64,000 nucleotides of DNA from an uncultured Pirellulaceae bacterium (lineage in GTDB: Bacteria; Planctomycetota; Planctomycetia; Pirellulales; Pirellulaceae): assembly GCA_937929805.1 (NCBI GenBank), contig CALFUT010000041.1:1-64000 (forward strand), given 5' to 3'. The position numbers were made by a program, and so were the translations under genes. The notes beneath the pieces were generated by a model. It made no database searches. It was not told the origin of the DNA and saw only the letters and a list, made by a program, of their open reading frames with translations. Shown one piece after another: positions 1 to 64,000 of the stretch (position 1 is its first letter; the number at the start of each line of letters is the position of its first letter).

Positions 1-171
1 TTGCCGCAGGATGCTGTTTTTCGTACCGGGTGCAAGGTCATCTTTCGGATGACCGGCGATCGTCACGCGGCCCGGTTTGATTGGGTGCTTGTACTGGCGG
101 TGACTGCCCTTCTGAGCGACCATCACCCAGCCATCATCCTCAATTATACGCTGGATTTCGCGAACAGTCAT
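1..171 (-). CDS. hicA: HicA-type mRNA interferase toxin, truncated by window edge
   Basis: Reverse-strand translation from ATG at 171: MTVREIQRIIEDDGWVMVAQKGSHRQYKHPIKPGRVTIAGHPKDDLAPGTKNSILRQ; typical HicA/YcfA fold with the GSHRQYKHP His motif. Not in the ORF track because it runs off the edge. Confidence 0.9.
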   Translation of the reverse strand, partial: MTVREIQRIIEDDGWVMVAQKGSHRQYKHPIKPGRVTIAGHPKDDLAPGTKNSILRQ

Positions 172-299
172 GAATTACCTGTGGTTAGGTCACCTAACGG
201 GTTTATGTAAGACAATGTGTCGTAAAATACGAAACGTTTGTGCGGACATCGTACCATTTGATGGGAGCGATGCAAACTTTTTGTGCTTGACCCGGTAGG

Positions 300-892
300 T
301 CAGCAAGATGACTCATTTTGGTGAGCGCAGAAAGCTAGAATGGCTTCGGCGCCAGAGTTTTGGCGTTTGGGCCGTACCGCCGCGCGGCGTGATCCCTTCG
401 GTCCGTCGAAGATTGGCGGCTTGTTAAGTCTAGGCCGTTGGAAGCCGATGTCGGGCGGCTTGTTTGTGCAATTGTCGGGCGGCTTTCCGATCAGTCGCGT
501 CAGCGAACTTAGCCGAGTAACTTTTGGATGAAGCGGATGTCGGTTCCGTTTTCCAACAAATGGGTGGCAAAGGCGTGGCGGAATGAGTGCGGCGTGACAT
601 GTTTGGTGACTCCAGCCAGATCGCTGGCAATGGCGACCCAGCGTTGGAGCGTGCGGGGCGACATGTGTCGATCGCGACGGTGGTGGAGCGATGCAGTTCG
701 ACATCGCGTCGGTCTGCGCGTCGGCCGCGGGCGATCTGATGGGGTTGGCCGTTTTTGTAGGTGTGGATGGGCCGGTCGTTTGAGTGACTCGTATTTGGGC
801 GACCGGCAGTTTCCTCGCAAACAAGCATCGTATTCCTCCCTGCGACTGCAACTCACGAATCGATAACTTAAGATTAGTGTTTTTGTGTACAC
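300..892 (-). pseudogene. Decayed tyrosine recombinase/phage integrase C-terminal fragment
   Basis: ORF 509..892 ends with [33 protein letters not shown] then stops; contains the HxxR catalytic box but lacks the catalytic Tyr region; upstream sequence is split among frames. Confidence 0.75.
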
Positions 893-1033
893 TGTTGCCA
901 GTAACTTCTTGCGGAATGCGAATTGATGCGGGTTTTCATGATTGCTCTGGATGGAACTCGGGCAACTAGCCGCGAGGTTGATTCACTCGCTCGCGCTTCG
1001 GGCTTGTCTTGGGGCAAGTTTCTCGAGAGTTGC

Positions 1034-2386
1034 TTACTGCTTGGGCGACAGCTCTCGAGCTTTGATGTTACGGAACAGGATGTCGGTGGTGGGGTCGTGA
1101 CCCTGCAGAATGAACGTGCCCTTTTCTTTTCGGAGACCTTTGCGCGGATTGGGGTGGCGCTTTCGTTCGTCCGTCCAGTCGGTGACTTGTAGACCGTTAA
1201 CCCACACGCTGATGTGATTGCCGGTGGTGACGATCGTCTTGGAGAACCATTCTTGATCGTTTGCGTTGATGCGTCTTGCGTTGGTGCGTCGAAAGATGCC
1301 GCCGGTGCCGCAGTCGACCGGTTTGGACCGATCACCTTCTTTGCCTTGGTTCTGGATTTGGCTTTCGTAGCCGTTAGTGAATTCTCCCGGAATGCTGCGG
1401 AAGAAAACGCCGCTGTTTAGGCCGTTGGCGTTGGTGCGACATTGCATCGAGAACACAAAATCGGCCAGTTGAATTTTTGATTCCAGTTGGCCGCGGCCGC
1501 CGATCACCTTCAGTTCGCCTTCCTTGGTAACAGTGAACTTGCTTTCGTTCGCTTGCGAGTCATCCCACTGGCTCAGATCTTTCCCGTTGAAAATGGAATC
1601 GACGTTCAAGGGGCGGAGCACAACGTTTCGAAACTTGATTAGACCCTTGTTAAATTGAAGACCGATGTAGCCACGTTTGACTCCGGTCGGATCAACGTAC
1701 TCGTTCACCGTTTCACCGCCCAGCTTGACGGTGACTTTATCGCCTTGGACTGTGACGTGGAACGTTTGCCAGTGATCGGGTTGATTTTTAATTTCGACCT
1801 TGTTGCGTTTGACAAAAGAGCCGGTTGGGAACGCGTTGGATCGATCGGCAATGTTTAGCTCGTAGCAATCGGTTGCGACGTCACCGGGCTTATTACCCAT
1901 CCGCAGAAAAACTCCGCTGTTGGTTTTGTCGGTTGCCATGAAGTCGGCTTTTAGTTCGTAATCATCGAATTCGGTCGTCGTGCGTAGGATGCTGGCCTTG
2001 CCCGTGTCGGCCTCAATAACTTTGTCGACGATTCGCCAGTTCGCTCCCGATTTTTCCGTTTCTTTCCAGCCGAATAGAGTTTCTCCATCGAAAAGAGAGA
2101 TCCAGCCGTTGGCGACATCTGTTTCGGTCAGTCCGGGGGGAAGCAATACTTTGTCCGATTTTGACAGCCGGTACTCGGCTTGGGCCATAGCGTTGGTCTT
2201 TGGTGTCAGAATCGCTAAGCACGCAATCCACAACGTGAGCAGTTTGATTGGACGAGCAGTCGGGCCGATTTGAGCAGGGAAGCTTGGAAAGTGTTTGTCG
2301 TTTTGCGTCGGTCTGGAGCGAAACATGGGCGGATCTCGGATGAGTTTGTTTGTCGGAGGGCTGACTGGGATTCGTCCCGGATTCAA
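1034..2386 (-). CDS. Secreted DUF1080 (3-keto-disaccharide hydrolase / LamG-like) protein with two DUF1080 domains
   Basis: GWISLFDGETLFGWKE...GVFLRMG... followed by a second SIFNGKDLSQWDD...SGVFFRSIPGE unit; signal-like N-terminus. Confidence 0.85.
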   Translation of the reverse strand: MNPGRIPVSPPTNKLIRDPPMFRSRPTQNDKHFPSFPAQIGPTARPIKLLTLWIACLAILTPKTNAMAQAEYRLSKSDKVLLPPGLTETDVANGWISLFDGETLFGWKETEKSGANWRIVDKVIEADTGKASILRTTTEFDDYELKADFMATDKTNSGVFLRMGNKPGDVATDCYELNIADRSNAFPTGSFVKRNKVEIKNQPDHWQTFHVTVQGDKVTVKLGGETVNEYVDPTGVKRGYIGLQFNKGLIKFRNVVLRPLNVDSIFNGKDLSQWDDSQANESKFTVTKEGELKVIGGRGQLESKIQLADFVFSMQCRTNANGLNSGVFFRSIPGEFTNGYESQIQNQGKEGDRSKPVDCGTGGIFRRTNARRINANDQEWFSKTIVTTGNHISVWVNGLQVTDWTDERKRHPNPRKGLRKEKGTFILQGHDPTTDILFRNIKARELSPKQ

Positions 2387-2673
2387 TTGATGGTCGGTAG
2401 AGGTGCCTTGTTACGCGAACAGCTGGCCGGTGAAGCTACTCAAGCGGACCAAATTGCCAGAACGGATCGTAAGCGAACGCAAGCGACGGCTCAATGGAGC
2501 GGCTGACGTTGTTGGAAGAGTTTGCAGTGGAATGAGCTTGGCCGTTGTGGCGTCTGGGTAAGTGATAGGGGCGTTTGATTTGCCAAAAAATGCGACTTGG
2601 TTCTTGCAACTCTAGGCTGTCGGTGGGCATAATTGCGGTTCGCGTTTTCACCCAAATTCTTTCAACCTATGGC

Positions 2674-4125
2674 ATGCCCGTGAGTGACACGACCTTCCGT
2701 TTCGACCAAGACTACGTTTTGCTGACTGGTGGCACAGGCCTTGTGGGCCAATACTTGGTCAAGGAGTTATTGACCGCCGGGCAACGTGTCGCATTGGTGG
2801 TCCGGCACGGCAAAAAGATGACCGCCAGAGAACGTGTGGAAGCCTTCATGCAGCGTTGGGAAGCCGAAACCGGTTCGGTTCTTCCCAGACCGGTGGTGCT
2901 GGTGGGGGATGTTTGTGACGCGAATCTTGGATTGAGCGACGAAGCGCTTGATTGGGTGGGCGAGCATTGTAGCCGAGTGATCCATAGCGCGGCAGTGTTG
3001 ACCTTTCATGGGAAGTCGATGGACGATGATCCATGGCGAACGAATCTTGGCGGCACAAGAAATGTTGTTGAGCTTTGCGAAAAGTTTGACATTCAAGAAC
3101 TGCACTACCTGTCGACCGCTTACGTGTGTGGCAAGCGAGACGACCGAGTCATGGAAACGGATCTCGATTGTGGCCAAGAGTTTCGCAATGACTACGAGGA
3201 ATGTAAGTGTCAGGCGGAAAAGCTTGTCCATGCCGCAAACATTGATTCGAAAACGATTTACCGTCCGGCGGTGATCGTGGGTGACTCGAAGACCGGCTAC
3301 ACGGTTACCTATCACGGGTTGTATTTATATCTACGGTTGATGGCGACTCTTGTGCCACTGCAGAAACGAAACGAAAACGGTCTGATCGAGACGAAGATCC
3401 GACTTCCCATGGATGGCGATGAGCCTCGGAATCTAGTGACCGTTGACTGGGTCGCTGAGGTGGTTGCTCACATTTTTCTTGACCGGTCGGCTCATGGGCA
3501 AACGTATCACCTAACGCCGGACGAGTGCTTTTCGGCGCGTCAGGTTATTGAGTACGGCTGCGAGTACTTTGGTTCTGAAGGAGTTGAGTTTGCGGGGGCG
3601 GGAGCCGAACGCGACGCGGACAGCGAATTTGCGGCTCACTTTTTTGAAAACGCGGTAATGTACGAGGATTACGAGACCAGTGATCCGGAGTTCGACAAGA
3701 GTTTGGTTGACGACGTCGCCGGTCACCTGAAGTGTCCACCTGTCGATCGAGACATGGTTTTTCGGTTCATCGAATTTGGCGCGAAGGACAAGTGGGGCAA
3801 ACGACGGCCTAAAAGTCCAGAAGTTCCTTTTTGGGGCTCGGATCAGCGGCAGTCGATGCTTCGGGCGGCAACTTCGTTTGATGGCTTGGCTGAGGATTCC
3901 ACCATTGGAATCGATTTACAAGGGCCGGGTGGTGGACAATGGCAGATCTCAAAGGATGCGGCGGGCAACCTGCAATGGGCTGCTGGCCTGCCTTGCGATA
4001 AAAATGCTACGATTATTTCGGGTGAGACTGGGCAGTTTGCCTCTTCTGGGGATACGTCAGAGGCGAGTACTTGGGAGGCGTTCTTCGAATCCGCATTGGG
4101 CGAAACGCTTGGTGCTTCCATCTAG
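2674..4125 (+). CDS. Extended SDR / thioester-reductase-like NAD(P)-binding protein with C-terminal SCP2-like region
   Basis: LLTGGTGLVGQYLVKELL Rossmann motif, YxxxK-like active-site region; ORF 2575..4125, likely start ATG 2674 (MPVSDTTFRFDQDYVLLTGGTG). Confidence 0.75.
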   Translation: MPVSDTTFRFDQDYVLLTGGTGLVGQYLVKELLTAGQRVALVVRHGKKMTARERVEAFMQRWEAETGSVLPRPVVLVGDVCDANLGLSDEALDWVGEHCSRVIHSAAVLTFHGKSMDDDPWRTNLGGTRNVVELCEKFDIQELHYLSTAYVCGKRDDRVMETDLDCGQEFRNDYEECKCQAEKLVHAANIDSKTIYRPAVIVGDSKTGYTVTYHGLYLYLRLMATLVPLQKRNENGLIETKIRLPMDGDEPRNLVTVDWVAEVVAHIFLDRSAHGQTYHLTPDECFSARQVIEYGCEYFGSEGVEFAGAGAERDADSEFAAHFFENAVMYEDYETSDPEFDKSLVDDVAGHLKCPPVDRDMVFRFIEFGAKDKWGKRRPKSPEVPFWGSDQRQSMLRAATSFDGLAEDSTIGIDLQGPGGGQWQISKDAAGNLQWAAGLPCDKNATIISGETGQFASSGDTSEASTWEAFFESALGETLGASI

Positions 4126-4475
4126 TTCCTGTTGCTTGCCTTTCGGGGCTCTTTGGGGACGAAGGGGGAACTTAAACGGAAAAGTTCGGCGGTCCGAACG
4201 CGTTCGCACGCTTGGCTGTGGGCTGGCTCACGGAAATCGATTTACCGAAACAAAACGGATGCTTGACGGTGCGAATCTCGCTAGCTGTTGCGTCGAAGTT
4301 GGGAAGCTCGGTACTTCCCCCTGCTTGATTCTTTGACATGTAACGGGAATGATCAGCCTACCGCGCTGTGGATCAATGAGTTTCCGCTTGAATCAAGTCA
4401 TCAGTGTTGAAAAAATTGCACGGTCCGTTAGCCGTGAATCAAAAAAGTTGAGTTACTTATCACAGGAGATTTCCA

Positions 4476-5195
4476 ATGAAGTTGTTTGCTAATTTAATCC
4501 TTGCAGCGATTGCTTGTGTCGCGATTCAAAACGTCTCGATCGCTCAGGATGGCTCTGGTGAGAAAACGATCACCAAAAAATCGATGACCGACGCGTCAGC
4601 TGAACCATCGTGTTGCAGCAAGAGCGGAGAAAGCTGTTCCGAGGGTTGCCCGATCAGTAAAGCGATGGCCGGACTACCAAAAATGAGCTTTGAGGTTGCT
4701 GGCGAATCAACCTGCTGCTCTGCATCTGCTGCGTCTTTGGCAGAATCAAAATCGGCTCCGATTCAATACGTCGTGGGTGAAGACAAGTTCGAAACTAAAC
4801 AGGCCGCGTACACTTCATTGATCGAGAAGACGGAAGCGATGGTCAACGATTACGTGACTCCGTGTAAGTGCGAAGTTTCTGGAACAACGACCATTGCTGG
4901 AACTAAGTGCTCTTGCCCAGTGCAGGCTGGTGAGACGGCTGAATTGGTGAAGACTGCGGTTGAGGGTGTGACGATGTCTTACGCAGTTGGCGAAGAAGTT
5001 TGCGCCTGCCCGACCAAGGCGGCTGAAATGGCTAAAGAAGGTGGTGTTGAGAAGATGTTTGTGGTCGACGGCGAGAAAACGTCGTGCGAAATGACCGCTC
5101 GTTTGAACTTGGCTCGCGCCAAGTACAAAGCTGCCGTTGCGGCAGTGCTTGCTCAAAGTAAGCCTGCCGAGCAGACAGAAACGTCTGGAACTTAG
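4476..5195 (+). CDS. Secreted cysteine-rich protein, unknown function
   Basis: Signal peptide MKLFANLILAAIACVAIQNVSIAQ, then CC, CxC and CxxxC motifs; two related repeats (YVVGEDKFETKQAAY / FVVDGEKTSCEMTARLNLARAKY). Confidence 0.8.
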   Translation: MKLFANLILAAIACVAIQNVSIAQDGSGEKTITKKSMTDASAEPSCCSKSGESCSEGCPISKAMAGLPKMSFEVAGESTCCSASAASLAESKSAPIQYVVGEDKFETKQAAYTSLIEKTEAMVNDYVTPCKCEVSGTTTIAGTKCSCPVQAGETAELVKTAVEGVTMSYAVGEEVCACPTKAAEMAKEGGVEKMFVVDGEKTSCEMTARLNLARAKYKAAVAAVLAQSKPAEQTETSGT

Positions 5196-5256
5196 ATCCT
5201 TGAAACGTTGCACTGCCCTTCCCCAAAGAGGCGGCGGTCATCATGGTGAAAAACTT

Positions 5257-5293
5257 AAAGACCCAATTGCCAACGCAATTGGGTCTTTTTTTT
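5257..5293 (+). terminator. Rho-independent terminator downstream of the Cys-rich gene
   Basis: Perfect 13-bp stem AAAGACCCAATTG-CCAACG-CAATTGGGTCTTT followed by a T run; could act bidirectionally. Confidence 0.9.
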
Positions 5294-5349
5294 GGACCGC
5301 CAACCGTTTGGTGGCGGAAGCGGTGTACGTCCCCGGTTCAAAGTGCCAA

Positions 5350-6669
5350 CTAATAAATTGACTCGGCTGATTCGGTCTCGTGGCGTTCGGATAGCTGTTG
5401 ATATGGGACGTATTGCTGCATCTCGATCCGGTTGTCGGAAGTGATGTTGTAATCAATGCCTCGCCAACGAACGGATCGCATGGTCGCGGCCTGATAAACT
5501 GCCGCCGGAAAGAGGAACTGGTTCAGTAAGGTTGCGACCAAGTTCATGCCGAGGCCTGAAACGTCCGACTGACGCGATGGGTCGGTTCCTCGGCGGTTCA
5601 AAACGTTTTTGGTGCAGCGATCGATCCACCCCAGCAGCATCAGATTGACGGTCTGATATAGCAAAAAGAATAGGATTAGCGCCACGGCTTCGGTTTGATT
5701 TCCCGTGAACCAAGCTACTGCAATCAAAAGTGGGGTGACGTAGCATGCGATTGCCGTCAAAACGCCATGCCCAAGCAGCATTGGCCAACAGCGATGGTGC
5801 AGCCTGATGGTCAATATCTGACGCACGATCCATGGGAATGCGTTGGCCAGTGTCGTGGACTCGGTGTTCTCCATAATCAGTGATGGAACGCGGTGAAGGG
5901 TCAGACCTTGTGGTTTGAATGCATCAGCGACCATGGTGTCTTCGCAGAACGCGGCTCGCCACGACGTTAGCAAATCGCATTGCTCAATGACATCGCGGCG
6001 AAAGGCAAGGCTACCACCCCAGCCGATCTTGTAGAGAATGACTTGGGGCGCTGCCGCGGAATTCCAGATTTTTCGAAAAACTGTTCCGACGTTTGATTCG
6101 TGCGGAGTGAACCAGCGATTGCCGGTGGTGGCTCCAACCGAGGAGTCGGCGAATGGTGCGAGCAGATCGCTTAGCCAGTTTTGGTCTGCCGCAGCGTCGG
6201 CATCAATGAACGCAACATATTCAATTTCTTTGGGCAAAGCCTTGACCGCGGTGACTAGGCTGGAACATTTCAAGGTGCAGGTCTTCGGCGGCGACACATT
6301 GAAATGCATCACGGGCTTGATGGATTGGCTTTCGAAAAAATTGCGGACATATTCGACCGCCGGATCGTCGGAATGGTCAAACACGATATGGAGTTGAAAA
6401 TTGGAATAGTTCTGTCCGACAATTCCTTTCAGGCAATCGCTCAGGCTTGGATCAACACCGCGCAAGCACAAAATGATGGCCGCGGGAGCTTGAATGGTCC
6501 CGGTTTTGTTTGCATCTCTGTGCTCGATGGTGGCCCGTTGCTCTCTTGCGAAGTCGTCGGATTGCAAAAACTTATGATATCCAAAGACGTAGATCAGTTG
6601 GGTGACGGAAAGGGTAAACAACAAACCGCTGACGGTGGCAGTTGCGATAGTGAGCATTGGCATCGACAC
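5350..6669 (-). CDS. Membrane glycosyltransferase, family 2 (ceramide glucosyltransferase/HpnI-like)
   Basis: N-terminal TM, AFIDADAAADQNWL (DxD-like), QxxRW-like region, C-terminal TMs. Confidence 0.8.
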   Translation of the reverse strand: MSMPMLTIATATVSGLLFTLSVTQLIYVFGYHKFLQSDDFAREQRATIEHRDANKTGTIQAPAAIILCLRGVDPSLSDCLKGIVGQNYSNFQLHIVFDHSDDPAVEYVRNFFESQSIKPVMHFNVSPPKTCTLKCSSLVTAVKALPKEIEYVAFIDADAAADQNWLSDLLAPFADSSVGATTGNRWFTPHESNVGTVFRKIWNSAAAPQVILYKIGWGGSLAFRRDVIEQCDLLTSWRAAFCEDTMVADAFKPQGLTLHRVPSLIMENTESTTLANAFPWIVRQILTIRLHHRCWPMLLGHGVLTAIACYVTPLLIAVAWFTGNQTEAVALILFFLLYQTVNLMLLGWIDRCTKNVLNRRGTDPSRQSDVSGLGMNLVATLLNQFLFPAAVYQAATMRSVRWRGIDYNITSDNRIEMQQYVPYQQLSERHETESAESIY

Positions 6670-6891
6670 GCAAATTTTGGGGGTGTTTCAGCGGACTAGG
6701 ATACTTGTTGACGGGACCGTTTGAAAGGTTGCGTTTGCAAAGTTGGCATAACCATTTGGGCGTCCATGGTTCGATCAACCAATCATCGTGACTTTTAGAA
6801 AACCCGTTTTCATCGGCCATCAAATTTTTTCCACCGTTGCGTTAAGCGGGATCACTTTGGTAATTTAGTCTAAGAAAGCACATGCATTTGT

Positions 6892-7689
6892 TTGAAATAT
6901 GAGCCAGCCATGGCAGTTCCAATTCTTGATGGCCAGAAAGTCGCTCAAACTGTGACCTGTCTTCGGAAACGCATCGGCGATCGGTTCCCAGACACCGGGT
7001 TGTTAAAAATTTGCGAGCAGTTGGAACGAATTTCCGCCAAAACGCGTCAGCGAAGTGATGAAATCAGTTCACCGATCTGGTGGATTCGAGTTGTTGGTTG
7101 GCTGTTGATCGCAATGGTTGGAATAATCGGTGTTGTGTTGCCCTCGCTGGTGGCTTCCGGGTTCAAAAAGGAAGAACTGAACCTACGCGCGTTAGTGGAG
7201 CTAGGCGATCCCGTGTTAAACGAGATCGTTTTGGTGGGCGCGTTGATTTTCTTTTTGTTTTCTTTGGAGACCCGCGTCAAGCGGCATCGTGCTCTCAAAG
7301 CAATCCACGAGCTACGCTCAATTGCTCACGTCATTGACATGCATCAATTGACCAAAGACCCGGAGCGAGTTCTTTCGGCCAACTATGAGTCGACCTCGGT
7401 GTCGCCTGTGACCAAACTCGATCGATTTCAGTTGCGTCGGTACCTTGATTATTGCACCGAGATGCTGTCGCTAACTGGAAAGATGGCTGCGCTTTATGTG
7501 CAGAACTTTGATGATGGTGTTGCCTTGGCGGGGGTGAACGAAGTGGAATCGCTGACCACGGGGCTGTCCAATAAGATTTGGCAGAAGATCATGATCCTGT
7601 ACAACATGAGTGATCATGTAGAGCAGAAAGAAAATACGGACACGACGACGGGAGGCGATGTCGACGGCCTTGCGACCCCAAGGTCGTAA
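6892..7689 (+). CDS. Conserved membrane protein, unknown function
   Basis: Two TM segments (WWIRVVGWLLIAMVGIIGVVLPSLV; IVLVGALIFFLFSLE), coding-like composition. Confidence 0.6.
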   Translation: MKYEPAMAVPILDGQKVAQTVTCLRKRIGDRFPDTGLLKICEQLERISAKTRQRSDEISSPIWWIRVVGWLLIAMVGIIGVVLPSLVASGFKKEELNLRALVELGDPVLNEIVLVGALIFFLFSLETRVKRHRALKAIHELRSIAHVIDMHQLTKDPERVLSANYESTSVSPVTKLDRFQLRRYLDYCTEMLSLTGKMAALYVQNFDDGVALAGVNEVESLTTGLSNKIWQKIMILYNMSDHVEQKENTDTTTGGDVDGLATPRS

Positions 7690-7810
7690 ATCGCCTAGGA
7701 CGTCGTTTGCTGGCTCACGCTCAGGTTCTACCAGCTTCTAAAACGCGTTTCCGATTGTGGTCTATCGCGATCCAGCGTGCTGAGCGGTGGGCTAAATAAG
7801 GTCGCCGTAG

Positions 7811-7894
7811 TACCCGAGGCGGGACTTGAACCCGCACGTCCGTAAGGACACAGGATTTTAAATCCTGAGCGTCTGCCAATTCCGCCACTCGGGC
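7811..7894 (-). tRNA. tRNA-Leu (anticodon UAA)
   Basis: Reverse strand GCCCGAGTGGCGGAATTGGCAGACGC TCAGGATTTAAAATCCTG TGTCCTTACGGACGTGCGGGTTCAAGTCCCGCCTCGGGTA; long variable arm, anticodon loop TTTAAAA. Confidence 0.95.
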
Positions 7895-8024
7895 ATTGAG
7901 TGTTTCTTGATTGCAGAACAGACAGGTTAACCAATGCCTTTTCAATCGCCAAGTCCGCCAACGGAGTTATCGCGTGACCGACGCGTTGGCAAAGGTGGGT
8001 GGTTCGCTTGACCGTCACGATCAG

Positions 8025-9851
8025 CTATTGGATCGCACTCTTTGGGAAACTGCCCAGCTCAATGGTGGTCTTTTTCGCTTGGCCTTCCCGAGCAAATTCA
8101 ACATCCAATTTGTCGCCTGCCCGCTGTTGAGCAATGATCAATCGGATATCCTCGAATATCGTGATTGGTTTCCCGCCCAGCTTTACGATCACGTCGCCCG
8201 CTTTGAGCCCAGCTTTTTCAGCACCCGAGTTCGCGACCACTTCAGAAATCGAGCAACCTACTCCCGCGGCAGGGAGATCGAGTTCGGGCGCATTTCCTTG
8301 TTGGTCCGGCTTCGCCTGTTGAGCCGCCCGCATTCGAGCAAGCATTCTGGCTCGCTGAACGTTGGCTCCGCCCAGATCCGGGCTGCGGATTCCAAGAAAG
8401 GCTGATGGAGTAAAGTCGATCCGCAGGTTAGGCCTGATTCGTTTCAGCTTCCGATATTCGTCTGAGTTGAATTTACACAAGGTCAAATTAATTCGGGTCA
8501 GCGACCCAAGTTTTGCGAATGACTCAAACCATTGTTCATCAACAAACGTATCTTCCAACGCAAGCTGGCTGAGCGAATCGATCTGCCGCAACTCTTGGTG
8601 CAACTTTTCTGATGCGGCACACTTTGAAAACTTTAGGCTAGTGATCGCCGACCCACTTAAGCGTTCGATGGCGTAGATGGGAATTGTCTGATTCACAAAC
8701 TCGTAATGAGTCGCAAATCGAGGCCATGCGGACTCGGGCGGCGGCTTGTTCGGGAATTTGCAGTTTTCGATATGAAGTCGAGTCACGGTTGAGCTTTTGT
8801 GAGCGATCGCCATCTCCGAGGTCGAAAGCTTTCTGTCTTTCCAATGAATTAGGGTCAGGTTGTTGATCGCGTGAAGCGATTTTAGGTCGTTGGGAGAACC
8901 ACGAAATTTGTCGTCCAAAAGCGCCATGGCTCCAAAACGAAACTGATTGGTGCGTAGCGCGTTCCCTGCAAACGGATCGTTCTGCCCAAGCAAGCTTCCT
9001 TGAGCTTGTCCAATGGCAGTCTCGGCATCGTCGCTGCCCAAGATTCGCTCTCGGTTGGTCGCGAGATCGGCTGCAAGCAGTTCATCCACTTGTTCGATCA
9101 GCTCGCGATCGGTCAAAGATTTTCTTTTTCTCAAACTACTGTTGTTGGCGATCTTGTCAGTTCGGGTCGAAGCCGAATTGACCTGTTGCTGACCCAGCAC
9201 CTGCTGCCCGTTGACGATAAGTCGTCCGTTAATCACCATCCTGCCGCCGCCCAACGCCTGCGGAGCCACAGCGGTTTGGTCACCGAGCGGATCTGAAATC
9301 GTGGCCCCAAGCTCTCGAAGACGTTTGATCGCATTTTTCTTGCGAGTCAATTTCCACTGTTGCCGCAGGCCTTCGAGCCTTGCGGTGGTTCCCGCATCGT
9401 CGAGCGGGTATAGCAACCGTAGAACTCCCGTCGATTTGTAAAACGTGTCCTCGTCGCCCGCGATACCGATTTTCTCGATGATTGAGCGGATCCTCCAAGC
9501 CGATTCCGGTGATGAAGTGAGGCTGTGCAGCGCCATTGGTTTGAGAGAGTCGATGCCTTGGCCAGCAAGTTGATCAGCGGCGGTTTCTCGAACCTGATAG
9601 TTCTGGGCATCTAGTTGGGTTAGCAACTTGCCCACATCCGTATCGGAGGATTCCGCTTGTGCTGCATTGGTTGTTCCAGAGCAAAGACCCAAAGAAAACA
9701 GATTTACGCCGATGGTCAGCATCAGCGTGGTGATGTAACCACGTCGGACGCGATCGTGCTGCCGCGCGGACGCTGGGGCGTTCATGATGCAGAAAGGGTG
9801 GGACATGGAATGCAATCTGGGCATTGGTTGACTAACCGGCATGGTACACAA
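8025..9851 (-). CDS. Secreted/anchored protein with HEAT-like N-terminus, LRR-like middle and C-terminal PDZ domain
   Basis: C-terminus GVGCSISEVVANSGAEKAGLKAGDVIVKLGGKPITIFEDIRLIIAQQRAGDKLDVEFARE is a PDZ domain. Confidence 0.75.
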   Translation of the reverse strand: MCTMPVSQPMPRLHSMSHPFCIMNAPASARQHDRVRRGYITTLMLTIGVNLFSLGLCSGTTNAAQAESSDTDVGKLLTQLDAQNYQVRETAADQLAGQGIDSLKPMALHSLTSSPESAWRIRSIIEKIGIAGDEDTFYKSTGVLRLLYPLDDAGTTARLEGLRQQWKLTRKKNAIKRLRELGATISDPLGDQTAVAPQALGGGRMVINGRLIVNGQQVLGQQQVNSASTRTDKIANNSSLRKRKSLTDRELIEQVDELLAADLATNRERILGSDDAETAIGQAQGSLLGQNDPFAGNALRTNQFRFGAMALLDDKFRGSPNDLKSLHAINNLTLIHWKDRKLSTSEMAIAHKSSTVTRLHIENCKFPNKPPPESAWPRFATHYEFVNQTIPIYAIERLSGSAITSLKFSKCAASEKLHQELRQIDSLSQLALEDTFVDEQWFESFAKLGSLTRINLTLCKFNSDEYRKLKRIRPNLRIDFTPSAFLGIRSPDLGGANVQRARMLARMRAAQQAKPDQQGNAPELDLPAAGVGCSISEVVANSGAEKAGLKAGDVIVKLGGKPITIFEDIRLIIAQQRAGDKLDVEFAREGQAKKTTIELGSFPKSAIQ

Positions 9852-10235
9852 CGATCATTCGATGTGTCGAGCGATCTAGGAGACGGTTTCAAAAGTGCTG
9901 TGTGATGCCAATATGAGTCTACAAATCCGCGTTTTGCACGCCATGAGCCAGCATATCGACCGCCGCTGATACGGCAAATTAGAGTTTTGAAACAGTCTCC
10001 AAGTTGATTTCAGTCGCCCCATTTAATCCAAAAATGTGTAAAAAACCGCAATTTGACTCAATCGCTGTGGTTTCGCAGTCGATGGGAGAGAATACATCGG
10101 CTTCGCTAAGAAGTTCCGGGTTTTACGAACTGACCGTTTTATACGAAAAACGGTCAACGGTGCTGATCGCCTCTGAACGGTTGCCAAAACGTGAACCAAT
10201 TGAAATCAGTTGAAGTACAAACAGGCAGTGGTGCC

Positions 10236-10676
10236 ATGAAAATTCATACGACTCGTTTTGCATCTATCGAAATCGAACCGGACGACATTCTTTTCTTTCG
10301 TCATGGTTTGGTGGGTTTCGAGGATTGTCGACACTGGGTTCTCTTGGCGGACGCCGACAACCGGGCGGTTGCTTGGCTTCAGAGTATGCAACATTCGGAC
10401 ATCGCGTTGCCAGTTGTTTCGCCAAGACGCTTTGTGGCCGACTATCAGGTTCGCCTAGAGCCGGCTGATGTGCAGAATCTTCAGCTGACGACCGCCGAAC
10501 AAGCTTATGTGCTGGGTGTGGTCAGCAGAGACGCTGACGTCCTGACGATGAATCTGAAAGCTCCACTGGTCATCAATCTTGAACGCCGCATCGGATGCCA
10601 AGTAGTAACCGTCGATGCTCAGCCTATGCAATATGAGTTGGCGACTTTACCAACGTTGCTGCGTCGAAGCGCTTAG
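10236..10676 (+). CDS. fliW: Flagellar assembly factor FliW
   Basis: MKIHTTRFASIEIEPDDILFFRHGLVGFEDCRHWVLL...LNLKAPLVINLERRIGCQVV; typical FliW. ORF opens at 10191; ATG 10236 preferred. Confidence 0.9.
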   Translation: MKIHTTRFASIEIEPDDILFFRHGLVGFEDCRHWVLLADADNRAVAWLQSMQHSDIALPVVSPRRFVADYQVRLEPADVQNLQLTTAEQAYVLGVVSRDADVLTMNLKAPLVINLERRIGCQVVTVDAQPMQYELATLPTLLRRSA

Positions 10677-10792
10677 CACCGCTCGCGGAAGCCAGCGTTT
10701 TGGGAGCTCGCACTTCTAAACCGACCAATCAGCATCCTGATGCCTTGTCAGGTTGTGTCTGCAGACCGGTAGGTTTCATTTTGCCACGTTTG

Positions 10793-11827
10793 TTAGCTTG
10801 CGAGTCCTTCGAATTTGGCAAAAATCATCCGGCCGGCACTCGTTTGCAGCATGCTAGTGACTGTCACTCTAGTGTCTGATCCAATGTGGTCCCGACCACC
10901 TTCGACAACGATCATCGTGCCGTCCTCTAAGTAGCCAACGCCCTGCCCTGATCCTTCGCCCGCTTTAACGATTCGTGTATTGATCGGTTCACCGGGTAAG
11001 AAAACCGGCTTTAACGAATTTGCGATTTCGTTCAGGTTGATGACGGGAACGTTTTGGAGTTTGGCGACTTTGTTCAAGTTGAAGTCACCGGTGACCACTT
11101 TGCCTTCCATGTGCCGTGCCAAAAGCAAAAGCTTCATGTCGACTGGCTGGTCCTGCATCTCCGGCAATTCGCGATCATAAACTTTAAAATCTAGATCAGG
11201 GTGATTGCGCAAACGATTGAGGATATCGAGGCCTCGGCGGCCTCGTGAGCGACGCATCTTGTCACTGCTGTCTGCGATCGCCTGAAGTTCGGCCAGTACA
11301 AATCTTGGCATGATCAACTGGTTATCGATCACTCCGGTCTCGACGACGTCCGCAATTCGGCCGTCGATGACTACGCTTGTGTCCAAAATGTAGGGCTTGC
11401 TTCCTTTTACGTCTTTGCTGAACTCAACGTAGGGGATCACAAATCGAAAATCGTCTTTGGTTTGCCAGAGCATACTGATGCACAGGTAGCAGACGACCAA
11501 CCCGATAAACGCGACGATAATAGCTTTCTGAGCCCCGATGGACGAATCAGGATCGGCCATGCCAAACAACGGTGCCAGCGCTAAGTTGACGACGTAGGTC
11601 AGGAAAAGTCCGACGACCAATCCAAAGTACACGCTCGAGATCAAATCGATCCGCTTGTTTTGGATCAGCACATCAGCAACGACTGCCGCACTTGCTCCCA
11701 AAACGAACAGTAAGAAGACGGGCCACTCAGTGGTGGCTAACGGGTCGGCTGATTTAGGGAGCGCAAGTGTCAGGCCAAGCCCGATCGCGACTAATAAAAA
11801 ACATCCCCGAAGGATCCATAACGCCAT
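10793..11827 (-). CDS. PIN/TRAM-domain membrane protein (YacL-like)
   Basis: TM N-terminus, YILDTSVVIDGRIADVVETGVIDNQLIMPRFVLAELQAIADSSD PIN domain, C-terminal TRAM-like GQGVGYLEDGTMIVVEGG. Confidence 0.9.
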   Translation of the reverse strand: MALWILRGCFLLVAIGLGLTLALPKSADPLATTEWPVFLLFVLGASAAVVADVLIQNKRIDLISSVYFGLVVGLFLTYVVNLALAPLFGMADPDSSIGAQKAIIVAFIGLVVCYLCISMLWQTKDDFRFVIPYVEFSKDVKGSKPYILDTSVVIDGRIADVVETGVIDNQLIMPRFVLAELQAIADSSDKMRRSRGRRGLDILNRLRNHPDLDFKVYDRELPEMQDQPVDMKLLLLARHMEGKVVTGDFNLNKVAKLQNVPVINLNEIANSLKPVFLPGEPINTRIVKAGEGSGQGVGYLEDGTMIVVEGGRDHIGSDTRVTVTSMLQTSAGRMIFAKFEGLAS

Positions 11828-12143
11828 GTTAAAACTCTACTTTCAGTATCGGTGGACTCACTCGCCAATCGACTCGCTTGCCCGGATGAACAAGGGATCC
11901 ATTCAAAACTGAAAATCGACGATGTTGATCGTCAAGACTCTCGGCCGCCGGCACGCGACGGCTGGTTAACGCAATTACTGCAACCGGTTTCGAAACGCCC
12001 TACTAGCAAGTGTATATCAATGCGATACCTCAAGGAACTGACCAATCGAATCGACGTTTTATTTTCGTCAAAAGGGATTACGCCTTAAACGCCAGTGCTT
12101 TTTCCGATTTCCAAAGCCCTGTCGCAAAGAAACAGGAGTTTGA

Positions 12144-13307
12144 TCACCCAATCTTGATCTCGCGGTAAGTTTGTTCGCAGAAGCGGTCGGTCATTCCCGC
12201 AAGGTACTCAACTGCCATTCGAGGCACACCGATCAAGTCGGCTCGTCGCTGGTATTTTGGCGGAAATAATTCCGGATTCTCACAAAAAGCAGCATACATT
12301 TGCCTCAGTCGATTCTGAGCCGTCTCTCGAATTGTGATCAGCTGAGGGTGTCGGTAAACATTCTGATATAAGAATTTTTCCAATTCGCGTTTTTGATCCG
12401 CCAGTTCAGGCGGTTGCTCAATGAGAAAATCGCTAGACATCGCCTCAAAGGCGTTTGCGAAGCCGTGTTTTCGAAGTTCCCCTGCACAATGGGCCGTCAG
12501 TTGAGTGACCTGCAGTTCGATCAGTTGATGCACCAGTGCCGTTCGCTGCAATGATTTGTCTAACGCTGTGTATTTTTTCGCGACGTGATCTAGGCAGGTT
12601 TTGATCAGGCTCAGTTGGGCCATCTGATCGATCGAAACCAAACCCAGCTTCAGCGCGTCGTCTGTATCGTGAGCGTCATAAGCTGTGCTGTCAGCTGCAT
12701 CGACCAGTTGGACTTCCAGCAGTCGATCGAGTTCAACATTTGCCTTGTCGGCGCGAAAGTTTTGGCCCGCCAGCACCTCCATCGTTAGATTCAGCCCCGG
12801 GAACTGCGGGTAGACGATTTCCAGTTCTTGCACGATCGTCAGTGCGAACTGATTGTGCGAAAAACCGCCATGGTCTGCGGCGCACTCGTTGAGCACGTCT
12901 TCGCCTGCGTGGCCGTAAGGCGGATGGCCGATGTCATGCATCAGCGCGAGTGCTTCAATCAGGTCTTCGTTAAGCCCCAAAGCGCGGCCGATCGTGCGGG
13001 CGATCGTGGCAACCTCTTGAGTGTGAGTCAGCCGCGTCCGATGGTAGTCTCCCATTTCGCCCGTGAAGACTTGCATCTTGCCGCTCAGTCGACGATAGGC
13101 CCAGCTGTGCAGAATACGATCTCGATCCCGCTGAAAGGGGCCGCGATACAAGTGCTCTTGTTCTGGGTGAATCCGACCTTGGCTGTCGCGGCTACGCATC
13201 GCGAACGGCGCGAGGACTCGTTGCTCGCGCTGGTCGATCCAGTCGGTGTCCTTTGCCGAATCATTGGCGGCCGGCGTGGCGGAAGGTTGTGATGATTTTG
13301 TTGTCAT
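12144..13307 (-). CDS. dgt: Deoxyguanosinetriphosphate triphosphohydrolase-like HD protein
   Basis: R..HSWAYRRLSGKMQVF, RLTHTQEVATIARTI, ALMHDIGHPPYGHAGE HD motifs. Confidence 0.9.
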   Translation of the reverse strand: MTTKSSQPSATPAANDSAKDTDWIDQREQRVLAPFAMRSRDSQGRIHPEQEHLYRGPFQRDRDRILHSWAYRRLSGKMQVFTGEMGDYHRTRLTHTQEVATIARTIGRALGLNEDLIEALALMHDIGHPPYGHAGEDVLNECAADHGGFSHNQFALTIVQELEIVYPQFPGLNLTMEVLAGQNFRADKANVELDRLLEVQLVDAADSTAYDAHDTDDALKLGLVSIDQMAQLSLIKTCLDHVAKKYTALDKSLQRTALVHQLIELQVTQLTAHCAGELRKHGFANAFEAMSSDFLIEQPPELADQKRELEKFLYQNVYRHPQLITIRETAQNRLRQMYAAFCENPELFPPKYQRRADLIGVPRMAVEYLAGMTDRFCEQTYREIKIG

Positions 13308-13411
13308 GTTTCACGGGTGCGGACGAATTTTGCTCCGCCCCAGCGACTGTCGATCATCCTCGGGACGGTGCGGGTCGATGCGTTAGGCTGTACTACGAAG
13401 CGGAATTCGAT

Positions 13412-14611
13412 TTACTGTGTGGAATAATTGAATAAGTCATCCATTTGAGTCTGAACAAGGCGAACGAGCAACAGACGCGTTTCGTTTGCGTTTTCCGAAC
13501 CGAGAAGCATTTTGCCCAGCGGGGCATTTTCGCTGCTGTGATCAAGGAAAGGTTCGTCCGCGGCAACGACCAGCGTTTGGCCGGCTCGTAATTGAATCGA
13601 AAATCCAACTTCGTCCAAACGTATCTGCCGTTGGCCTCGGTCCATCACAAAAGAGCCATCCGCAACACTGATTTGTTGAATCTTTTCGCCGTGGCGGATG
13701 ACGGGATTCAGTTTCAATGTGACCGAACCATCTGAATTGGGGTAGGTTGTAAGGTCAAAAAAAGCACGCGCTAGATTGGCTTCGCCCGCGACTTGATGAT
13801 TGGGATGAACTATCGTCCACTCGATATGGTCGTACAGGTCCGATGTTCCAACTGGGTAAACGTCACCGTTTTGATTGGATATTCGTTGATGCAGCAGTAA
13901 ACGCGAAACTGGATCAAGCAATCCCGCCAGCGCTAATGGCCTAGCGGCGATGTCGAGTGTTTCAGGGTCTGGCACGAATGGTTCAAGTAATTCATAGAAC
14001 GTGGCGGGCGGCCGTGAGGACATGATGCCGCAAGCCAGTCCGTTGCGATCGAGCTGTTGTCGAATGTCAAGTGAAAGTTTTTGCTGATCGATCGTGCCCA
14101 GCAGTTGCTCTAAATCGCCTGCTTGGTCCGAGTCCAGCTGAGCGACCGCGATTTCGATCTCGACCGAACCGGGCGACATTCGTGAGTTGTTCAAGTTCAA
14201 CTTTGACGAGCCCGGCTCGTTGTTCGCGTTCCAGTTCGCGCAGCCAGTTGTGATGGTCAGCGTCGCAAGGAGAGTCAGAACCGAAAGCAATCGAAGTGTA
14301 CCGCCGCTTCTCCGGTCCTGCGACGATGTCTGGGAGGGTGAGACTCCGTCCGAACCGCTTGAGCGACGGGAGGGTAAGGCTCTGTCCGGGGAGGGTAAGG
14401 CTCCGTCCGAACCGCTTGATTGATGGGAGGGTAAGGCTCCGTCCGAACCGAGCGGAGGAATATGCTCGACCATCCATTGAGCCGGGACGGGGCCCGGCCC
14501 TCCCGCAAGCACTTCCACCTTAAAACCCCAACACGAAGCGAGAAACCAGCTCAGGTTTCCCTGCACGCGTGGCCTGTCCGCCCAAAAGTATTCAAAAACG
14601 AAGGGTTTCAT
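13412..14611 (-). CDS. Lipoprotein, unknown function; ORF N-terminus extended through a repeat element
   Basis: Lipobox LLSVLTLLATLTITTGC about 120 aa into the ORF; the preceding region is GSDGALPS repeats encoded by the GC-rich palindromic repeat. Confidence 0.6.
   Translation of the reverse strand: MKPFVFEYFWADRPRVQGNLSWFLASCWGFKVEVLAGGPGPVPAQWMVEHIPPLGSDGALPSHQSSGSDGALPSPDRALPSRRSSGSDGVSPSQTSSQDRRSGGTLRLLSVLTLLATLTITTGCANWNANNEPGSSKLNLNNSRMSPGSVEIEIAVAQLDSDQAGDLEQLLGTIDQQKLSLDIRQQLDRNGLACGIMSSRPPATFYELLEPFVPDPETLDIAARPLALAGLLDPVSRLLLHQRISNQNGDVYPVGTSDLYDHIEWTIVHPNHQVAGEANLARAFFDLTTYPNSDGSVTLKLNPVIRHGEKIQQISVADGSFVMDRGQRQIRLDEVGFSIQLRAGQTLVVAADEPFLDHSSENAPLGKMLLGSENANETRLLLVRLVQTQMDDLFNYSTQ
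14328..14550. repeat. GC-rich palindromic dispersed repeat, copy D (multimeric)
   Basis: Multiple GGGAGGGTRAGGCTCCGTCCGAACCG units plus a CTTCCACCTTAAAACCCCAACACGAAG tail. Confidence 0.85.
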
Positions 14612-14684
14612 ATGAGTTCATTACCGATTTGTTGGCTAGAACTCAAGGCGAATCCGCTAGACATCCGGGACGGATTCTCACAAT

Positions 14685-15680
14685 CTAGGACTCATCCCGT
14701 TGTTTCCGGAGCGACTGGCTGTACTTGTTGAGCGTTCTTCGCTCGCCCGATGTCAGGCTGCTCTCGCCTAACTGGTTGATTTTGGCGAGAATCCGATCCG
14801 CTTCTGCTTGCAGTTTCTGAGCTTTCGCATCCGGATCGTGCAGCTTCAGCTTGGGTTTATTCTTGGACAACTCTTTGACCCGATCGAGTCCCAGCGGACC
14901 CAACCGCCAACCATTCTTCAGATAAAGGAACCCGAAAACGGCTCCCATCGCATGTGCTTGCCAGCTAACTTGGCTGTTTGGGGTGAACGCATACCCAAGG
15001 TTTGACGCAATCATCAGAACGCCCAGCAGCCATGCTGGGATCGGCAGGATTCCCCAAATCAAAAGCTTCTGATGTGGGAACCACATGATGAACAACGCGA
15101 CGACTGCGGTGACGGCTCCCGATGCACCAATCAGCGACATTGCGCCGCCGGACAACCAAGCAAGCACAACGGCTCCAAGTCCCGAAACAACGACGGCGAC
15201 CAGGTAAAAGCTGAGAAACTCTTGGGATCCCATGCGTTGCTCAACGGGTCGCCCCAGAAAGAATAGCGTCAACATGTTCCCAAGAATGTGCCACATGCCA
15301 ATACTCGGATCGTTGTATGGCGCATGGGTAAAACCATAGGTCAGCCAGTTCCAGATGAAGTACACCCGGTCGGATTTTAGTGCCAAGGCATCTTTTACCG
15401 CGGGGAAGAACATGTCGAGTACAAAGACACCAACGTTGATCGCGATGATGATCGAGATCATCGACCAAGAGTTCGAGCCAAACTGGCGGGTGTAGCCGTA
15501 GTCGGCGTCGTCGCGGTAATAGGATCGGTTTTCGATGCCCATGGTCACGTGTGGGGGCGAATTGACGAAGTAAAAAAGCCCGGAAGACCGGCCGTCCTCA
15601 TGATAGAGAGTTCGTTCACTTGAGGCGACCGCAACTGGCGCAGAGAAGAAAACTCGATCTTCAGTTGAAATTCGAGTCAA
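14685..15680 (-). CDS. Rhomboid family intramembrane serine protease
   Basis: Multiple TMs, GMWHILGNMLTLFFLG, SLIGASGAVTAVVALF catalytic GxSG, SWQAHAMGAVFGFL His. True start probably MGIENRSYY. Confidence 0.9.
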   Translation of the reverse strand: MTRISTEDRVFFSAPVAVASSERTLYHEDGRSSGLFYFVNSPPHVTMGIENRSYYRDDADYGYTRQFGSNSWSMISIIIAINVGVFVLDMFFPAVKDALALKSDRVYFIWNWLTYGFTHAPYNDPSIGMWHILGNMLTLFFLGRPVEQRMGSQEFLSFYLVAVVVSGLGAVVLAWLSGGAMSLIGASGAVTAVVALFIMWFPHQKLLIWGILPIPAWLLGVLMIASNLGYAFTPNSQVSWQAHAMGAVFGFLYLKNGWRLGPLGLDRVKELSKNKPKLKLHDPDAKAQKLQAEADRILAKINQLGESSLTSGERRTLNKYSQSLRKQRDES

Positions 15681-15915
15681 ACGGGCGCTTGGCTTCTTTC
15701 ATGCCGCTCTATTTTGTCTACTTCGACGCGGATATAAACCGAGACAACCAAACACGGTATCATTGGATTTGCTTGAAAACGGGCTACATTTGGCTGAACC
15801 CAGCGGTGTTGATGGTCATGCACAAACTGCTGGTTTGCGGCTGAATTGAGCAGCGACTCTTTAGGTGGGTGAATTCAACGCCCGGGAAAAGAAGATTCGG
15901 TCGGCACCCCGGTTT

Positions 15916-16030
15916 TCAGTTCCGCCCGCACCCGGTTCGAAGGTTGAACTTCTTTGCTCCGCACGGCTCGGGCGGAGCCTCGCCCTCCCGGCCACACGCC
16001 ACCTTAAAACAACGGTGAAAGTGAAAAACC
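15916..16030. repeat. GC-rich palindromic dispersed repeat, copy A
   Basis: CGGCTCGGGCGGAGCCTCGCCCTCCCGGCCACACGCCACCTTAAAACAACGGTGAAAGTGAAAAACC; left arm degraded. Confidence 0.8.
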
Positions 16031-16046
16031 TGCGCTGGCCAATTTG

Positions 16047-17549
16047 TTAGCGACTGATGGCGTTCAGCTGAGATTGGATGCCGTCAATCTTCTGGATCAG
16101 TTGTTCGACCGCAGATGTTTTCGTTTCCAACACCTCGGTGACCACTTGCTGGTCCGTGCGCAAATTTTTCTGGTCCGACTCTAAGGCGGCGGTCAATTTG
16201 GTACGCTCGGCGATCTGAGCCTGAGTGTCTCGCAGGGTCGCGGTTTGCACTTCGTTACTTTTCTGACGACGTGTTGTCTCTTCTTCGATTTTGGTTGAAG
16301 CGTCGGTCGTGCTGGCCAGCAGGTACGGGTAGTCTCGCAAAGGTCGGACGTAATAACGTTCGATCTCTTCCACAGGCTCGGTACTTGGAAACGGTGGAAC
16401 CTGAGTTCCATCGCTGCGGCTATATCCGGCTGCGTTAACCGAGTCGACCGAAACGACGTTATCTTCTTCGAATTGAACTTCCTTGCCGAGGTGCAACGAC
16501 GATTCGACCGCCAGACCTGTCGCGGTGAAAGGTCCATCGGTTGCTAGGTTTCCTTCGGAGTCAACTTGGTAACTTTTCCGTGACTTGCCGGTGAAGCGAT
16601 ACCGAACAAAAATCTCCTCAGGCGCCGGTTCGAACTTGGTGACGATCCGATTCGGCTGCGCGTCGATCCAGTTTTGAATCGTGCCCAATGGGACACCGTC
16701 AAATGTGTATCGATCAAGCAGTTCTTCGTATTCGCGGGTGTTTGGTTCTATGCCGACACGGTCGGGGTTGAGTAATCCATTTTGCAGAAACTTTCGTAGT
16801 TCGCTCAAATCAATCTCTGCATCTTCGTCAAGTTTGGCGACTCGCCGAAAAGCATTCTGCACCGTGTCGTGCCGATCGAGCGGCATCTTTTCAAATAATG
16901 ACCAAGTGGTTGTTGGGTCGGTGTACTGCTCCGGATCAGTGATGAACTCTGGCGCTAGTTTGAGTGACTCGGGCGTTTCTTCGATGACGCGAACCGAACC
17001 GATGTAACCGATCGGGACTCGTGGAGGAGGCGTGTTTGCGTTATCGCCATCACCTTTGGGAACTGGTGCGACGCCTTCTGCGAATGCAAACAGGACAACG
17101 TTTTCTAGCTTGACGCCATTCTCGCCGCTGTTGGGACGAGCACTGGGGAACTTGAAGATGATGTTGTCGCCGTCAGCGGTTACTGAACCTCTTGACCAAA
17201 CTCGGCCTCGACCCGCCATGACCAGCGCCAGTTCTTGGCTGACGCCGCGGAGCGAATCTTGGGAGTACGTCGTGGAATCGATGTCGCCAGAAACTTGCAG
17301 GTTTGCTTGGCTGACTAGGCGTTCGGCCCGTTGTTCAGCATCCAACGCGGCTTTCTGTTGTTTGTAGCGCAATGAGCCAACCTGAGCCAAGCCAATCGTA
17401 GCGGCGAGCCCGGCGATGAACGTCAGCATCAGAAATAGCACATTGACCCAGTGCCAAGACTGGGAGGCAAAGTACACGCACACGCACAGAGCGATGAACA
17501 CGATACTGACGACAGCAATTGAAATCATGATGGTTTCCAAGCAGCCCAC
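16047..17549 (-). CDS. Membrane-anchored coiled-coil protein, unknown function
   Basis: Two N-terminal TMs, C-terminal coiled coil (RQKSNEVQTATLRDTQAQIAERTKLTAALESDQKNLR). Confidence 0.6.
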   Translation of the reverse strand: MGCLETIMISIAVVSIVFIALCVCVYFASQSWHWVNVLFLMLTFIAGLAATIGLAQVGSLRYKQQKAALDAEQRAERLVSQANLQVSGDIDSTTYSQDSLRGVSQELALVMAGRGRVWSRGSVTADGDNIIFKFPSARPNSGENGVKLENVVLFAFAEGVAPVPKGDGDNANTPPPRVPIGYIGSVRVIEETPESLKLAPEFITDPEQYTDPTTTWSLFEKMPLDRHDTVQNAFRRVAKLDEDAEIDLSELRKFLQNGLLNPDRVGIEPNTREYEELLDRYTFDGVPLGTIQNWIDAQPNRIVTKFEPAPEEIFVRYRFTGKSRKSYQVDSEGNLATDGPFTATGLAVESSLHLGKEVQFEEDNVVSVDSVNAAGYSRSDGTQVPPFPSTEPVEEIERYYVRPLRDYPYLLASTTDASTKIEEETTRRQKSNEVQTATLRDTQAQIAERTKLTAALESDQKNLRTDQQVVTEVLETKTSAVEQLIQKIDGIQSQLNAISR

Positions 17550-17922
17550 ACCATCAGATGCGGGGCGAAGAATGTAAAGATTTTCGGATCAGGTAGCTTT
17601 TGCGGCAGCTTGGGTGGCTGGACGGACATCTAATAATACAACGACCGGCAACTGGGCCAACCGAAAAGCCTCGTATCCGACGTTGAAAGACCAGGAAAAT
17701 CCGGCTTTCGCCTCGTTTCGTGAGACCATTTTCATTTATCGACGAATCGCCGACCGACTTGCGGTCTGTTTCTTTTGTCGACCATCACACGGCTGCAAAC
17801 CCACAATATTTCAAGTCAAAACCGTCATCAGCCCGATGATCCCTACATATGGATCATTCTGATCAGACCGCATGGGTTCCCGCGCCCCAGCGAATTGATC
17901 AACCGAGAGCGTTCGTCTTTCG

Positions 17923-20754
17923 GTGAAAGGAAACGTTTTGTCGTCGACCCAGAACTGCACCCTGCCCTGCGCGAAGTATGCGCCAACGAAAGATGCGCCA
18001 ACGAAGATCGCTGGCGTATTCTGCGTGTTGGCGATTGTCTGCGCGGGAGGTCTGCTGGTTGTTTCGAGTGGCTGCCACCGATCAAGAGCCGAGTTTCGCC
18101 GGCAGGCGGATCTCGAGGCCTGTCAGTTGATCAAGCAGAAGGCGAACGACCCTCGCTGGGATTCGGCGTCGGGAAACATCTTGCCCGATCCGGCGTCACG
18201 GTTGTTTGATCCGTTTTGTCCTGACCATATTCCGCTGCCGCCCGATGATCCGATATCGCATCGACTGATGCACTGCGTGGATTGCAAACCGGGATACCCG
18301 TGTTGGCACGCCAACGGGGATCAAGAAACGATCGATAACGGAAACTGGCAATCCAGTCTGCCGATCAATGATCGTGGGCAAGTGGTGCTGGATCTCGATT
18401 CGGCCTATCAACTGGCGCTGTTGCACTCGCCCGATTTGCAGCAGCAGCGCGAGACGCTTTATCTTTCAGCGCTTGAGGTTAGCCTGCAGCGTTTTGGTTT
18501 TGATTCACAATTGTTTGCTGGATTCAATTCCTTTCTGACGACGCAGGGTCGACAGCGCACAGGGACGGGACAATCGTCGACGACGTTATCCAATCAGTTG
18601 GGCGCCAACGGAGAGGGAATTAATTTCAGCAGACTGGGAATCACCGGCACGACATTGACCGCCGGAATTGCCAACACAATTCTCTGGAACTTTTCTGGCA
18701 ACAACACACAGACCGCGAACTCGTTGGTCAATTTCTCATTGATCCAACCGCTGTTGCGCGATGCAGGACGAGAAAGAATTTTGGAGTCGTTGACTCAGGC
18801 TGAGCGGACGCTGTTGGCAAACGTCCGGCAGTTGGCTCGTTTTCGTCGTGGCTTGTTCCTTCAGGTTGCCGTCGGTCGTAACTCCAATAGCGATCTTTCT
18901 CTCGGAGGAGATTTTTTAGGTCTGCCCGCACCCGCTTCCAGCGACGTTGGCGGGTTTGTCGGGTTGCAGCAGCGTCAGCAATTGATTCGAAATCAGGCGT
19001 TCATCGTGAAGCAGCTGGAGGGCGTGTTGGACCAGTTTCGTGAACTGTTTTTGCGGGAGCGAATCAACGCGATTCAAGTCAAGCAGTTCGAATCCACGGT
19101 CTATCAACAGCAGCAGAGTTTGTTGGTGTCACGAAATCAATACCTGAATGCACTTGACAACTTCAAGCAATTGTTAGGATTGCCACCGGACCTAGACATG
19201 TTGATTGAAGATCCGTTCTTGGATCGGTTTGAGTTGATCGATGATCAATTGAACAACCGTCTGGACGAAGTGGCCAAGCTTCGCAACGACGCTGGACTGA
19301 TTCTAAGCGACTTGAGTGATTTGCTTATCGACACCAAACTGACGGGACCGGATGCCACCGGGATTGCAGATGCAGATGCGGATCAAACATTGAATTTTGA
19401 TGATTTGTCGACCGGAATTGACGCTCTTCGAGAAAAACTTGACACGGGGCTGCGATTGGCCGATGCGATCATTGGGGACGACCAAGCGTTGCTAAATTCC
19501 GACCTGATGAAGTTGAGCGACGCTAGAACAGATCGTCTTGAATATTTGGCGGCCATTCGAAAACAACTGAAGGCAGGAACGATCGACGCTGGAGTCGAAC
19601 TGCGTTTGTTTGAGGACTCGTCGATTCCTCAGCAAGAAGAATTAAAACGAATTTTGACAGGCGAATCTGGGTTGGTATCGGCCGTCAAACGAATTGCGGA
19701 ACAATTGAAAGCCACTTCGGAAACACTCGATGAGTTTTCTGATTCCGGTGATGTGGCAACCGAAGCCAGTCGAAATCGTCTGACACAAACGCTTCAATCG
19801 GCGCCTGAACAGTTGGGGGATCTGGCAAATGTGCTGCTGGATATGTCGCTGTTGCAGGCCAAGATTCGTTCGAATTCGATCGAGGTCACCGACGTGCAAC
19901 TTGCACCGGCCATGGCGACCGAGATTGCGAGATTTTTTCGTCGCGACTGGATGAATGCGAGGGCCAGCTTGGTGGATCAATGGCGGCAGATCGAATTTGT
20001 GGCTGACCAATTGGATGGCAATATCGATTTAGTCTTTGCAGGGGATATCGGCAACGAGACCGATAACCCGTTCCGACTGAACTACGAAAACGGTCAGCTG
20101 CAAGCCGGGCTGCGGTTTGATGCCCCTATTGTTCGGTTGGCAGAGCGTAACGACTACCGGCAAGCCATTATCGAATACGAACAGGATCGTCGCCGGATGT
20201 ATCAGTTCGAGGACGAGGTCAAGCGGAACTTGCGCCAAACGCTGCGGACAATCGAGCAGAATAAGATTTTGTTCGAGTTGAATCGTCGCAGTGTTCAAGT
20301 GAACATCGAACAGGTGGAACTCAACCGGTACGCTTTGGAGGAACCCGTTCGCCCCGGCGCGGGGAATGCGGCTCGGTTGGGTGCCACGACGGCTCGTGAC
20401 TTGACTCAAGCCTTGACGGGGCTCAACTCGGCTCTGAACGACATTCTTGAGACGTGGGTCGAGTACGAATCACTGCGTATGAATCTTGATTTTGACTTAG
20501 GGACGATGCAGCTTGACGAAAGCTTTCGGTGGGTGGACCCGGGAAATATCGATGTTGGCATCGCGGACTTTGCTGCCAGTATGATGGGATTGAATGTTAC
20601 CGGCGTTGGGTTTTCGGCGGTCGGTGCCATGCAGGCGGATGAAACACCGCAAGATCGTCCCGTCGAGTCCGATGAGGTGCCGCAACCGGCATTTGAGGAA
20701 GAATCTCCTGCCGTGGAATTGTTGGAACCCGAACTTTCCGCACCGACTTCTTGA
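17923..20754 (+). CDS. TolC-family outer membrane efflux lipoprotein
   Basis: Lipobox GLLVVSSGC, VVLDLDSAYQLALLHSPDLQQQRETLYLSALEV, long coiled-coil regions; next to HlyD and ABC genes. Confidence 0.8.
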   Translation: MKGNVLSSTQNCTLPCAKYAPTKDAPTKIAGVFCVLAIVCAGGLLVVSSGCHRSRAEFRRQADLEACQLIKQKANDPRWDSASGNILPDPASRLFDPFCPDHIPLPPDDPISHRLMHCVDCKPGYPCWHANGDQETIDNGNWQSSLPINDRGQVVLDLDSAYQLALLHSPDLQQQRETLYLSALEVSLQRFGFDSQLFAGFNSFLTTQGRQRTGTGQSSTTLSNQLGANGEGINFSRLGITGTTLTAGIANTILWNFSGNNTQTANSLVNFSLIQPLLRDAGRERILESLTQAERTLLANVRQLARFRRGLFLQVAVGRNSNSDLSLGGDFLGLPAPASSDVGGFVGLQQRQQLIRNQAFIVKQLEGVLDQFRELFLRERINAIQVKQFESTVYQQQQSLLVSRNQYLNALDNFKQLLGLPPDLDMLIEDPFLDRFELIDDQLNNRLDEVAKLRNDAGLILSDLSDLLIDTKLTGPDATGIADADADQTLNFDDLSTGIDALREKLDTGLRLADAIIGDDQALLNSDLMKLSDARTDRLEYLAAIRKQLKAGTIDAGVELRLFEDSSIPQQEELKRILTGESGLVSAVKRIAEQLKATSETLDEFSDSGDVATEASRNRLTQTLQSAPEQLGDLANVLLDMSLLQAKIRSNSIEVTDVQLAPAMATEIARFFRRDWMNARASLVDQWRQIEFVADQLDGNIDLVFAGDIGNETDNPFRLNYENGQLQAGLRFDAPIVRLAERNDYRQAIIEYEQDRRRMYQFEDEVKRNLRQTLRTIEQNKILFELNRRSVQVNIEQVELNRYALEEPVRPGAGNAARLGATTARDLTQALTGLNSALNDILETWVEYESLRMNLDFDLGTMQLDESFRWVDPGNIDVGIADFAASMMGLNVTGVGFSAVGAMQADETPQDRPVESDEVPQPAFEEESPAVELLEPELSAPTS

Positions 20755-20857
20755 ATCGTCTAAATCACTTCGCCCCGATCTGGCGTTTAAGCGGTTACAA
20801 TACACTTGGAGCAAACTCGGCGGCCGTTGAACGACGCTGAACAACCCGCGTCTCGTT

Positions 20858-22555
20858 TTGAATGATCTAATGAACCGCCATTTCAACAAGTCTTCGCGAA
20901 CTCGCCACGGAGGGATCGCGACCAAACTGGTCGTGGCTGCCGTCGTGCTGGGCTGCATCGGCGCTGCGGGATGGTATTGGTACCAACAGCAGGAACAGCC
21001 GCTTGCCGAGCAACCGATCACGGTGAAAGTGGTTCGAGGCCAATTCGTTGCCCACGTGCTTGATCAGGGCGAGATCCAAAGTAGCGAAAATGTTGAGATT
21101 CGCTGCGAAGTCAAACAGAGAAATTCAGCCTTGAGAGTCTTAGAGCTGATTCCTGAAGGAACGGATGTCGGGCCGGGTGATTTTCTTTTGCAGCTGGAGA
21201 CCACTTCGTTTGAAACGGAGCTTGAGCAACAAAAAATTATTTTGGCCAACGCTAGGACTCAAGTGATTCAGGCGGAGGCACTGTACGCGACTGCGAAGGC
21301 CGCTAAGCAAGAGTACGAGGAAGGCACCTACGTTGAGTTACGCAAGACGATCGAGAACGAGGTCTTTGATGCCGAGAGTGCGATTCAAACGGCGATGCAA
21401 CAACTCAATCAGGCCAAAGCGGTTCTGGAGCACAGCAAGAAACTTCAAGCACGAGGCTTCATTACTCGTCAGCAGTTGATTTCCGATCAGTTTGCCGTCA
21501 AGACTGCTGAGATCGCGGCGGAGAAAGGTCGGAACTCGGATGAACTGGCTCGCAAGAAATTGCACGTGCTGGATGAGATCTCTCGCAAGAAGGAACTGAT
21601 TCGATTGGAAAGTGAAATTAAGTCCGCCGAAGTTCAACTGGCCAGCCAACAAGAAGCACTGCGAGTAGAACAGGCGACCGAACGCACAATTCTGAGACAG
21701 ATTGCCAAGTGCACCGTGGTCGTTCCCGAGGGCGTTACTGGCCAGGTTGTGTATGCGGTTGAGCGTCAACGCGGTGACGATTGGGTGCTAGAAAAAGGGA
21801 TTGAAGTTCGCCAAAACCAAGTTCTGATTCGATTGCCTAACCCAAACAAGATGGAAGTCAAAGCGCTTGTCAATGAACAGAGTATCACTCGGGTTCGCGT
21901 CGACATGCCAGTTCTGATTCAAGTGGATGCCCTGAGTGATGTGAAGCTAAAGGGCGTCGTGACGAAGGTGAATCAATACGCGGAATCCGGCGGTTGGATG
22001 AGATCTTCAGTGCGAAAGTACGGAGTTTTTATTCAAATTGTTGATCCACCGCCGGCTCTTAAGCCGGGGATGAACGCGTCGGTTTCGATCCAGACTAGTT
22101 ACGAAAAAGGAGCACTTCAGGCACCTTTGCAAACGGTTTACGGAGTGCAGGATCGTCAGTTCTGCTTAGCCGTACGCGGGGTCGGCGATTATGAAACGCT
22201 TGAGGTTGCCGTGGGTGGTGACAATTCGGAAATGGTCATGTTCAATTCTGGAGTTACCGAAGGAACCGAACTGGTCATGAACCCGTCGGCGTACAAACAC
22301 TTGATGGAACTGCCAGAGATCAAGCGTGACCGCCGGATCAAGCTGCCTCCGGGATCGCGCGCGGCAGTCGATCGATCGCAGTGGAAGGCACCCGCCAAGG
22401 TGGTTCCGGCCAATGGTGGACGTGTCGGAAAGGTTGCGCCGGTGAAAGAGGAACCGAAAGGTCGCGTCTCAAAATCGGGGTCGCCTGAAACGGCTTTGAA
22501 AACGAAGCGACTCGAAAAGACTTCGAGTTCACAGGGTCAGGAGGTCGGCAGTTGA
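20858..22555 (+). CDS. HlyD/RND-type periplasmic adaptor
   Basis: N-terminal TM, VVRGQFVAHVLDQGEIQSSENVEIRCEV lipoyl half-motif, long coiled coil, beta-barrel region. Confidence 0.85.
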   Translation: MNDLMNRHFNKSSRTRHGGIATKLVVAAVVLGCIGAAGWYWYQQQEQPLAEQPITVKVVRGQFVAHVLDQGEIQSSENVEIRCEVKQRNSALRVLELIPEGTDVGPGDFLLQLETTSFETELEQQKIILANARTQVIQAEALYATAKAAKQEYEEGTYVELRKTIENEVFDAESAIQTAMQQLNQAKAVLEHSKKLQARGFITRQQLISDQFAVKTAEIAAEKGRNSDELARKKLHVLDEISRKKELIRLESEIKSAEVQLASQQEALRVEQATERTILRQIAKCTVVVPEGVTGQVVYAVERQRGDDWVLEKGIEVRQNQVLIRLPNPNKMEVKALVNEQSITRVRVDMPVLIQVDALSDVKLKGVVTKVNQYAESGGWMRSSVRKYGVFIQIVDPPPALKPGMNASVSIQTSYEKGALQAPLQTVYGVQDRQFCLAVRGVGDYETLEVAVGGDNSEMVMFNSGVTEGTELVMNPSAYKHLMELPEIKRDRRIKLPPGSRAAVDRSQWKAPAKVVPANGGRVGKVAPVKEEPKGRVSKSGSPETALKTKRLEKTSSSQGQEVGS

Positions 22556-23301
22556 GTGACCGACCTGCGAGCACGATTTCTGATTCTGCAATGGCGGCAG
22601 AAATTCACGAACTTCAAAAACACTACGTGCTGAAAAGCGAAACAGTCCGCGCGTTGCGAGGTGTTTCGTTCAAAGTGCCTCAGGGAGATTACGTCGCCAT
22701 CATGGGGCCTTCCGGATCGGGCAAGAGTACGTTGCTGAATTTGCTGGGCTGTTTGGATCGGCCTACGGCTGGTTCGTACCTGCTGGGCGATCGCGATGTC
22801 GCTCAGATGAGCGACGATCAACTTTCCCACATGCGTGCTTCAAGCATCGGGTTCGTGTTTCAGTCGTACAATCTGATTCCTCAGCTCAGCGTTGTCGAAA
22901 ACATTGAAGTGCCTTTGTACTACCTTGGCCGCTTGAATGCGAAGTCGCGTCAACGCACGATTGAGCTGGCGGAAATGGTTGGCTTGGGCGATCGACTTAG
23001 CCACCGACCAGCGCAGTTGTCGGGTGGTCAACAACAGCGGGTTGCGATTGCTCGGTCGCTGGTCAATGACCCGCGTTTTATCTTGGCGGATGAAGCGACA
23101 GGAAACCTAGACTCGGTCACGACCGAGGAAATTCTGGCGTTGTTCGAACGGCTGAACGAGGAAGGTCGTACCATCATCATGGTGACTCACGAAGACGAGG
23201 TCGCCGAACACGCGAAACGTGTCATTCGTTTACGAGACGGTTTGATTCAATCGGATGATCCCGTTGTTGGGCGAAAAATTCTTGCCTCCTCAGCCGATTA
23301 G
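22552..23301 (+). CDS. ABC transporter ATP-binding protein (LolD/MacB-type)
   Basis: GPSGSGKSTLLNLLGCLDRPT Walker A, LSGGQQQRVAIARSLV signature, FILADEATGNLDS Walker B; overlaps upstream stop by 4 bp. Confidence 0.95.
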   Translation: MSDRPASTISDSAMAAEIHELQKHYVLKSETVRALRGVSFKVPQGDYVAIMGPSGSGKSTLLNLLGCLDRPTAGSYLLGDRDVAQMSDDQLSHMRASSIGFVFQSYNLIPQLSVVENIEVPLYYLGRLNAKSRQRTIELAEMVGLGDRLSHRPAQLSGGQQQRVAIARSLVNDPRFILADEATGNLDSVTTEEILALFERLNEEGRTIIMVTHEDEVAEHAKRVIRLRDGLIQSDDPVVGRKILASSAD

Positions 23302-23662
23302 TGTTTCGCTATCGTCGCTGCCCAGAATCAAATTTATCTGCGGCAGCGTGCGCAGCGTTGTCCCTGCGATGGTGATTTTGGCTTAGCTTGGGCGCTCAAA
23401 CGCGTCCTCAAAAGCGTTAAGGGCGACCTGCCGGGTTCCCATCATTGTTACAGAGCTCGCTAAAGGACTCGTTTACTTGAGGATTCGACGGAAATTGGCC
23501 GCAAGGAGCCTGAATTCAGATTCAGCGAATGAGCGATCTGCTTAAACTGGGTGCTCTCATCAATTCACGCCCGCCGCGTCGCACGAAGTAGTCAGTCCGA
23601 TCGATTCGCTCAACCGCCCCAATCCATTCCCCGCAAGCACGACGCCGTCGAGGCTAAGTGCT

Positions 23663-24997
23663 TTGGTCAAGCATTTGCCGGTGACGCTGTTTTGGGCATT
23701 GGTGGGGCAGGCGCTTTTGAGCATGACCCGGTTCCTGACTTCCATTTCGGTGGGAGGTAGATTCTCGCACGATGATGGCTCCGTTTCCGGGATGGGTTCG
23801 CCTGAACAGCTTGGGTATTACTCGACCGCGTTTGGGATCTTGATTTTGTTGATTGCGGTGCACGAGGCTTTCGTCACGACTCCCATGACGGTTTTCAGTC
23901 AGTCGGATCGAACTGAAGAACGTCAGAAAACACTCTCCGGAAGCATGTTGATCACTTCGTTGTTGTTGATTGGCATTTTGGTCATCTGCGGCGGAGTCTA
24001 TTGCGCGTGGATGACGACGGCGCAGATTTTTAGCGAATCAGCAACCGTCGTGATAATCATCATGCTGCTAATCGCGCCGTTGCAGTTGTTGCGAGAATTT
24101 TCACGACGTTGGTTGTTAGCGAACTTGGAAGTTCGGCCAAGTGCGATTTTGGAATTTCTGACTGCCACGGTGCTTGTTGCCGCGTTGGCCGTCGCGGTCA
24201 TAAACGCAAAGATGACGGCTACCGTCGTCTTCTGTTTCATTGGCGGTGTCAATCTTTTGGCGCTGGTGGGGTGTTGGACCGTCTATCGGCATCGGTTCCG
24301 ATTTCAGCCGTCGGACATCAAGGTTACGGCTGGAAGGAATTTCCGTTACGGGCGATGGGTGGCAGGTGAGAATATTTGCTCGACCATCATGATGTACCAG
24401 TGTATTTGGCTGCTAACGGTTTACGTCAGCGAAGAGGCTGCCGGCGTATTTTTCGCCTGCTTCACCGTGGTTCTAATGGCGAACCCGTTTCTGCTGGGCG
24501 TTTGCAGTATCTTGGCACCTCGTTCGGCGCGAGAGTTTCATGAACACGGTTTAAAGGGTTTGATTGTTGTTCTGATCCAGTACATCGGTTTGATTCTTGT
24601 GGTACTGCTCGGTTTTTCAGCGGTGTTGTGGTTCTTTGGTGAGTCAATTACGAACTTGTTTTTTGGAAACCAGTACAAAGAGTTTTTCAACGCACATTTA
24701 AACGGAAAGAACTTAATCACCCCGACACTAGGGTTGGCACTGCCGTTTTTGGGTGTCAGCTTCGGGTTGACGTGCGGTCTGCTGGCAATCAATCGACCTC
24801 AAGACAGTTTCTATTCTTCGGTTGTCGGATTGGTCGCGATTGTGATTGCGATTTTCTTATTCCCTGAAGTCAATTTTCAAAGTACTGCCGTTAGTTTTTT
24901 GATTGCCGTCATTGCGACAATGACTTCCCGGTTGTGTTTTCTGATCTTGGCGTGCCGAAAACTAATGCTGCAAAACGAGTCGCATGCTGCCGCCTGA
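23663..24997 (+). CDS. Polysaccharide flippase-like (MATE/Wzx) membrane protein
   Basis: About 12 hydrophobic segments; oligosaccharide flippase-like pattern. Confidence 0.65.
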   Translation: MVKHLPVTLFWALVGQALLSMTRFLTSISVGGRFSHDDGSVSGMGSPEQLGYYSTAFGILILLIAVHEAFVTTPMTVFSQSDRTEERQKTLSGSMLITSLLLIGILVICGGVYCAWMTTAQIFSESATVVIIIMLLIAPLQLLREFSRRWLLANLEVRPSAILEFLTATVLVAALAVAVINAKMTATVVFCFIGGVNLLALVGCWTVYRHRFRFQPSDIKVTAGRNFRYGRWVAGENICSTIMMYQCIWLLTVYVSEEAAGVFFACFTVVLMANPFLLGVCSILAPRSAREFHEHGLKGLIVVLIQYIGLILVVLLGFSAVLWFFGESITNLFFGNQYKEFFNAHLNGKNLITPTLGLALPFLGVSFGLTCGLLAINRPQDSFYSSVVGLVAIVIAIFLFPEVNFQSTAVSFLIAVIATMTSRLCFLILACRKLMLQNESHAAA

Positions 24998-25118
24998 TAG
25001 AGCTGCGGCGTTGGTCAGGTTCGCAAGCTGAGGAGACTATTGACTTGCAGGAATATGATATCTCGACGGGCAACCCAAAACGGGTTTCGGAGCCAAAGCA
25101 GTCACGGCGTAGCTGCGC

Positions 25119-26048
25119 TTACCGATGACTAGGCAATTCAGTTGATCCGGAGTTGGCTTGAGATGCAATCTGCCTCTGTGCCAAGCGTTTCAATGCATCG
25201 CGTTTGGAGCGAATCACTTCAGAAAACTTAGGGTTATCTAAGCTTTCGTTGGCTTCTTCTCGCACTAACGCAATCGCCTGCAAATCTTCGAATGCAATTC
25301 GCCGGTCGAGTAACCCAAGCTCGTACGCGTATTCGGCCGAGTAACCGGGTAGTAGAACTTTCCAGCCGTAGGGAATTCGATTGGGGCTCAATTCGTTGAC
25401 GTGCGACTTCAGGTTGGTTGTGCAATTGTTGGTGAATGTGTGATAGAACTCGGGATTAGCCGCAAGTTTGTTCATCCTTGCCACCACGGATTGGAACAAG
25501 TCCTGAGCTTGTTTTGGCGTTGCGACGGTCGGGTAAATGTAGACGTCGGAATCGCGTTGCGAAGTTCTGACTCCGATCAAGTCACGCTCGTCAGCCAAGA
25601 CGTACATCAATTCCAATTGACGAGTCAGACCTCGCCACGCCGAATAGCCTTCTCCTTTTTCTCGACGGACCTCGACTGATACTCCTAGATAGGTGTCATC
25701 GCTCAATCCGAAACTGAGCAACGTGTGTGCGATCTGTGGCGTGTTGTTAAAGGGGACCACGACGTAATCGACCGACTTGATTTGGTTGACGTTGATTGTT
25801 CGGTCGTAGTGATTTACGACGTAATCGTCGTTTGTCAGGTAACGATTGCTGCGAATGTTTCGAAGCGTGATTTGATCGCCGTTGATCTCGGCAAACGCGG
25901 GTGTCTGAAGTTCTGCGATCCAGTCTCGATCATTGGCCGGTCGGATGCGTTCACTTGGTGTGTTGACGTTCAATCGCGAGCAACCGGTCAGAACGACAAC
26001 GGCCGCGATCGACATGAGTGGGGTCAAGTTTTGCATCGCAAATCCCAC
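25119..26048 (-). CDS. DUF4105-family lipoprotein
   Basis: Lipobox VLTGC; QIAHTLLSFGL, YHTFTNNCTTNLKSHVN core of DUF4105. Confidence 0.75.
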   Translation of the reverse strand: MGFAMQNLTPLMSIAAVVVLTGCSRLNVNTPSERIRPANDRDWIAELQTPAFAEINGDQITLRNIRSNRYLTNDDYVVNHYDRTINVNQIKSVDYVVVPFNNTPQIAHTLLSFGLSDDTYLGVSVEVRREKGEGYSAWRGLTRQLELMYVLADERDLIGVRTSQRDSDVYIYPTVATPKQAQDLFQSVVARMNKLAANPEFYHTFTNNCTTNLKSHVNELSPNRIPYGWKVLLPGYSAEYAYELGLLDRRIAFEDLQAIALVREEANESLDNPKFSEVIRSKRDALKRLAQRQIASQANSGSTELPSHR

Positions 26049-26049
26049 C

Positions 26050-29000
26050 TCACTTTGACTTGATCTTCAAATTTCGAACGTTCTGCACTTCGGTCCATTG
26101 GTCTGAAAGTCGGTACAGAATTTTTCCAGCAACGAGATGATCTGGGCGAGCGGTCGGGTTCCTGCGGAACCAAAGATTCGCGTCCGACCGAGTCGTTCCC
26201 TCGACCACCAGCATGTCATTTGCCTGGCTGTAGCTGACTCGATCGGCCGTCGCTTCGAACTTGCTGCTGATGATGTGAGCGTTCCCCGAGGCGACCATTT
26301 CATTGGACGGTTTGTTGGAAGACTGGGGATTCCATTGAGCCAACTGAACCTGCTGGCAAACCAGTTTTACCGCACCAGCTGGCCATGTGCTGGTTTCCAT
26401 GTCCGGGTCAACGACGGTATCGAATGACCGAACAGGAGACGTCAAGGAACGGACTTGGCCATGGATGTGAATTTGCTTTTTGTTTGGGTCCGCAACTAGG
26501 CGGTCATCGAACTTCACATGAGTCAGCGTGATCGCATCAGGATTGCTGGAGTTGTTTGAGGTTCCACTGCCCGATGGGTCCAGCGATTTTGATTTTCCGC
26601 GTCGATGCAGTTGAATCGCACCCGGTCCGCTTGCGCGAATCATTCCGCTAGTTGCGGCGTAGGTCGCTTGGGGGGCAATGACCGTTTGACGTTCAAGGAT
26701 TTTTGCGTTCACGTCCAGCGTCGTGTGTTCGATGACCACGGGGGTCTGTAGCGGATTGGTTGTTGATTCGGTTCCAGCTAATCGGAACGGTGTATTGGTC
26801 GTGTCGCTGCTGGCCAATTGAAAGACCCGTTTCTCTGCCGCGATCTCGTCGACCAGAATCACCTCTGATATCTCAATGTTCGAACCGAGTCGTTTGCTTG
26901 TGCCATTTGATGGAGCGATGCGAACTTCTTCTGTCAGAGCGATACTGAGTCCTCGGCTAAAGGACCGTGACTGAGTAACGTTGCCGTTTTGATCGGGTTC
27001 GGACTTGGCGGTCATCGCTACGTCTTCTTCGAAATATATCTTCTTTCCATCAAAGATCATCCCAGCCGCCCAATGGACCTCCAGTCGGTCCATAGCGCCC
27101 AGCCGTTCTGGGTCGAGCTGATCGGTCGGCCGAACGCTTGCGTTGGCCTGACTCGGATTGGAATCGCTCAATTGTTTGTTTGGGTTGAGCCAAAGTTTGC
27201 CTTGCCCTTCGACCCAGATTCGATTTGCTAACTGGTCGACGAAGATTTTTCGGCCGTCTAGATTCAATTGGTCGCTTCGAAACTGAGCCGGCTTTCTGGC
27301 ACTTCCGACGATTTGAACGCGCTGTTGCTTGGCGGCTTGCGGAACAAGATGTAAGGACGATCCTGAGATCGTATGCGTAGTCGGATCGGTTGCAGAACTT
27401 GTTGTCTGAGTGACTCGAACGTTCCCGTCAATTTTCAAGTCTGCGATCTCTGTCTCAGCTCCCGATCGTTTCAGCTGAACGACGATGTTTTCACCTTGGA
27501 AATCGATCTTTCCTTCTGCACCTTCGGGCTTTGTCGCTGGCCCAGCGATTTGCGGCGAGCTTTTCCGCACAGCATCATTTGCCGTTTGAGCAAGCGAATT
27601 GTTCTGCACCACTGTTGGTTGGTTGATGCTTTGCCTCGCAACACGAGCGACCGGTGGCATCGAGGTCCAGCCAGTTCTTTGGGCGGGTGAGAGTGTCGTC
27701 CAGCCTTCTTGGGTCACTCGTGCGACGACGTGACGCTTCGCACCTACTGGTGTCACGCCAGCATTTGAATTGGGACCGATGGTGGCGTTGGTTCCCTGCC
27801 ATGTGGCGGTCAAGTTGCTGGCCGTTCCATTAAGCTGCGGAGTTTTAATGCGTACGCCACCCGACGCAAGAACCCGGATCGGATCCCAATTTTCTTGTTG
27901 TTTTGACTGCTGGCCTGCGAGTGATGGTTCCCGTTGCCCTTCTTGGATTTGCTCCAGCCAAAGCTCAATTTGATCGGCAACCAAACTGATGTCGTGGCCA
28001 AGGTGCACGTTCGATTGCCCGTCAATCTTGATCTGTTGTTGTGTTCCACTCGGCCGGACCGTCATACCTTTCTGCCATTTCACCAGCAGAGGGTCGCGTT
28101 TTGCGGATCCGAGTCTTAGCAGGCGGCCGGGCCCCTTCGCATCGACGGGCCCCATCGAACCGTCATTCGAAACGGAGTAATTGAGTTCCCGTGAGAGAAG
28201 CTGGAACTCGGGCGTTTCAACGGTCACTTGATGATTCGAAGTGGCTTGGAACTGCCCTGTCCTCACGTCGTAGCTCAGCCGATTGCCGGAAATCGTGGTG
28301 CTTCGCGAATGAGAAACCACTTGGGCGGGCGATCCCTTGGCATGAAATGTTTCTAGACTCAAACCAGAATCAGGGACTGAGCTACCGACACGCGTTTCGT
28401 CCGACAGCGTGAGCACCAGTTGGTCACAGCTGAGCCAGTCACGGTTTTGGTCCTGTTGTTCGACGCGGACTTGATCGTTCAGGGTCGCCGTATTCGAACC
28501 GAAATCGAAGGCGAACGGTCCGGCGCAAGAAACCTCGAGCGGAGCTGTGGAGTTTGAAAACAGATCAGCTTCACGATCACCAGCGACGTTCGGGTCGATC
28601 GAACCTTGAGGCACAGCCCGGTTATTCTCGGTTGGCTCCAGTCGCAGTCTTTTTAAAGTGGCCAGTTCGATGCGTTTGATGCCGTCGACGCCCGAGAAAC
28701 CGGCCGCTTTAATCGGATTGCTTGTCCTTTGGCTCGATCGCGTTAAATCGATTCTCAGGTTACGCCCGACCCCCTCGTTTTTCCCGAAAGCAAATTGGAC
28801 TTCTTCAAGTGTGAATACTTGGTGGGGATCGATTTGGATGTTGCTGGTGACAATCGACACACCATCCGAACTACCTTCCGCTGTCGGTGGTCGGTAGATC
28901 GTCACGTCACCCACCAATCGAGCGCCTTCTAGTTTCAGGCCGCCATGGCTAACACCCTCGGCCAGTGGGCGATCGAACTTCAGGCGTGCTTGTTTCGCGC

Positions 29001-29427
29001 ACCTGATCGTGATCGGCGTTTGCCCCGGCTGATCGCCGATTGCTGGCGTTCCGTCGGCTCGCGGTGGTTTGGCGTTGAGGATCAGCGTGAAAGGGTAAAC
29101 ATCAGCGTAACCGTCATCGAGCGGTTGATAGTCGCGGAACAGAATCGTGCCGCCTTCGACCGTCACCGTTTTACAAGAATCTAGCTCCCATCCATCTTCC
29201 GGAACGAAGGGCATCAGCCACGACTTGTCACGTTGTCGCGGTTGAGCATCGATCGACGCGGTGGACCGAGCGACTTTGATGCGGTTGGGCGGTCCTTCAA
29301 GCAACGGAACCGCGACGATGGCGTACAGCGAGTACGCGGCAATCACTGCGGCTAGCGAAAGCACGTATTGCACAACCGGATTGGATCGCCGGCGTCGTTT
29401 TAAAGCGGGATGTTGGTTGTCGGGCAA
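26050..29427 (-). CDS. Large LptC/OstA-like protein
   Basis: N-terminal TM VVQYVLSLAAVIAAYSLYAIVAVPLLEGP, many ISGNRLSYDVRTGQFQA / ATADRVSYSQANDMLVVEG OstA-like repeats; next to kdsC. Confidence 0.65.
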   Translation of the reverse strand: MPDNQHPALKRRRRSNPVVQYVLSLAAVIAAYSLYAIVAVPLLEGPPNRIKVARSTASIDAQPRQRDKSWLMPFVPEDGWELDSCKTVTVEGGTILFRDYQPLDDGYADVYPFTLILNAKPPRADGTPAIGDQPGQTPITIRCAKQARLKFDRPLAEGVSHGGLKLEGARLVGDVTIYRPPTAEGSSDGVSIVTSNIQIDPHQVFTLEEVQFAFGKNEGVGRNLRIDLTRSSQRTSNPIKAAGFSGVDGIKRIELATLKRLRLEPTENNRAVPQGSIDPNVAGDREADLFSNSTAPLEVSCAGPFAFDFGSNTATLNDQVRVEQQDQNRDWLSCDQLVLTLSDETRVGSSVPDSGLSLETFHAKGSPAQVVSHSRSTTISGNRLSYDVRTGQFQATSNHQVTVETPEFQLLSRELNYSVSNDGSMGPVDAKGPGRLLRLGSAKRDPLLVKWQKGMTVRPSGTQQQIKIDGQSNVHLGHDISLVADQIELWLEQIQEGQREPSLAGQQSKQQENWDPIRVLASGGVRIKTPQLNGTASNLTATWQGTNATIGPNSNAGVTPVGAKRHVVARVTQEGWTTLSPAQRTGWTSMPPVARVARQSINQPTVVQNNSLAQTANDAVRKSSPQIAGPATKPEGAEGKIDFQGENIVVQLKRSGAETEIADLKIDGNVRVTQTTSSATDPTTHTISGSSLHLVPQAAKQQRVQIVGSARKPAQFRSDQLNLDGRKIFVDQLANRIWVEGQGKLWLNPNKQLSDSNPSQANASVRPTDQLDPERLGAMDRLEVHWAAGMIFDGKKIYFEEDVAMTAKSEPDQNGNVTQSRSFSRGLSIALTEEVRIAPSNGTSKRLGSNIEISEVILVDEIAAEKRVFQLASSDTTNTPFRLAGTESTTNPLQTPVVIEHTTLDVNAKILERQTVIAPQATYAATSGMIRASGPGAIQLHRRGKSKSLDPSGSGTSNNSSNPDAITLTHVKFDDRLVADPNKKQIHIHGQVRSLTSPVRSFDTVVDPDMETSTWPAGAVKLVCQQVQLAQWNPQSSNKPSNEMVASGNAHIISSKFEATADRVSYSQANDMLVVEGTTRSDANLWFRRNPTARPDHLVAGKILYRLSDQWTEVQNVRNLKIKSK

Positions 29428-29498
29428 GTGACGAAATCCTTTTCGTTGTTTCTCGGGCTGCTTTTGTTATCAAAGCGGCCCGTTGCCTGTTTCGTATT

Positions 29499-30029
29499 TC
29501 AGCCAGCGTAGCTTTCAATGGTTTGTTCCCACCGGCCCTGACGTTTCAAGATCAGTTCAACCAGTTCGCGTATCGCCCCCATACCACCCGACGCCTTAGT
29601 GACGTAGTCGACCGCCTGTTTCACCTCGGCAACGCCATCGGCCACCGTCGCCGAGAATCCGCATCGTTTCAGCAGTGCCAAATCGGTCAAGTCATCGCCA
29701 ATGTAGCCAACGTTTTCGAACGAGAGGCCTAGCCGTTCCAAAATCTCATTGGCACTGTCGATTTTGTCTTTCGATCCTTGGCAGATAATGTCTACGCCCA
29801 GTTCGTTCATTCTGTTCTGTACGATTTTCGATGATCGAGCCGTGATCACGCCAAACGATGGTCCCGCTTTTTGCCACAGCTTGATCGCCATGCCGTCGCG
29901 AACATGAAACGTTTTTGATTCGACGCCGTTGTTGTCAAAGGTCAGCGCGCCGGTGGTCAGGATGCCATCTACGTCTGAAAGGAGTAGGCGGATTGATTCC
30001 ACATTGAGTGATGGCTCAGTCGTCATCAA
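29499..30029 (-). CDS. kdsC: 3-deoxy-D-manno-octulosonate 8-phosphate phosphatase (HAD)
   Basis: LLLSDVDGILTTGAL, GVITARSS, GYIGDDLTDLALL. Confidence 0.85.
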   Translation of the reverse strand: MMTTEPSLNVESIRLLLSDVDGILTTGALTFDNNGVESKTFHVRDGMAIKLWQKAGPSFGVITARSSKIVQNRMNELGVDIICQGSKDKIDSANEILERLGLSFENVGYIGDDLTDLALLKRCGFSATVADGVAEVKQAVDYVTKASGGMGAIRELVELILKRQGRWEQTIESYAG

Positions 30030-30170
30030 GATTTTCGCAGTCTAAAAAACATCCATGTTTTGAGCCACGATTTTACGTCGCGTCAGAACTCGCAAGCTAC
30101 CGCAATGTCTGATCCGCTCAAGCAGTCTGCTAGCGTTCAGTGGCAGCATGGGTGAATTCTGTAGTGTTGG

Positions 30171-30236
30171 AACAGGAGTCAACAGAGCAGAGAAAACGGA
30201 GAAGCAATCTCTGTTACCTCTGTTTCCTCCTGTTCA
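30171..30236. repeat. Intergenic palindrome, CAGAG-type family
   Basis: GAACAGGAGTCAACAGAG...CTCTGTTTCCTCCTGTTC inverted repeat. Confidence 0.8.
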
Positions 30237-30339
30237 AAAACGGCTCGCTGCTTGCGCCCGTCATCCGCCCGAATTCGGGACAATTTGAAACGCAGAGCCG
30301 CTGAGAGCGCAGAGGTAATCGTTTAGGAAAGTGTTTTTT

Positions 30340-30417
30340 GACAGGCTTTACAGGATGAACAGGATTGGGAAGTAGAGAATTGAGTCAGCATCCTGTCCAT
30401 CATGTTGATCCTGTCGA
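30340..30417. repeat. Intergenic repeat, GACAGGAT-type family, copy 1
   Basis: GACAGGCTTTACAGGATGAACAGGATTG...CATCCTGTCCATCATGTTGATCCTGTC. Confidence 0.85.
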
Positions 30418-30436
30418 GTCCGGCGCAGTTGTTCGA

Positions 30437-31204
30437 TCAATGAGCGAACAGATAGCAGCATTCGTACGTCAACGTGATCAAGCCGTTGCTGTCTCGTGTT
30501 TCTTCGAAAGCGTCGGTGACTTGTTGGAGCCATTTTCGCCCTGATAAACCGGTCGGCCGATCACGGCGAGCATTCGTTGCGCCGAGTTTGCGAACGGAAT
30601 CGAACATCGCTCGAACCGAATCGAATTGAATGTCGACCATTTCGGTTTTAGATTCGACCGAAGCGAAACCGGCCGCCTTCAGTTGGGCCTTCAATTGTTC
30701 AATCGTTAGAAACGAGTGAACTCGATCGTCACCAGAAACGGAAGCAAGGGTTTCTCTCCACTGTTTCATCGTGCCCGGCCCAAAGGTTGAAAGAAAGGCT
30801 TTTCCGCCGGGCTGCAAGATGCGACGCAGTTCGGAAAATACGGCCCCGGAGTCGCACCACTGAATGGCAGCATTGGAAACGGCCCATCGGAACACGTTTT
30901 CGGCTACCGGCAGCGATGCGATGTCAGATTTGATCAGCCGTGCCTGTGGTACACGAAGCCGAGTTTGCTCTAGCATGGCAGATGAAATATCGACGCCAGT
31001 CAAATTGGTTGCGGTGGTTCGATGTGCCAGCTTTTGAAGTAAGTCACCCGTTCCACAGCCGAGGTCAACGAGCTGGCCGTCGAACGTGCTTGGCATTTTG
31101 GCTAGCAGCCGATCGGCCATCTGTCGTTGAAGCGAGGCGACTGAGTCATAGGTCGCGGCGGCTCGATCGAACTGTCTTTCAATTTGTTCCCGTTGTAAAT
31201 CCAC
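30437..31204 (-). CDS. bioC: Malonyl-ACP O-methyltransferase BioC
   Basis: SAM methyltransferase LVDLGCGTGDLLQKLA, in a bio operon. Confidence 0.85.
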   Translation of the reverse strand: MDLQREQIERQFDRAAATYDSVASLQRQMADRLLAKMPSTFDGQLVDLGCGTGDLLQKLAHRTTATNLTGVDISSAMLEQTRLRVPQARLIKSDIASLPVAENVFRWAVSNAAIQWCDSGAVFSELRRILQPGGKAFLSTFGPGTMKQWRETLASVSGDDRVHSFLTIEQLKAQLKAAGFASVESKTEMVDIQFDSVRAMFDSVRKLGATNARRDRPTGLSGRKWLQQVTDAFEETRDSNGLITLTYECCYLFAH

Positions 31205-31206
31205 GA

Positions 31207-31950
31207 TCAGGGTTTCACTCCGGTGAATTGTTTCATTCGCTCAGTAAACCAATCGCGTGATGTTACGAATGGGATGTGGCCAGCTGCAACTTCGTGAAGC
31301 CGCGCATCGGGAATTTCTTGGGCGAGAAATCGTCCGGCTTCAGCAGGAATGACTCGGTCTTCCGTGCCGACGATCACTTCTGTTGCACACTGAATGTTCT
31401 TGATCGACTCGCGAAGGTCCGTGGATCGCAGCAAGTTCAATCCTGACTGCAGGGTGTTCCACGAAGTGGATGGTTCTGAAAAGACGTCATTGGCCAGTTC
31501 ACGCGACCGGACTCGCGCGTCGGTTGCCGCTCCAAGCTGCAGCAGGAAAAACCGAGCTAACGCTTTGGGGTAGTCTTTTTCGAACTGATCCGACAAGTTC
31601 TGCATTGCCGTCTCACTGGAGCCGTGCTGCCAGAGGTCATCTTGCATGAACTTGGGGGTCGAGCAAACCAAAACCAATCTTTCGATCCGTTTGGGTTGCT
31701 TTAGCGCGGCGGTCATTGCAACCATCCCGCCCAGCGACCACCCACACCAGATTGCAGACGCGGGGGCTTGGTCCAGAACCGCGTCCGCGATGTCGGACAA
31801 GTTCTCTCCCGGCGGTTGGTCCGCCAGCGAACCGTAGCCCGGCAGGTCGATTGTGGTTACGTGAAAAACCTGCTCGAGCGACGGGATCACACCATTCCAG
31901 ACCTTTGAATTGACTCCCCAGCCGTGCAAAAGTACAAGGTTTGGTTTCAT
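31207..31950 (-). CDS. bioH: Alpha/beta hydrolase, BioH-like pimeloyl-ACP methyl ester carboxylesterase
   Basis: LVLLHGWGVNSKVWNGV, WCGWSLGGMVAM nucleophile elbow; in a bio operon. Confidence 0.8.
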   Translation of the reverse strand: MKPNLVLLHGWGVNSKVWNGVIPSLEQVFHVTTIDLPGYGSLADQPPGENLSDIADAVLDQAPASAIWCGWSLGGMVAMTAALKQPKRIERLVLVCSTPKFMQDDLWQHGSSETAMQNLSDQFEKDYPKALARFFLLQLGAATDARVRSRELANDVFSEPSTSWNTLQSGLNLLRSTDLRESIKNIQCATEVIVGTEDRVIPAEAGRFLAQEIPDARLHEVAAGHIPFVTSRDWFTERMKQFTGVKP

Positions 31951-33137
31951 GATGCGTCCTCCGCAGCGATTAACTGCCGGAAGGCGTCGTCGGTCAAGAC
32001 GGACAACAGTTTGTCGATGTCTTCGTCGGTATGATCGGCTCGGAAAGTCAGGCGGATTCGGGCAGAGCCAATAGGCACGGTGGGGGGCCGAATCGCGATG
32101 CCAAGGATGCCGTTTTCTCGGAGCAACGCGTCCGCCGCGAGTGCACTTTTCTCGGAACCCAGAACAATTGGCTGGATGGCGGTGGGTGACGGCATCAGCG
32201 GCAGGCCTGCCTCAGCCGCTTCTTTGCGAAAACGATTGATCAAGGACTTTAATCGCTGACGACGCGACGGTTCGGATTGAATTAGATTGACGGCCGTGAT
32301 TGAAGCCGCAGCAACCGCCGGCGGCAGCGCCGTTGTGTAGATGTAGGTGCGAGCAAATTGGATAAGCGACTGAATGTAAATGGCATCGCCCGCGACAAAC
32401 GCTCCGAAGCTACCGGCTGCCTTGCCGAGTGTGCCCACCATCAAAACGTTGCCGCCGACTGGTACACCTTCCTGTTCCAATAGCCCAGCCCCGCTTGTGC
32501 CAAGGACGCCAAACCCGTGTGCGTCATCGACGACCAGCATCGCTTCTTGCTGTCGGCACAGTCCAGCCAGTTGTTGCACCGGCGCGACGTCACCGTCCAT
32601 GCTGAACGTTCCGTCAGTCAGAACCATTTTGCGATTGGCGTCGCTGCCTGCGAGCGATTTTTCAACCGAATTGATATCGAGATGCGGGTAGCGTTTCATC
32701 TTCACGGGGCTGATTGAGCCGGCATCCAACAGCGAAGCGTGATTCAGTTTGTCCTCCAGCAGTAAATCGTTGCGTGCGAGGAACGTTTGGGGGACCGCAA
32801 GGTTTGCCATGTATCCGGTTGAGAAAACAATCGCTTGCTGGGCGCCCAGCATCGCGGCCAGATCTTGCTCCAGCTGATGGTGGAGTTCTTGGTGACCGCA
32901 AACTAGGTGTGAAGCACCGCTGCCGGTGCCGAAGGTTTCGATGGCTTCGGCTGACGCTTGTTTTAACGCAGGGTGATTGGCTAGCGCGAGATAATCGTTA
33001 CTGCAAAAATTCAACAACGGTTGGCCGTCGATGGTCAGCGTTCGGCCCATCGGCGACTGGACGCGTTTCCGAGCCCGCCAACGATTTGCTTGTTCTCGTT
33101 GTTGGAAAGAACGCTCAATTTCCCCACGCCACGGCAT
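31947..33137 (-). CDS. bioF: 8-amino-7-oxononanoate synthase
   Basis: NDYLALANHPALKQA, GTGSGASHLVCGHQELHHQLE, VDDAHGFGVLG, GTLGKAAGSFGAFV. Confidence 0.95.
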   Translation of the reverse strand: MPWRGEIERSFQQREQANRWRARKRVQSPMGRTLTIDGQPLLNFCSNDYLALANHPALKQASAEAIETFGTGSGASHLVCGHQELHHQLEQDLAAMLGAQQAIVFSTGYMANLAVPQTFLARNDLLLEDKLNHASLLDAGSISPVKMKRYPHLDINSVEKSLAGSDANRKMVLTDGTFSMDGDVAPVQQLAGLCRQQEAMLVVDDAHGFGVLGTSGAGLLEQEGVPVGGNVLMVGTLGKAAGSFGAFVAGDAIYIQSLIQFARTYIYTTALPPAVAAASITAVNLIQSEPSRRQRLKSLINRFRKEAAEAGLPLMPSPTAIQPIVLGSEKSALAADALLRENGILGIAIRPPTVPIGSARIRLTFRADHTDEDIDKLLSVLTDDAFRQLIAAEDAS

Positions 33138-34144
33138 TACTGTTGGCAGCCGGACGCGGAAATGCCCAGCTTCTCGAAAAGATCACGATCATGCTTGACG
33201 GTCGCGTTGCCAGTGGTCAGCAGTTGGTCGCCGTAAAAGATGCTGTTGGCTCCCGCTAGAAAGCAGAGTGCCTGCATTTGGTCGTTCATCTCTTCGCGGC
33301 CTGCTGAAAGGCGAACGTAAGACTTAGGCATCAAGATCCGAGCCACGGCGACGGTGCGAACGAAGTCGAACGGGTCGATGTCGTCCTGTTCGGCCAGCGG
33401 AGTGCCGGCGACCTTGACCAGATTGTTGATCGGCACGCTTTCGGGTGGCGGATCTAAATTGGCCAGAGTCAGCAGTAGGCCGACTCGATCTGCTTGATCC
33501 TCACCCATGCCGACGATGCCTCCGCAGCAAACTTTCATGCCGGCATCGCGAACGTTTTTCAAAGTTTCCAAGCGGTCGTCATAAGTCCGCGTTGTGATGA
33601 TTTCGCCGTAGAACTCGGGCGACGTGTCCAAGTTGTGGTTGTAGTAATCCAAGCCGGCATCCGTCAACGCTTGAGCGTGTTCTTCGTTCAGCATCCCAAG
33701 AGTCGCACATGTTTCTAGGCCAAGTGCTTTGACGGCTTTGACGGCAGCCGAAACTTCAGCGATGTCGGAATCTTTTGGGCTGCGCCATGCGGCACCCATG
33801 CAGAACCGCCCTGCCCCGTTGGCTTTCGCTTTTTCGGCTGCGGCGACGATCTGATCTAGCGGCAACAGTTTTTCTTTTTTCAATCCGGTTTTATACCGAG
33901 CACTTTGCGGGCAGTACGCGCAGTCTTCGGGGCAAGCACCGGTTTTGATGCTTAGCAAGCTACTCAGCTGAACCTTGTTGGCATCGTGGTTCTCTCGATG
34001 CACCGAAGCGGCTTGGAAAATCAGGTCGTTGAACGGTAGCTCAAAAAGATCGGCCACTTGTTGGCGGGTCCAAGTGGTCTGAGGAGTTGTCTCGGGGGCG
34101 GTTTTTAGTTCGGGCATGGTTGGAGCGATAAAAATGTCATGCAA
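33137..34144 (-). CDS. bioB: Biotin synthase
   Basis: [20 protein letters not shown] CxxxCxxC radical SAM motif. Confidence 0.97.
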
Positions 34145-34225
34145 TTGCGATTTTGAGCCGATCTCGTAGCTACGATTTTAACATGAACCGGACGTTTCGT
34201 CAGTGGCAAGGAAGACACCGATTCT

Positions 34226-35485
34226 TCATTGCGCGTTGATAAAACCTGAAATGGCGTCGCAAAGTAGAGCGAGGTCCGCTTGGTCGATCGTAAACGCGGG
34301 AGCCAGATAGATCGTGTCCCGGATCGGGCGAATCCAAACGCCCCGGTCCACGAAAAAACTGACGGCTTGAGCGACGTCAACCTCGTGCTGCATCCGAACG
34401 GCTCCGATGGCTCCTAAGCAGTGAATCGAATTAACGGCGTCGGCCGAAGCCAAAGGGCATAACCGTTCACGCAGTTGATTCTCAATTGCCGCGACTTGGT
34501 CCAAGCGAGGCTCCGTTTCAAAAAGTTTGATCGAGGCATTCGCGGCAGCGCAGGCGATCGGGTTGCCCATGAACGTGGGGCCGTGCATGAGAGCATGCGC
34601 GGAATTGTCCGAGTGAAAGGCGTTGTAGATTCTCTCGGTGGCGATCGTCGCTGCCAGTCCGACGCTGCATCCGGTTAGGCCTTTGCCAACGCAAACAATG
34701 TCGGGTTCGATTTCCGCTTGCTCGAAAGCGAACATGGTTCCCGTGCGACCGAAACCGGTGGCGACTTCGTCAGCGATGAAGATCAGATCGTGTTCGCGGC
34801 AGGCGTCGAACACTGCACGAAGCGTGTCGGCGGAATGGAAACGCATCCCGGCCGCCATCTGCGCGAGTGGCTCTATGATGACGCCCGCTAATTGGTCTTG
34901 GTGAGTTTCTAGGAACTGCTTGAACTGGACCAGCGCCGATTCGCTTTCTGGCAAGGGCTGTGGAAATTGCTGAAGCAAAAATCCCTTGAAGTGAGCGTGC
35001 ATGCTATCTTCGGGATCGCAGAGGCTCATCGCGCCCGTCGTGTCGCCATGGTAAGAGTTTTGAAAACATACGAAGCGATTTTTCTTGGCCGCCGCACTCT
35101 GCTGGTTCCGCCAAAACTGAACAGCCATCTTCATAGCGACCTCGACGGCCACTGATCCCGAGTCCACCAAGAACACTTTGTTGTGTTCGCCCGGCAAAAG
35201 ATTCGCCAAGGATTCCGATAGCTGCCGCGCGGGTTCGTGGATCAAGCCGCCCATCATGATGTGCGGCATGTTGGCGGCTTGCTTTTGAATTGCCTTGACG
35301 ATTTCAGGATGGTTGTAGCCGTGGCAGGCGGTCCACCACGAAGCGATTCCATCGATCAACGTTCGCCCGTCGGCCAGATGAATCCGCGTTCCTTCGGTCG
35401 CCGCGACGTTCAATGGCGGCAATGCCGTTTTCATTTGCGAATACGGCATCCAAAGGGGCGTGTGAAGGGCGGGTTGAGACGGCAT
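34226..35485 (-). CDS. bioA: Adenosylmethionine-8-amino-7-oxononanoate aminotransferase
   Basis: DGIASWWTACHGYNHPEI, YHGDTTGAMS, IADEVATGFGRTG, VGKGLTGC PLP lysine. Confidence 0.95.
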   Translation of the reverse strand: MPSQPALHTPLWMPYSQMKTALPPLNVAATEGTRIHLADGRTLIDGIASWWTACHGYNHPEIVKAIQKQAANMPHIMMGGLIHEPARQLSESLANLLPGEHNKVFLVDSGSVAVEVAMKMAVQFWRNQQSAAAKKNRFVCFQNSYHGDTTGAMSLCDPEDSMHAHFKGFLLQQFPQPLPESESALVQFKQFLETHQDQLAGVIIEPLAQMAAGMRFHSADTLRAVFDACREHDLIFIADEVATGFGRTGTMFAFEQAEIEPDIVCVGKGLTGCSVGLAATIATERIYNAFHSDNSAHALMHGPTFMGNPIACAAANASIKLFETEPRLDQVAAIENQLRERLCPLASADAVNSIHCLGAIGAVRMQHEVDVAQAVSFFVDRGVWIRPIRDTIYLAPAFTIDQADLALLCDAISGFINAQ

Positions 35486-35639
35486 GGACTGACGGTTTTT
35501 GGGGAAAGACGAATCGAGTCAAAAATAACTGGGAAACGATGTGGTCAGAACGGTTTTGAGCAACCTATAATCGTTGAAGACGGTCTGCGGGTCCACCGCC
35601 GCGAACGAAATCTCCCGTTGAATCCTTGAGGATAATCTG

Positions 35640-36212
35640 ATGAGTTCCGTGCAAAAATCAATTAACTTGATGTCGGTCGAGGAATACCTTGCGTGGGAGC
35701 GTGAGCAAGTCGAGAAGCACGAGTATTATGGCGGCGAAGTTTTTTCGCAGCCTGGGGGGACTCGGCGTCACAGTTTGATTGGCGGCAATCTTTGTGCTGA
35801 GTTAACGATTGCTCTGAAAGGCCAGCCGTGTGAAGTGCACGGCAGTGACATGCGAGTCCACATCAAGGCGAATGACTCGCAGGTTTATCCTGATGTGTCG
35901 ATCGTTTGTCCGCCGATTGAGGCCGATACCAACGATGTGATCTCGAATCCCGTGCTTGTCGCGGAGGTTTTGTCGCCCTCAACCGCCGACTTTGATCGTG
36001 GCACGAAGTTCGGTCACTACCGTCTGCTTCCTTCATTGCGAGAATATTTGGTTCTTTGGCAGGACGAAGCTCGAGCGGAGCACCATGTGATGCAAGAGGC
36101 GGGTGTTTGGGTGTTGAAGGAAATCGTTGGTCTGGATCAGACACTGGATTTGGCAAGCATCGGTAAATCAATTTTGATGTCGGATGTTTACGACAAAGTT
36201 GACTTCGAGTGA
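35640..36212 (+). CDS. Uma2-family (DUF820) PD-(D/E)XK-like protein
   Basis: MSVEEYLAWEREQVEKHEYYGGEVF...YPDVSIVCPP...PVLVAEVLSPSTADFDRGTKF. Confidence 0.9.
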   Translation: MSSVQKSINLMSVEEYLAWEREQVEKHEYYGGEVFSQPGGTRRHSLIGGNLCAELTIALKGQPCEVHGSDMRVHIKANDSQVYPDVSIVCPPIEADTNDVISNPVLVAEVLSPSTADFDRGTKFGHYRLLPSLREYLVLWQDEARAEHHVMQEAGVWVLKEIVGLDQTLDLASIGKSILMSDVYDKVDFE

Positions 36213-36224
36213 GTTTTGAAAGCC

Positions 36225-36290
36225 ACGAATTTCACGAATCACCACGCATGAGCTGCGTAGTAGATTCGTGGAGATTGGTGTGATTCGTAG
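36225..36290. repeat. Intergenic palindrome, CACGAAT-type family
   Basis: CACGAATTTCACGAATCACCACG...CGTGGAGATTGGTGTGATTCGTA inverted repeat. Confidence 0.8.
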
Positions 36291-36339
36291 CTGTTCAATT
36301 CACAATCCTTCCGTACTCAAGTTTTTTTAAATCGGCTGC

Positions 36340-39300
36340 TCACACCATCGAGAATCGTTCTTGGAGCGATTCGACTTCCATTTCCTCGCTGCGGAGAGCG
36401 GTCATGGCTTGGACGGCGGCCTCGGCGGCTTGGATCGTCGTGATGCATGGGACGCCATGCTGCACCGCTGCGGCGCGGATGCTGCCTTCGTCGGTGCGAG
36501 CACCTTTGCCAATAGGCGTGTTGATGATTAAGTCGATGTCCTCGTTTTTCATGTGGTCGATCAGGTTCGGATGACCTTCAATGATCTTCTTGACGGATTC
36601 GACTTCGATGCCGGCCTCTTGAAGGCGTTTCGCAGTTCCCGATGTGGAAATGATCACGAAACCAAGTTCCTTCAACTGACGAGCGACCTCGACGACCCGT
36701 TCTTTATGGCGATCGGTCACGCTAACAAAGATGCGACCGGATTCGGGCAGATTGACTCCGGCAGCCAGTTGTCCTTTGGCGAACGCGATCGCGAAATTGC
36801 GACCGATGCCCATGACCTCGCCCGTACTTCGCATCTCGGGGCCCAACACGATGTCGACGCCGGCGAACTTGCGGAATGGAAAGACACTTTCTTTGCACGA
36901 GACGCGAGACGGCACAGGCTCTTGCGTAAAACCAAGGTCGGCCAGTTTTGCACCGGCCATGACTTTTGCCGCGATGCTGGCGACCGCGACACCGGTTGCT
37001 TTGGCGACAAAAGGAACGGTGCGGCTGGCTCGGGGATTCACCTCAAGCACGTAAACATTCCAGCCATCGGCTTCTTTCTTGACGGCAAACTGCACGTTCA
37101 TCAGTCCGACGACATTTAGGTGCTTCGCCATCGCGATCGTTGACGCTCGAATTTCATCGATCACCGACTCTTCAAGCGAGTACGGTGGAATCACGCAGGC
37201 CGAGTCACCGCTGTGCACACCGGCTTCTTCGATGTGTTCCATGATGCCAGCAACGACGGCATCGGTCCCATCGGCAACACAGTCAACGTCGACTTCGATC
37301 GCGTCTTCGAGGAATCGATCGATCAGCACCGGTTGCCCAGCCGCGACGATGAACGCTTCCAGCACAAATCGTTCCAGCTGAGACTTGTCGTAGCAGATCT
37401 CCATGGCTCGACCACCCAGTACGAAACTTGGACGAACGAGAACCGGATATCCAATTTCTGCAACTTCGCGGCGAGCTTCCTCCATAGTGCGAGCAATGCC
37501 ATTGGCCGGTTGCTTCAAGTCCAAAGTGTGTAGCAGTTTTTGGAATTGTTCGCGGTCTTCGGCCGAGTCAATCGTGTCGACGGACGTTCCGATGATCGGC
37601 ACGCCGGCGTCGGACAAAGCTCTGGCGAGATTCAGCGGAGTCTGTCCTCCGAATTGAACGATGACGCCATCAGGTTGAATGCGATCACAGATGTTCAGCA
37701 CGTCCTCGACGGTCAACGGCTCAAAGAACAAAATATCACTGGTGTCGTAATCGGTGCTGACAGTTTCCGGATTTGAGTTCACCATCACGGACTCGATGCC
37801 CATTTCACGCAACGCATAGCTGGCGTGGCAGCAGCAGTAATCGAACTCGATGCCCTGCCCGATTCGGTTGGGACCACCGCCAAGAATCATGATCCGCTTC
37901 TTGTCCGATTTGGCTGGCGCTTCACATTCGCTTTCGTAGGTCGAGTAGTAGTACGGCGTGTACGCTTCAAATTCTGCGGCGCAGGTGTCGACCGATTTGT
38001 AGGTTGAGATGACGCCCAGAGTTTTTCTGATTTCACGAATCTCTAGTTCGGTCGTTTCCCAGATGTGAGCCATCTGTCGATCCGAGAAACCGGCCTGCTT
38101 GGCGGTCAACATCTGGTCGTGAGTCAAGTTCGCCAGCTTAATTGACCGCAATTGTTCCTCCATTTGCACGATTCCGTACAAATGGTCAAGGAACCAGCGA
38201 TCGATGCGAGTCAGTTCGAAAACGTCCTCGATCGTCATCCCGCTTTTAAACGCGTATCGCAGATACCATGGCCTTTCCGAATTTGGGACAGACAGCTTGG
38301 CTTTAATGGTGTCTGCATCGGGTTGTTCATCGGTTCCCCACAGATCTTTGGGGCCGCAACCGAAGCCAAAACTGCCGACTTCTAGTCCGCGAAGAGCTTT
38401 TTGGAAGGACTCTTTAAAGGTCCGGCCGATGGCCATTGTTTCGCCAACGCTTTTCATTTGCGTCATCAGCGTGGCGTCGGCCTCTGGAAATTTCTCGAAC
38501 GTGAAGCGAGGAATTTTGGTCACGACGTAGTCGATCGTTGGCTCGAAGCAAGCCAATGTTTCCTTGGTGATATCGTTTGGCAGTTCATGCAGTCGGTAGC
38601 CGACGGCCAGCTTGGCCGCGATCTTCGCGATCGGGAAACCGGTTGCCTTGGACGCGAGAGCACTCGATCGACTAACGCGAGGATTCATCTCGATCACGAT
38701 CATTCGCCCGGAGGTAGGGTGGATCGCGAATTGAATGTTAGAACCACCCGTTTCGACACCGATCTCTCGAATGATTGCCAGACTGGCATCCCGCATTCGC
38801 TGGTATTCTTTGTCGGTCAGCGTTTGGGCCGGGGCTACTGTGATCGAGTCACCTGTGTGGACACCCATCGGATCAAGGTTTTCGATCGCGCAGATGATGA
38901 CGACGTTGTCATCCGCATCGCGGACGACTTCCATTTCGTACTCTTTCCAGCCGATGATGGATTCTTCGATCAACACTTCTGTTGTTGGCGACTGATCAAG
39001 GCCTCGACGAACCAGCGTATCGAACTCGTCACGGTTGTAAGCGATTGCCGATCCGCTGCCGCCCATGGTAAAGCTAGGGCGAATCAAGCAAGGGAGTCCG
39101 ACCTTTTCCATGATTTCCCGAGCGTGTTCGACAGTCTGAACGGTTTCGCCGGTGCAGATATCAAGGCCGCACTCGTGCATCGCGTCTTGGAATCGCTCGC
39201 GATTCTCGGCCTTGTCGATCACATCAGCGTCAGCCGCGATCATTTCGACGTTGTATTTTTCAAGGACCCCTTGAGCAGACAGTTCCATCGCCAAGTTCAA

Positions 39301-39585
39301 AGCCGTCTGGCCACCAAGCGTCGGAAGAAGTGCGTCCGGTTTCTCTCGAGCGATGATCTGTTCGACGATCTTCCAGTTGAGCGGTTCGATGTAAGTTCGC
39401 TCGGCCGTGGCGGGATCGGTCATGATCGTCGCTGGGTTGGAGTTTACCAGCACGACCTCGTAGCCTTCCTCACGCAATGCCTTGCACGCTTGAGTCCCGG
39501 AGTAGTCGAATTCGCAGGCCTGCCCAATCACAATCGGACCAGAGCCCAGCAGCAGAATTTTATGAATGTCATCGCGTCTTGGCAC
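36340..39585 (-). CDS. carB: Carbamoyl-phosphate synthase large subunit
   Basis: Full-length duplicated ATP-grasp architecture plus MGS-like C-terminus. Confidence 0.98.
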
Positions 39586-39813
39586 GAAAAATCACCTAAA
39601 AACGGAGGTCTTGGCTTGGAAAATAAAATTTCCCCAGCGTACCAACGAAGGGGGCATTCGGGCAAGCGGCCTGCCGAGTCATTTGGCCACTTTCAAGCCA
39701 AGCTTGAACCATGACTTTGGCGTTTCGATCTTTCGACTATCAAAGATTGCTGATCCAAGATTGGAACGATCAGATTGCAGGTTCCAGCGTCAGCTCCAAA
39801 ACCTTTTCCATCA

Positions 39814-40560
39814 TCAACGACGCTTGCGTTTGCGGGGGCGAGGCGGCAAATCGTTGTCGGGGTCGAGTAGCCGGACCGAGTCGAAAAAACGCTCGGCGGA
39901 AGCTCGATCGAAACGATCGATTTGCGCAAGCATTCGAAATTGGTACTGGCGAGCCCCCACCAGATACACTCGTTCGATGACGCGATACAGCACGTCACCG
40001 GCCGAGAACCGGTAGTTGATTTCTCGTCCGGGGTAACGCTCTAGGCGTATTTTCTTTTTCTCGGTGATCGAACCAAGCACATTCGCGACCGCAGTCGAAA
40101 CAGCTCCATCTAGAACGTCCTGTTGTTGAAGCGCGTTACGCGGGATCGTATGAAGGTCATGCCAGCCGGCAACGAACATGATCTCGCCGTTTTGCACGAC
40201 GGCCGAATGCAAGTGAACTTTGATCGCAGGCTCGTTCGCGACTGGAGCAAACGAACGCTCACGCAGTTTGGGTTTTTTCGGCATCTCGAATGAGGCTTCC
40301 ATGCCTTTGGGGCGGAACGTTTCCCACGCGTCATCAAGTCCGCGTTCGTCGCTTTCCGCCTTTTTGCCCTCAGAATCATCTTTCGTCTGAGAAGACTCCG
40401 CAGGCGTTTGTTTTGTCGCGGAACTGCTCTGAGGAGTCGGGGGTGAAGCCGCAAGGCCGACGGGCAAAAAAGCCGCCAAGACCCCAGCGGCTGCTAATGC
40501 CCCGACGGTCACCCAACGTAAAAGGTAACGATCGGTGCGGATGTTTGTTTGAAGCGTCAT
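39814..40560 (-). CDS. Membrane-anchored protein, unknown function
   Basis: ORF to 40734; start at 40560 (MTLQTNIRTDRYLLRWVTVGALAAAGVLAAFLPVG) gives a signal anchor followed by a Ser/Lys-rich linker. Confidence 0.55.
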   Translation of the reverse strand: MTLQTNIRTDRYLLRWVTVGALAAAGVLAAFLPVGLAASPPTPQSSSATKQTPAESSQTKDDSEGKKAESDERGLDDAWETFRPKGMEASFEMPKKPKLRERSFAPVANEPAIKVHLHSAVVQNGEIMFVAGWHDLHTIPRNALQQQDVLDGAVSTAVANVLGSITEKKKIRLERYPGREINYRFSAGDVLYRVIERVYLVGARQYQFRMLAQIDRFDRASAERFFDSVRLLDPDNDLPPRPRKRKRR

Positions 40561-40877
40561 TCCATTTTCTCCAGCGGCATGCGGCCGATCAGATTGCCAT
40601 TTCGCTTCGTGCAAAACGCTTCCGAGTTCGTCCATCGCGTAGGTATAGTTTAACGCTCGTCCACCGCTGCTCAACCAACCTGAATCGTTCCCTGGACCGT
40701 CGCCAACCATTTGGCCTACCAAAGCCTCCGTCAACTGAGTGAGTCAAAGCCCTGGTTTGACACTGTTTTTGCCAAGGTTTACGATCACGTTGACGATTTG
40801 GTGATTTGAGATCGAGCCTTAATGAAAACGTGGCTCGGGCGATCACCCCAAGATAAAATTTCCCTTCGAGGTCCAGC

Positions 40878-42254
<1,377 letters not shown>

Positions 42255-42492
42255 TTGGTACGGTTTCAGCGAGTGCTTGCTGGGCCATGATTTAAGCCTT
42301 CGGACACAGTAAAACGGGCCCGCGAGGGTTCCACAGGAAGTGGCTGGCCGGATTTTCTGGAGTCAATCGCTACAACCGTCAATATTGATGCAAGTCTGAT
42401 CAGGTGAATCTGATTTCGACGATCTCACCTTTGTTCACACACCTTCTGAATCTCTGTTTTCGGGAACCTTCGTCATCGTCCGCATTCGACCA

Positions 42493-44763
42493 TTGATTCT
42501 GACCATGGCTGTTGCCGCGACCCTGACCCTGCTGATGGTCGGGATCGGCTGCGCTCAAGAGAATCCGTTTGACGGTGAAGGGTCTTCGACGCGGGAAGCG
42601 AGTTCCTCCAAGGCTTTGGAAGAGCCGGAGGTTGGTCCGAATGTTTCTGTGACGGCTCGCTTATTGATTCGCTCGGTCAAGCAATCCGATCCTCAAACGC
42701 CGACGCAGTTGGCCAAAGCGGTCAAGGTCATGATCGACTCGGAGCAGTTCGATTTTGCACGGTTTTATCTCGCACGACTGATGACGGCCGAACTGGATGG
42801 CCAGCAGCGATCCGGCCTCGTTCGAGCGATGGGCAGCGATTTCTTTTTCACGTTGCATGCGACCGACCAGCTTGCACCTGAAGGCCGTGAGTTCTCCCGT
42901 CAGTTGCTGGCGGCCAATCACAAGTTCCGGCAAAGTCCCGAACGGCTTGATCAACTGATCGGGACGTTGAACGATCCGAACATCGCGATTCGATCGCGTG
43001 CCTTCCGCAGTTTACGAAGCATCGGGCCAACGGCAATCGCGGCACTGATCGAGGTGTTTGCGGATTCGGAAAATGAAGACGTGTTCCCCGGCGTTCGAGG
43101 AGCGTTGAAAAGCATGGGGCCTCAGGCGATTCCGCTGCTTCGCGCAGCGGCCGTTGCCCAAAACCCCATCGTGCGTGCCGAAGCTCTTCGCGCGTTGACC
43201 AATTATCGAGGCGAAGGCGTTGCGGATGTTTTGGCGGCCGCAGCCCTGCACACGACCGAAGCCCAAGCCGTCAAAGCGATGCTCATGCGGGCGATTCGAG
43301 ACAACGGTTATTCGGTTCCTGATTCGTCCGCGTTGGTTACTCGGTTGCAGTGCCGCGCCGACGCGCTGTTGACGGGCAAACAGATGGTTCGTGGCTCGCT
43401 GGATCCGATGGTGACCGTTTGGCGTTGGGATTCGGAAGCGAAGCAGTTGCAGTCAAGCCGCGTTACCTTGGCCACCGCTTCCCGTTTGGAGGCCTCTAGA
43501 TTGGCGGGGGAAGCGTACGGAATCGAACCGAACCCCTCGTTGCGGTGTCTATATCTTTTGACTCAGCTGGAAACCGCCAAACGCATGCTCGGGACTGAAG
43601 GTGAAGCGGCCGTCGTCAGTCCGGAAGGTTTTTTCAAGCAGCTTCCTGCATCGATTGGTACGCTTGACTCGCGAGCGATCAACGAACTGCTGAAGTTCGC
43701 GGTCGAAAAGAAGGTGGTTCCGGCGGCCACCGCGTGTTGTGAGCTTCTGGCCGAAATGGGTGGACCGGAAGTGTTTTACTCAGCCGGTAATCGCATGCCT
43801 CCAGTCGTCCGAGCGATCATGCTGGGCGATCGGCACTTGCAGTTTGCCGCGTTGAACGTGATCGATCGGCTGGACCCCGCGCAGGCTTATCCGGGTAGCA
43901 GTCTCGCGGTAAAGCTGGCGGTCTTCCTTGCGAATACTCATCAACGGTCGGTGGGCTTGGTTGGGAATCACCGGCTAGAGGCCGCTCAGACAGTTGCGGG
44001 TGCGTTGTTGTCGGCTGGAATGAATGGTTTGGCGGCATCCACCAGCAGAAACTTTTTTGACATCGCGACCTCTGATCCCGATGTTAGCCTGATGTTGATC
44101 TCCGACACGCTGGTCCAGCCTCGTTTTGACGAACTGTTACGGCAGTTGCGTGCCGATTTTCGTACGGCTCGATTACCGATCGGATTGATGGTTCGCGATG
44201 GAGATCGAAACCCAGCGATCGGACGGATGATTGCCAACGATCCGCTGACCTACTCGTTTCCGGTTGCGATCGATGGAGAGCCGTTGGTTTCCAACGTCCG
44301 CCGTGCAGAAACTCTTGACGATGCCGATTTGTTTTCGGTCTCGTTGGGGGATCGATACCGGCACGCCGTCATGGCTGCCCGTTGGTTGGAGAAGGTGTCT
44401 TCAGATCGATCGAGGTTTAGCTTCTACGAGCTAGGACCGCATCAGAAGCAGTTGGCTGGCTTGTTGTACCGACCGGGCCTGGAGGACAGTGCCAGCGCAA
44501 TTTTGTCGAACCTTGGAACACCCCTGGCGCAACGCGAGCTAGTCAGTTTTGCCAGCCAGAGTTCGAATCCTACCGAGAAACGTCGTGTGGCTGCCGAATC
44601 GCTTGGACGATCCATTGAAGCGGGATCGACTCTGTTGACGCGAGGTGAGATCAAGCAGCAGTACGATCGTTACAACGCCAGCGAAAAGGAACCCGAGGAG
44701 TCTCGAGAGATTCTGGGCTCCATTCTTGATTCGTTTGAGCAAAAACGCGCGAGCATGAGATAG
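42493..44763 (+). CDS. Secreted HEAT-repeat-like protein, unknown function
   Basis: Signal-like N-terminus, RSRAFRSLRSIGPTAIAALIEVFADSENEDVFPGVRGALKSMGPQAIPLL. Confidence 0.7.
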   Translation: MILTMAVAATLTLLMVGIGCAQENPFDGEGSSTREASSSKALEEPEVGPNVSVTARLLIRSVKQSDPQTPTQLAKAVKVMIDSEQFDFARFYLARLMTAELDGQQRSGLVRAMGSDFFFTLHATDQLAPEGREFSRQLLAANHKFRQSPERLDQLIGTLNDPNIAIRSRAFRSLRSIGPTAIAALIEVFADSENEDVFPGVRGALKSMGPQAIPLLRAAAVAQNPIVRAEALRALTNYRGEGVADVLAAAALHTTEAQAVKAMLMRAIRDNGYSVPDSSALVTRLQCRADALLTGKQMVRGSLDPMVTVWRWDSEAKQLQSSRVTLATASRLEASRLAGEAYGIEPNPSLRCLYLLTQLETAKRMLGTEGEAAVVSPEGFFKQLPASIGTLDSRAINELLKFAVEKKVVPAATACCELLAEMGGPEVFYSAGNRMPPVVRAIMLGDRHLQFAALNVIDRLDPAQAYPGSSLAVKLAVFLANTHQRSVGLVGNHRLEAAQTVAGALLSAGMNGLAASTSRNFFDIATSDPDVSLMLISDTLVQPRFDELLRQLRADFRTARLPIGLMVRDGDRNPAIGRMIANDPLTYSFPVAIDGEPLVSNVRRAETLDDADLFSVSLGDRYRHAVMAARWLEKVSSDRSRFSFYELGPHQKQLAGLLYRPGLEDSASAILSNLGTPLAQRELVSFASQSSNPTEKRRVAAESLGRSIEAGSTLLTRGEIKQQYDRYNASEKEPEESREILGSILDSFEQKRASMR
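44734..44757 (+). repeat. 24-bp direct repeat, left copy (3' end of HEAT-like gene)
   Basis: TTTGAGCAAAAACGCGCGAGCATG, identical to 45973..45996. Confidence 0.95.
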
Positions 44764-44945
44764 TCTGCTGCTCGTCGGGCCCGTCGGAAAACGCTTTGAT
44801 ATTGGAAAGGGCAGAGCTGAGTTCCATTCGCTCCTGACAGCTTTTCTTGTTCTCCGTGTCACCATGGCATCCATAAATATCCGATTGACATCACTTGAGA
44901 TGTCGCACAAAGCATTTGAGTCGATGGATCAGATCCCGATAGCAT

Positions 44946-45740
44946 CTAGTCTCCGTCTGTCCACGCGCGTGCATCTTTCGGAGTGACTTGCTTCCTGCCT
45001 ACCGCGAACTCTTCATTGTCAGCCATGCACGTGTAACAAGAAGCGTGCGAATATTTCTCAAGCCAGAGTCGCATGACTTGTTCGTAAAGTGGGTCTACGG
45101 AACGGCACCCAAGATATATTTCCTGAACAGCTTCAGGTGGAAAATCAAAAAGGCAAATGTCTGACTTGTCTTCTACTGGAATGGTTTTGTTTGCGTTTTT
45201 TGGCTTTGCAATAACACGCATTTCCGCTTCATACCGCCAATCGGGGGATTTCGTAAATAAGATCTCTTCGGCCCAATTTGGCTTGATCGGCTCTGTTATC
45301 CCATCATTCAGTATGGCTCGTTCATCTTGGTAACTAATTTCACGAAGCCCGCAAGCGTTTTTACCTGTATCAGGGCTAAAGAATTCATGCTCAGAATCAA
45401 AACCGACTACATAACCCTGATGAGAATCTGAATAGTGAGACCACATCAACAGGTTGTTCCAGTTTTTACTTACACTCAATATTAGAAAATTTTGGCTCAG
45501 TAGGATTTTAAATTGCTCCGAAAGAAATTCAGGAAAAAAATCATCTGATCTCGGATCGACTTTCAATCGAAAGTTCTGTTCATGATGAGATACGAAACTC
45601 TCATATTCCTGTTCTGCTACTTTCAAAGTGTTGGGAAGAGATTCGAACGGATCGTTGAGTTCTAATGGCTGCGTAAATCGAATGCAGCCATTCTCAAGAA
45701 CGTCGATTCGTTCGGGACTCAAATATTTGTAAACCAACAT
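44946..45740 (-). CDS. DUF2971 domain protein
   Basis: MLVYKYLSPERIDVLENGCIRFTQPLELNDPFE...LLMWSHYSDSHQGYVVGFD; lower GC than its surroundings; ATG at 45740 preferred over the ORF start at 45857. Confidence 0.85.
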   Translation of the reverse strand: MLVYKYLSPERIDVLENGCIRFTQPLELNDPFESLPNTLKVAEQEYESFVSHHEQNFRLKVDPRSDDFFPEFLSEQFKILLSQNFLILSVSKNWNNLLMWSHYSDSHQGYVVGFDSEHEFFSPDTGKNACGLREISYQDERAILNDGITEPIKPNWAEEILFTKSPDWRYEAEMRVIAKPKNANKTIPVEDKSDICLFDFPPEAVQEIYLGCRSVDPLYEQVMRLWLEKYSHASCYTCMADNEEFAVGRKQVTPKDARAWTDGD

Positions 45741-45972
45741 TGTGTTTTTGCTTTCTGAATAAAAAGGCAATATGCAGCGAAAGTTTGTAACATGAAAGCA
45801 GTCATGACACCAAACTTGCGAAACAGAAGAAACGCAACACATGAATAAACGACGCAAACGAGAAGGGGAACGTCCCCCAACCTCTTGAAGCCGAATTCAA
45901 AGGGGCTGAATCTGTGTGCGGGAGTGAGAAAGGTGGCAGGGCATTTACGGCACGCGGGACCTTTTTCTTGCC

Positions 45973-45996
45973 TTTGAGCAAAAACGCGCGAGCATG
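45973..45996 (+). repeat. 24-bp direct repeat, right copy
   Basis: TTTGAGCAAAAACGCGCGAGCATG followed by CGGTGA (R-stop), as the left copy is followed by AGATAG (R-stop). Confidence 0.95.
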
Positions 45997-46077
45997 CGGT
46001 GAAAGTGTCGGCGAGACCGACCAACTTCCGAAATCGGAGAAGCCGTGGTAGTTCGCCTCGTAGCGTCTTTAGTTATC

Positions 46078-46144
46078 GACAGGATGAACATGATTGTGGG
46101 CGTGAGGGTTGAGTTGTAATCCTGTCGATCATGTGATCCTGTCT
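46078..46144. repeat. Intergenic repeat, GACAGGAT-type family, copy 2
   Basis: GACAGGATGAACATGATTG...AATCCTGTCGATCATGTGATCCTGTC. Confidence 0.85.
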
Positions 46145-46179
46145 GACTTACGCGGCTGACCTGACGCGATGAGAAAGAA

Positions 46180-46265
46180 CACTAATCGCCGCTAATCCGC
46201 ACTGATCGAAAAAATCGTGACGGGCGGTCGAGATGAAAATTAGTGTCGATCAGTGAAGATTAGTG
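46180..46265. repeat. Intergenic palindrome, CACTAATC/CACTGATCGA-type family
   Basis: CACTAATCGCCGCTAATCCGCACTGATCGA versus ATTAGTGTCGATCAGTGAAGATTAGTG in inverted orientation. Confidence 0.8.
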
Positions 46266-46300
46266 GTTAGCCTTGTGCGAAATGACCCGCCCCTGTTTTT

Positions 46301-46380
46301 GACAGGATTTACAGGAAGAACATGATTGTTAGGCAGGGATTGATTTTGAATCCTGTCGATCATGTGATCCTGTCCAGTCC
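46301..46380. repeat. Intergenic repeat, GACAGGAT-type family, copy 3
   Basis: GACAGGATTTACAGGAAGAACATGATTG...AATCCTGTCGATCATGTGATCCTGTCCAGTCC. Confidence 0.85.
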
Positions 46381-46688
46381 TTCGCAGATGTTCGACGAGC
46401 TGACTGGTTGATCACGGCGTACTGCCCTCTCTCGGTTGGCCCTAGTTTCTCTTTTGAGAACCGGAGATTGCCAACTTCGTGTCCTTCTTTTCCTTGCGGC
46501 TTCAAACATGTTTTGCGCCACGGCACCGACGCGACGTTGTTGATTCGTCGGGTTTGTGTGATTGGTGGTTCTTCAATTCCGGCACGGTTGTCTTTCTTCG
46601 GCGTTCGTGAAACGCTGAGACGCAAAGACCGCAGAGTATGATGGCTCGCGCGACGCATGCTTTTGCCGCTTCTTTCACGAAGCAGAAA

Positions 46689-48035
46689 TCATTCGTGCCG
46701 CAGCGCTTCGATGGGTTCCATTTGTGAGGCCCGGATCGCAGGGTAGAGGCCGAAGAAGACGCCGACGACGACCGAGATGAAGAACGCCAAAGGAATCGAC
46801 ATCGGCACGATCTGCGGTTGCATGACTCGAGCGATATCCGGCAGGCGTGCGTAGAAGTCCGGTGCAAACTGACTTAGCAGGCTACGTGTCGCCGCGACGG
46901 TCCACGGGCATAGCAAGCCACCAATGATTCCCGTCAGGCCTCCGATGACCGACAGAAAAATGGTTTCGACAAGAAACTGTTGCACGATGTCGCTGCGACG
47001 CCCTCCCAACGCGCGGCGGATGCCGATTTCGCGAGTCCGTTCGGTGACGGTCGCCAGCATGATATTCATGATGCCAATTCCGCCAACGATCAATGAAATC
47101 GCAGCGATCAGTCCCATGAACATCATGAACATGACGCGAGTCGCTTTTGACTGTTCGAGCAATTCATAGGGCACGACAACGGCGATGTCTTGTCGATTGC
47201 GATTGGTAAAGCCATTTCGAAGGGAAGCCTCGACCAGCTTAGCGGTTCGAGGGACATCCGATACGTCGGCCACTTGGGCGGTGATCTGAGTCAGTTCAAA
47301 ACGTTTGGCGGAAAAGGATCCGCCGGTGCGTCTTTGCTCAAGATCTCCGATCCGCAGGCGCATTGTCGTGATGGGAACATAGATGTCACGAGAAAAATCC
47401 TGCGAGGCCAGTGAGCCGCCGATGGCCGCCGTCGCGTTTCGGTGCTTAAGTACGCCGACGACGTTGAAGTACTCGCGTTGATCGGGCAAATAGATTTGCT
47501 TATCGATTGGATCTTCGGATGGGAAAAAACGCTGGGCCAATTTTGCAGAGACCACACAAACGGACATTTGAGCCCGCACTTCTCGGTCGGTCAGGAAGTG
47601 TCCGCGGTCGATTTGCAGTCGCGTGACTTCGGCGTATTCCGGAGTGCAGCCAACCAGTCTGCCGTCGATCGGTTGAGCCCTAGGGTTGCCCGGGTACACG
47701 AACTTTTGAGTAATTTCGCGAATCGGGATGACGCGCTTGAGCGTTGGGATCGTTTTCTCGATCAGTTGAAATTCTGCCCGTGAAATTCCAAAGGTTGGAA
47801 TGTCTCGAAAGCTTCCACCGCCCTCATCTGGAGGTTCGATGGTGCGAACGATAATGTTCTCCGCACCAAGGTCTTCGATTTGCTTTTGAGCCTGCAGGCT
47901 GATGCCCTCGCCGATGGCCAGCAACCAGATCACGCTGGCGACTCCGATAAAGATGCCCAGCACGGTCAGCGCAGAACGCATTGGGTGCAGAAGCAGACTT
48001 TTGGCACCGAGCTTAAGCGTTCGAAAAATTCTCAT
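46689..48035 (-). CDS. MacB/FtsX-type ABC transporter permease
   Basis: MRIFRTLKLGAKSLLLHPMRSALTVLGIFIGVASVIWLLAIGEG, GGIGIMNIMLATVTERTREIGIRRALGGRRSDIVQQFLVE. Confidence 0.95.
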   Translation of the reverse strand: MRIFRTLKLGAKSLLLHPMRSALTVLGIFIGVASVIWLLAIGEGISLQAQKQIEDLGAENIIVRTIEPPDEGGGSFRDIPTFGISRAEFQLIEKTIPTLKRVIPIREITQKFVYPGNPRAQPIDGRLVGCTPEYAEVTRLQIDRGHFLTDREVRAQMSVCVVSAKLAQRFFPSEDPIDKQIYLPDQREYFNVVGVLKHRNATAAIGGSLASQDFSRDIYVPITTMRLRIGDLEQRRTGGSFSAKRFELTQITAQVADVSDVPRTAKLVEASLRNGFTNRNRQDIAVVVPYELLEQSKATRVMFMMFMGLIAAISLIVGGIGIMNIMLATVTERTREIGIRRALGGRRSDIVQQFLVETIFLSVIGGLTGIIGGLLCPWTVAATRSLLSQFAPDFYARLPDIARVMQPQIVPMSIPLAFFISVVVGVFFGLYPAIRASQMEPIEALRHE

Positions 48036-48170
48036 TGTCTATGCGTTAGCCTATCGCTTCGTTGAACCAATTTTTGGAATTGGTAACCGCCGGTGTCTCG
48101 ATATCAAAAGTGATTTGAAGAATCAGCCTCGGTCAGCGGCGTTTGTTTGACGCTCCATCAAAGTCAGTGG

Positions 48171-48290
48171 CGGGAGGGTGAGGCTCCGTCCGAGCCATGC
48201 GGAGAACTGTGCTTATTCATCCCAAAGGGGGCGGACGGAGCCTTCCCCTTCCTAAATGGTTCGCGCGGATCCTTCCCCTCCCGAGCCTTG
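48171..48290. repeat. GC-rich palindromic dispersed repeat, copy E
   Basis: CGGGAGGGTGAGGCTCCGTCCGAGCC...GGGGGCGGACGGAGCCTTCCCCTTCC. Confidence 0.8.
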
Positions 48291-48302
48291 CCTCGTTCCG
48301 GT

Positions 48303-48707
48303 TTAACTTGTCAGATCGTCAACGATCGCGGTGAACTGTTCGCTGGTAAATTCCATTTTCGCGGAAGCGAACGCACAGAATTGTTTTTCGGTGTCGGCAA
48401 GTTCTCCGTCGACGGCCATCAGGCGAATGAACTCCTTGATCAGGTGCTCTCGATCCGCCGGTTCTTCGGGGATGACAAGTGAAACGTCCCCTTGGGCAAC
48501 TTCAGCGAGAGCGCTTTCAAGTTCCCCTTCTGGGATGCCCCAGCCCTCGGCTCGCTCAACCAAAAAGCCGATCTCCTCAGGCGCAAATTTTTTGTCGATC
48601 GCGGCCATCTTGACCAGATTGCGAAATAGATCTCTTAGTTCCATGGTTTCTTTTGCCGCAAATAGTTGGGAGAAGTTTTGCTGTTCGTTTGACTGGATGA
48701 TGATCAA
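48303..48707 (-). CDS. TerB-like helical protein
   Basis: LFRNLVKMAAIDKKFAPEEIGFLVERAEGWGI...LIKEFIRLMAVDGELADTEKQFCAFASAKM TerB-type repeats; alternative start 48644. Confidence 0.7.
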   Translation of the reverse strand: MIIIQSNEQQNFSQLFAAKETMELRDLFRNLVKMAAIDKKFAPEEIGFLVERAEGWGIPEGELESALAEVAQGDVSLVIPEEPADREHLIKEFIRLMAVDGELADTEKQFCAFASAKMEFTSEQFTAIVDDLTS

Positions 48708-50599
48708 TGACGCCGGATGAAGTTTGCAGCATAACTGCGAACGTCCTTTCCGTTAAGCACGTGAACCATCCTAAGCTGATGAATTGTCGAATCACTAAAA
48801 CGCCCAAGCGGTAAGTGGACCCACGATTTTTTAAATTTTCGAGCAATTTGTCGCCATGCAATGCCGGGAGGGGCGGAGCTAACCAACGCGATCTGGCGGC
48901 ATCGGCTGTGAAGGCACGCGGCGGCCAGTAGCCGCTCTTCAAGCGTCGACGCGAAATCCAGTCGAGGATCGGTCCAGATGTCCGGGATGCCAACGGGCGG
49001 GAAAATAAACAAAGCACCGCCGTAATTTCCCAAACAGATTCCCGGCCCGACTGGCTGATCGGCGAAGTCGGTCGCAAAAAATGCCAAAGTCGATTCGTTA
49101 GCATGCTCGGCAAACCACGTCGTCCGCCAAGGGTAGTCGCGCGGGTCGGCGGGCGAGTCAAACAGCATGACGGCACAATCGAGCTTTCCTCGCGCTGGGG
49201 GGAGTTCCTTGACGTAGATCTGTTTGTCGTACCAATGCCTGACGGTTTCTCGGATATCGATCCCGTCCTTCACGCTGGTGGTGAACTTTTCGGTCTTCGC
49301 GAGATCAGCGCCCATCACCTCACGTGCTCGGTCGAAGACGCTACGCCGAAAATTTTCGATCAAGTCGTCCTCGGGCGGCCAGCTGCATTGGGAATAAGGA
49401 TTCCACTGCTGTTGCCAGTCCTCTCGCTGTGTCTCCGCAGGTCGCGGGATCAGTTCTAGGTTGCTCCACGTGATCGGCGGGCCCGGCAGTCGACTGACCA
49501 TGGATCGATATTCGTCGTCAGGGAAACGAGCTTGATCCAATGACATTTGAAGTTCGGATGGATCTTCAACTTGCGTATTGAAAACTGGATTCCGCTTGGC
49601 TGTTTCTAAAACGTGTAACGCGTAGGTGTCGCCAATGCACTGTTGAGCGGCAGTCACGATGGTCGCCAGTTGCGGCGTAAAGCGATGCTCGATCAAAGTC
49701 AGATTGCGAGTGTACTTCAGGCATTGCGCCAGTAGTTTGGGCGTGATCTTTCGAGCCCTTCTTCCGTGCTCTTCGACGTATGCCTCGCGGGCAGCGATCA
49801 ACAGTTCTTTGACGCCATCAATGGACAGATTTTTATCATCTTCGATTTCTTGGCGGGCCTTTTCGTAAAGCCCCGTAATCACCGGCAGCTCTCCCAGCAG
49901 GAAGTACAGCGAGTCGTGCGCGACGGGGAATGATTCGGGGTTTTCGGTCGTTTCCGGTTCGGGCAGTTCTAGTTGCCGATCGTGAAACGATTGCCGAACC
50001 CATGGCCAATCGAGGACGCTCAGCACGACCAAGATATTTTTGAAATCGACAGAGAGTTCTCGAAGTTGCCAAGCCATGTGATCGATCCGCCACCGCCACT
50101 GCTGCGACGTGTCGGGGCGAAGATGAGGCAGCACGGCCGCCGCGTAACGCTCGATCGGCAGCCGCTTAAGCGCGTAGGCGTCGGGCAGCGTTTGCTGTTG
50201 GGGCTCAAACTGGTTGGTTTCCAGATCGATAAAGTGGCGAGGAATCCGTTCGCCCATTGCGGTGCGGATGGCGGCGATGACCGGTTGGCATGGATCGATG
50301 GGCACGTAGCTGGCTCGCTGATCATCCGGATCGCCCGAGTCCTCATCCGTTTGGAAATCTTGGACGCTCCATTCCTGCGTTGGGCTTGCGATTTCTGTTT
50401 GCGTCACGATGCCCGGCCGAGGCAGTTTGAGAATGGACTCCTCAACCGGTGGTTGAAAAGATTCAGGCAGCGGGACGGCCAAGCAGTCAAACGAATGAGC
50501 CATCATCATTCGTCGGACTTCCCACGCGAAATCTCCGCTCCCGTGAACGACGGGTAGAGCGGTCACGTGTGGGCCGATCTTTAGCAGTTCGAGTGTCAT
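48704..50599 (-). CDS. Conserved 631-aa protein of unknown function, operonic with a MoxR ATPase
   Basis: Long ORF, 4-bp overlap with the TerB-like gene; N-terminal VVHGSGDFAWEVRRMMMAHSFDCLAVPLPESF suggests a possible TraB/ChaN- or DUF5682-like module (weak). Confidence 0.7.
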   Translation of the reverse strand: MTLELLKIGPHVTALPVVHGSGDFAWEVRRMMMAHSFDCLAVPLPESFQPPVEESILKLPRPGIVTQTEIASPTQEWSVQDFQTDEDSGDPDDQRASYVPIDPCQPVIAAIRTAMGERIPRHFIDLETNQFEPQQQTLPDAYALKRLPIERYAAAVLPHLRPDTSQQWRWRIDHMAWQLRELSVDFKNILVVLSVLDWPWVRQSFHDRQLELPEPETTENPESFPVAHDSLYFLLGELPVITGLYEKARQEIEDDKNLSIDGVKELLIAAREAYVEEHGRRARKITPKLLAQCLKYTRNLTLIEHRFTPQLATIVTAAQQCIGDTYALHVLETAKRNPVFNTQVEDPSELQMSLDQARFPDDEYRSMVSRLPGPPITWSNLELIPRPAETQREDWQQQWNPYSQCSWPPEDDLIENFRRSVFDRAREVMGADLAKTEKFTTSVKDGIDIRETVRHWYDKQIYVKELPPARGKLDCAVMLFDSPADPRDYPWRTTWFAEHANESTLAFFATDFADQPVGPGICLGNYGGALFIFPPVGIPDIWTDPRLDFASTLEERLLAAACLHSRCRQIALVSSAPPGIAWRQIARKFKKSWVHLPLGRFSDSTIHQLRMVHVLNGKDVRSYAANFIRRH

Positions 50600-50700
50600 G
50601 GGCGATCAACGGAAAAAGCGTGGATGCTTGTTGCTGGAATTGAGTCTAGAAAATTAGAACGGCTAATTGGGGAGCGTTACTTTGGGCGTATGAAACCGAT

Positions 50701-50836
50701 GTTTGGGAGGGGAAGGCTCCGTCCGCACCGCGTGGATGGTTGAGCTTTTTTCTCCGTACGGCTTGGGCGGAGCCTCGCCCTCCCGACGACACAATAATTT
50801 TAGAACAACGGTAACATTGAAAATTGAAAAACTGCC
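50701..50836. repeat. GC-rich palindromic dispersed repeat, copy B (best-preserved unit)
   Basis: GGGAGGGGAAGGCTCCGTCCGCACCG ... CGGCTTGGGCGGAGCCTCGCCCTCCCG arms, then the ACAATAATTTTAGAACAACGGTAACATTGAAAATTGAAAAACTGCCG tail. Confidence 0.9.
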
Positions 50837-50845
50837 GTTTCCTGA

Positions 50846-51802
50846 CTAGTCTTCGTCATCGTCGTCAAAGCGATCGGAGTCCGGGTGCAACGGGTCTCCG
50901 GGATTGAAAAAGAAATCGCCAAAGCCCATCGGTAGCGATTGGCCCCCGAGTGACTGGTTTTTCTGTTGAGACAATTGTTCTAGGTCCAACGCGTCCTCGC
51001 CGAGGCATTTTTCGAGTGCCTCCTGCCAAGCAGCGTCATGAGAAACCGGGTGGTCGGCGTCTTGCTTTAAACGCTTCATCGCGTACCGCAGTAGGTTGAT
51101 TCCGTCGCGCGTTGAAAAGTCTAGTTTTAACTCGTGCGATTTTTGCAGGAACTCGACCGTCATCGCCAGCATGTCGTCGGCACAGAATGGTAGATGATAC
51201 TCAAGGATTTGCTTTTCATCTTCACGCGACGGGAACTTCAAGGTCAGCGTCGGTTGAAGGCGGCTCAGTATGTAGTCCGGGATCTCGAACGTGGATTCGT
51301 CTTGGTTCATCGTGACGGCACAGCGAAAATTCGGATGCGCTTGGACGGTGACACCGGCGATGATCGATTCGACGTAGCGACGATGGTCAAGCAACGGAGC
51401 CAGCGAGGCCCACGATTTTTCGTTCATGCGATTGCCTTCGTCCAGCACGCACACGCCGCCTCGAATCATTGCGGTGACCAACGCCGACGCGTGGTAAGCA
51501 ATCGAACCGTTCTCAGCCAGAACCGGCGTAATCAACAGATCCTCAGGCCGAGTGTCGGCGGTACACTGATAGATGTACAATTCCTGCTGGCGCTGTTTTG
51601 CGGCGGCGGTGGCCAATGCGGTTTTGCCGATGCCGGGTGCTCCCACCAGACGTGGGGTCAGTGGAAGATCTTTGTCGTCGACCACCAGCCAGCAGGCGAG
51701 AACCTGTTTCAAAACCTCTGATTGGCCAATCCACTGGCCATCCAGTTCGTGTGGAGACGCCAGATGAAGTTCCACGTCTTGAATCGAGACACTGTTGCTC
51801 AT
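50846..51802 (-). CDS. MoxR-type AAA ATPase
   Basis: [20 protein letters not shown] Walker [33 protein letters not shown] Walker [30 protein letters not shown]. Confidence 0.9.
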
Positions 51803-51899
51803 GGGTAGACGCCCGTTTTGTTGGGCGGGCGGTTGCGGTTAGAAGTAGTCAGCAGCAAACCATTGTGCAACCAACACACGGCGGCTTAAAGGGCCTTGA

Positions 51900-53237
51900 A
51901 TGAACAGAATTGCAATTATTGGCTCGGGCATCGCCGGTCTGACGTTCGCGTGGTTGGCTAAGCGTGCCGGAATCGAGGTAACGCTGTTCGAAAGCGAGCC
52001 ACGACTTGGGATGGACGCTCATTCGATTGATCTGCCGATAGTGGCGGAAGGCGCGGCAGCGGGATCGCTTCGAGCCGACGTGCCTCCTCGAATGTTCAAC
52101 CGTGAGGACTGGCCTCGGCTGACGGCGTTGTACGAGGCGATAGGAGTTGCTTCGCAACCGGTTGATGCGACCAAGTCATTTTCGACGGATGCTCGATCGG
52201 GCTGGTTGAAGCTGGGCGATCAATACCGGGGAGGATTTACGGCCGCTTCACTGCTGAGTTCGAAAGTTCGTCGCGTCGCGGCTGAGACGGCTCGGATGCA
52301 GTCGGGTGTCACCGAGGTGTCGATCGACAGCCTGCCGGTCGATTTGACATTGGGAAAGTATTTAGAACGGGAGCAGTACGGCGATGAGTTCGTGTACGAT
52401 TTTTTGTTTCCGGGTCTTGCCGCGACCGTGTTGACTTGCAGCTACGAAGCGCTTGCGAACTACCCGGCCAAGATCGCGTTGCAAAGTCTCTTGAATCAAG
52501 TCGATCGATCGCCGCTGCGAAGGACAACGCATGGAACGACGGATGTGGTCAGTCGGCTAAGTAAAGAAATCGACGACATTCGGTTATCGACACGCGTTGC
52601 GGAAGTTCGTGTGTCGGACTCTGATGCCAACGATGATGAAAACGACGACGCGAATAAGCACGCGACCGTCGTCTGCGCGGATGGGGCGGCGCATCAATTT
52701 GACCGGGTGGTCGTCGCGACTCAGGCCAATTCTGCCGTTCGATTGCTGGCAGACGACCGCTCTTTGCGGCCAGCAAAGCAGATGCTGGGTAGGTTCGAGT
52801 ACGAAAATGTGCCGGTGGTCGTCCATCGAGATGAATCGCTCATGCCCAAGGATCGATCAGACTGGCGCTGCTTCAATTTTGTTAGCAGAGACGATCGGAC
52901 CGACGCAATGTGCACGATCTGGTTGAACCGCTTCTACCCCGAGTGGCCTGAATCCGAGAATGTGTTCCAGACAATTCGGCCAATCGAGATGCCGGCCGCA
53001 GCGAAGATGATCGCTGCAGCCGCGATGCAGCGTCCGATTGTCAATCAGGAATCGCTCGCGGCCGTAAGAGACCTGCAAGCGTTTCAGGCCTCCGGGAGCC
53101 CGAGTGTTTGGTTTGTCGGTTCCTATTTAGCTGCTTCGGTTCCGCTATTAGAAAGCGGTGTCGCGTCTGCGTTTGAGGCAGCTCGCGGGGTGGGCATCGA
53201 CACTTCCGCCGGTTTGGCTGCTGAAGCGACTGCCTGA
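51900..53237 (+). CDS. FAD/NAD(P)-dependent oxidoreductase (flavin amine-oxidase family)
   Basis: MNRIAIIGSGIAGLTFAWLAKRAGIEVTLFESEPRLGMDAHS, C-terminal VWFVGSYLAASVPLLESGVASAFEAA. Confidence 0.9.
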   Translation: MNRIAIIGSGIAGLTFAWLAKRAGIEVTLFESEPRLGMDAHSIDLPIVAEGAAAGSLRADVPPRMFNREDWPRLTALYEAIGVASQPVDATKSFSTDARSGWLKLGDQYRGGFTAASLLSSKVRRVAAETARMQSGVTEVSIDSLPVDLTLGKYLEREQYGDEFVYDFLFPGLAATVLTCSYEALANYPAKIALQSLLNQVDRSPLRRTTHGTTDVVSRLSKEIDDIRLSTRVAEVRVSDSDANDDENDDANKHATVVCADGAAHQFDRVVVATQANSAVRLLADDRSLRPAKQMLGRFEYENVPVVVHRDESLMPKDRSDWRCFNFVSRDDRTDAMCTIWLNRFYPEWPESENVFQTIRPIEMPAAAKMIAAAAMQRPIVNQESLAAVRDLQAFQASGSPSVWFVGSYLAASVPLLESGVASAFEAARGVGIDTSAGLAAEATA

Positions 53238-53320
53238 GATTCAATATTTGTGGCACGGCTGTTGAATCAAACGACGCGGTGTGCCGAAGACCGGCTCTTT
53301 GCAAAGCATTCGAACCCAGT

Positions 53321-54029
53321 CTATTTCGAACCGGAACCTTTTGGCCCCGAACCGCCGGAAATCGATTTCGGCGCGACCTTGGGATCTGCCTTGCTGGTGT
53401 CGGATGCACCACCCGGTTCGGAGCCCACGAACTTCAACGAAGCCGAATTGATGCAGTAGCGAAGACCGGTAGGTTGGGGACCGTCAGGGAACACGTGTCC
53501 AAGGTGAGCATCGCAGCGGCTGCAGACGACTTCGGTGCGAGTCATAAACAATGAGGTGTCGGTATGCTCGGTAACGTTCTCTGGGGTGATCGGTTGGTAG
53601 TAGCTGGGCCAGCCGGTGCCCGAACGAAACTTGGTTTTAGAATCGAACAAGGGTTGGTCGCAGCAGACGCAAGTGTACGTGCCCTTCTTTTTGTTATCCC
53701 AATAGTCGCCGGTGAACGCCCGTTCGGTTCCTTGTTCACGCGTCACGTAATACTGCATGTCGGTCAGCTGCTTCCGCCACTGCTCGGGCGTTTTCACGAC
53801 CTTCTTTTTCGATCCGGTATCCTGAGCATTCGCGCTGGCCGTGCTCTCACTATCAGAAGCATTGGCATTGACTTTTTCGCTCGAACCTTCGGTCGGCGTC
53901 TCGTTTCCAATCTGCCGCGCTGCGGTCTGAGGGAACTGCGCGACTGCGATTCCAATCCCCAAAACGAAAGCGATGGCGAGCAGCATGAACGGCAGCAAGG
54001 AATTGATGTTGCAGCATTGGGTTTTCATG
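53321..54029 (-). CDS. msrB: Peptide-methionine (R)-S-oxide reductase MsrB, membrane/secreted
   Basis: [27 protein letters not shown]...[35 protein letters not shown]; start [14 protein letters not shown] at 54029 preferred. Confidence 0.95.
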
Positions 54030-54440
54030 GTTCGGCTCTTGGAGGTTCGGTATTGGTGGTTCGAAAAGGCATCAAGGTGGTTCGAAAAGGCATCAAGGTG
54101 ATTGGGTTTGCTTGAACGGTGGCGTAACTGGGACGCAAGCAATCCAAATTCGCTTACTTGCCTGAGTTAGCGTTTTTGACGGGAATCTTTCAAGCACTCG
54201 TGCGTTCAAGTTTATCCCGTCGACCCGGTCTGTGAGAACCGAAACCGACGAGATGCGGCAACAACGTCTCGGTTACGGGCTCCGTGAATCGGGCCACGTG
54301 AATCAGATCACGTTCAGAAATGCGGTTGGCGTCTCAGAATGAGAGCTTGGGGGCGTTTCTTGGATCGGCGATCGCATCGCCTTGCCGGTTTGCTGCTTTA
54401 AAATGTGGGATCCCCTGGCATTTTCAAGAAAAAATACTCT

Positions 54441-54457
54441 TTGGCACGACACCTGCT
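54441..54457 (+). promoter_or_regulatory. Candidate sigma-54 (-24/-12) promoter
   Basis: TTGGCACGACACCTGCT: GG and GC elements separated by exactly 10 nt; one mismatch to TTGGCACG-N4-TTGCW. Confidence 0.6.
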
Positions 54458-54467
54458 TGGCTAAGTT

Positions 54468-54701
54468 TTGTGCGAGCGAGCACGCCAAAGGCCTCATCTC
54501 ATCTCTACGCCGTCTCAGAGGTCGCCCGCTTGCACCCTTTTCTTTCCTTAAGAAACGATTGCCGGACCCTACCTACGAACCTGTCCTTGGGTTCTAACCA
54601 GTGACCATTCCCGATCCTCACAGCGGGAACGTTCCTCACCGGTCGCTCAATCCGGTTACGAATGCCGCCGACCAGCTACTAGCTGGCGGCGGCTTTTTTT
54701 T
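54468..54701 (+). ncRNA. Candidate structured non-coding RNA between sigma-54-like promoter and terminator
   Basis: No convincing ORF initiates within it; stem-loops TCCCG(N10)CGGGA at 54609-54628 and ACCGG(N9)CCGGT at 54638-54656, then the terminator hairpin. Confidence 0.45.
54664..54701 (+). terminator. Strong Rho-independent terminator
   Basis: GCCGCCGACCAGCTACTAGCTGGCGGCGGC followed by TTTTTTTT. Confidence 0.9.
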
Positions 54702-54862
54702 GGTAGTCTTCCGCTTTGGTCGTCTATTGGAAAACGTGACTCTGATGGGTCGCGACCACACGCGGTATTCTTCTCCGTGATTGTTGGCTGTCCGCACAGC
54801 CAAACCGCGATACGTTGGCTCGGACACCGCTCTGCACTCTTTGAAACTTAATTCCGAAAGTC

Positions 54863-56917
54863 GTGATGTCTCAGTCGATTCTTCTGCAGCCATGGGAAGG
54901 CAACTACGGAGGTGTTCCGCCTTGGGATCAGATTTGTCCCGAGGAGTTTCCGGAAGCGTTTGATGGTGCGATCAAAGAAGCAAACGTTGAAATTGAAGCG
55001 ATCGCAGACTCAAGTGAACCCGCTACTTTTGAAAATACACTCGAAGCACTCGAACGAGCCGGCCAAACGCTCGACCGGCTGACATCAATGTTTGGTGTTC
55101 ACGCGGGCAATTTGAACTTGGGCCCAATCCCCGAGATGGAATCTCAGATCGCACAAAAGCTGGCGGCATGGCACGATTCGGTGACTCAGAATCAAAAGCT
55201 GTTTGATCGAATCAAGGATGTCAAAGAACATGACCAGTTTGATACGCTCACGGCGGTCCAGCAGCGGTTGGTCGAAGAACGTTACAAATCCTTTGTGCGT
55301 CGTGGCGCGAGTCTTTCCGATGATGACAAAACCGAGCTTTCAAAGATCAACTCAAATTTGGCCGACTTGTACACGAAGTTCAGCCAAAACGTGTTGGCCG
55401 ATGAAGAGAAATACGTCACTTGGGTCGAGGACGAAGACAGACTTGCCGGTTTGCCGGACAGCTTGATCGCTTCGATGGCTGCGGCGGCAGAAGGGAAAGG
55501 ACAGCCGGGGAAATGGGCGATCGAAAACACCCGATCTTCGATGGAGCCGTTTCTTTCGTTCGCTGAAGACCGGGAGCTTCGAGAGCAAGTGTGGCGGACG
55601 TACTTTAGCCGCTGTGACCACGGAGACGAAAACGACAACAAGGGTATTATCACCTCGATACTCAAGCTGCGTGCTCGCCGCGCGAAATTGCTTGGCTATC
55701 AGACACATGCTCACTGGCGACTGGAGCCGCAGATGGCGAAAACGCCTGAAGCGGCGATGGACCTAATGACGAACGTCTGGTCGAAAGCGGTCGCGCGTGT
55801 GCGCGAAGAGGTTGCCGACATGCAGGCAATCGCAGATGCCGAAGCCTCGCAGATCAAGATCGAACCATGGGACTATCGGTACTACGCGGAAAAGGTTCGG
55901 GCGGCGAAGTACGATCTCGATTTTAATTTGGTTAAGCCTTACCTTCAGCTGAGCCAGCTTGTGGAAGGCATGATGTGGGCTGCGTCGCAGGTTTTTTCGC
56001 TGCAGTTCAACCAAGTTCATGACGTGCCGGTGTTTCATCCGGATGTTGAAGTCTGGCAAGTGCTCGACCACGACGGTGGCGAGATCGGATTGTTCTATCT
56101 TGATCCCTACGCAAGGAAGGGGAAGCGAAGCGGCGCTTGGATGACGTCGTATCGTGATCAGCATTGCATGGATCGGCCGGTGACGCCGCTGGTTTCGAAT
56201 AACTCGAACTTTATTAAGGCCCAAGCTGGTCAACCGACCTTGATTTCGTGGGATGACGCGACGACGTTATTCCACGAGTTCGGTCACGCTTTGCACGGTC
56301 TGTTGAGTAAGGTCACTTGGCCCAGTCAGTCAGGCACGAATGTCGCCCACGATTTTGTTGAGTTTCCTTCTCAGGTGTATGAGCACTGGTTGTCGACGCC
56401 CGAAGTCCTGAAAAAGTTCGCGACCCATTACCAGACCGGTGAGCCGATGCCTGAGGAGCTGCTGGAGAAGATTGAGAACGCGGCAACCTTCAACCAAGGT
56501 TTCGGCACGGTCGAGTTTCTAGCAAGTGCCTTGGTCGACATGAAGTTGCATCTGGCGGGCGATACGGCAATTGATCCGGAGCAATTCGAAAAAGAAACTT
56601 TGGCGGATTTGGGGATGCCGTCGGAAATCGTAATGAGGCACCGGATGCCTCATTTCAGCCACATTTTTTCGGGAGACGGTTACTCGGCCGGTTACTACAG
56701 CTACCTGTGGGCGGACGCTTTGACGGCCGATGCGGCTGAAGCGTTCGAGGAAGCGGGCAGTTTCTTCGATCAAAAACTTGGTCAGAGATTGAAGGAAACC
56801 GTGCTGACGGTAGGCGATACCGTTGAAGCGGCGGAAAGCTTTCGACGATTTCGCGGACGGGATGTCGACACGTCGTCGCTGCTGCGAAAACGCGGCTTCC
56901 CGGTGGACGCAAATTGA
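54863..56917 (+). CDS. M3-family zinc metallopeptidase (oligopeptidase A-like)
   Basis: TTLFHEFGHALHGLLS HExxH motif and full M3 architecture. Confidence 0.95.
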   Translation: MMSQSILLQPWEGNYGGVPPWDQICPEEFPEAFDGAIKEANVEIEAIADSSEPATFENTLEALERAGQTLDRLTSMFGVHAGNLNLGPIPEMESQIAQKLAAWHDSVTQNQKLFDRIKDVKEHDQFDTLTAVQQRLVEERYKSFVRRGASLSDDDKTELSKINSNLADLYTKFSQNVLADEEKYVTWVEDEDRLAGLPDSLIASMAAAAEGKGQPGKWAIENTRSSMEPFLSFAEDRELREQVWRTYFSRCDHGDENDNKGIITSILKLRARRAKLLGYQTHAHWRLEPQMAKTPEAAMDLMTNVWSKAVARVREEVADMQAIADAEASQIKIEPWDYRYYAEKVRAAKYDLDFNLVKPYLQLSQLVEGMMWAASQVFSLQFNQVHDVPVFHPDVEVWQVLDHDGGEIGLFYLDPYARKGKRSGAWMTSYRDQHCMDRPVTPLVSNNSNFIKAQAGQPTLISWDDATTLFHEFGHALHGLLSKVTWPSQSGTNVAHDFVEFPSQVYEHWLSTPEVLKKFATHYQTGEPMPEELLEKIENAATFNQGFGTVEFLASALVDMKLHLAGDTAIDPEQFEKETLADLGMPSEIVMRHRMPHFSHIFSGDGYSAGYYSYLWADALTADAAEAFEEAGSFFDQKLGQRLKETVLTVGDTVEAAESFRRFRGRDVDTSSLLRKRGFPVDAN

Positions 56918-56988
56918 AACAGCTTTGTGTTTACCGAAGGTGCAGGGTCCGAATTGCGCACAAGCAATTTGGCTGAGTAGCACCGATG

Positions 56989-57260
56989 TTTGGGAGCGGA
57001 AGGCTCCGTCCACCCCACTTCGCTGGCTGAGTTTTTTTCTGAGCACGGCTCGGACGGAGCCTCGACCCTCCCGGGCATGCACGTCACTCCGCACGGCTCA
57101 GGCGGAGCCTCGCCCTCCCGGCGACGCCAAAGTGCAGGGAGTGGAAGGCTCCGTCCGCTCCACTTCGATGGCTGAGTTTTTTTCTGGGCACGGCTCGGAC
57201 GGAGCCTCGCCCTCCCGGCGACACGCCGCTTTAGCACACCGGTGAAATTGAAAAACTGAC
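56989..57260. repeat. GC-rich palindromic dispersed repeat, copy C (two tandem units)
   Basis: Two GGAAGGCTCCGTCC...GAGTTTTTTTCTG(A/G)GCACGGCTCGGACGGAGCCTCG units, ending GCGACACGCCGCTTTAGCACACCGGTGAAATTGAAAAACTG. Confidence 0.9.
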
Positions 57261-57272
57261 GTTGCCCAGTCC

Positions 57273-58787
57273 TTACGGATTTCGTGAACTGGATCCGTCC
57301 GGTGATCTTGGGGCGAATCCGTCTTTGATTCGTGTGTCCAGCGTTTCAATGCGAGGCTTGCCGCGAACGCCCATGCGGTTAAGCAATTTGTTTAAGCCGA
57401 TCACCTGTACCGTGTTGCGATCCGCTTGGCCTTCAAGTTTTTTCATCGCGTTGACGATTGCGGGGCTGGCGTCGACGCCAAGGTCAGGTGATTCACCAAG
57501 TACTAAGTAGCGAGTGTCCGAGTCGATTTTCCCACTCATGGCGCCCTCGGCATCATGGCGGGCAACGACTTTGCCGCCGTTGCGTTTGATCATCTGCACC
57601 AACTTGTCTGTGTCATCAAACCCATCTCTGTCCAGATCGAAGCGACCTGCCAAAGCAACGGGGACGCGGAAACCGGGATCCCAAGTTGCGGTCAACACGT
57701 AGTCTCCAGTGAGGATCGGATTGGTCGGATCTTCGTCCGTGACACGAGCTTCCGCCTGCTGGTTGCCCATGCTGGTGACTTCGATCATGGCCTTGTGCTG
57801 GCCTTTTTCAAAGTTGGTGACGGTTCGGTCGTAGATCGCAAACGTTCGGTTGACGGTCAATCCATCCGCTCGGCCAAGGTCGATGAATACGCTTTGGATG
57901 CTTGGTGAGACCTTCACGATTTCGCCGTCAGGGCGATCGAATACCTCACGTTCATAAACGTTGATCTTGTTTTTCAGCAAGATATTTTCGTTCGAGATGT
58001 TGGAGATCTGATTGTTCAGCTCATTTTCGCGAGCCCGGGCCGCTTGCTGAAAGTTGTCGTAGTCACCCGCGAGCTTTTCGGTTTTGCTGCGACTTTCTTC
58101 CAGCGAGTTGGTAAGCTGGCGTTGCTTTTCCTGATTGGTTTGTTTCTCGGTGACCAAATCATCCTGAGTTTTCTTCAGGGTTTTTTGCAGTTCGGCGACG
58201 GTGTTTTCCATTGCGGCAATCTTCGATTCTGCATCCCGCTGAGCTTCCAAAGCTTGGACGGACTTAATGTTCAGTTCGCCATGCTTCTTTCCCAGCACGC
58301 TGCTGAGGTTGCCGATCAAACTACGCCACGTGAAATCTTGTGCTTGTTGCTCGGGGTCATCGGAGCCGATGTGAGCCGCCATGTCTTGCTGGTAGACTTC
58401 TTTGATCGCGTTGATGTTGGAAACGATCGCGTTGATTTCTTCCTTTTGGGTTGCTCCCTGGACGCGGTCGGCAGCTTTTTTGATCGAGTCAATTCGCGTG
58501 TCGACTTCCGCGACGCTGAAGCCAAGATCGCCGATGTACGATTTCAGAACTTCAGCTTGAAGCTTTTGAGCAGTTGCCAATTGCTCTTGGTAGGCCAAGT
58601 CCGCTTGGTAGGTCTCGTTGAGATCCGCGTATTCGGTGGCTTTGTTGATGCCGAGGATCGCGACCAGCAAGAATGCCAATGCCAAGAGCACGAACACGAT
58701 TGTCGTGATCAAGTAAGTTTGGTTTTCCCGGGCGGCCATCGTGTAACTCCTGCGGTGACGGTTCAGCGGCGGTGTTGCATTCGGCAA
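57273..58787 (-). CDS. Membrane-anchored coiled-coil protein, unknown function
   Basis: N-terminal TM TYLITTIVFVLLALAFLLVAILGI then long coiled coil (ESKIAAMENTVAELQKTLKKTQDDLVTEKQTNQEKQRQLTNSLEESRSKTEKLAGDYDNFQQAARARENELNNQI). Confidence 0.7.
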   Translation of the reverse strand: MPNATPPLNRHRRSYTMAARENQTYLITTIVFVLLALAFLLVAILGINKATEYADLNETYQADLAYQEQLATAQKLQAEVLKSYIGDLGFSVAEVDTRIDSIKKAADRVQGATQKEEINAIVSNINAIKEVYQQDMAAHIGSDDPEQQAQDFTWRSLIGNLSSVLGKKHGELNIKSVQALEAQRDAESKIAAMENTVAELQKTLKKTQDDLVTEKQTNQEKQRQLTNSLEESRSKTEKLAGDYDNFQQAARARENELNNQISNISNENILLKNKINVYEREVFDRPDGEIVKVSPSIQSVFIDLGRADGLTVNRTFAIYDRTVTNFEKGQHKAMIEVTSMGNQQAEARVTDEDPTNPILTGDYVLTATWDPGFRVPVALAGRFDLDRDGFDDTDKLVQMIKRNGGKVVARHDAEGAMSGKIDSDTRYLVLGESPDLGVDASPAIVNAMKKLEGQADRNTVQVIGLNKLLNRMGVRGKPRIETLDTRIKDGFAPRSPDGSSSRNP

Positions 58788-59316
58788 CGACGCCTGTCGT
58801 AAAGTTGGGGCTGGAAAGCGGATTAAGGTTAGCGGCGATTGAAAATGTAATTTATCGTGCCACTCGCCCTACGGACGTACCTGTTCGACCATCGGACAAC
58901 CAACCGGCTGGCCATGATTACCACTTGCATACTCGGTATAATTGGAACTGGATCGAGTCTGAGGAAGCAAACAATAGTAGATAGAGGGACTCGGGGTGTC
59001 AAACTTTAACGGTCGATCCTTTCGGGCAATCTCTGGGAAATCAGGTCAGAAGTCGGGTCACAGGGGCTGGTCCTGATAGACGCGTTTTCGTGAGGGTACT
59101 TCCAACATCGGCTCAGGGCTGAAAAAACATAGGCTGTTGGGCGAGCGGTGATTGAGCGTTTTTCCGTCACATCGGCTGATGTTCGAGGTGCCAGACTACT
59201 CGTTGGTAAATCCACTCTCTCAATCGCCTTAACTTGCGATCGCCCTCAATTCGCAGCAGCATCCGGCTGCCCGGCCCGATTAAGTCCTAATTCACCTCAG
59301 CCTTCCGCAGCATCTC

Positions 59317-62208
59317 ATGGCCAAAGCTAATCAGCAGAAACTTCTTTTTGGTGATCCTCCTGCCGCAGACCGGGATGAGGACAAATCGCCTGCCGGTGAA
59401 GGTTCGGCGACCCCGTTCATTGAGACCGATCCACCCACCGCTGGCTCGAAGGCAGTTGACGCCGTGAAGGTTGACGAATCGTTGCCCTTTGAGTTTTCGG
59501 AGCTGGCAGACAAAAAAGTCGTGGTAGTCGATTCGCACTCGTTGATCTACCAAGTCTTTCACGCGATGGCCCCAATGACGTCGCCAGATGGTCGGACGAT
59601 CCATGCGGTCTACGGGTTCACTCGAGATATCTTGGATATCATCAAGAAGTATCAGCCGGACTACTTAATCTGTGCGTTTGATCGAAGCGAAGTCACTTTT
59701 CGCAATGAACTGTACGATCAATATAAGGCGCACCGGGACCCGATGCCCGATGAACTGCGTTCTCAGATTCCCATGATTCGTCAGCTGGTGGATGCACTGG
59801 AAATTCCGATTCTTGATCTTGATGGTTTTGAGGCGGACGACATTCTGGCGACGATTTCAGCTTCCGTTGATCAGGCCGGAGGCTACTGTTGGTTGGTGAC
59901 CAGCGACAAGGATTGTCGGCAGTTGCTTAGCGAGCGAGTAAACCTGTTGAACTTGCGCAAGCATAAGTTTTATGGGCCTGCCGAACTGATTGAAGATTGG
60001 GGGATTCGCCCTGATCAAGTGGTCGACTTTCAGGCGATGGTGGGAGACAAAGCCGACAATGTGCCCGGCATTGCGACGATCGGTCCGAAAACCGCGACCC
60101 AGTTGTTGGCTGAATTTGACACGCTGGAGGGGGTGCTGGCCAATACGGACAAGATCAAAGGGAAGAAAGCCGAACGAATTCGTGAGTCGGTCGATGTTGC
60201 ATTGCTTAGCCAGAAATTGGTTCGATTGGACACTGCGGTGCCGATCGATGTGCCGTGGCGGCAGGCCAAAGTCAAATCGATTGACTCGACGAACGCAATG
60301 AAGTTGTGCGAAGAGTTCGGTTTTCGCTCCTTGGCTGATCGTGTTGCGGGCCTCGGAACGCAAGTTGAAGTTGCTCCGGTGACTTGGGAGACAAACTACC
60401 GCACCATCATCGATCCCAACGAATTGCAGGCGTTGGTGGACCAGTTGAAAACTTGCGAACGAGTCGCGGTGGATACCGAAACGACTTCACCCAATCCGGC
60501 GTTTGCCGATCTGGTTGGCATTTCGCTGTGTTGGGCGGAAGGCGAGGCGGCCTACGTTCCGATTCAGGCGCCGGAGGGGGAAGCGGTCATGGACCAGCAG
60601 CAGGCGATTGATCTCTTACGTCCGATCCTTGAGTCGGAATCGATCGAGAAGATCGGCCAGAACCTCAAGTACGACATGGTTGTGCTGAAGGCTGCCGGTC
60701 TTCAATTGGCTCAGCCGCTATTTGACACGATGGTCGCAGACTACCTGATCAATCCTGGGCAGAATTCGCACTCGATGGATGACCTTGCCAAGCGGTATTT
60801 GAATTACGAAACCACTTCGATCAAGGAGTTGATCGGAACCGGCAAGAAGCAGATCCAGATGAATGAAGTTTCGGTGGCTCTCGTTTCGAACTACGCATGC
60901 GAAGATGTGGATGTTCCGTGGCGACTTTACGATAAGCTTAAGCAACAGCTGGGCGATCTTGACTTGATCGAATTATTCGATGATTTGGAAATGCCATTGA
61001 TTGATGTTCTGGCCGGTATGGAAGCCAGTGGCATCGAAGTCGACACCGATCTATTGAATGTGATTAGTGGCGAGTTGGCCGAACGTCTAGCAGAGTTGAA
61101 AAATGAGATTCACCAGATTGCCGGCGGTGAGTTCAATATCGATTCACCGGCTCAATTGAGCGAGGTGTTGTTTGATCGTTTGGGGCTGCCCGTGATCAAG
61201 AAAACGAAAACGGGCCGTAGCACCGACGTGGAGGTGTTGACTCAATTGGCGGAACAACACGAGCTTCCAGCTTTGGTGGTCGAATACCGACAGTGCGGAA
61301 AGTTGAAAAGCACTTACACTGACGCATTGATCCGACAGCTGAATCCGAAAACAGGGCGAGTCCACACCTCGTTCAAGCAGGATGTTGCTCGCACGGGCCG
61401 TCTCAGCAGCAAGGATCCTAACTTGCAGAACATCCCAATTCGAACTGAGCAAGGTCGGCGGATTCGGGAAGCCTTTGTGCCGGGGCCAGACGGCTGGAAG
61501 CTGATGATGGCCGACTACTCCCAGATCGAGTTACGAATTCTTGCTCATTGTTGCGGGGATCCGACTCTGCGAACGGTGTTTGAAAATGACGATGATATCC
61601 ACACGGCCGTGGCGGCTCAGGTCTACGAGGTTCCCATCGAAGATGTGACGAAAGACATGCGTCGAAGGGCGAAAGTCATCAATTTTGGCATTATTTACGG
61701 CCAAAGCGCGTTCGGGCTCAGCAAGGAACTTGGCATTTCCCGTGAGGAAGCTGAAGACTTTATCGATGGGTATTATGGAAAATACGCGAGCGTGGACGAA
61801 TTTATGGGGAACGTATTGGCCAAAGCACGCTCGGAAGGTTATGTTAGTACGGTCTTACGCAGACGGCGTGAGGTGGAGGGCATTCGTAGCCCTCAAAAAA
61901 TATCAGCTTCAAGATTTCGAAACTCGGCCGAGCGGATTGCTGTTAATACAGTGATTCAAGGTTCCGCAGCCGACTTGATCAAATTGGCAATGATCAAAGT
62001 GCAGCGGGCGTTGGCGGAGAGCGAAATTCAGGCGAATCTGCTACTGCAGATCCACGACGAACTTGTCTTAGAAGTTCATCCGGACTCGGTGCAATCCTTG
62101 GCGAAGCTGGTTAGACAACAAATGACTCAGGCGTTCGATTTGAGCGTGCCGCTAAAAGTTGACATCGAAGTCGGTGACAGCTGGGGTATCGCGATGCCGA
62201 TTGCTTGA
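59317..62208 (+). CDS. polA: DNA polymerase I
   Basis: 5'-3' exo, 3'-5' exo (VAVDTETTSPNP) and polymerase motifs (MMADYSQIELRILAH, RRRAKVINFGIIYGQSAFGLS, LLQIHDELVLEV). Confidence 0.98.
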   Translation: MAKANQQKLLFGDPPAADRDEDKSPAGEGSATPFIETDPPTAGSKAVDAVKVDESLPFEFSELADKKVVVVDSHSLIYQVFHAMAPMTSPDGRTIHAVYGFTRDILDIIKKYQPDYLICAFDRSEVTFRNELYDQYKAHRDPMPDELRSQIPMIRQLVDALEIPILDLDGFEADDILATISASVDQAGGYCWLVTSDKDCRQLLSERVNLLNLRKHKFYGPAELIEDWGIRPDQVVDFQAMVGDKADNVPGIATIGPKTATQLLAEFDTLEGVLANTDKIKGKKAERIRESVDVALLSQKLVRLDTAVPIDVPWRQAKVKSIDSTNAMKLCEEFGFRSLADRVAGLGTQVEVAPVTWETNYRTIIDPNELQALVDQLKTCERVAVDTETTSPNPAFADLVGISLCWAEGEAAYVPIQAPEGEAVMDQQQAIDLLRPILESESIEKIGQNLKYDMVVLKAAGLQLAQPLFDTMVADYLINPGQNSHSMDDLAKRYLNYETTSIKELIGTGKKQIQMNEVSVALVSNYACEDVDVPWRLYDKLKQQLGDLDLIELFDDLEMPLIDVLAGMEASGIEVDTDLLNVISGELAERLAELKNEIHQIAGGEFNIDSPAQLSEVLFDRLGLPVIKKTKTGRSTDVEVLTQLAEQHELPALVVEYRQCGKLKSTYTDALIRQLNPKTGRVHTSFKQDVARTGRLSSKDPNLQNIPIRTEQGRRIREAFVPGPDGWKLMMADYSQIELRILAHCCGDPTLRTVFENDDDIHTAVAAQVYEVPIEDVTKDMRRRAKVINFGIIYGQSAFGLSKELGISREEAEDFIDGYYGKYASVDEFMGNVLAKARSEGYVSTVLRRRREVEGIRSPQKISASRFRNSAERIAVNTVIQGSAADLIKLAMIKVQRALAESEIQANLLLQIHDELVLEVHPDSVQSLAKLVRQQMTQAFDLSVPLKVDIEVGDSWGIAMPIA

Positions 62209-62247
62209 ACCTTACCTCCTTTTTGGCTCATCAGTCTGGTTCCTATC

Positions 62248-62853
62248 ATGCTTATCATCGGCCTTGCCGGTGGCATTGCCTGCGGCAAAAGTTTCGTCGC
62301 TGGGTGTTTCGAGCAATTAGGTGCCGCTTTGATTGATGCGGACAGGGTGGGTCATGAAGTGCTGGATCAATCGGATGTCCAAGCGCTGCTGGTCAGTCGT
62401 TGGGGATCCGAAGTCACTATTGATGGTAAAGTGGATCGTCGTCGATTGGCGGCGATCGTGTTTGACCCCGATGATGACGGCCAGCAGTTGTCAGAGCTGG
62501 AAAAGATAACCCATCCTCGAATCAGATACCGAATCGAACTGCAGATAGAAGAATTTCGCGACATGGGAGCGGTTCCAGCTGTTGTCTTAGATGCTCCGGT
62601 CATGTTCCGGGCAGGTTGGGATGACATTTGCGATCAAATTGTATTTGTTGATGCACCAATTGGGGTCAGGCGGCAACGTGCGGCTTTGCGGGGTTGGAAA
62701 CAGGGCGAGTTGGAGCGGCGTGAGTCACGACAACTTGCCATTGATGAAAAACGAGAGCGTTCGACTGACGTGGTCGACAATGCTGGTAGCGAGCAGAAAA
62801 CTCGCGATCAGGTGAAGTTACTTTGGCGGCAGTGGCAACTTCCGCTTGGGTAA
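62248..62853 (+). CDS. coaE: Dephospho-CoA kinase
   Basis: MLIIGLAGGIACGKSFVAGCFEQLGAALIDADRVGHEVL. Confidence 0.95.
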   Translation: MLIIGLAGGIACGKSFVAGCFEQLGAALIDADRVGHEVLDQSDVQALLVSRWGSEVTIDGKVDRRRLAAIVFDPDDDGQQLSELEKITHPRIRYRIELQIEEFRDMGAVPAVVLDAPVMFRAGWDDICDQIVFVDAPIGVRRQRAALRGWKQGELERRESRQLAIDEKRERSTDVVDNAGSEQKTRDQVKLLWRQWQLPLG

Positions 62854-62880
62854 CGAATTGAACTGAAACGGAGTAGATGA

Positions 62881-64000
62881 ATGTCAGAGGCTCGTTCATC
62901 GCGACCAAACACTCGGAAACGATCTTCAGATGACGGGGTGCGCGCGGGCGCTAGTTCGTTCGAAGATGATCCCGATGTCGTGGATAGGCAGCGCGAAATA
63001 GAAGCCGAGGGTGAACCGGTCTCGATCGCCGAATCGCTCAAATCAAACGAAATTGTCACGCCAACCGGGACAAAACTTGGCAATCCAGCCGAAATCGATG
63101 CTGGAAACGCCATGGAATTGCAGCGTATGCCGCTCGAAGAATTGATCAAGCAGGCGGCGAAAGAGGGCGTCGCGAATCCTGAGTCTCTACCAAAAAACGA
63201 ATTGGTTTTTCAGATTCTTAAGCAGCGAGTTAAAACCTGCGGCATTATCTGGGGTGAAGGCACGCTGCAAATCTTGCCAGACGGGTTTGGCTTTCTTCGC
63301 AGTGTAGATGCCCACTACGTCAGTTGTCCCGACGACATTTATGTCTCGCCCAGCCAGATTCGGAAGTTCAATCTTCGTAATGGGTCGGTCGTTCGCGGTC
63401 AGGTTCGTCCTCCCAAGTCCAATGAGCGTTACTTTGCTTTGCTGCGAGTTGAGTCCGTCAACGGACGTGATCCTAGTGAGGCGTCCAAACAAAAAGCGTT
63501 TGATGATCTGACGCCGCTACATCCCGATCAGCGGATTGTCATTGAGCACTCGCCAAAGTGCATGTCCACTCGCGTGGTCGATCTGATTGCTCCAATCGGT
63601 TTTGGGCAGCGAGGGTTAATCGTTAGTCCTCCGCGTGCTGGAAAAACGGTGTTGATGCAGCGAATGGCGAAAGCGACGCTTGCGAACTACCCAGATGCTT
63701 ACGTGATGATCTTGCTGATCGACGAGCGTCCGGAGGAAGTGACCGACATGGAGCGAGAGGTCAAAAGTGACCGATGCGAAGTGGTCAGTTCCACCTTCGA
63801 CGAACCCGCGTCGCGGCACATTCAGGTCTCCGAAATGGTCCTTGAAAAGGCCAAGCGTCTGGTCGAAAGCGGCTACGATGTCGTGATTTTTCTCGATTCG
63901 ATCACGCGTTTGGGTCGAGCTTGGAATTCAGAATGTCCTCAGTCGGGCAAAACGTTATCGGGCGGCTTAGACGTGAACGCACTTCAGCGACCCAAAGCGT
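62881..64000 (+). CDS. rho: Transcription termination factor Rho, truncated by window edge
   Basis: From ATG 62881: [14 protein letters not shown]...[17 protein letters not shown]...[17 protein letters not shown]...[15 protein letters not shown]. Confidence 0.97.

Follow-up and report, generated by a model that had tools for sequence, protein, structure and literature searches.

What, if anything, is encoded in the gap between msrB and the gene of an M3 peptidase in this Pirellulaceae genome, where a sequence-only reading had placed a structured small RNA under the control of sigma-54? The window, that is, the whole stretch of 64,000 nucleotides analysed, corresponds to contig C41 in a genome of 4.2 Mb, and it was compared with a genus sample of 28 genomes. 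Both flanks of the gap were identified by Pfam, in agreement with the earlier placement of the unit:

53321-54028, minus strand: msrB (SelR domain, Pfam SelR 1.6e-54), divergent from the RNA.
54866-56917, plus strand: peptidase family M3 gene (Pfam Peptidase_M3 1e-120), downstream of the terminator.

The answer proposed here is that positions 54468-54701 probably are a free-standing, activator-switched sigma-54 small RNA gene, acting in trans by means of a C/U-rich loop.

Elements of the unit, from promoter to terminator

Four elements of the gap, all on the same strand, delimit the candidate:

54441-54457, plus strand: sigma-54 (-24/-12) promoter TTGGCACGACACCTGCT, kept in 34/36 family copies, with rpoN in the own genome.
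54468-54701, plus strand: predicted small RNA of about 232 nt, from the expected +1 to the end of the T-run, without a conserved frame and folding more stably than shuffles (MFE z = -4.3, 0/200); transcription not shown.
54550-54660, plus strand: lineage-specific 3' part with extra hairpins, aligning poorly even to the closest relative.
54664-54701, plus strand: intrinsic terminator, a 13-bp G+C-rich hairpin and T8 (-26.1 kcal/mol), its position kept in the relative G010.

The near-consensus -24/-12 element with exact GG-N10-GC spacing, noticed from the letters alone, was confirmed as an element of the TGGCAC-N5-TTGC type with GG-N10-GC at 54442-54456, and the +1 is expected near 54468 because the -12 position corresponds to C54456. 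The GC-rich hairpin followed by eight T residues is equally present, occupying 54664-54693 (GCCGCCG-A-CCAGCT-ACT-AGCTGG-CGGCGGC) and 54694-54701. Within the window by itself, one -24/-12 pattern was counted against 1.22 expected, and a generic terminator scan gave 3 against 2.6, neither being above chance; the significance of both elements rests on comparative data.

Two further observations concern the surroundings of the unit. A tandem repeat, ggttcgaaaaggcatcaagg(t), is found at 54054-54095, just upstream of msrB, and similar peptides (e.g., GRARLRPSRA) recur in short frames of both strands at about 56990-57240, which suggests that the DNA around the end of the M3 gene is repetitive.

Fold, spread and coding potential of the RNA family

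A nucleotide similarity search of 60 relatives returned a single real match, in G010 (82%), where the element occupies the same msrB/M3 gap as in the window; a DNA match in G048 was rejected, being the coding sequence of an ABC transporter. Comparing the window with G010, TGGCAC and TGC are kept with equal spacing and equal distance to the hairpin, the flanking bases of the promoter having diverged, and five changes fall within stems with pairing kept in all five. A covariance model of the hairpin (R1) was built from these two sequences only, with the promoter left out, and it describes the following parts:

54470-54535, plus strand: conserved 5' hairpin (covariance models R1-R3), with an outer stem at 54470-54478/54527-54535 and an inner stem at 54490-54495/54518-54523.
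54496-54517, plus strand: unpaired, C/U-rich apical loop AUCUCAUCUCUACGCCGUCUCA, proposed as an mRNA-pairing seed, a function that is inferred.

R1 recovered one full-length copy in each of 13/28 genus genomes, plus one in another genus, and the successive rounds R2 and R3 extended the family to 23/28 genus genomes and to 28 Pirellulaceae genomes of five genera, reaching a total of 36 copies, with two or three in several genomes. At one locus (L223, G006:C4:27891-28122), two copies lie about 170 nt apart, the second having no recognisable promoter of its own. Among the weak matches, L073, L074 and L076 (E 0.06-0.08) were rejected as structurally poor and lacking a promoter, and L075, at a comparable E-value, shows the promoter, the loop and a terminator; in general, weak matches without the box have a poor structure or lie within coding sequence. 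Matches in G133 and G513 were false, consisting of coding-like sequence without a promoter, and a shortened-motif scan of genome contigs was too permissive, as only one of the 80 loci listed, that of G012, was real.

In the alignment of 28 sequences, compensatory double changes occur in 14 of the 15 pairs and 96.9% of the cells are paired, the double-changed cells numbering 78 against 22 in shuffles, where none of 500 reached the observed value, and sliding the pairing partners lowers the paired share to 32-50%. The smaller alignment A5, used to train R2, has double changes in 9/15 pairs; insert letters had been deleted manually from its sequences to bring the stems into register, and A7 was then aligned to the R2 model, so that the pair counts lean towards the modelled structure. 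The loop, with a family core of about UCUCAUCNCAUCCGCCGUCUCA, is the most conserved unpaired stretch of the family alignment.

The promoter, which the models omit, was found as TGG[C/T]A-N7-TGC with its first T located 28-32 nt before the hairpin stem in 34 of the 36 copies, the remaining two being the second copy of a tandem pair and one truncated where its contig ends. In the first 14 loci from R1, TTGGCA(C/T)...TGC or a close form had been seen by eye upstream of every one (14/14), and RpoN is encoded in the own genome (PF04552 E 2.6e-60) as well as in 26/28 genus genomes. Terminators were detected automatically downstream of 34/36 copies; for several G018-like copies the script halted at an earlier T-run and so underestimated the RNA length, and the sequence itself shows the true terminator, AGGCGGCTGGTTTTCTCCGGTCGCCT with its T-run. 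The RNAs of the relatives are typically about 110-180 nt long, compared to about 215-232 nt in the window and G010.

The sequence-only reading would have been refuted if neither its -24/-12 motif nor its stem-loops were conserved in relatives; when this was run, the promoter proved to be kept, the stems of the 5' hairpin to covary over the relatives' loci and the terminators to recur, which lends comparative support to a promoter-to-terminator small RNA unit whose transcription is not shown. The stem-loops, at least two in number, are present as described; the 5' hairpin and the terminator are conserved, and the hairpins at 54550-54660 are not found in most relatives. Promoter, enhancer-like site (see below), covarying hairpin, terminator, non-coding nature and family spread are supported, as far as sequence comparison can support them.

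Regarding its novelty, neither the candidate region nor the 14 relative loci matched any Rfam family at the gathering score, and at a permissive threshold the best match of the candidate region was BcKCsr2 (E 5.7), nothing being credible. A plasmid collection held no match to the family, and no sigma-54-dependent small RNA of planctomycetes was found described in open-access papers. The order-level search gave no true match outside the family, with the best 13-22 candidates per genome scored, and the absence outside the five genera is for this reason weak evidence. The RNA is rated as a new, uncatalogued family in Pirellulaceae, whose copies keep promoter, fold and terminator.

Other explanations of the unit have to be weighed against this context. 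A chance motif with no real unit behind it would agree with the frequency of the sigma-54 pattern within the window alone, but a promoter at a constant place in copies found without it, together with the hairpin covariation, has already refuted this comparatively and leaves it practically no credit. It is extremely improbable that a short peptide, S(E/G)HAKGLI(S/F)SL.RLRGR.LAP, read in one frame of the window and G010, is encoded: several changes between the two are silent in that frame, but in the window no start codon follows the expected +1 in this frame, the substitutions track base pairing, and over the 36 copies no reading frame is conserved, no length is common and the indels are not multiples of three. 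The view that no credible protein starts inside the unit holds for the other frames too, as the 71-aa (54382-54597) and 94-aa (54320-54604) frames both begin upstream of the promoter, and a 59-aa GTG frame from 54601 reads through the terminator. A 5' leader of the M3 gene, acting as a riboswitch or attenuator, could be suspected from the start of that gene about 165 nt downstream on the same strand and from the synteny kept in G010. However, the copies sit between genes and their flanking genes vary by locus and orientation, some copies pointing at an opposite-strand gene, so that the RNA does not serve as leader to any single gene; moreover, in other members of the genus the conserved core is missing at the M3 loci. 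Genomic context has thus largely refuted the leader, which we consider very unlikely.

An msrB-like neighbour accompanies the RNA copy in G010 and G012 as well. The G012 copy (L213) lies between this gene, divergent as in the window, and a quinolinate synthase-like gene.

The upstream palindrome and its candidate regulon

The unit described from the letters alone was borne out, but that description missed the membership in a multi-copy family and a site further upstream:

54332-54344, plus strand: palindrome TCTCAGAATGAGA, a candidate enhancer for binding an activator, lying 110 nt before the -24 element.

This is the sole TCTC-N5-GAGA site in the window. Sites of this type, usually TCTCANNN(T/C)GAGA, were found upstream of 29 of the 34 family promoters, against a mean of 0.07 and a maximum of 2 in 2000 shuffles. 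Relative to the -24 box, their positions cluster at -76/-79, -88, -97/-98, -110, -122, -131, -143 and -155, many copies having two sites (-97 and -78), and the distinct positions are best fitted by a period of about 11 bp (R = 0.81), a phasing obtained from few distinct positions and a scanned period.

Used as a bare DNA pattern, the palindrome plus the sigma-54 box has 58 matches in 23/28 genomes, compared to 4 for the reversed pattern, and the single strict match in the genome of the window is the RNA at 54468-54701. As a reciprocal test, further loci were located by this pattern with no RNA model, and three classes of units composed of promoter, hairpin and terminator were recognised: class A (8 genomes; L229, L230, L234, L237, L239, L240, L249, L250), sharing AUCCCAUCCGCC in the loop; class C (3 genomes; L231-L233), with a different loop; and class D (about 6 genomes; L254-L256, L246, L236, L269), with GAUCUCCCGAAGC or a close form. 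In classes A and C and in some of class D, R3 scores immediately after the promoter, with E from 1e-7 to 0.03 in 52 kb. The same arrangement of promoter, hairpin and terminator behind the palindrome is seen in a tandem unit of G027 (L266). A few protein-coding genes also follow the palindrome and a sigma-54 promoter, namely those of a CARDB-domain secreted protein (L258-L261), a small protein matching Flp_Fap only marginally (L262-L263), a Na/Ca exchanger (L228/L247) and a sigma-70-type factor (L267).

The own genome encodes six full bEBP (Sigma54_activat) domains (L278-L283), two of them in NtrC-like response regulators, others in proteins of the FHA/GAF and GAF types and one in a short protein that lacks a sensor domain, the domains being read by eye where the Pfam scan was not applied. 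None of these six could be linked to the palindrome. The canonical GAFTGA loop is present in two of them, including one response regulator, and the other four carry GAFTDA (twice), GSFTDA and GAFTSA. It is an evenly balanced question whether one activator of SypG/LuxO-like specificity runs a Pirellulaceae regulon with mainly paralogous small RNAs as its output, which would fall into at least four loop classes, be arranged partly in tandem and form a Qrr-like hub.

Proposed action and relation to known small RNAs

For the window's own unit, a bEBP-type activator would bind TCTCANNN(T/C)GAGA, here the palindrome at 54332-54344, on a signal of unknown kind, and DNA looping would let sigma-54 RNA polymerase open the -24/-12 promoter. 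The transcript would stop at the hairpin followed by T8, and the C/U-rich loop of its 5' hairpin would most likely pair with purine-rich translation-start regions of mRNAs, repressing these targets much as Qrr or LhrC do. That the unit is transcribed, that a particular activator responds to a signal, and that the RNA acts on its targets by antisense pairing are all inferences. When 302 own genes, from about 0.45 Mb of this genome, were scanned for targets, the loop formed no better duplexes than its shuffled versions did, so that antisense action is unproven and stays a proposal.

That missing pairing signal, along with the multi-copy family, the strongly conserved loop and the covarying stem, would also suit a sigma-54-driven RNA that works as a protein sponge or decoy, as CrcZ does towards Hfq/Crc and CsrB towards CsrA. 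This possibility is kept as an unlikely one, because the loop is a single motif rather than an array of repeated binding sites, the apical loop, read on the transcribed strand, contains no CsrA-type GGA, and the loops differ between related classes, which fits paralogues matched to different mRNA targets. Pairing of the loop with mRNAs is retained as the preferred, though inferred, reading.

Sigma-54-dependent small RNAs include CrcZ and CrcY of Pseudomonas and Pxr of Myxococcus, CrcZ being a decoy of Hfq/Crc with repeated motifs. The planctomycete RNA has no Rfam match with any of these, and it lacks the repeated motifs of CrcZ. We know of no involvement of sigma-54 in LhrC. This Listeria RNA, controlled by the LisRK two-component system, is multi-copy and blocks ribosome-binding sites through C/U-rich unpaired loops, Hfq not being needed for lapB (PMC4132741). 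LhrC and other UCCC-motif RNAs have the multiple copies and the C/U-rich unpaired loop in common with the planctomycete RNA; however, the sequences are unrelated and pairing has not been shown for the latter. The Rhodopirellula-1 motif, a candidate structured RNA described by Weinberg in 2010, partly from planctomycetes and without a listed Rfam accession, is apparently given as a cis-regulatory candidate, unlike the free-standing unit reported here (PMC2864571).

Closer in wiring are the Qrr RNAs of Vibrio, activated by LuxO/SypG, which share the sigma-54 promoter, upstream activator palindromes, the intrinsic terminator and paralogous copies, qrr1 also having activator sites in its -175 to -60 region. 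The SypG site of V. fischeri, TTCTCANNNTGMDWN, is nearly identical to the family palindrome and fits its TTCTCANNNTGAGAC form (PMC10162802). Nevertheless, no Rfam Qrr model matches the planctomycete RNA, which belongs to a different phylum, has an unidentified activator and differs in fold, being a single long hairpin interrupted by an asymmetric internal loop. GlmY/GlmZ of enterobacteria are likewise sigma-54-dependent, under the bEBP QseF/GlrR (PMC6075780, PMC3162934), and resemble the planctomycete RNA in this control, but without an Rfam match in sequence or structure, and no link to glmS is known for the planctomycete RNA. The transcriptional wiring is thus Qrr/GlmY-like, yet the RNA is outside those families.

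An RNA family is defined together with its promoter, enhancer-like site and structure, exact sequences being available, and it points to a regulon that seems to convert a single unknown signal mainly into small RNAs. This suggests that the proteobacterial wiring of sigma-54, bEBP and small RNA is present, or has independently arisen, in a distant phylum.
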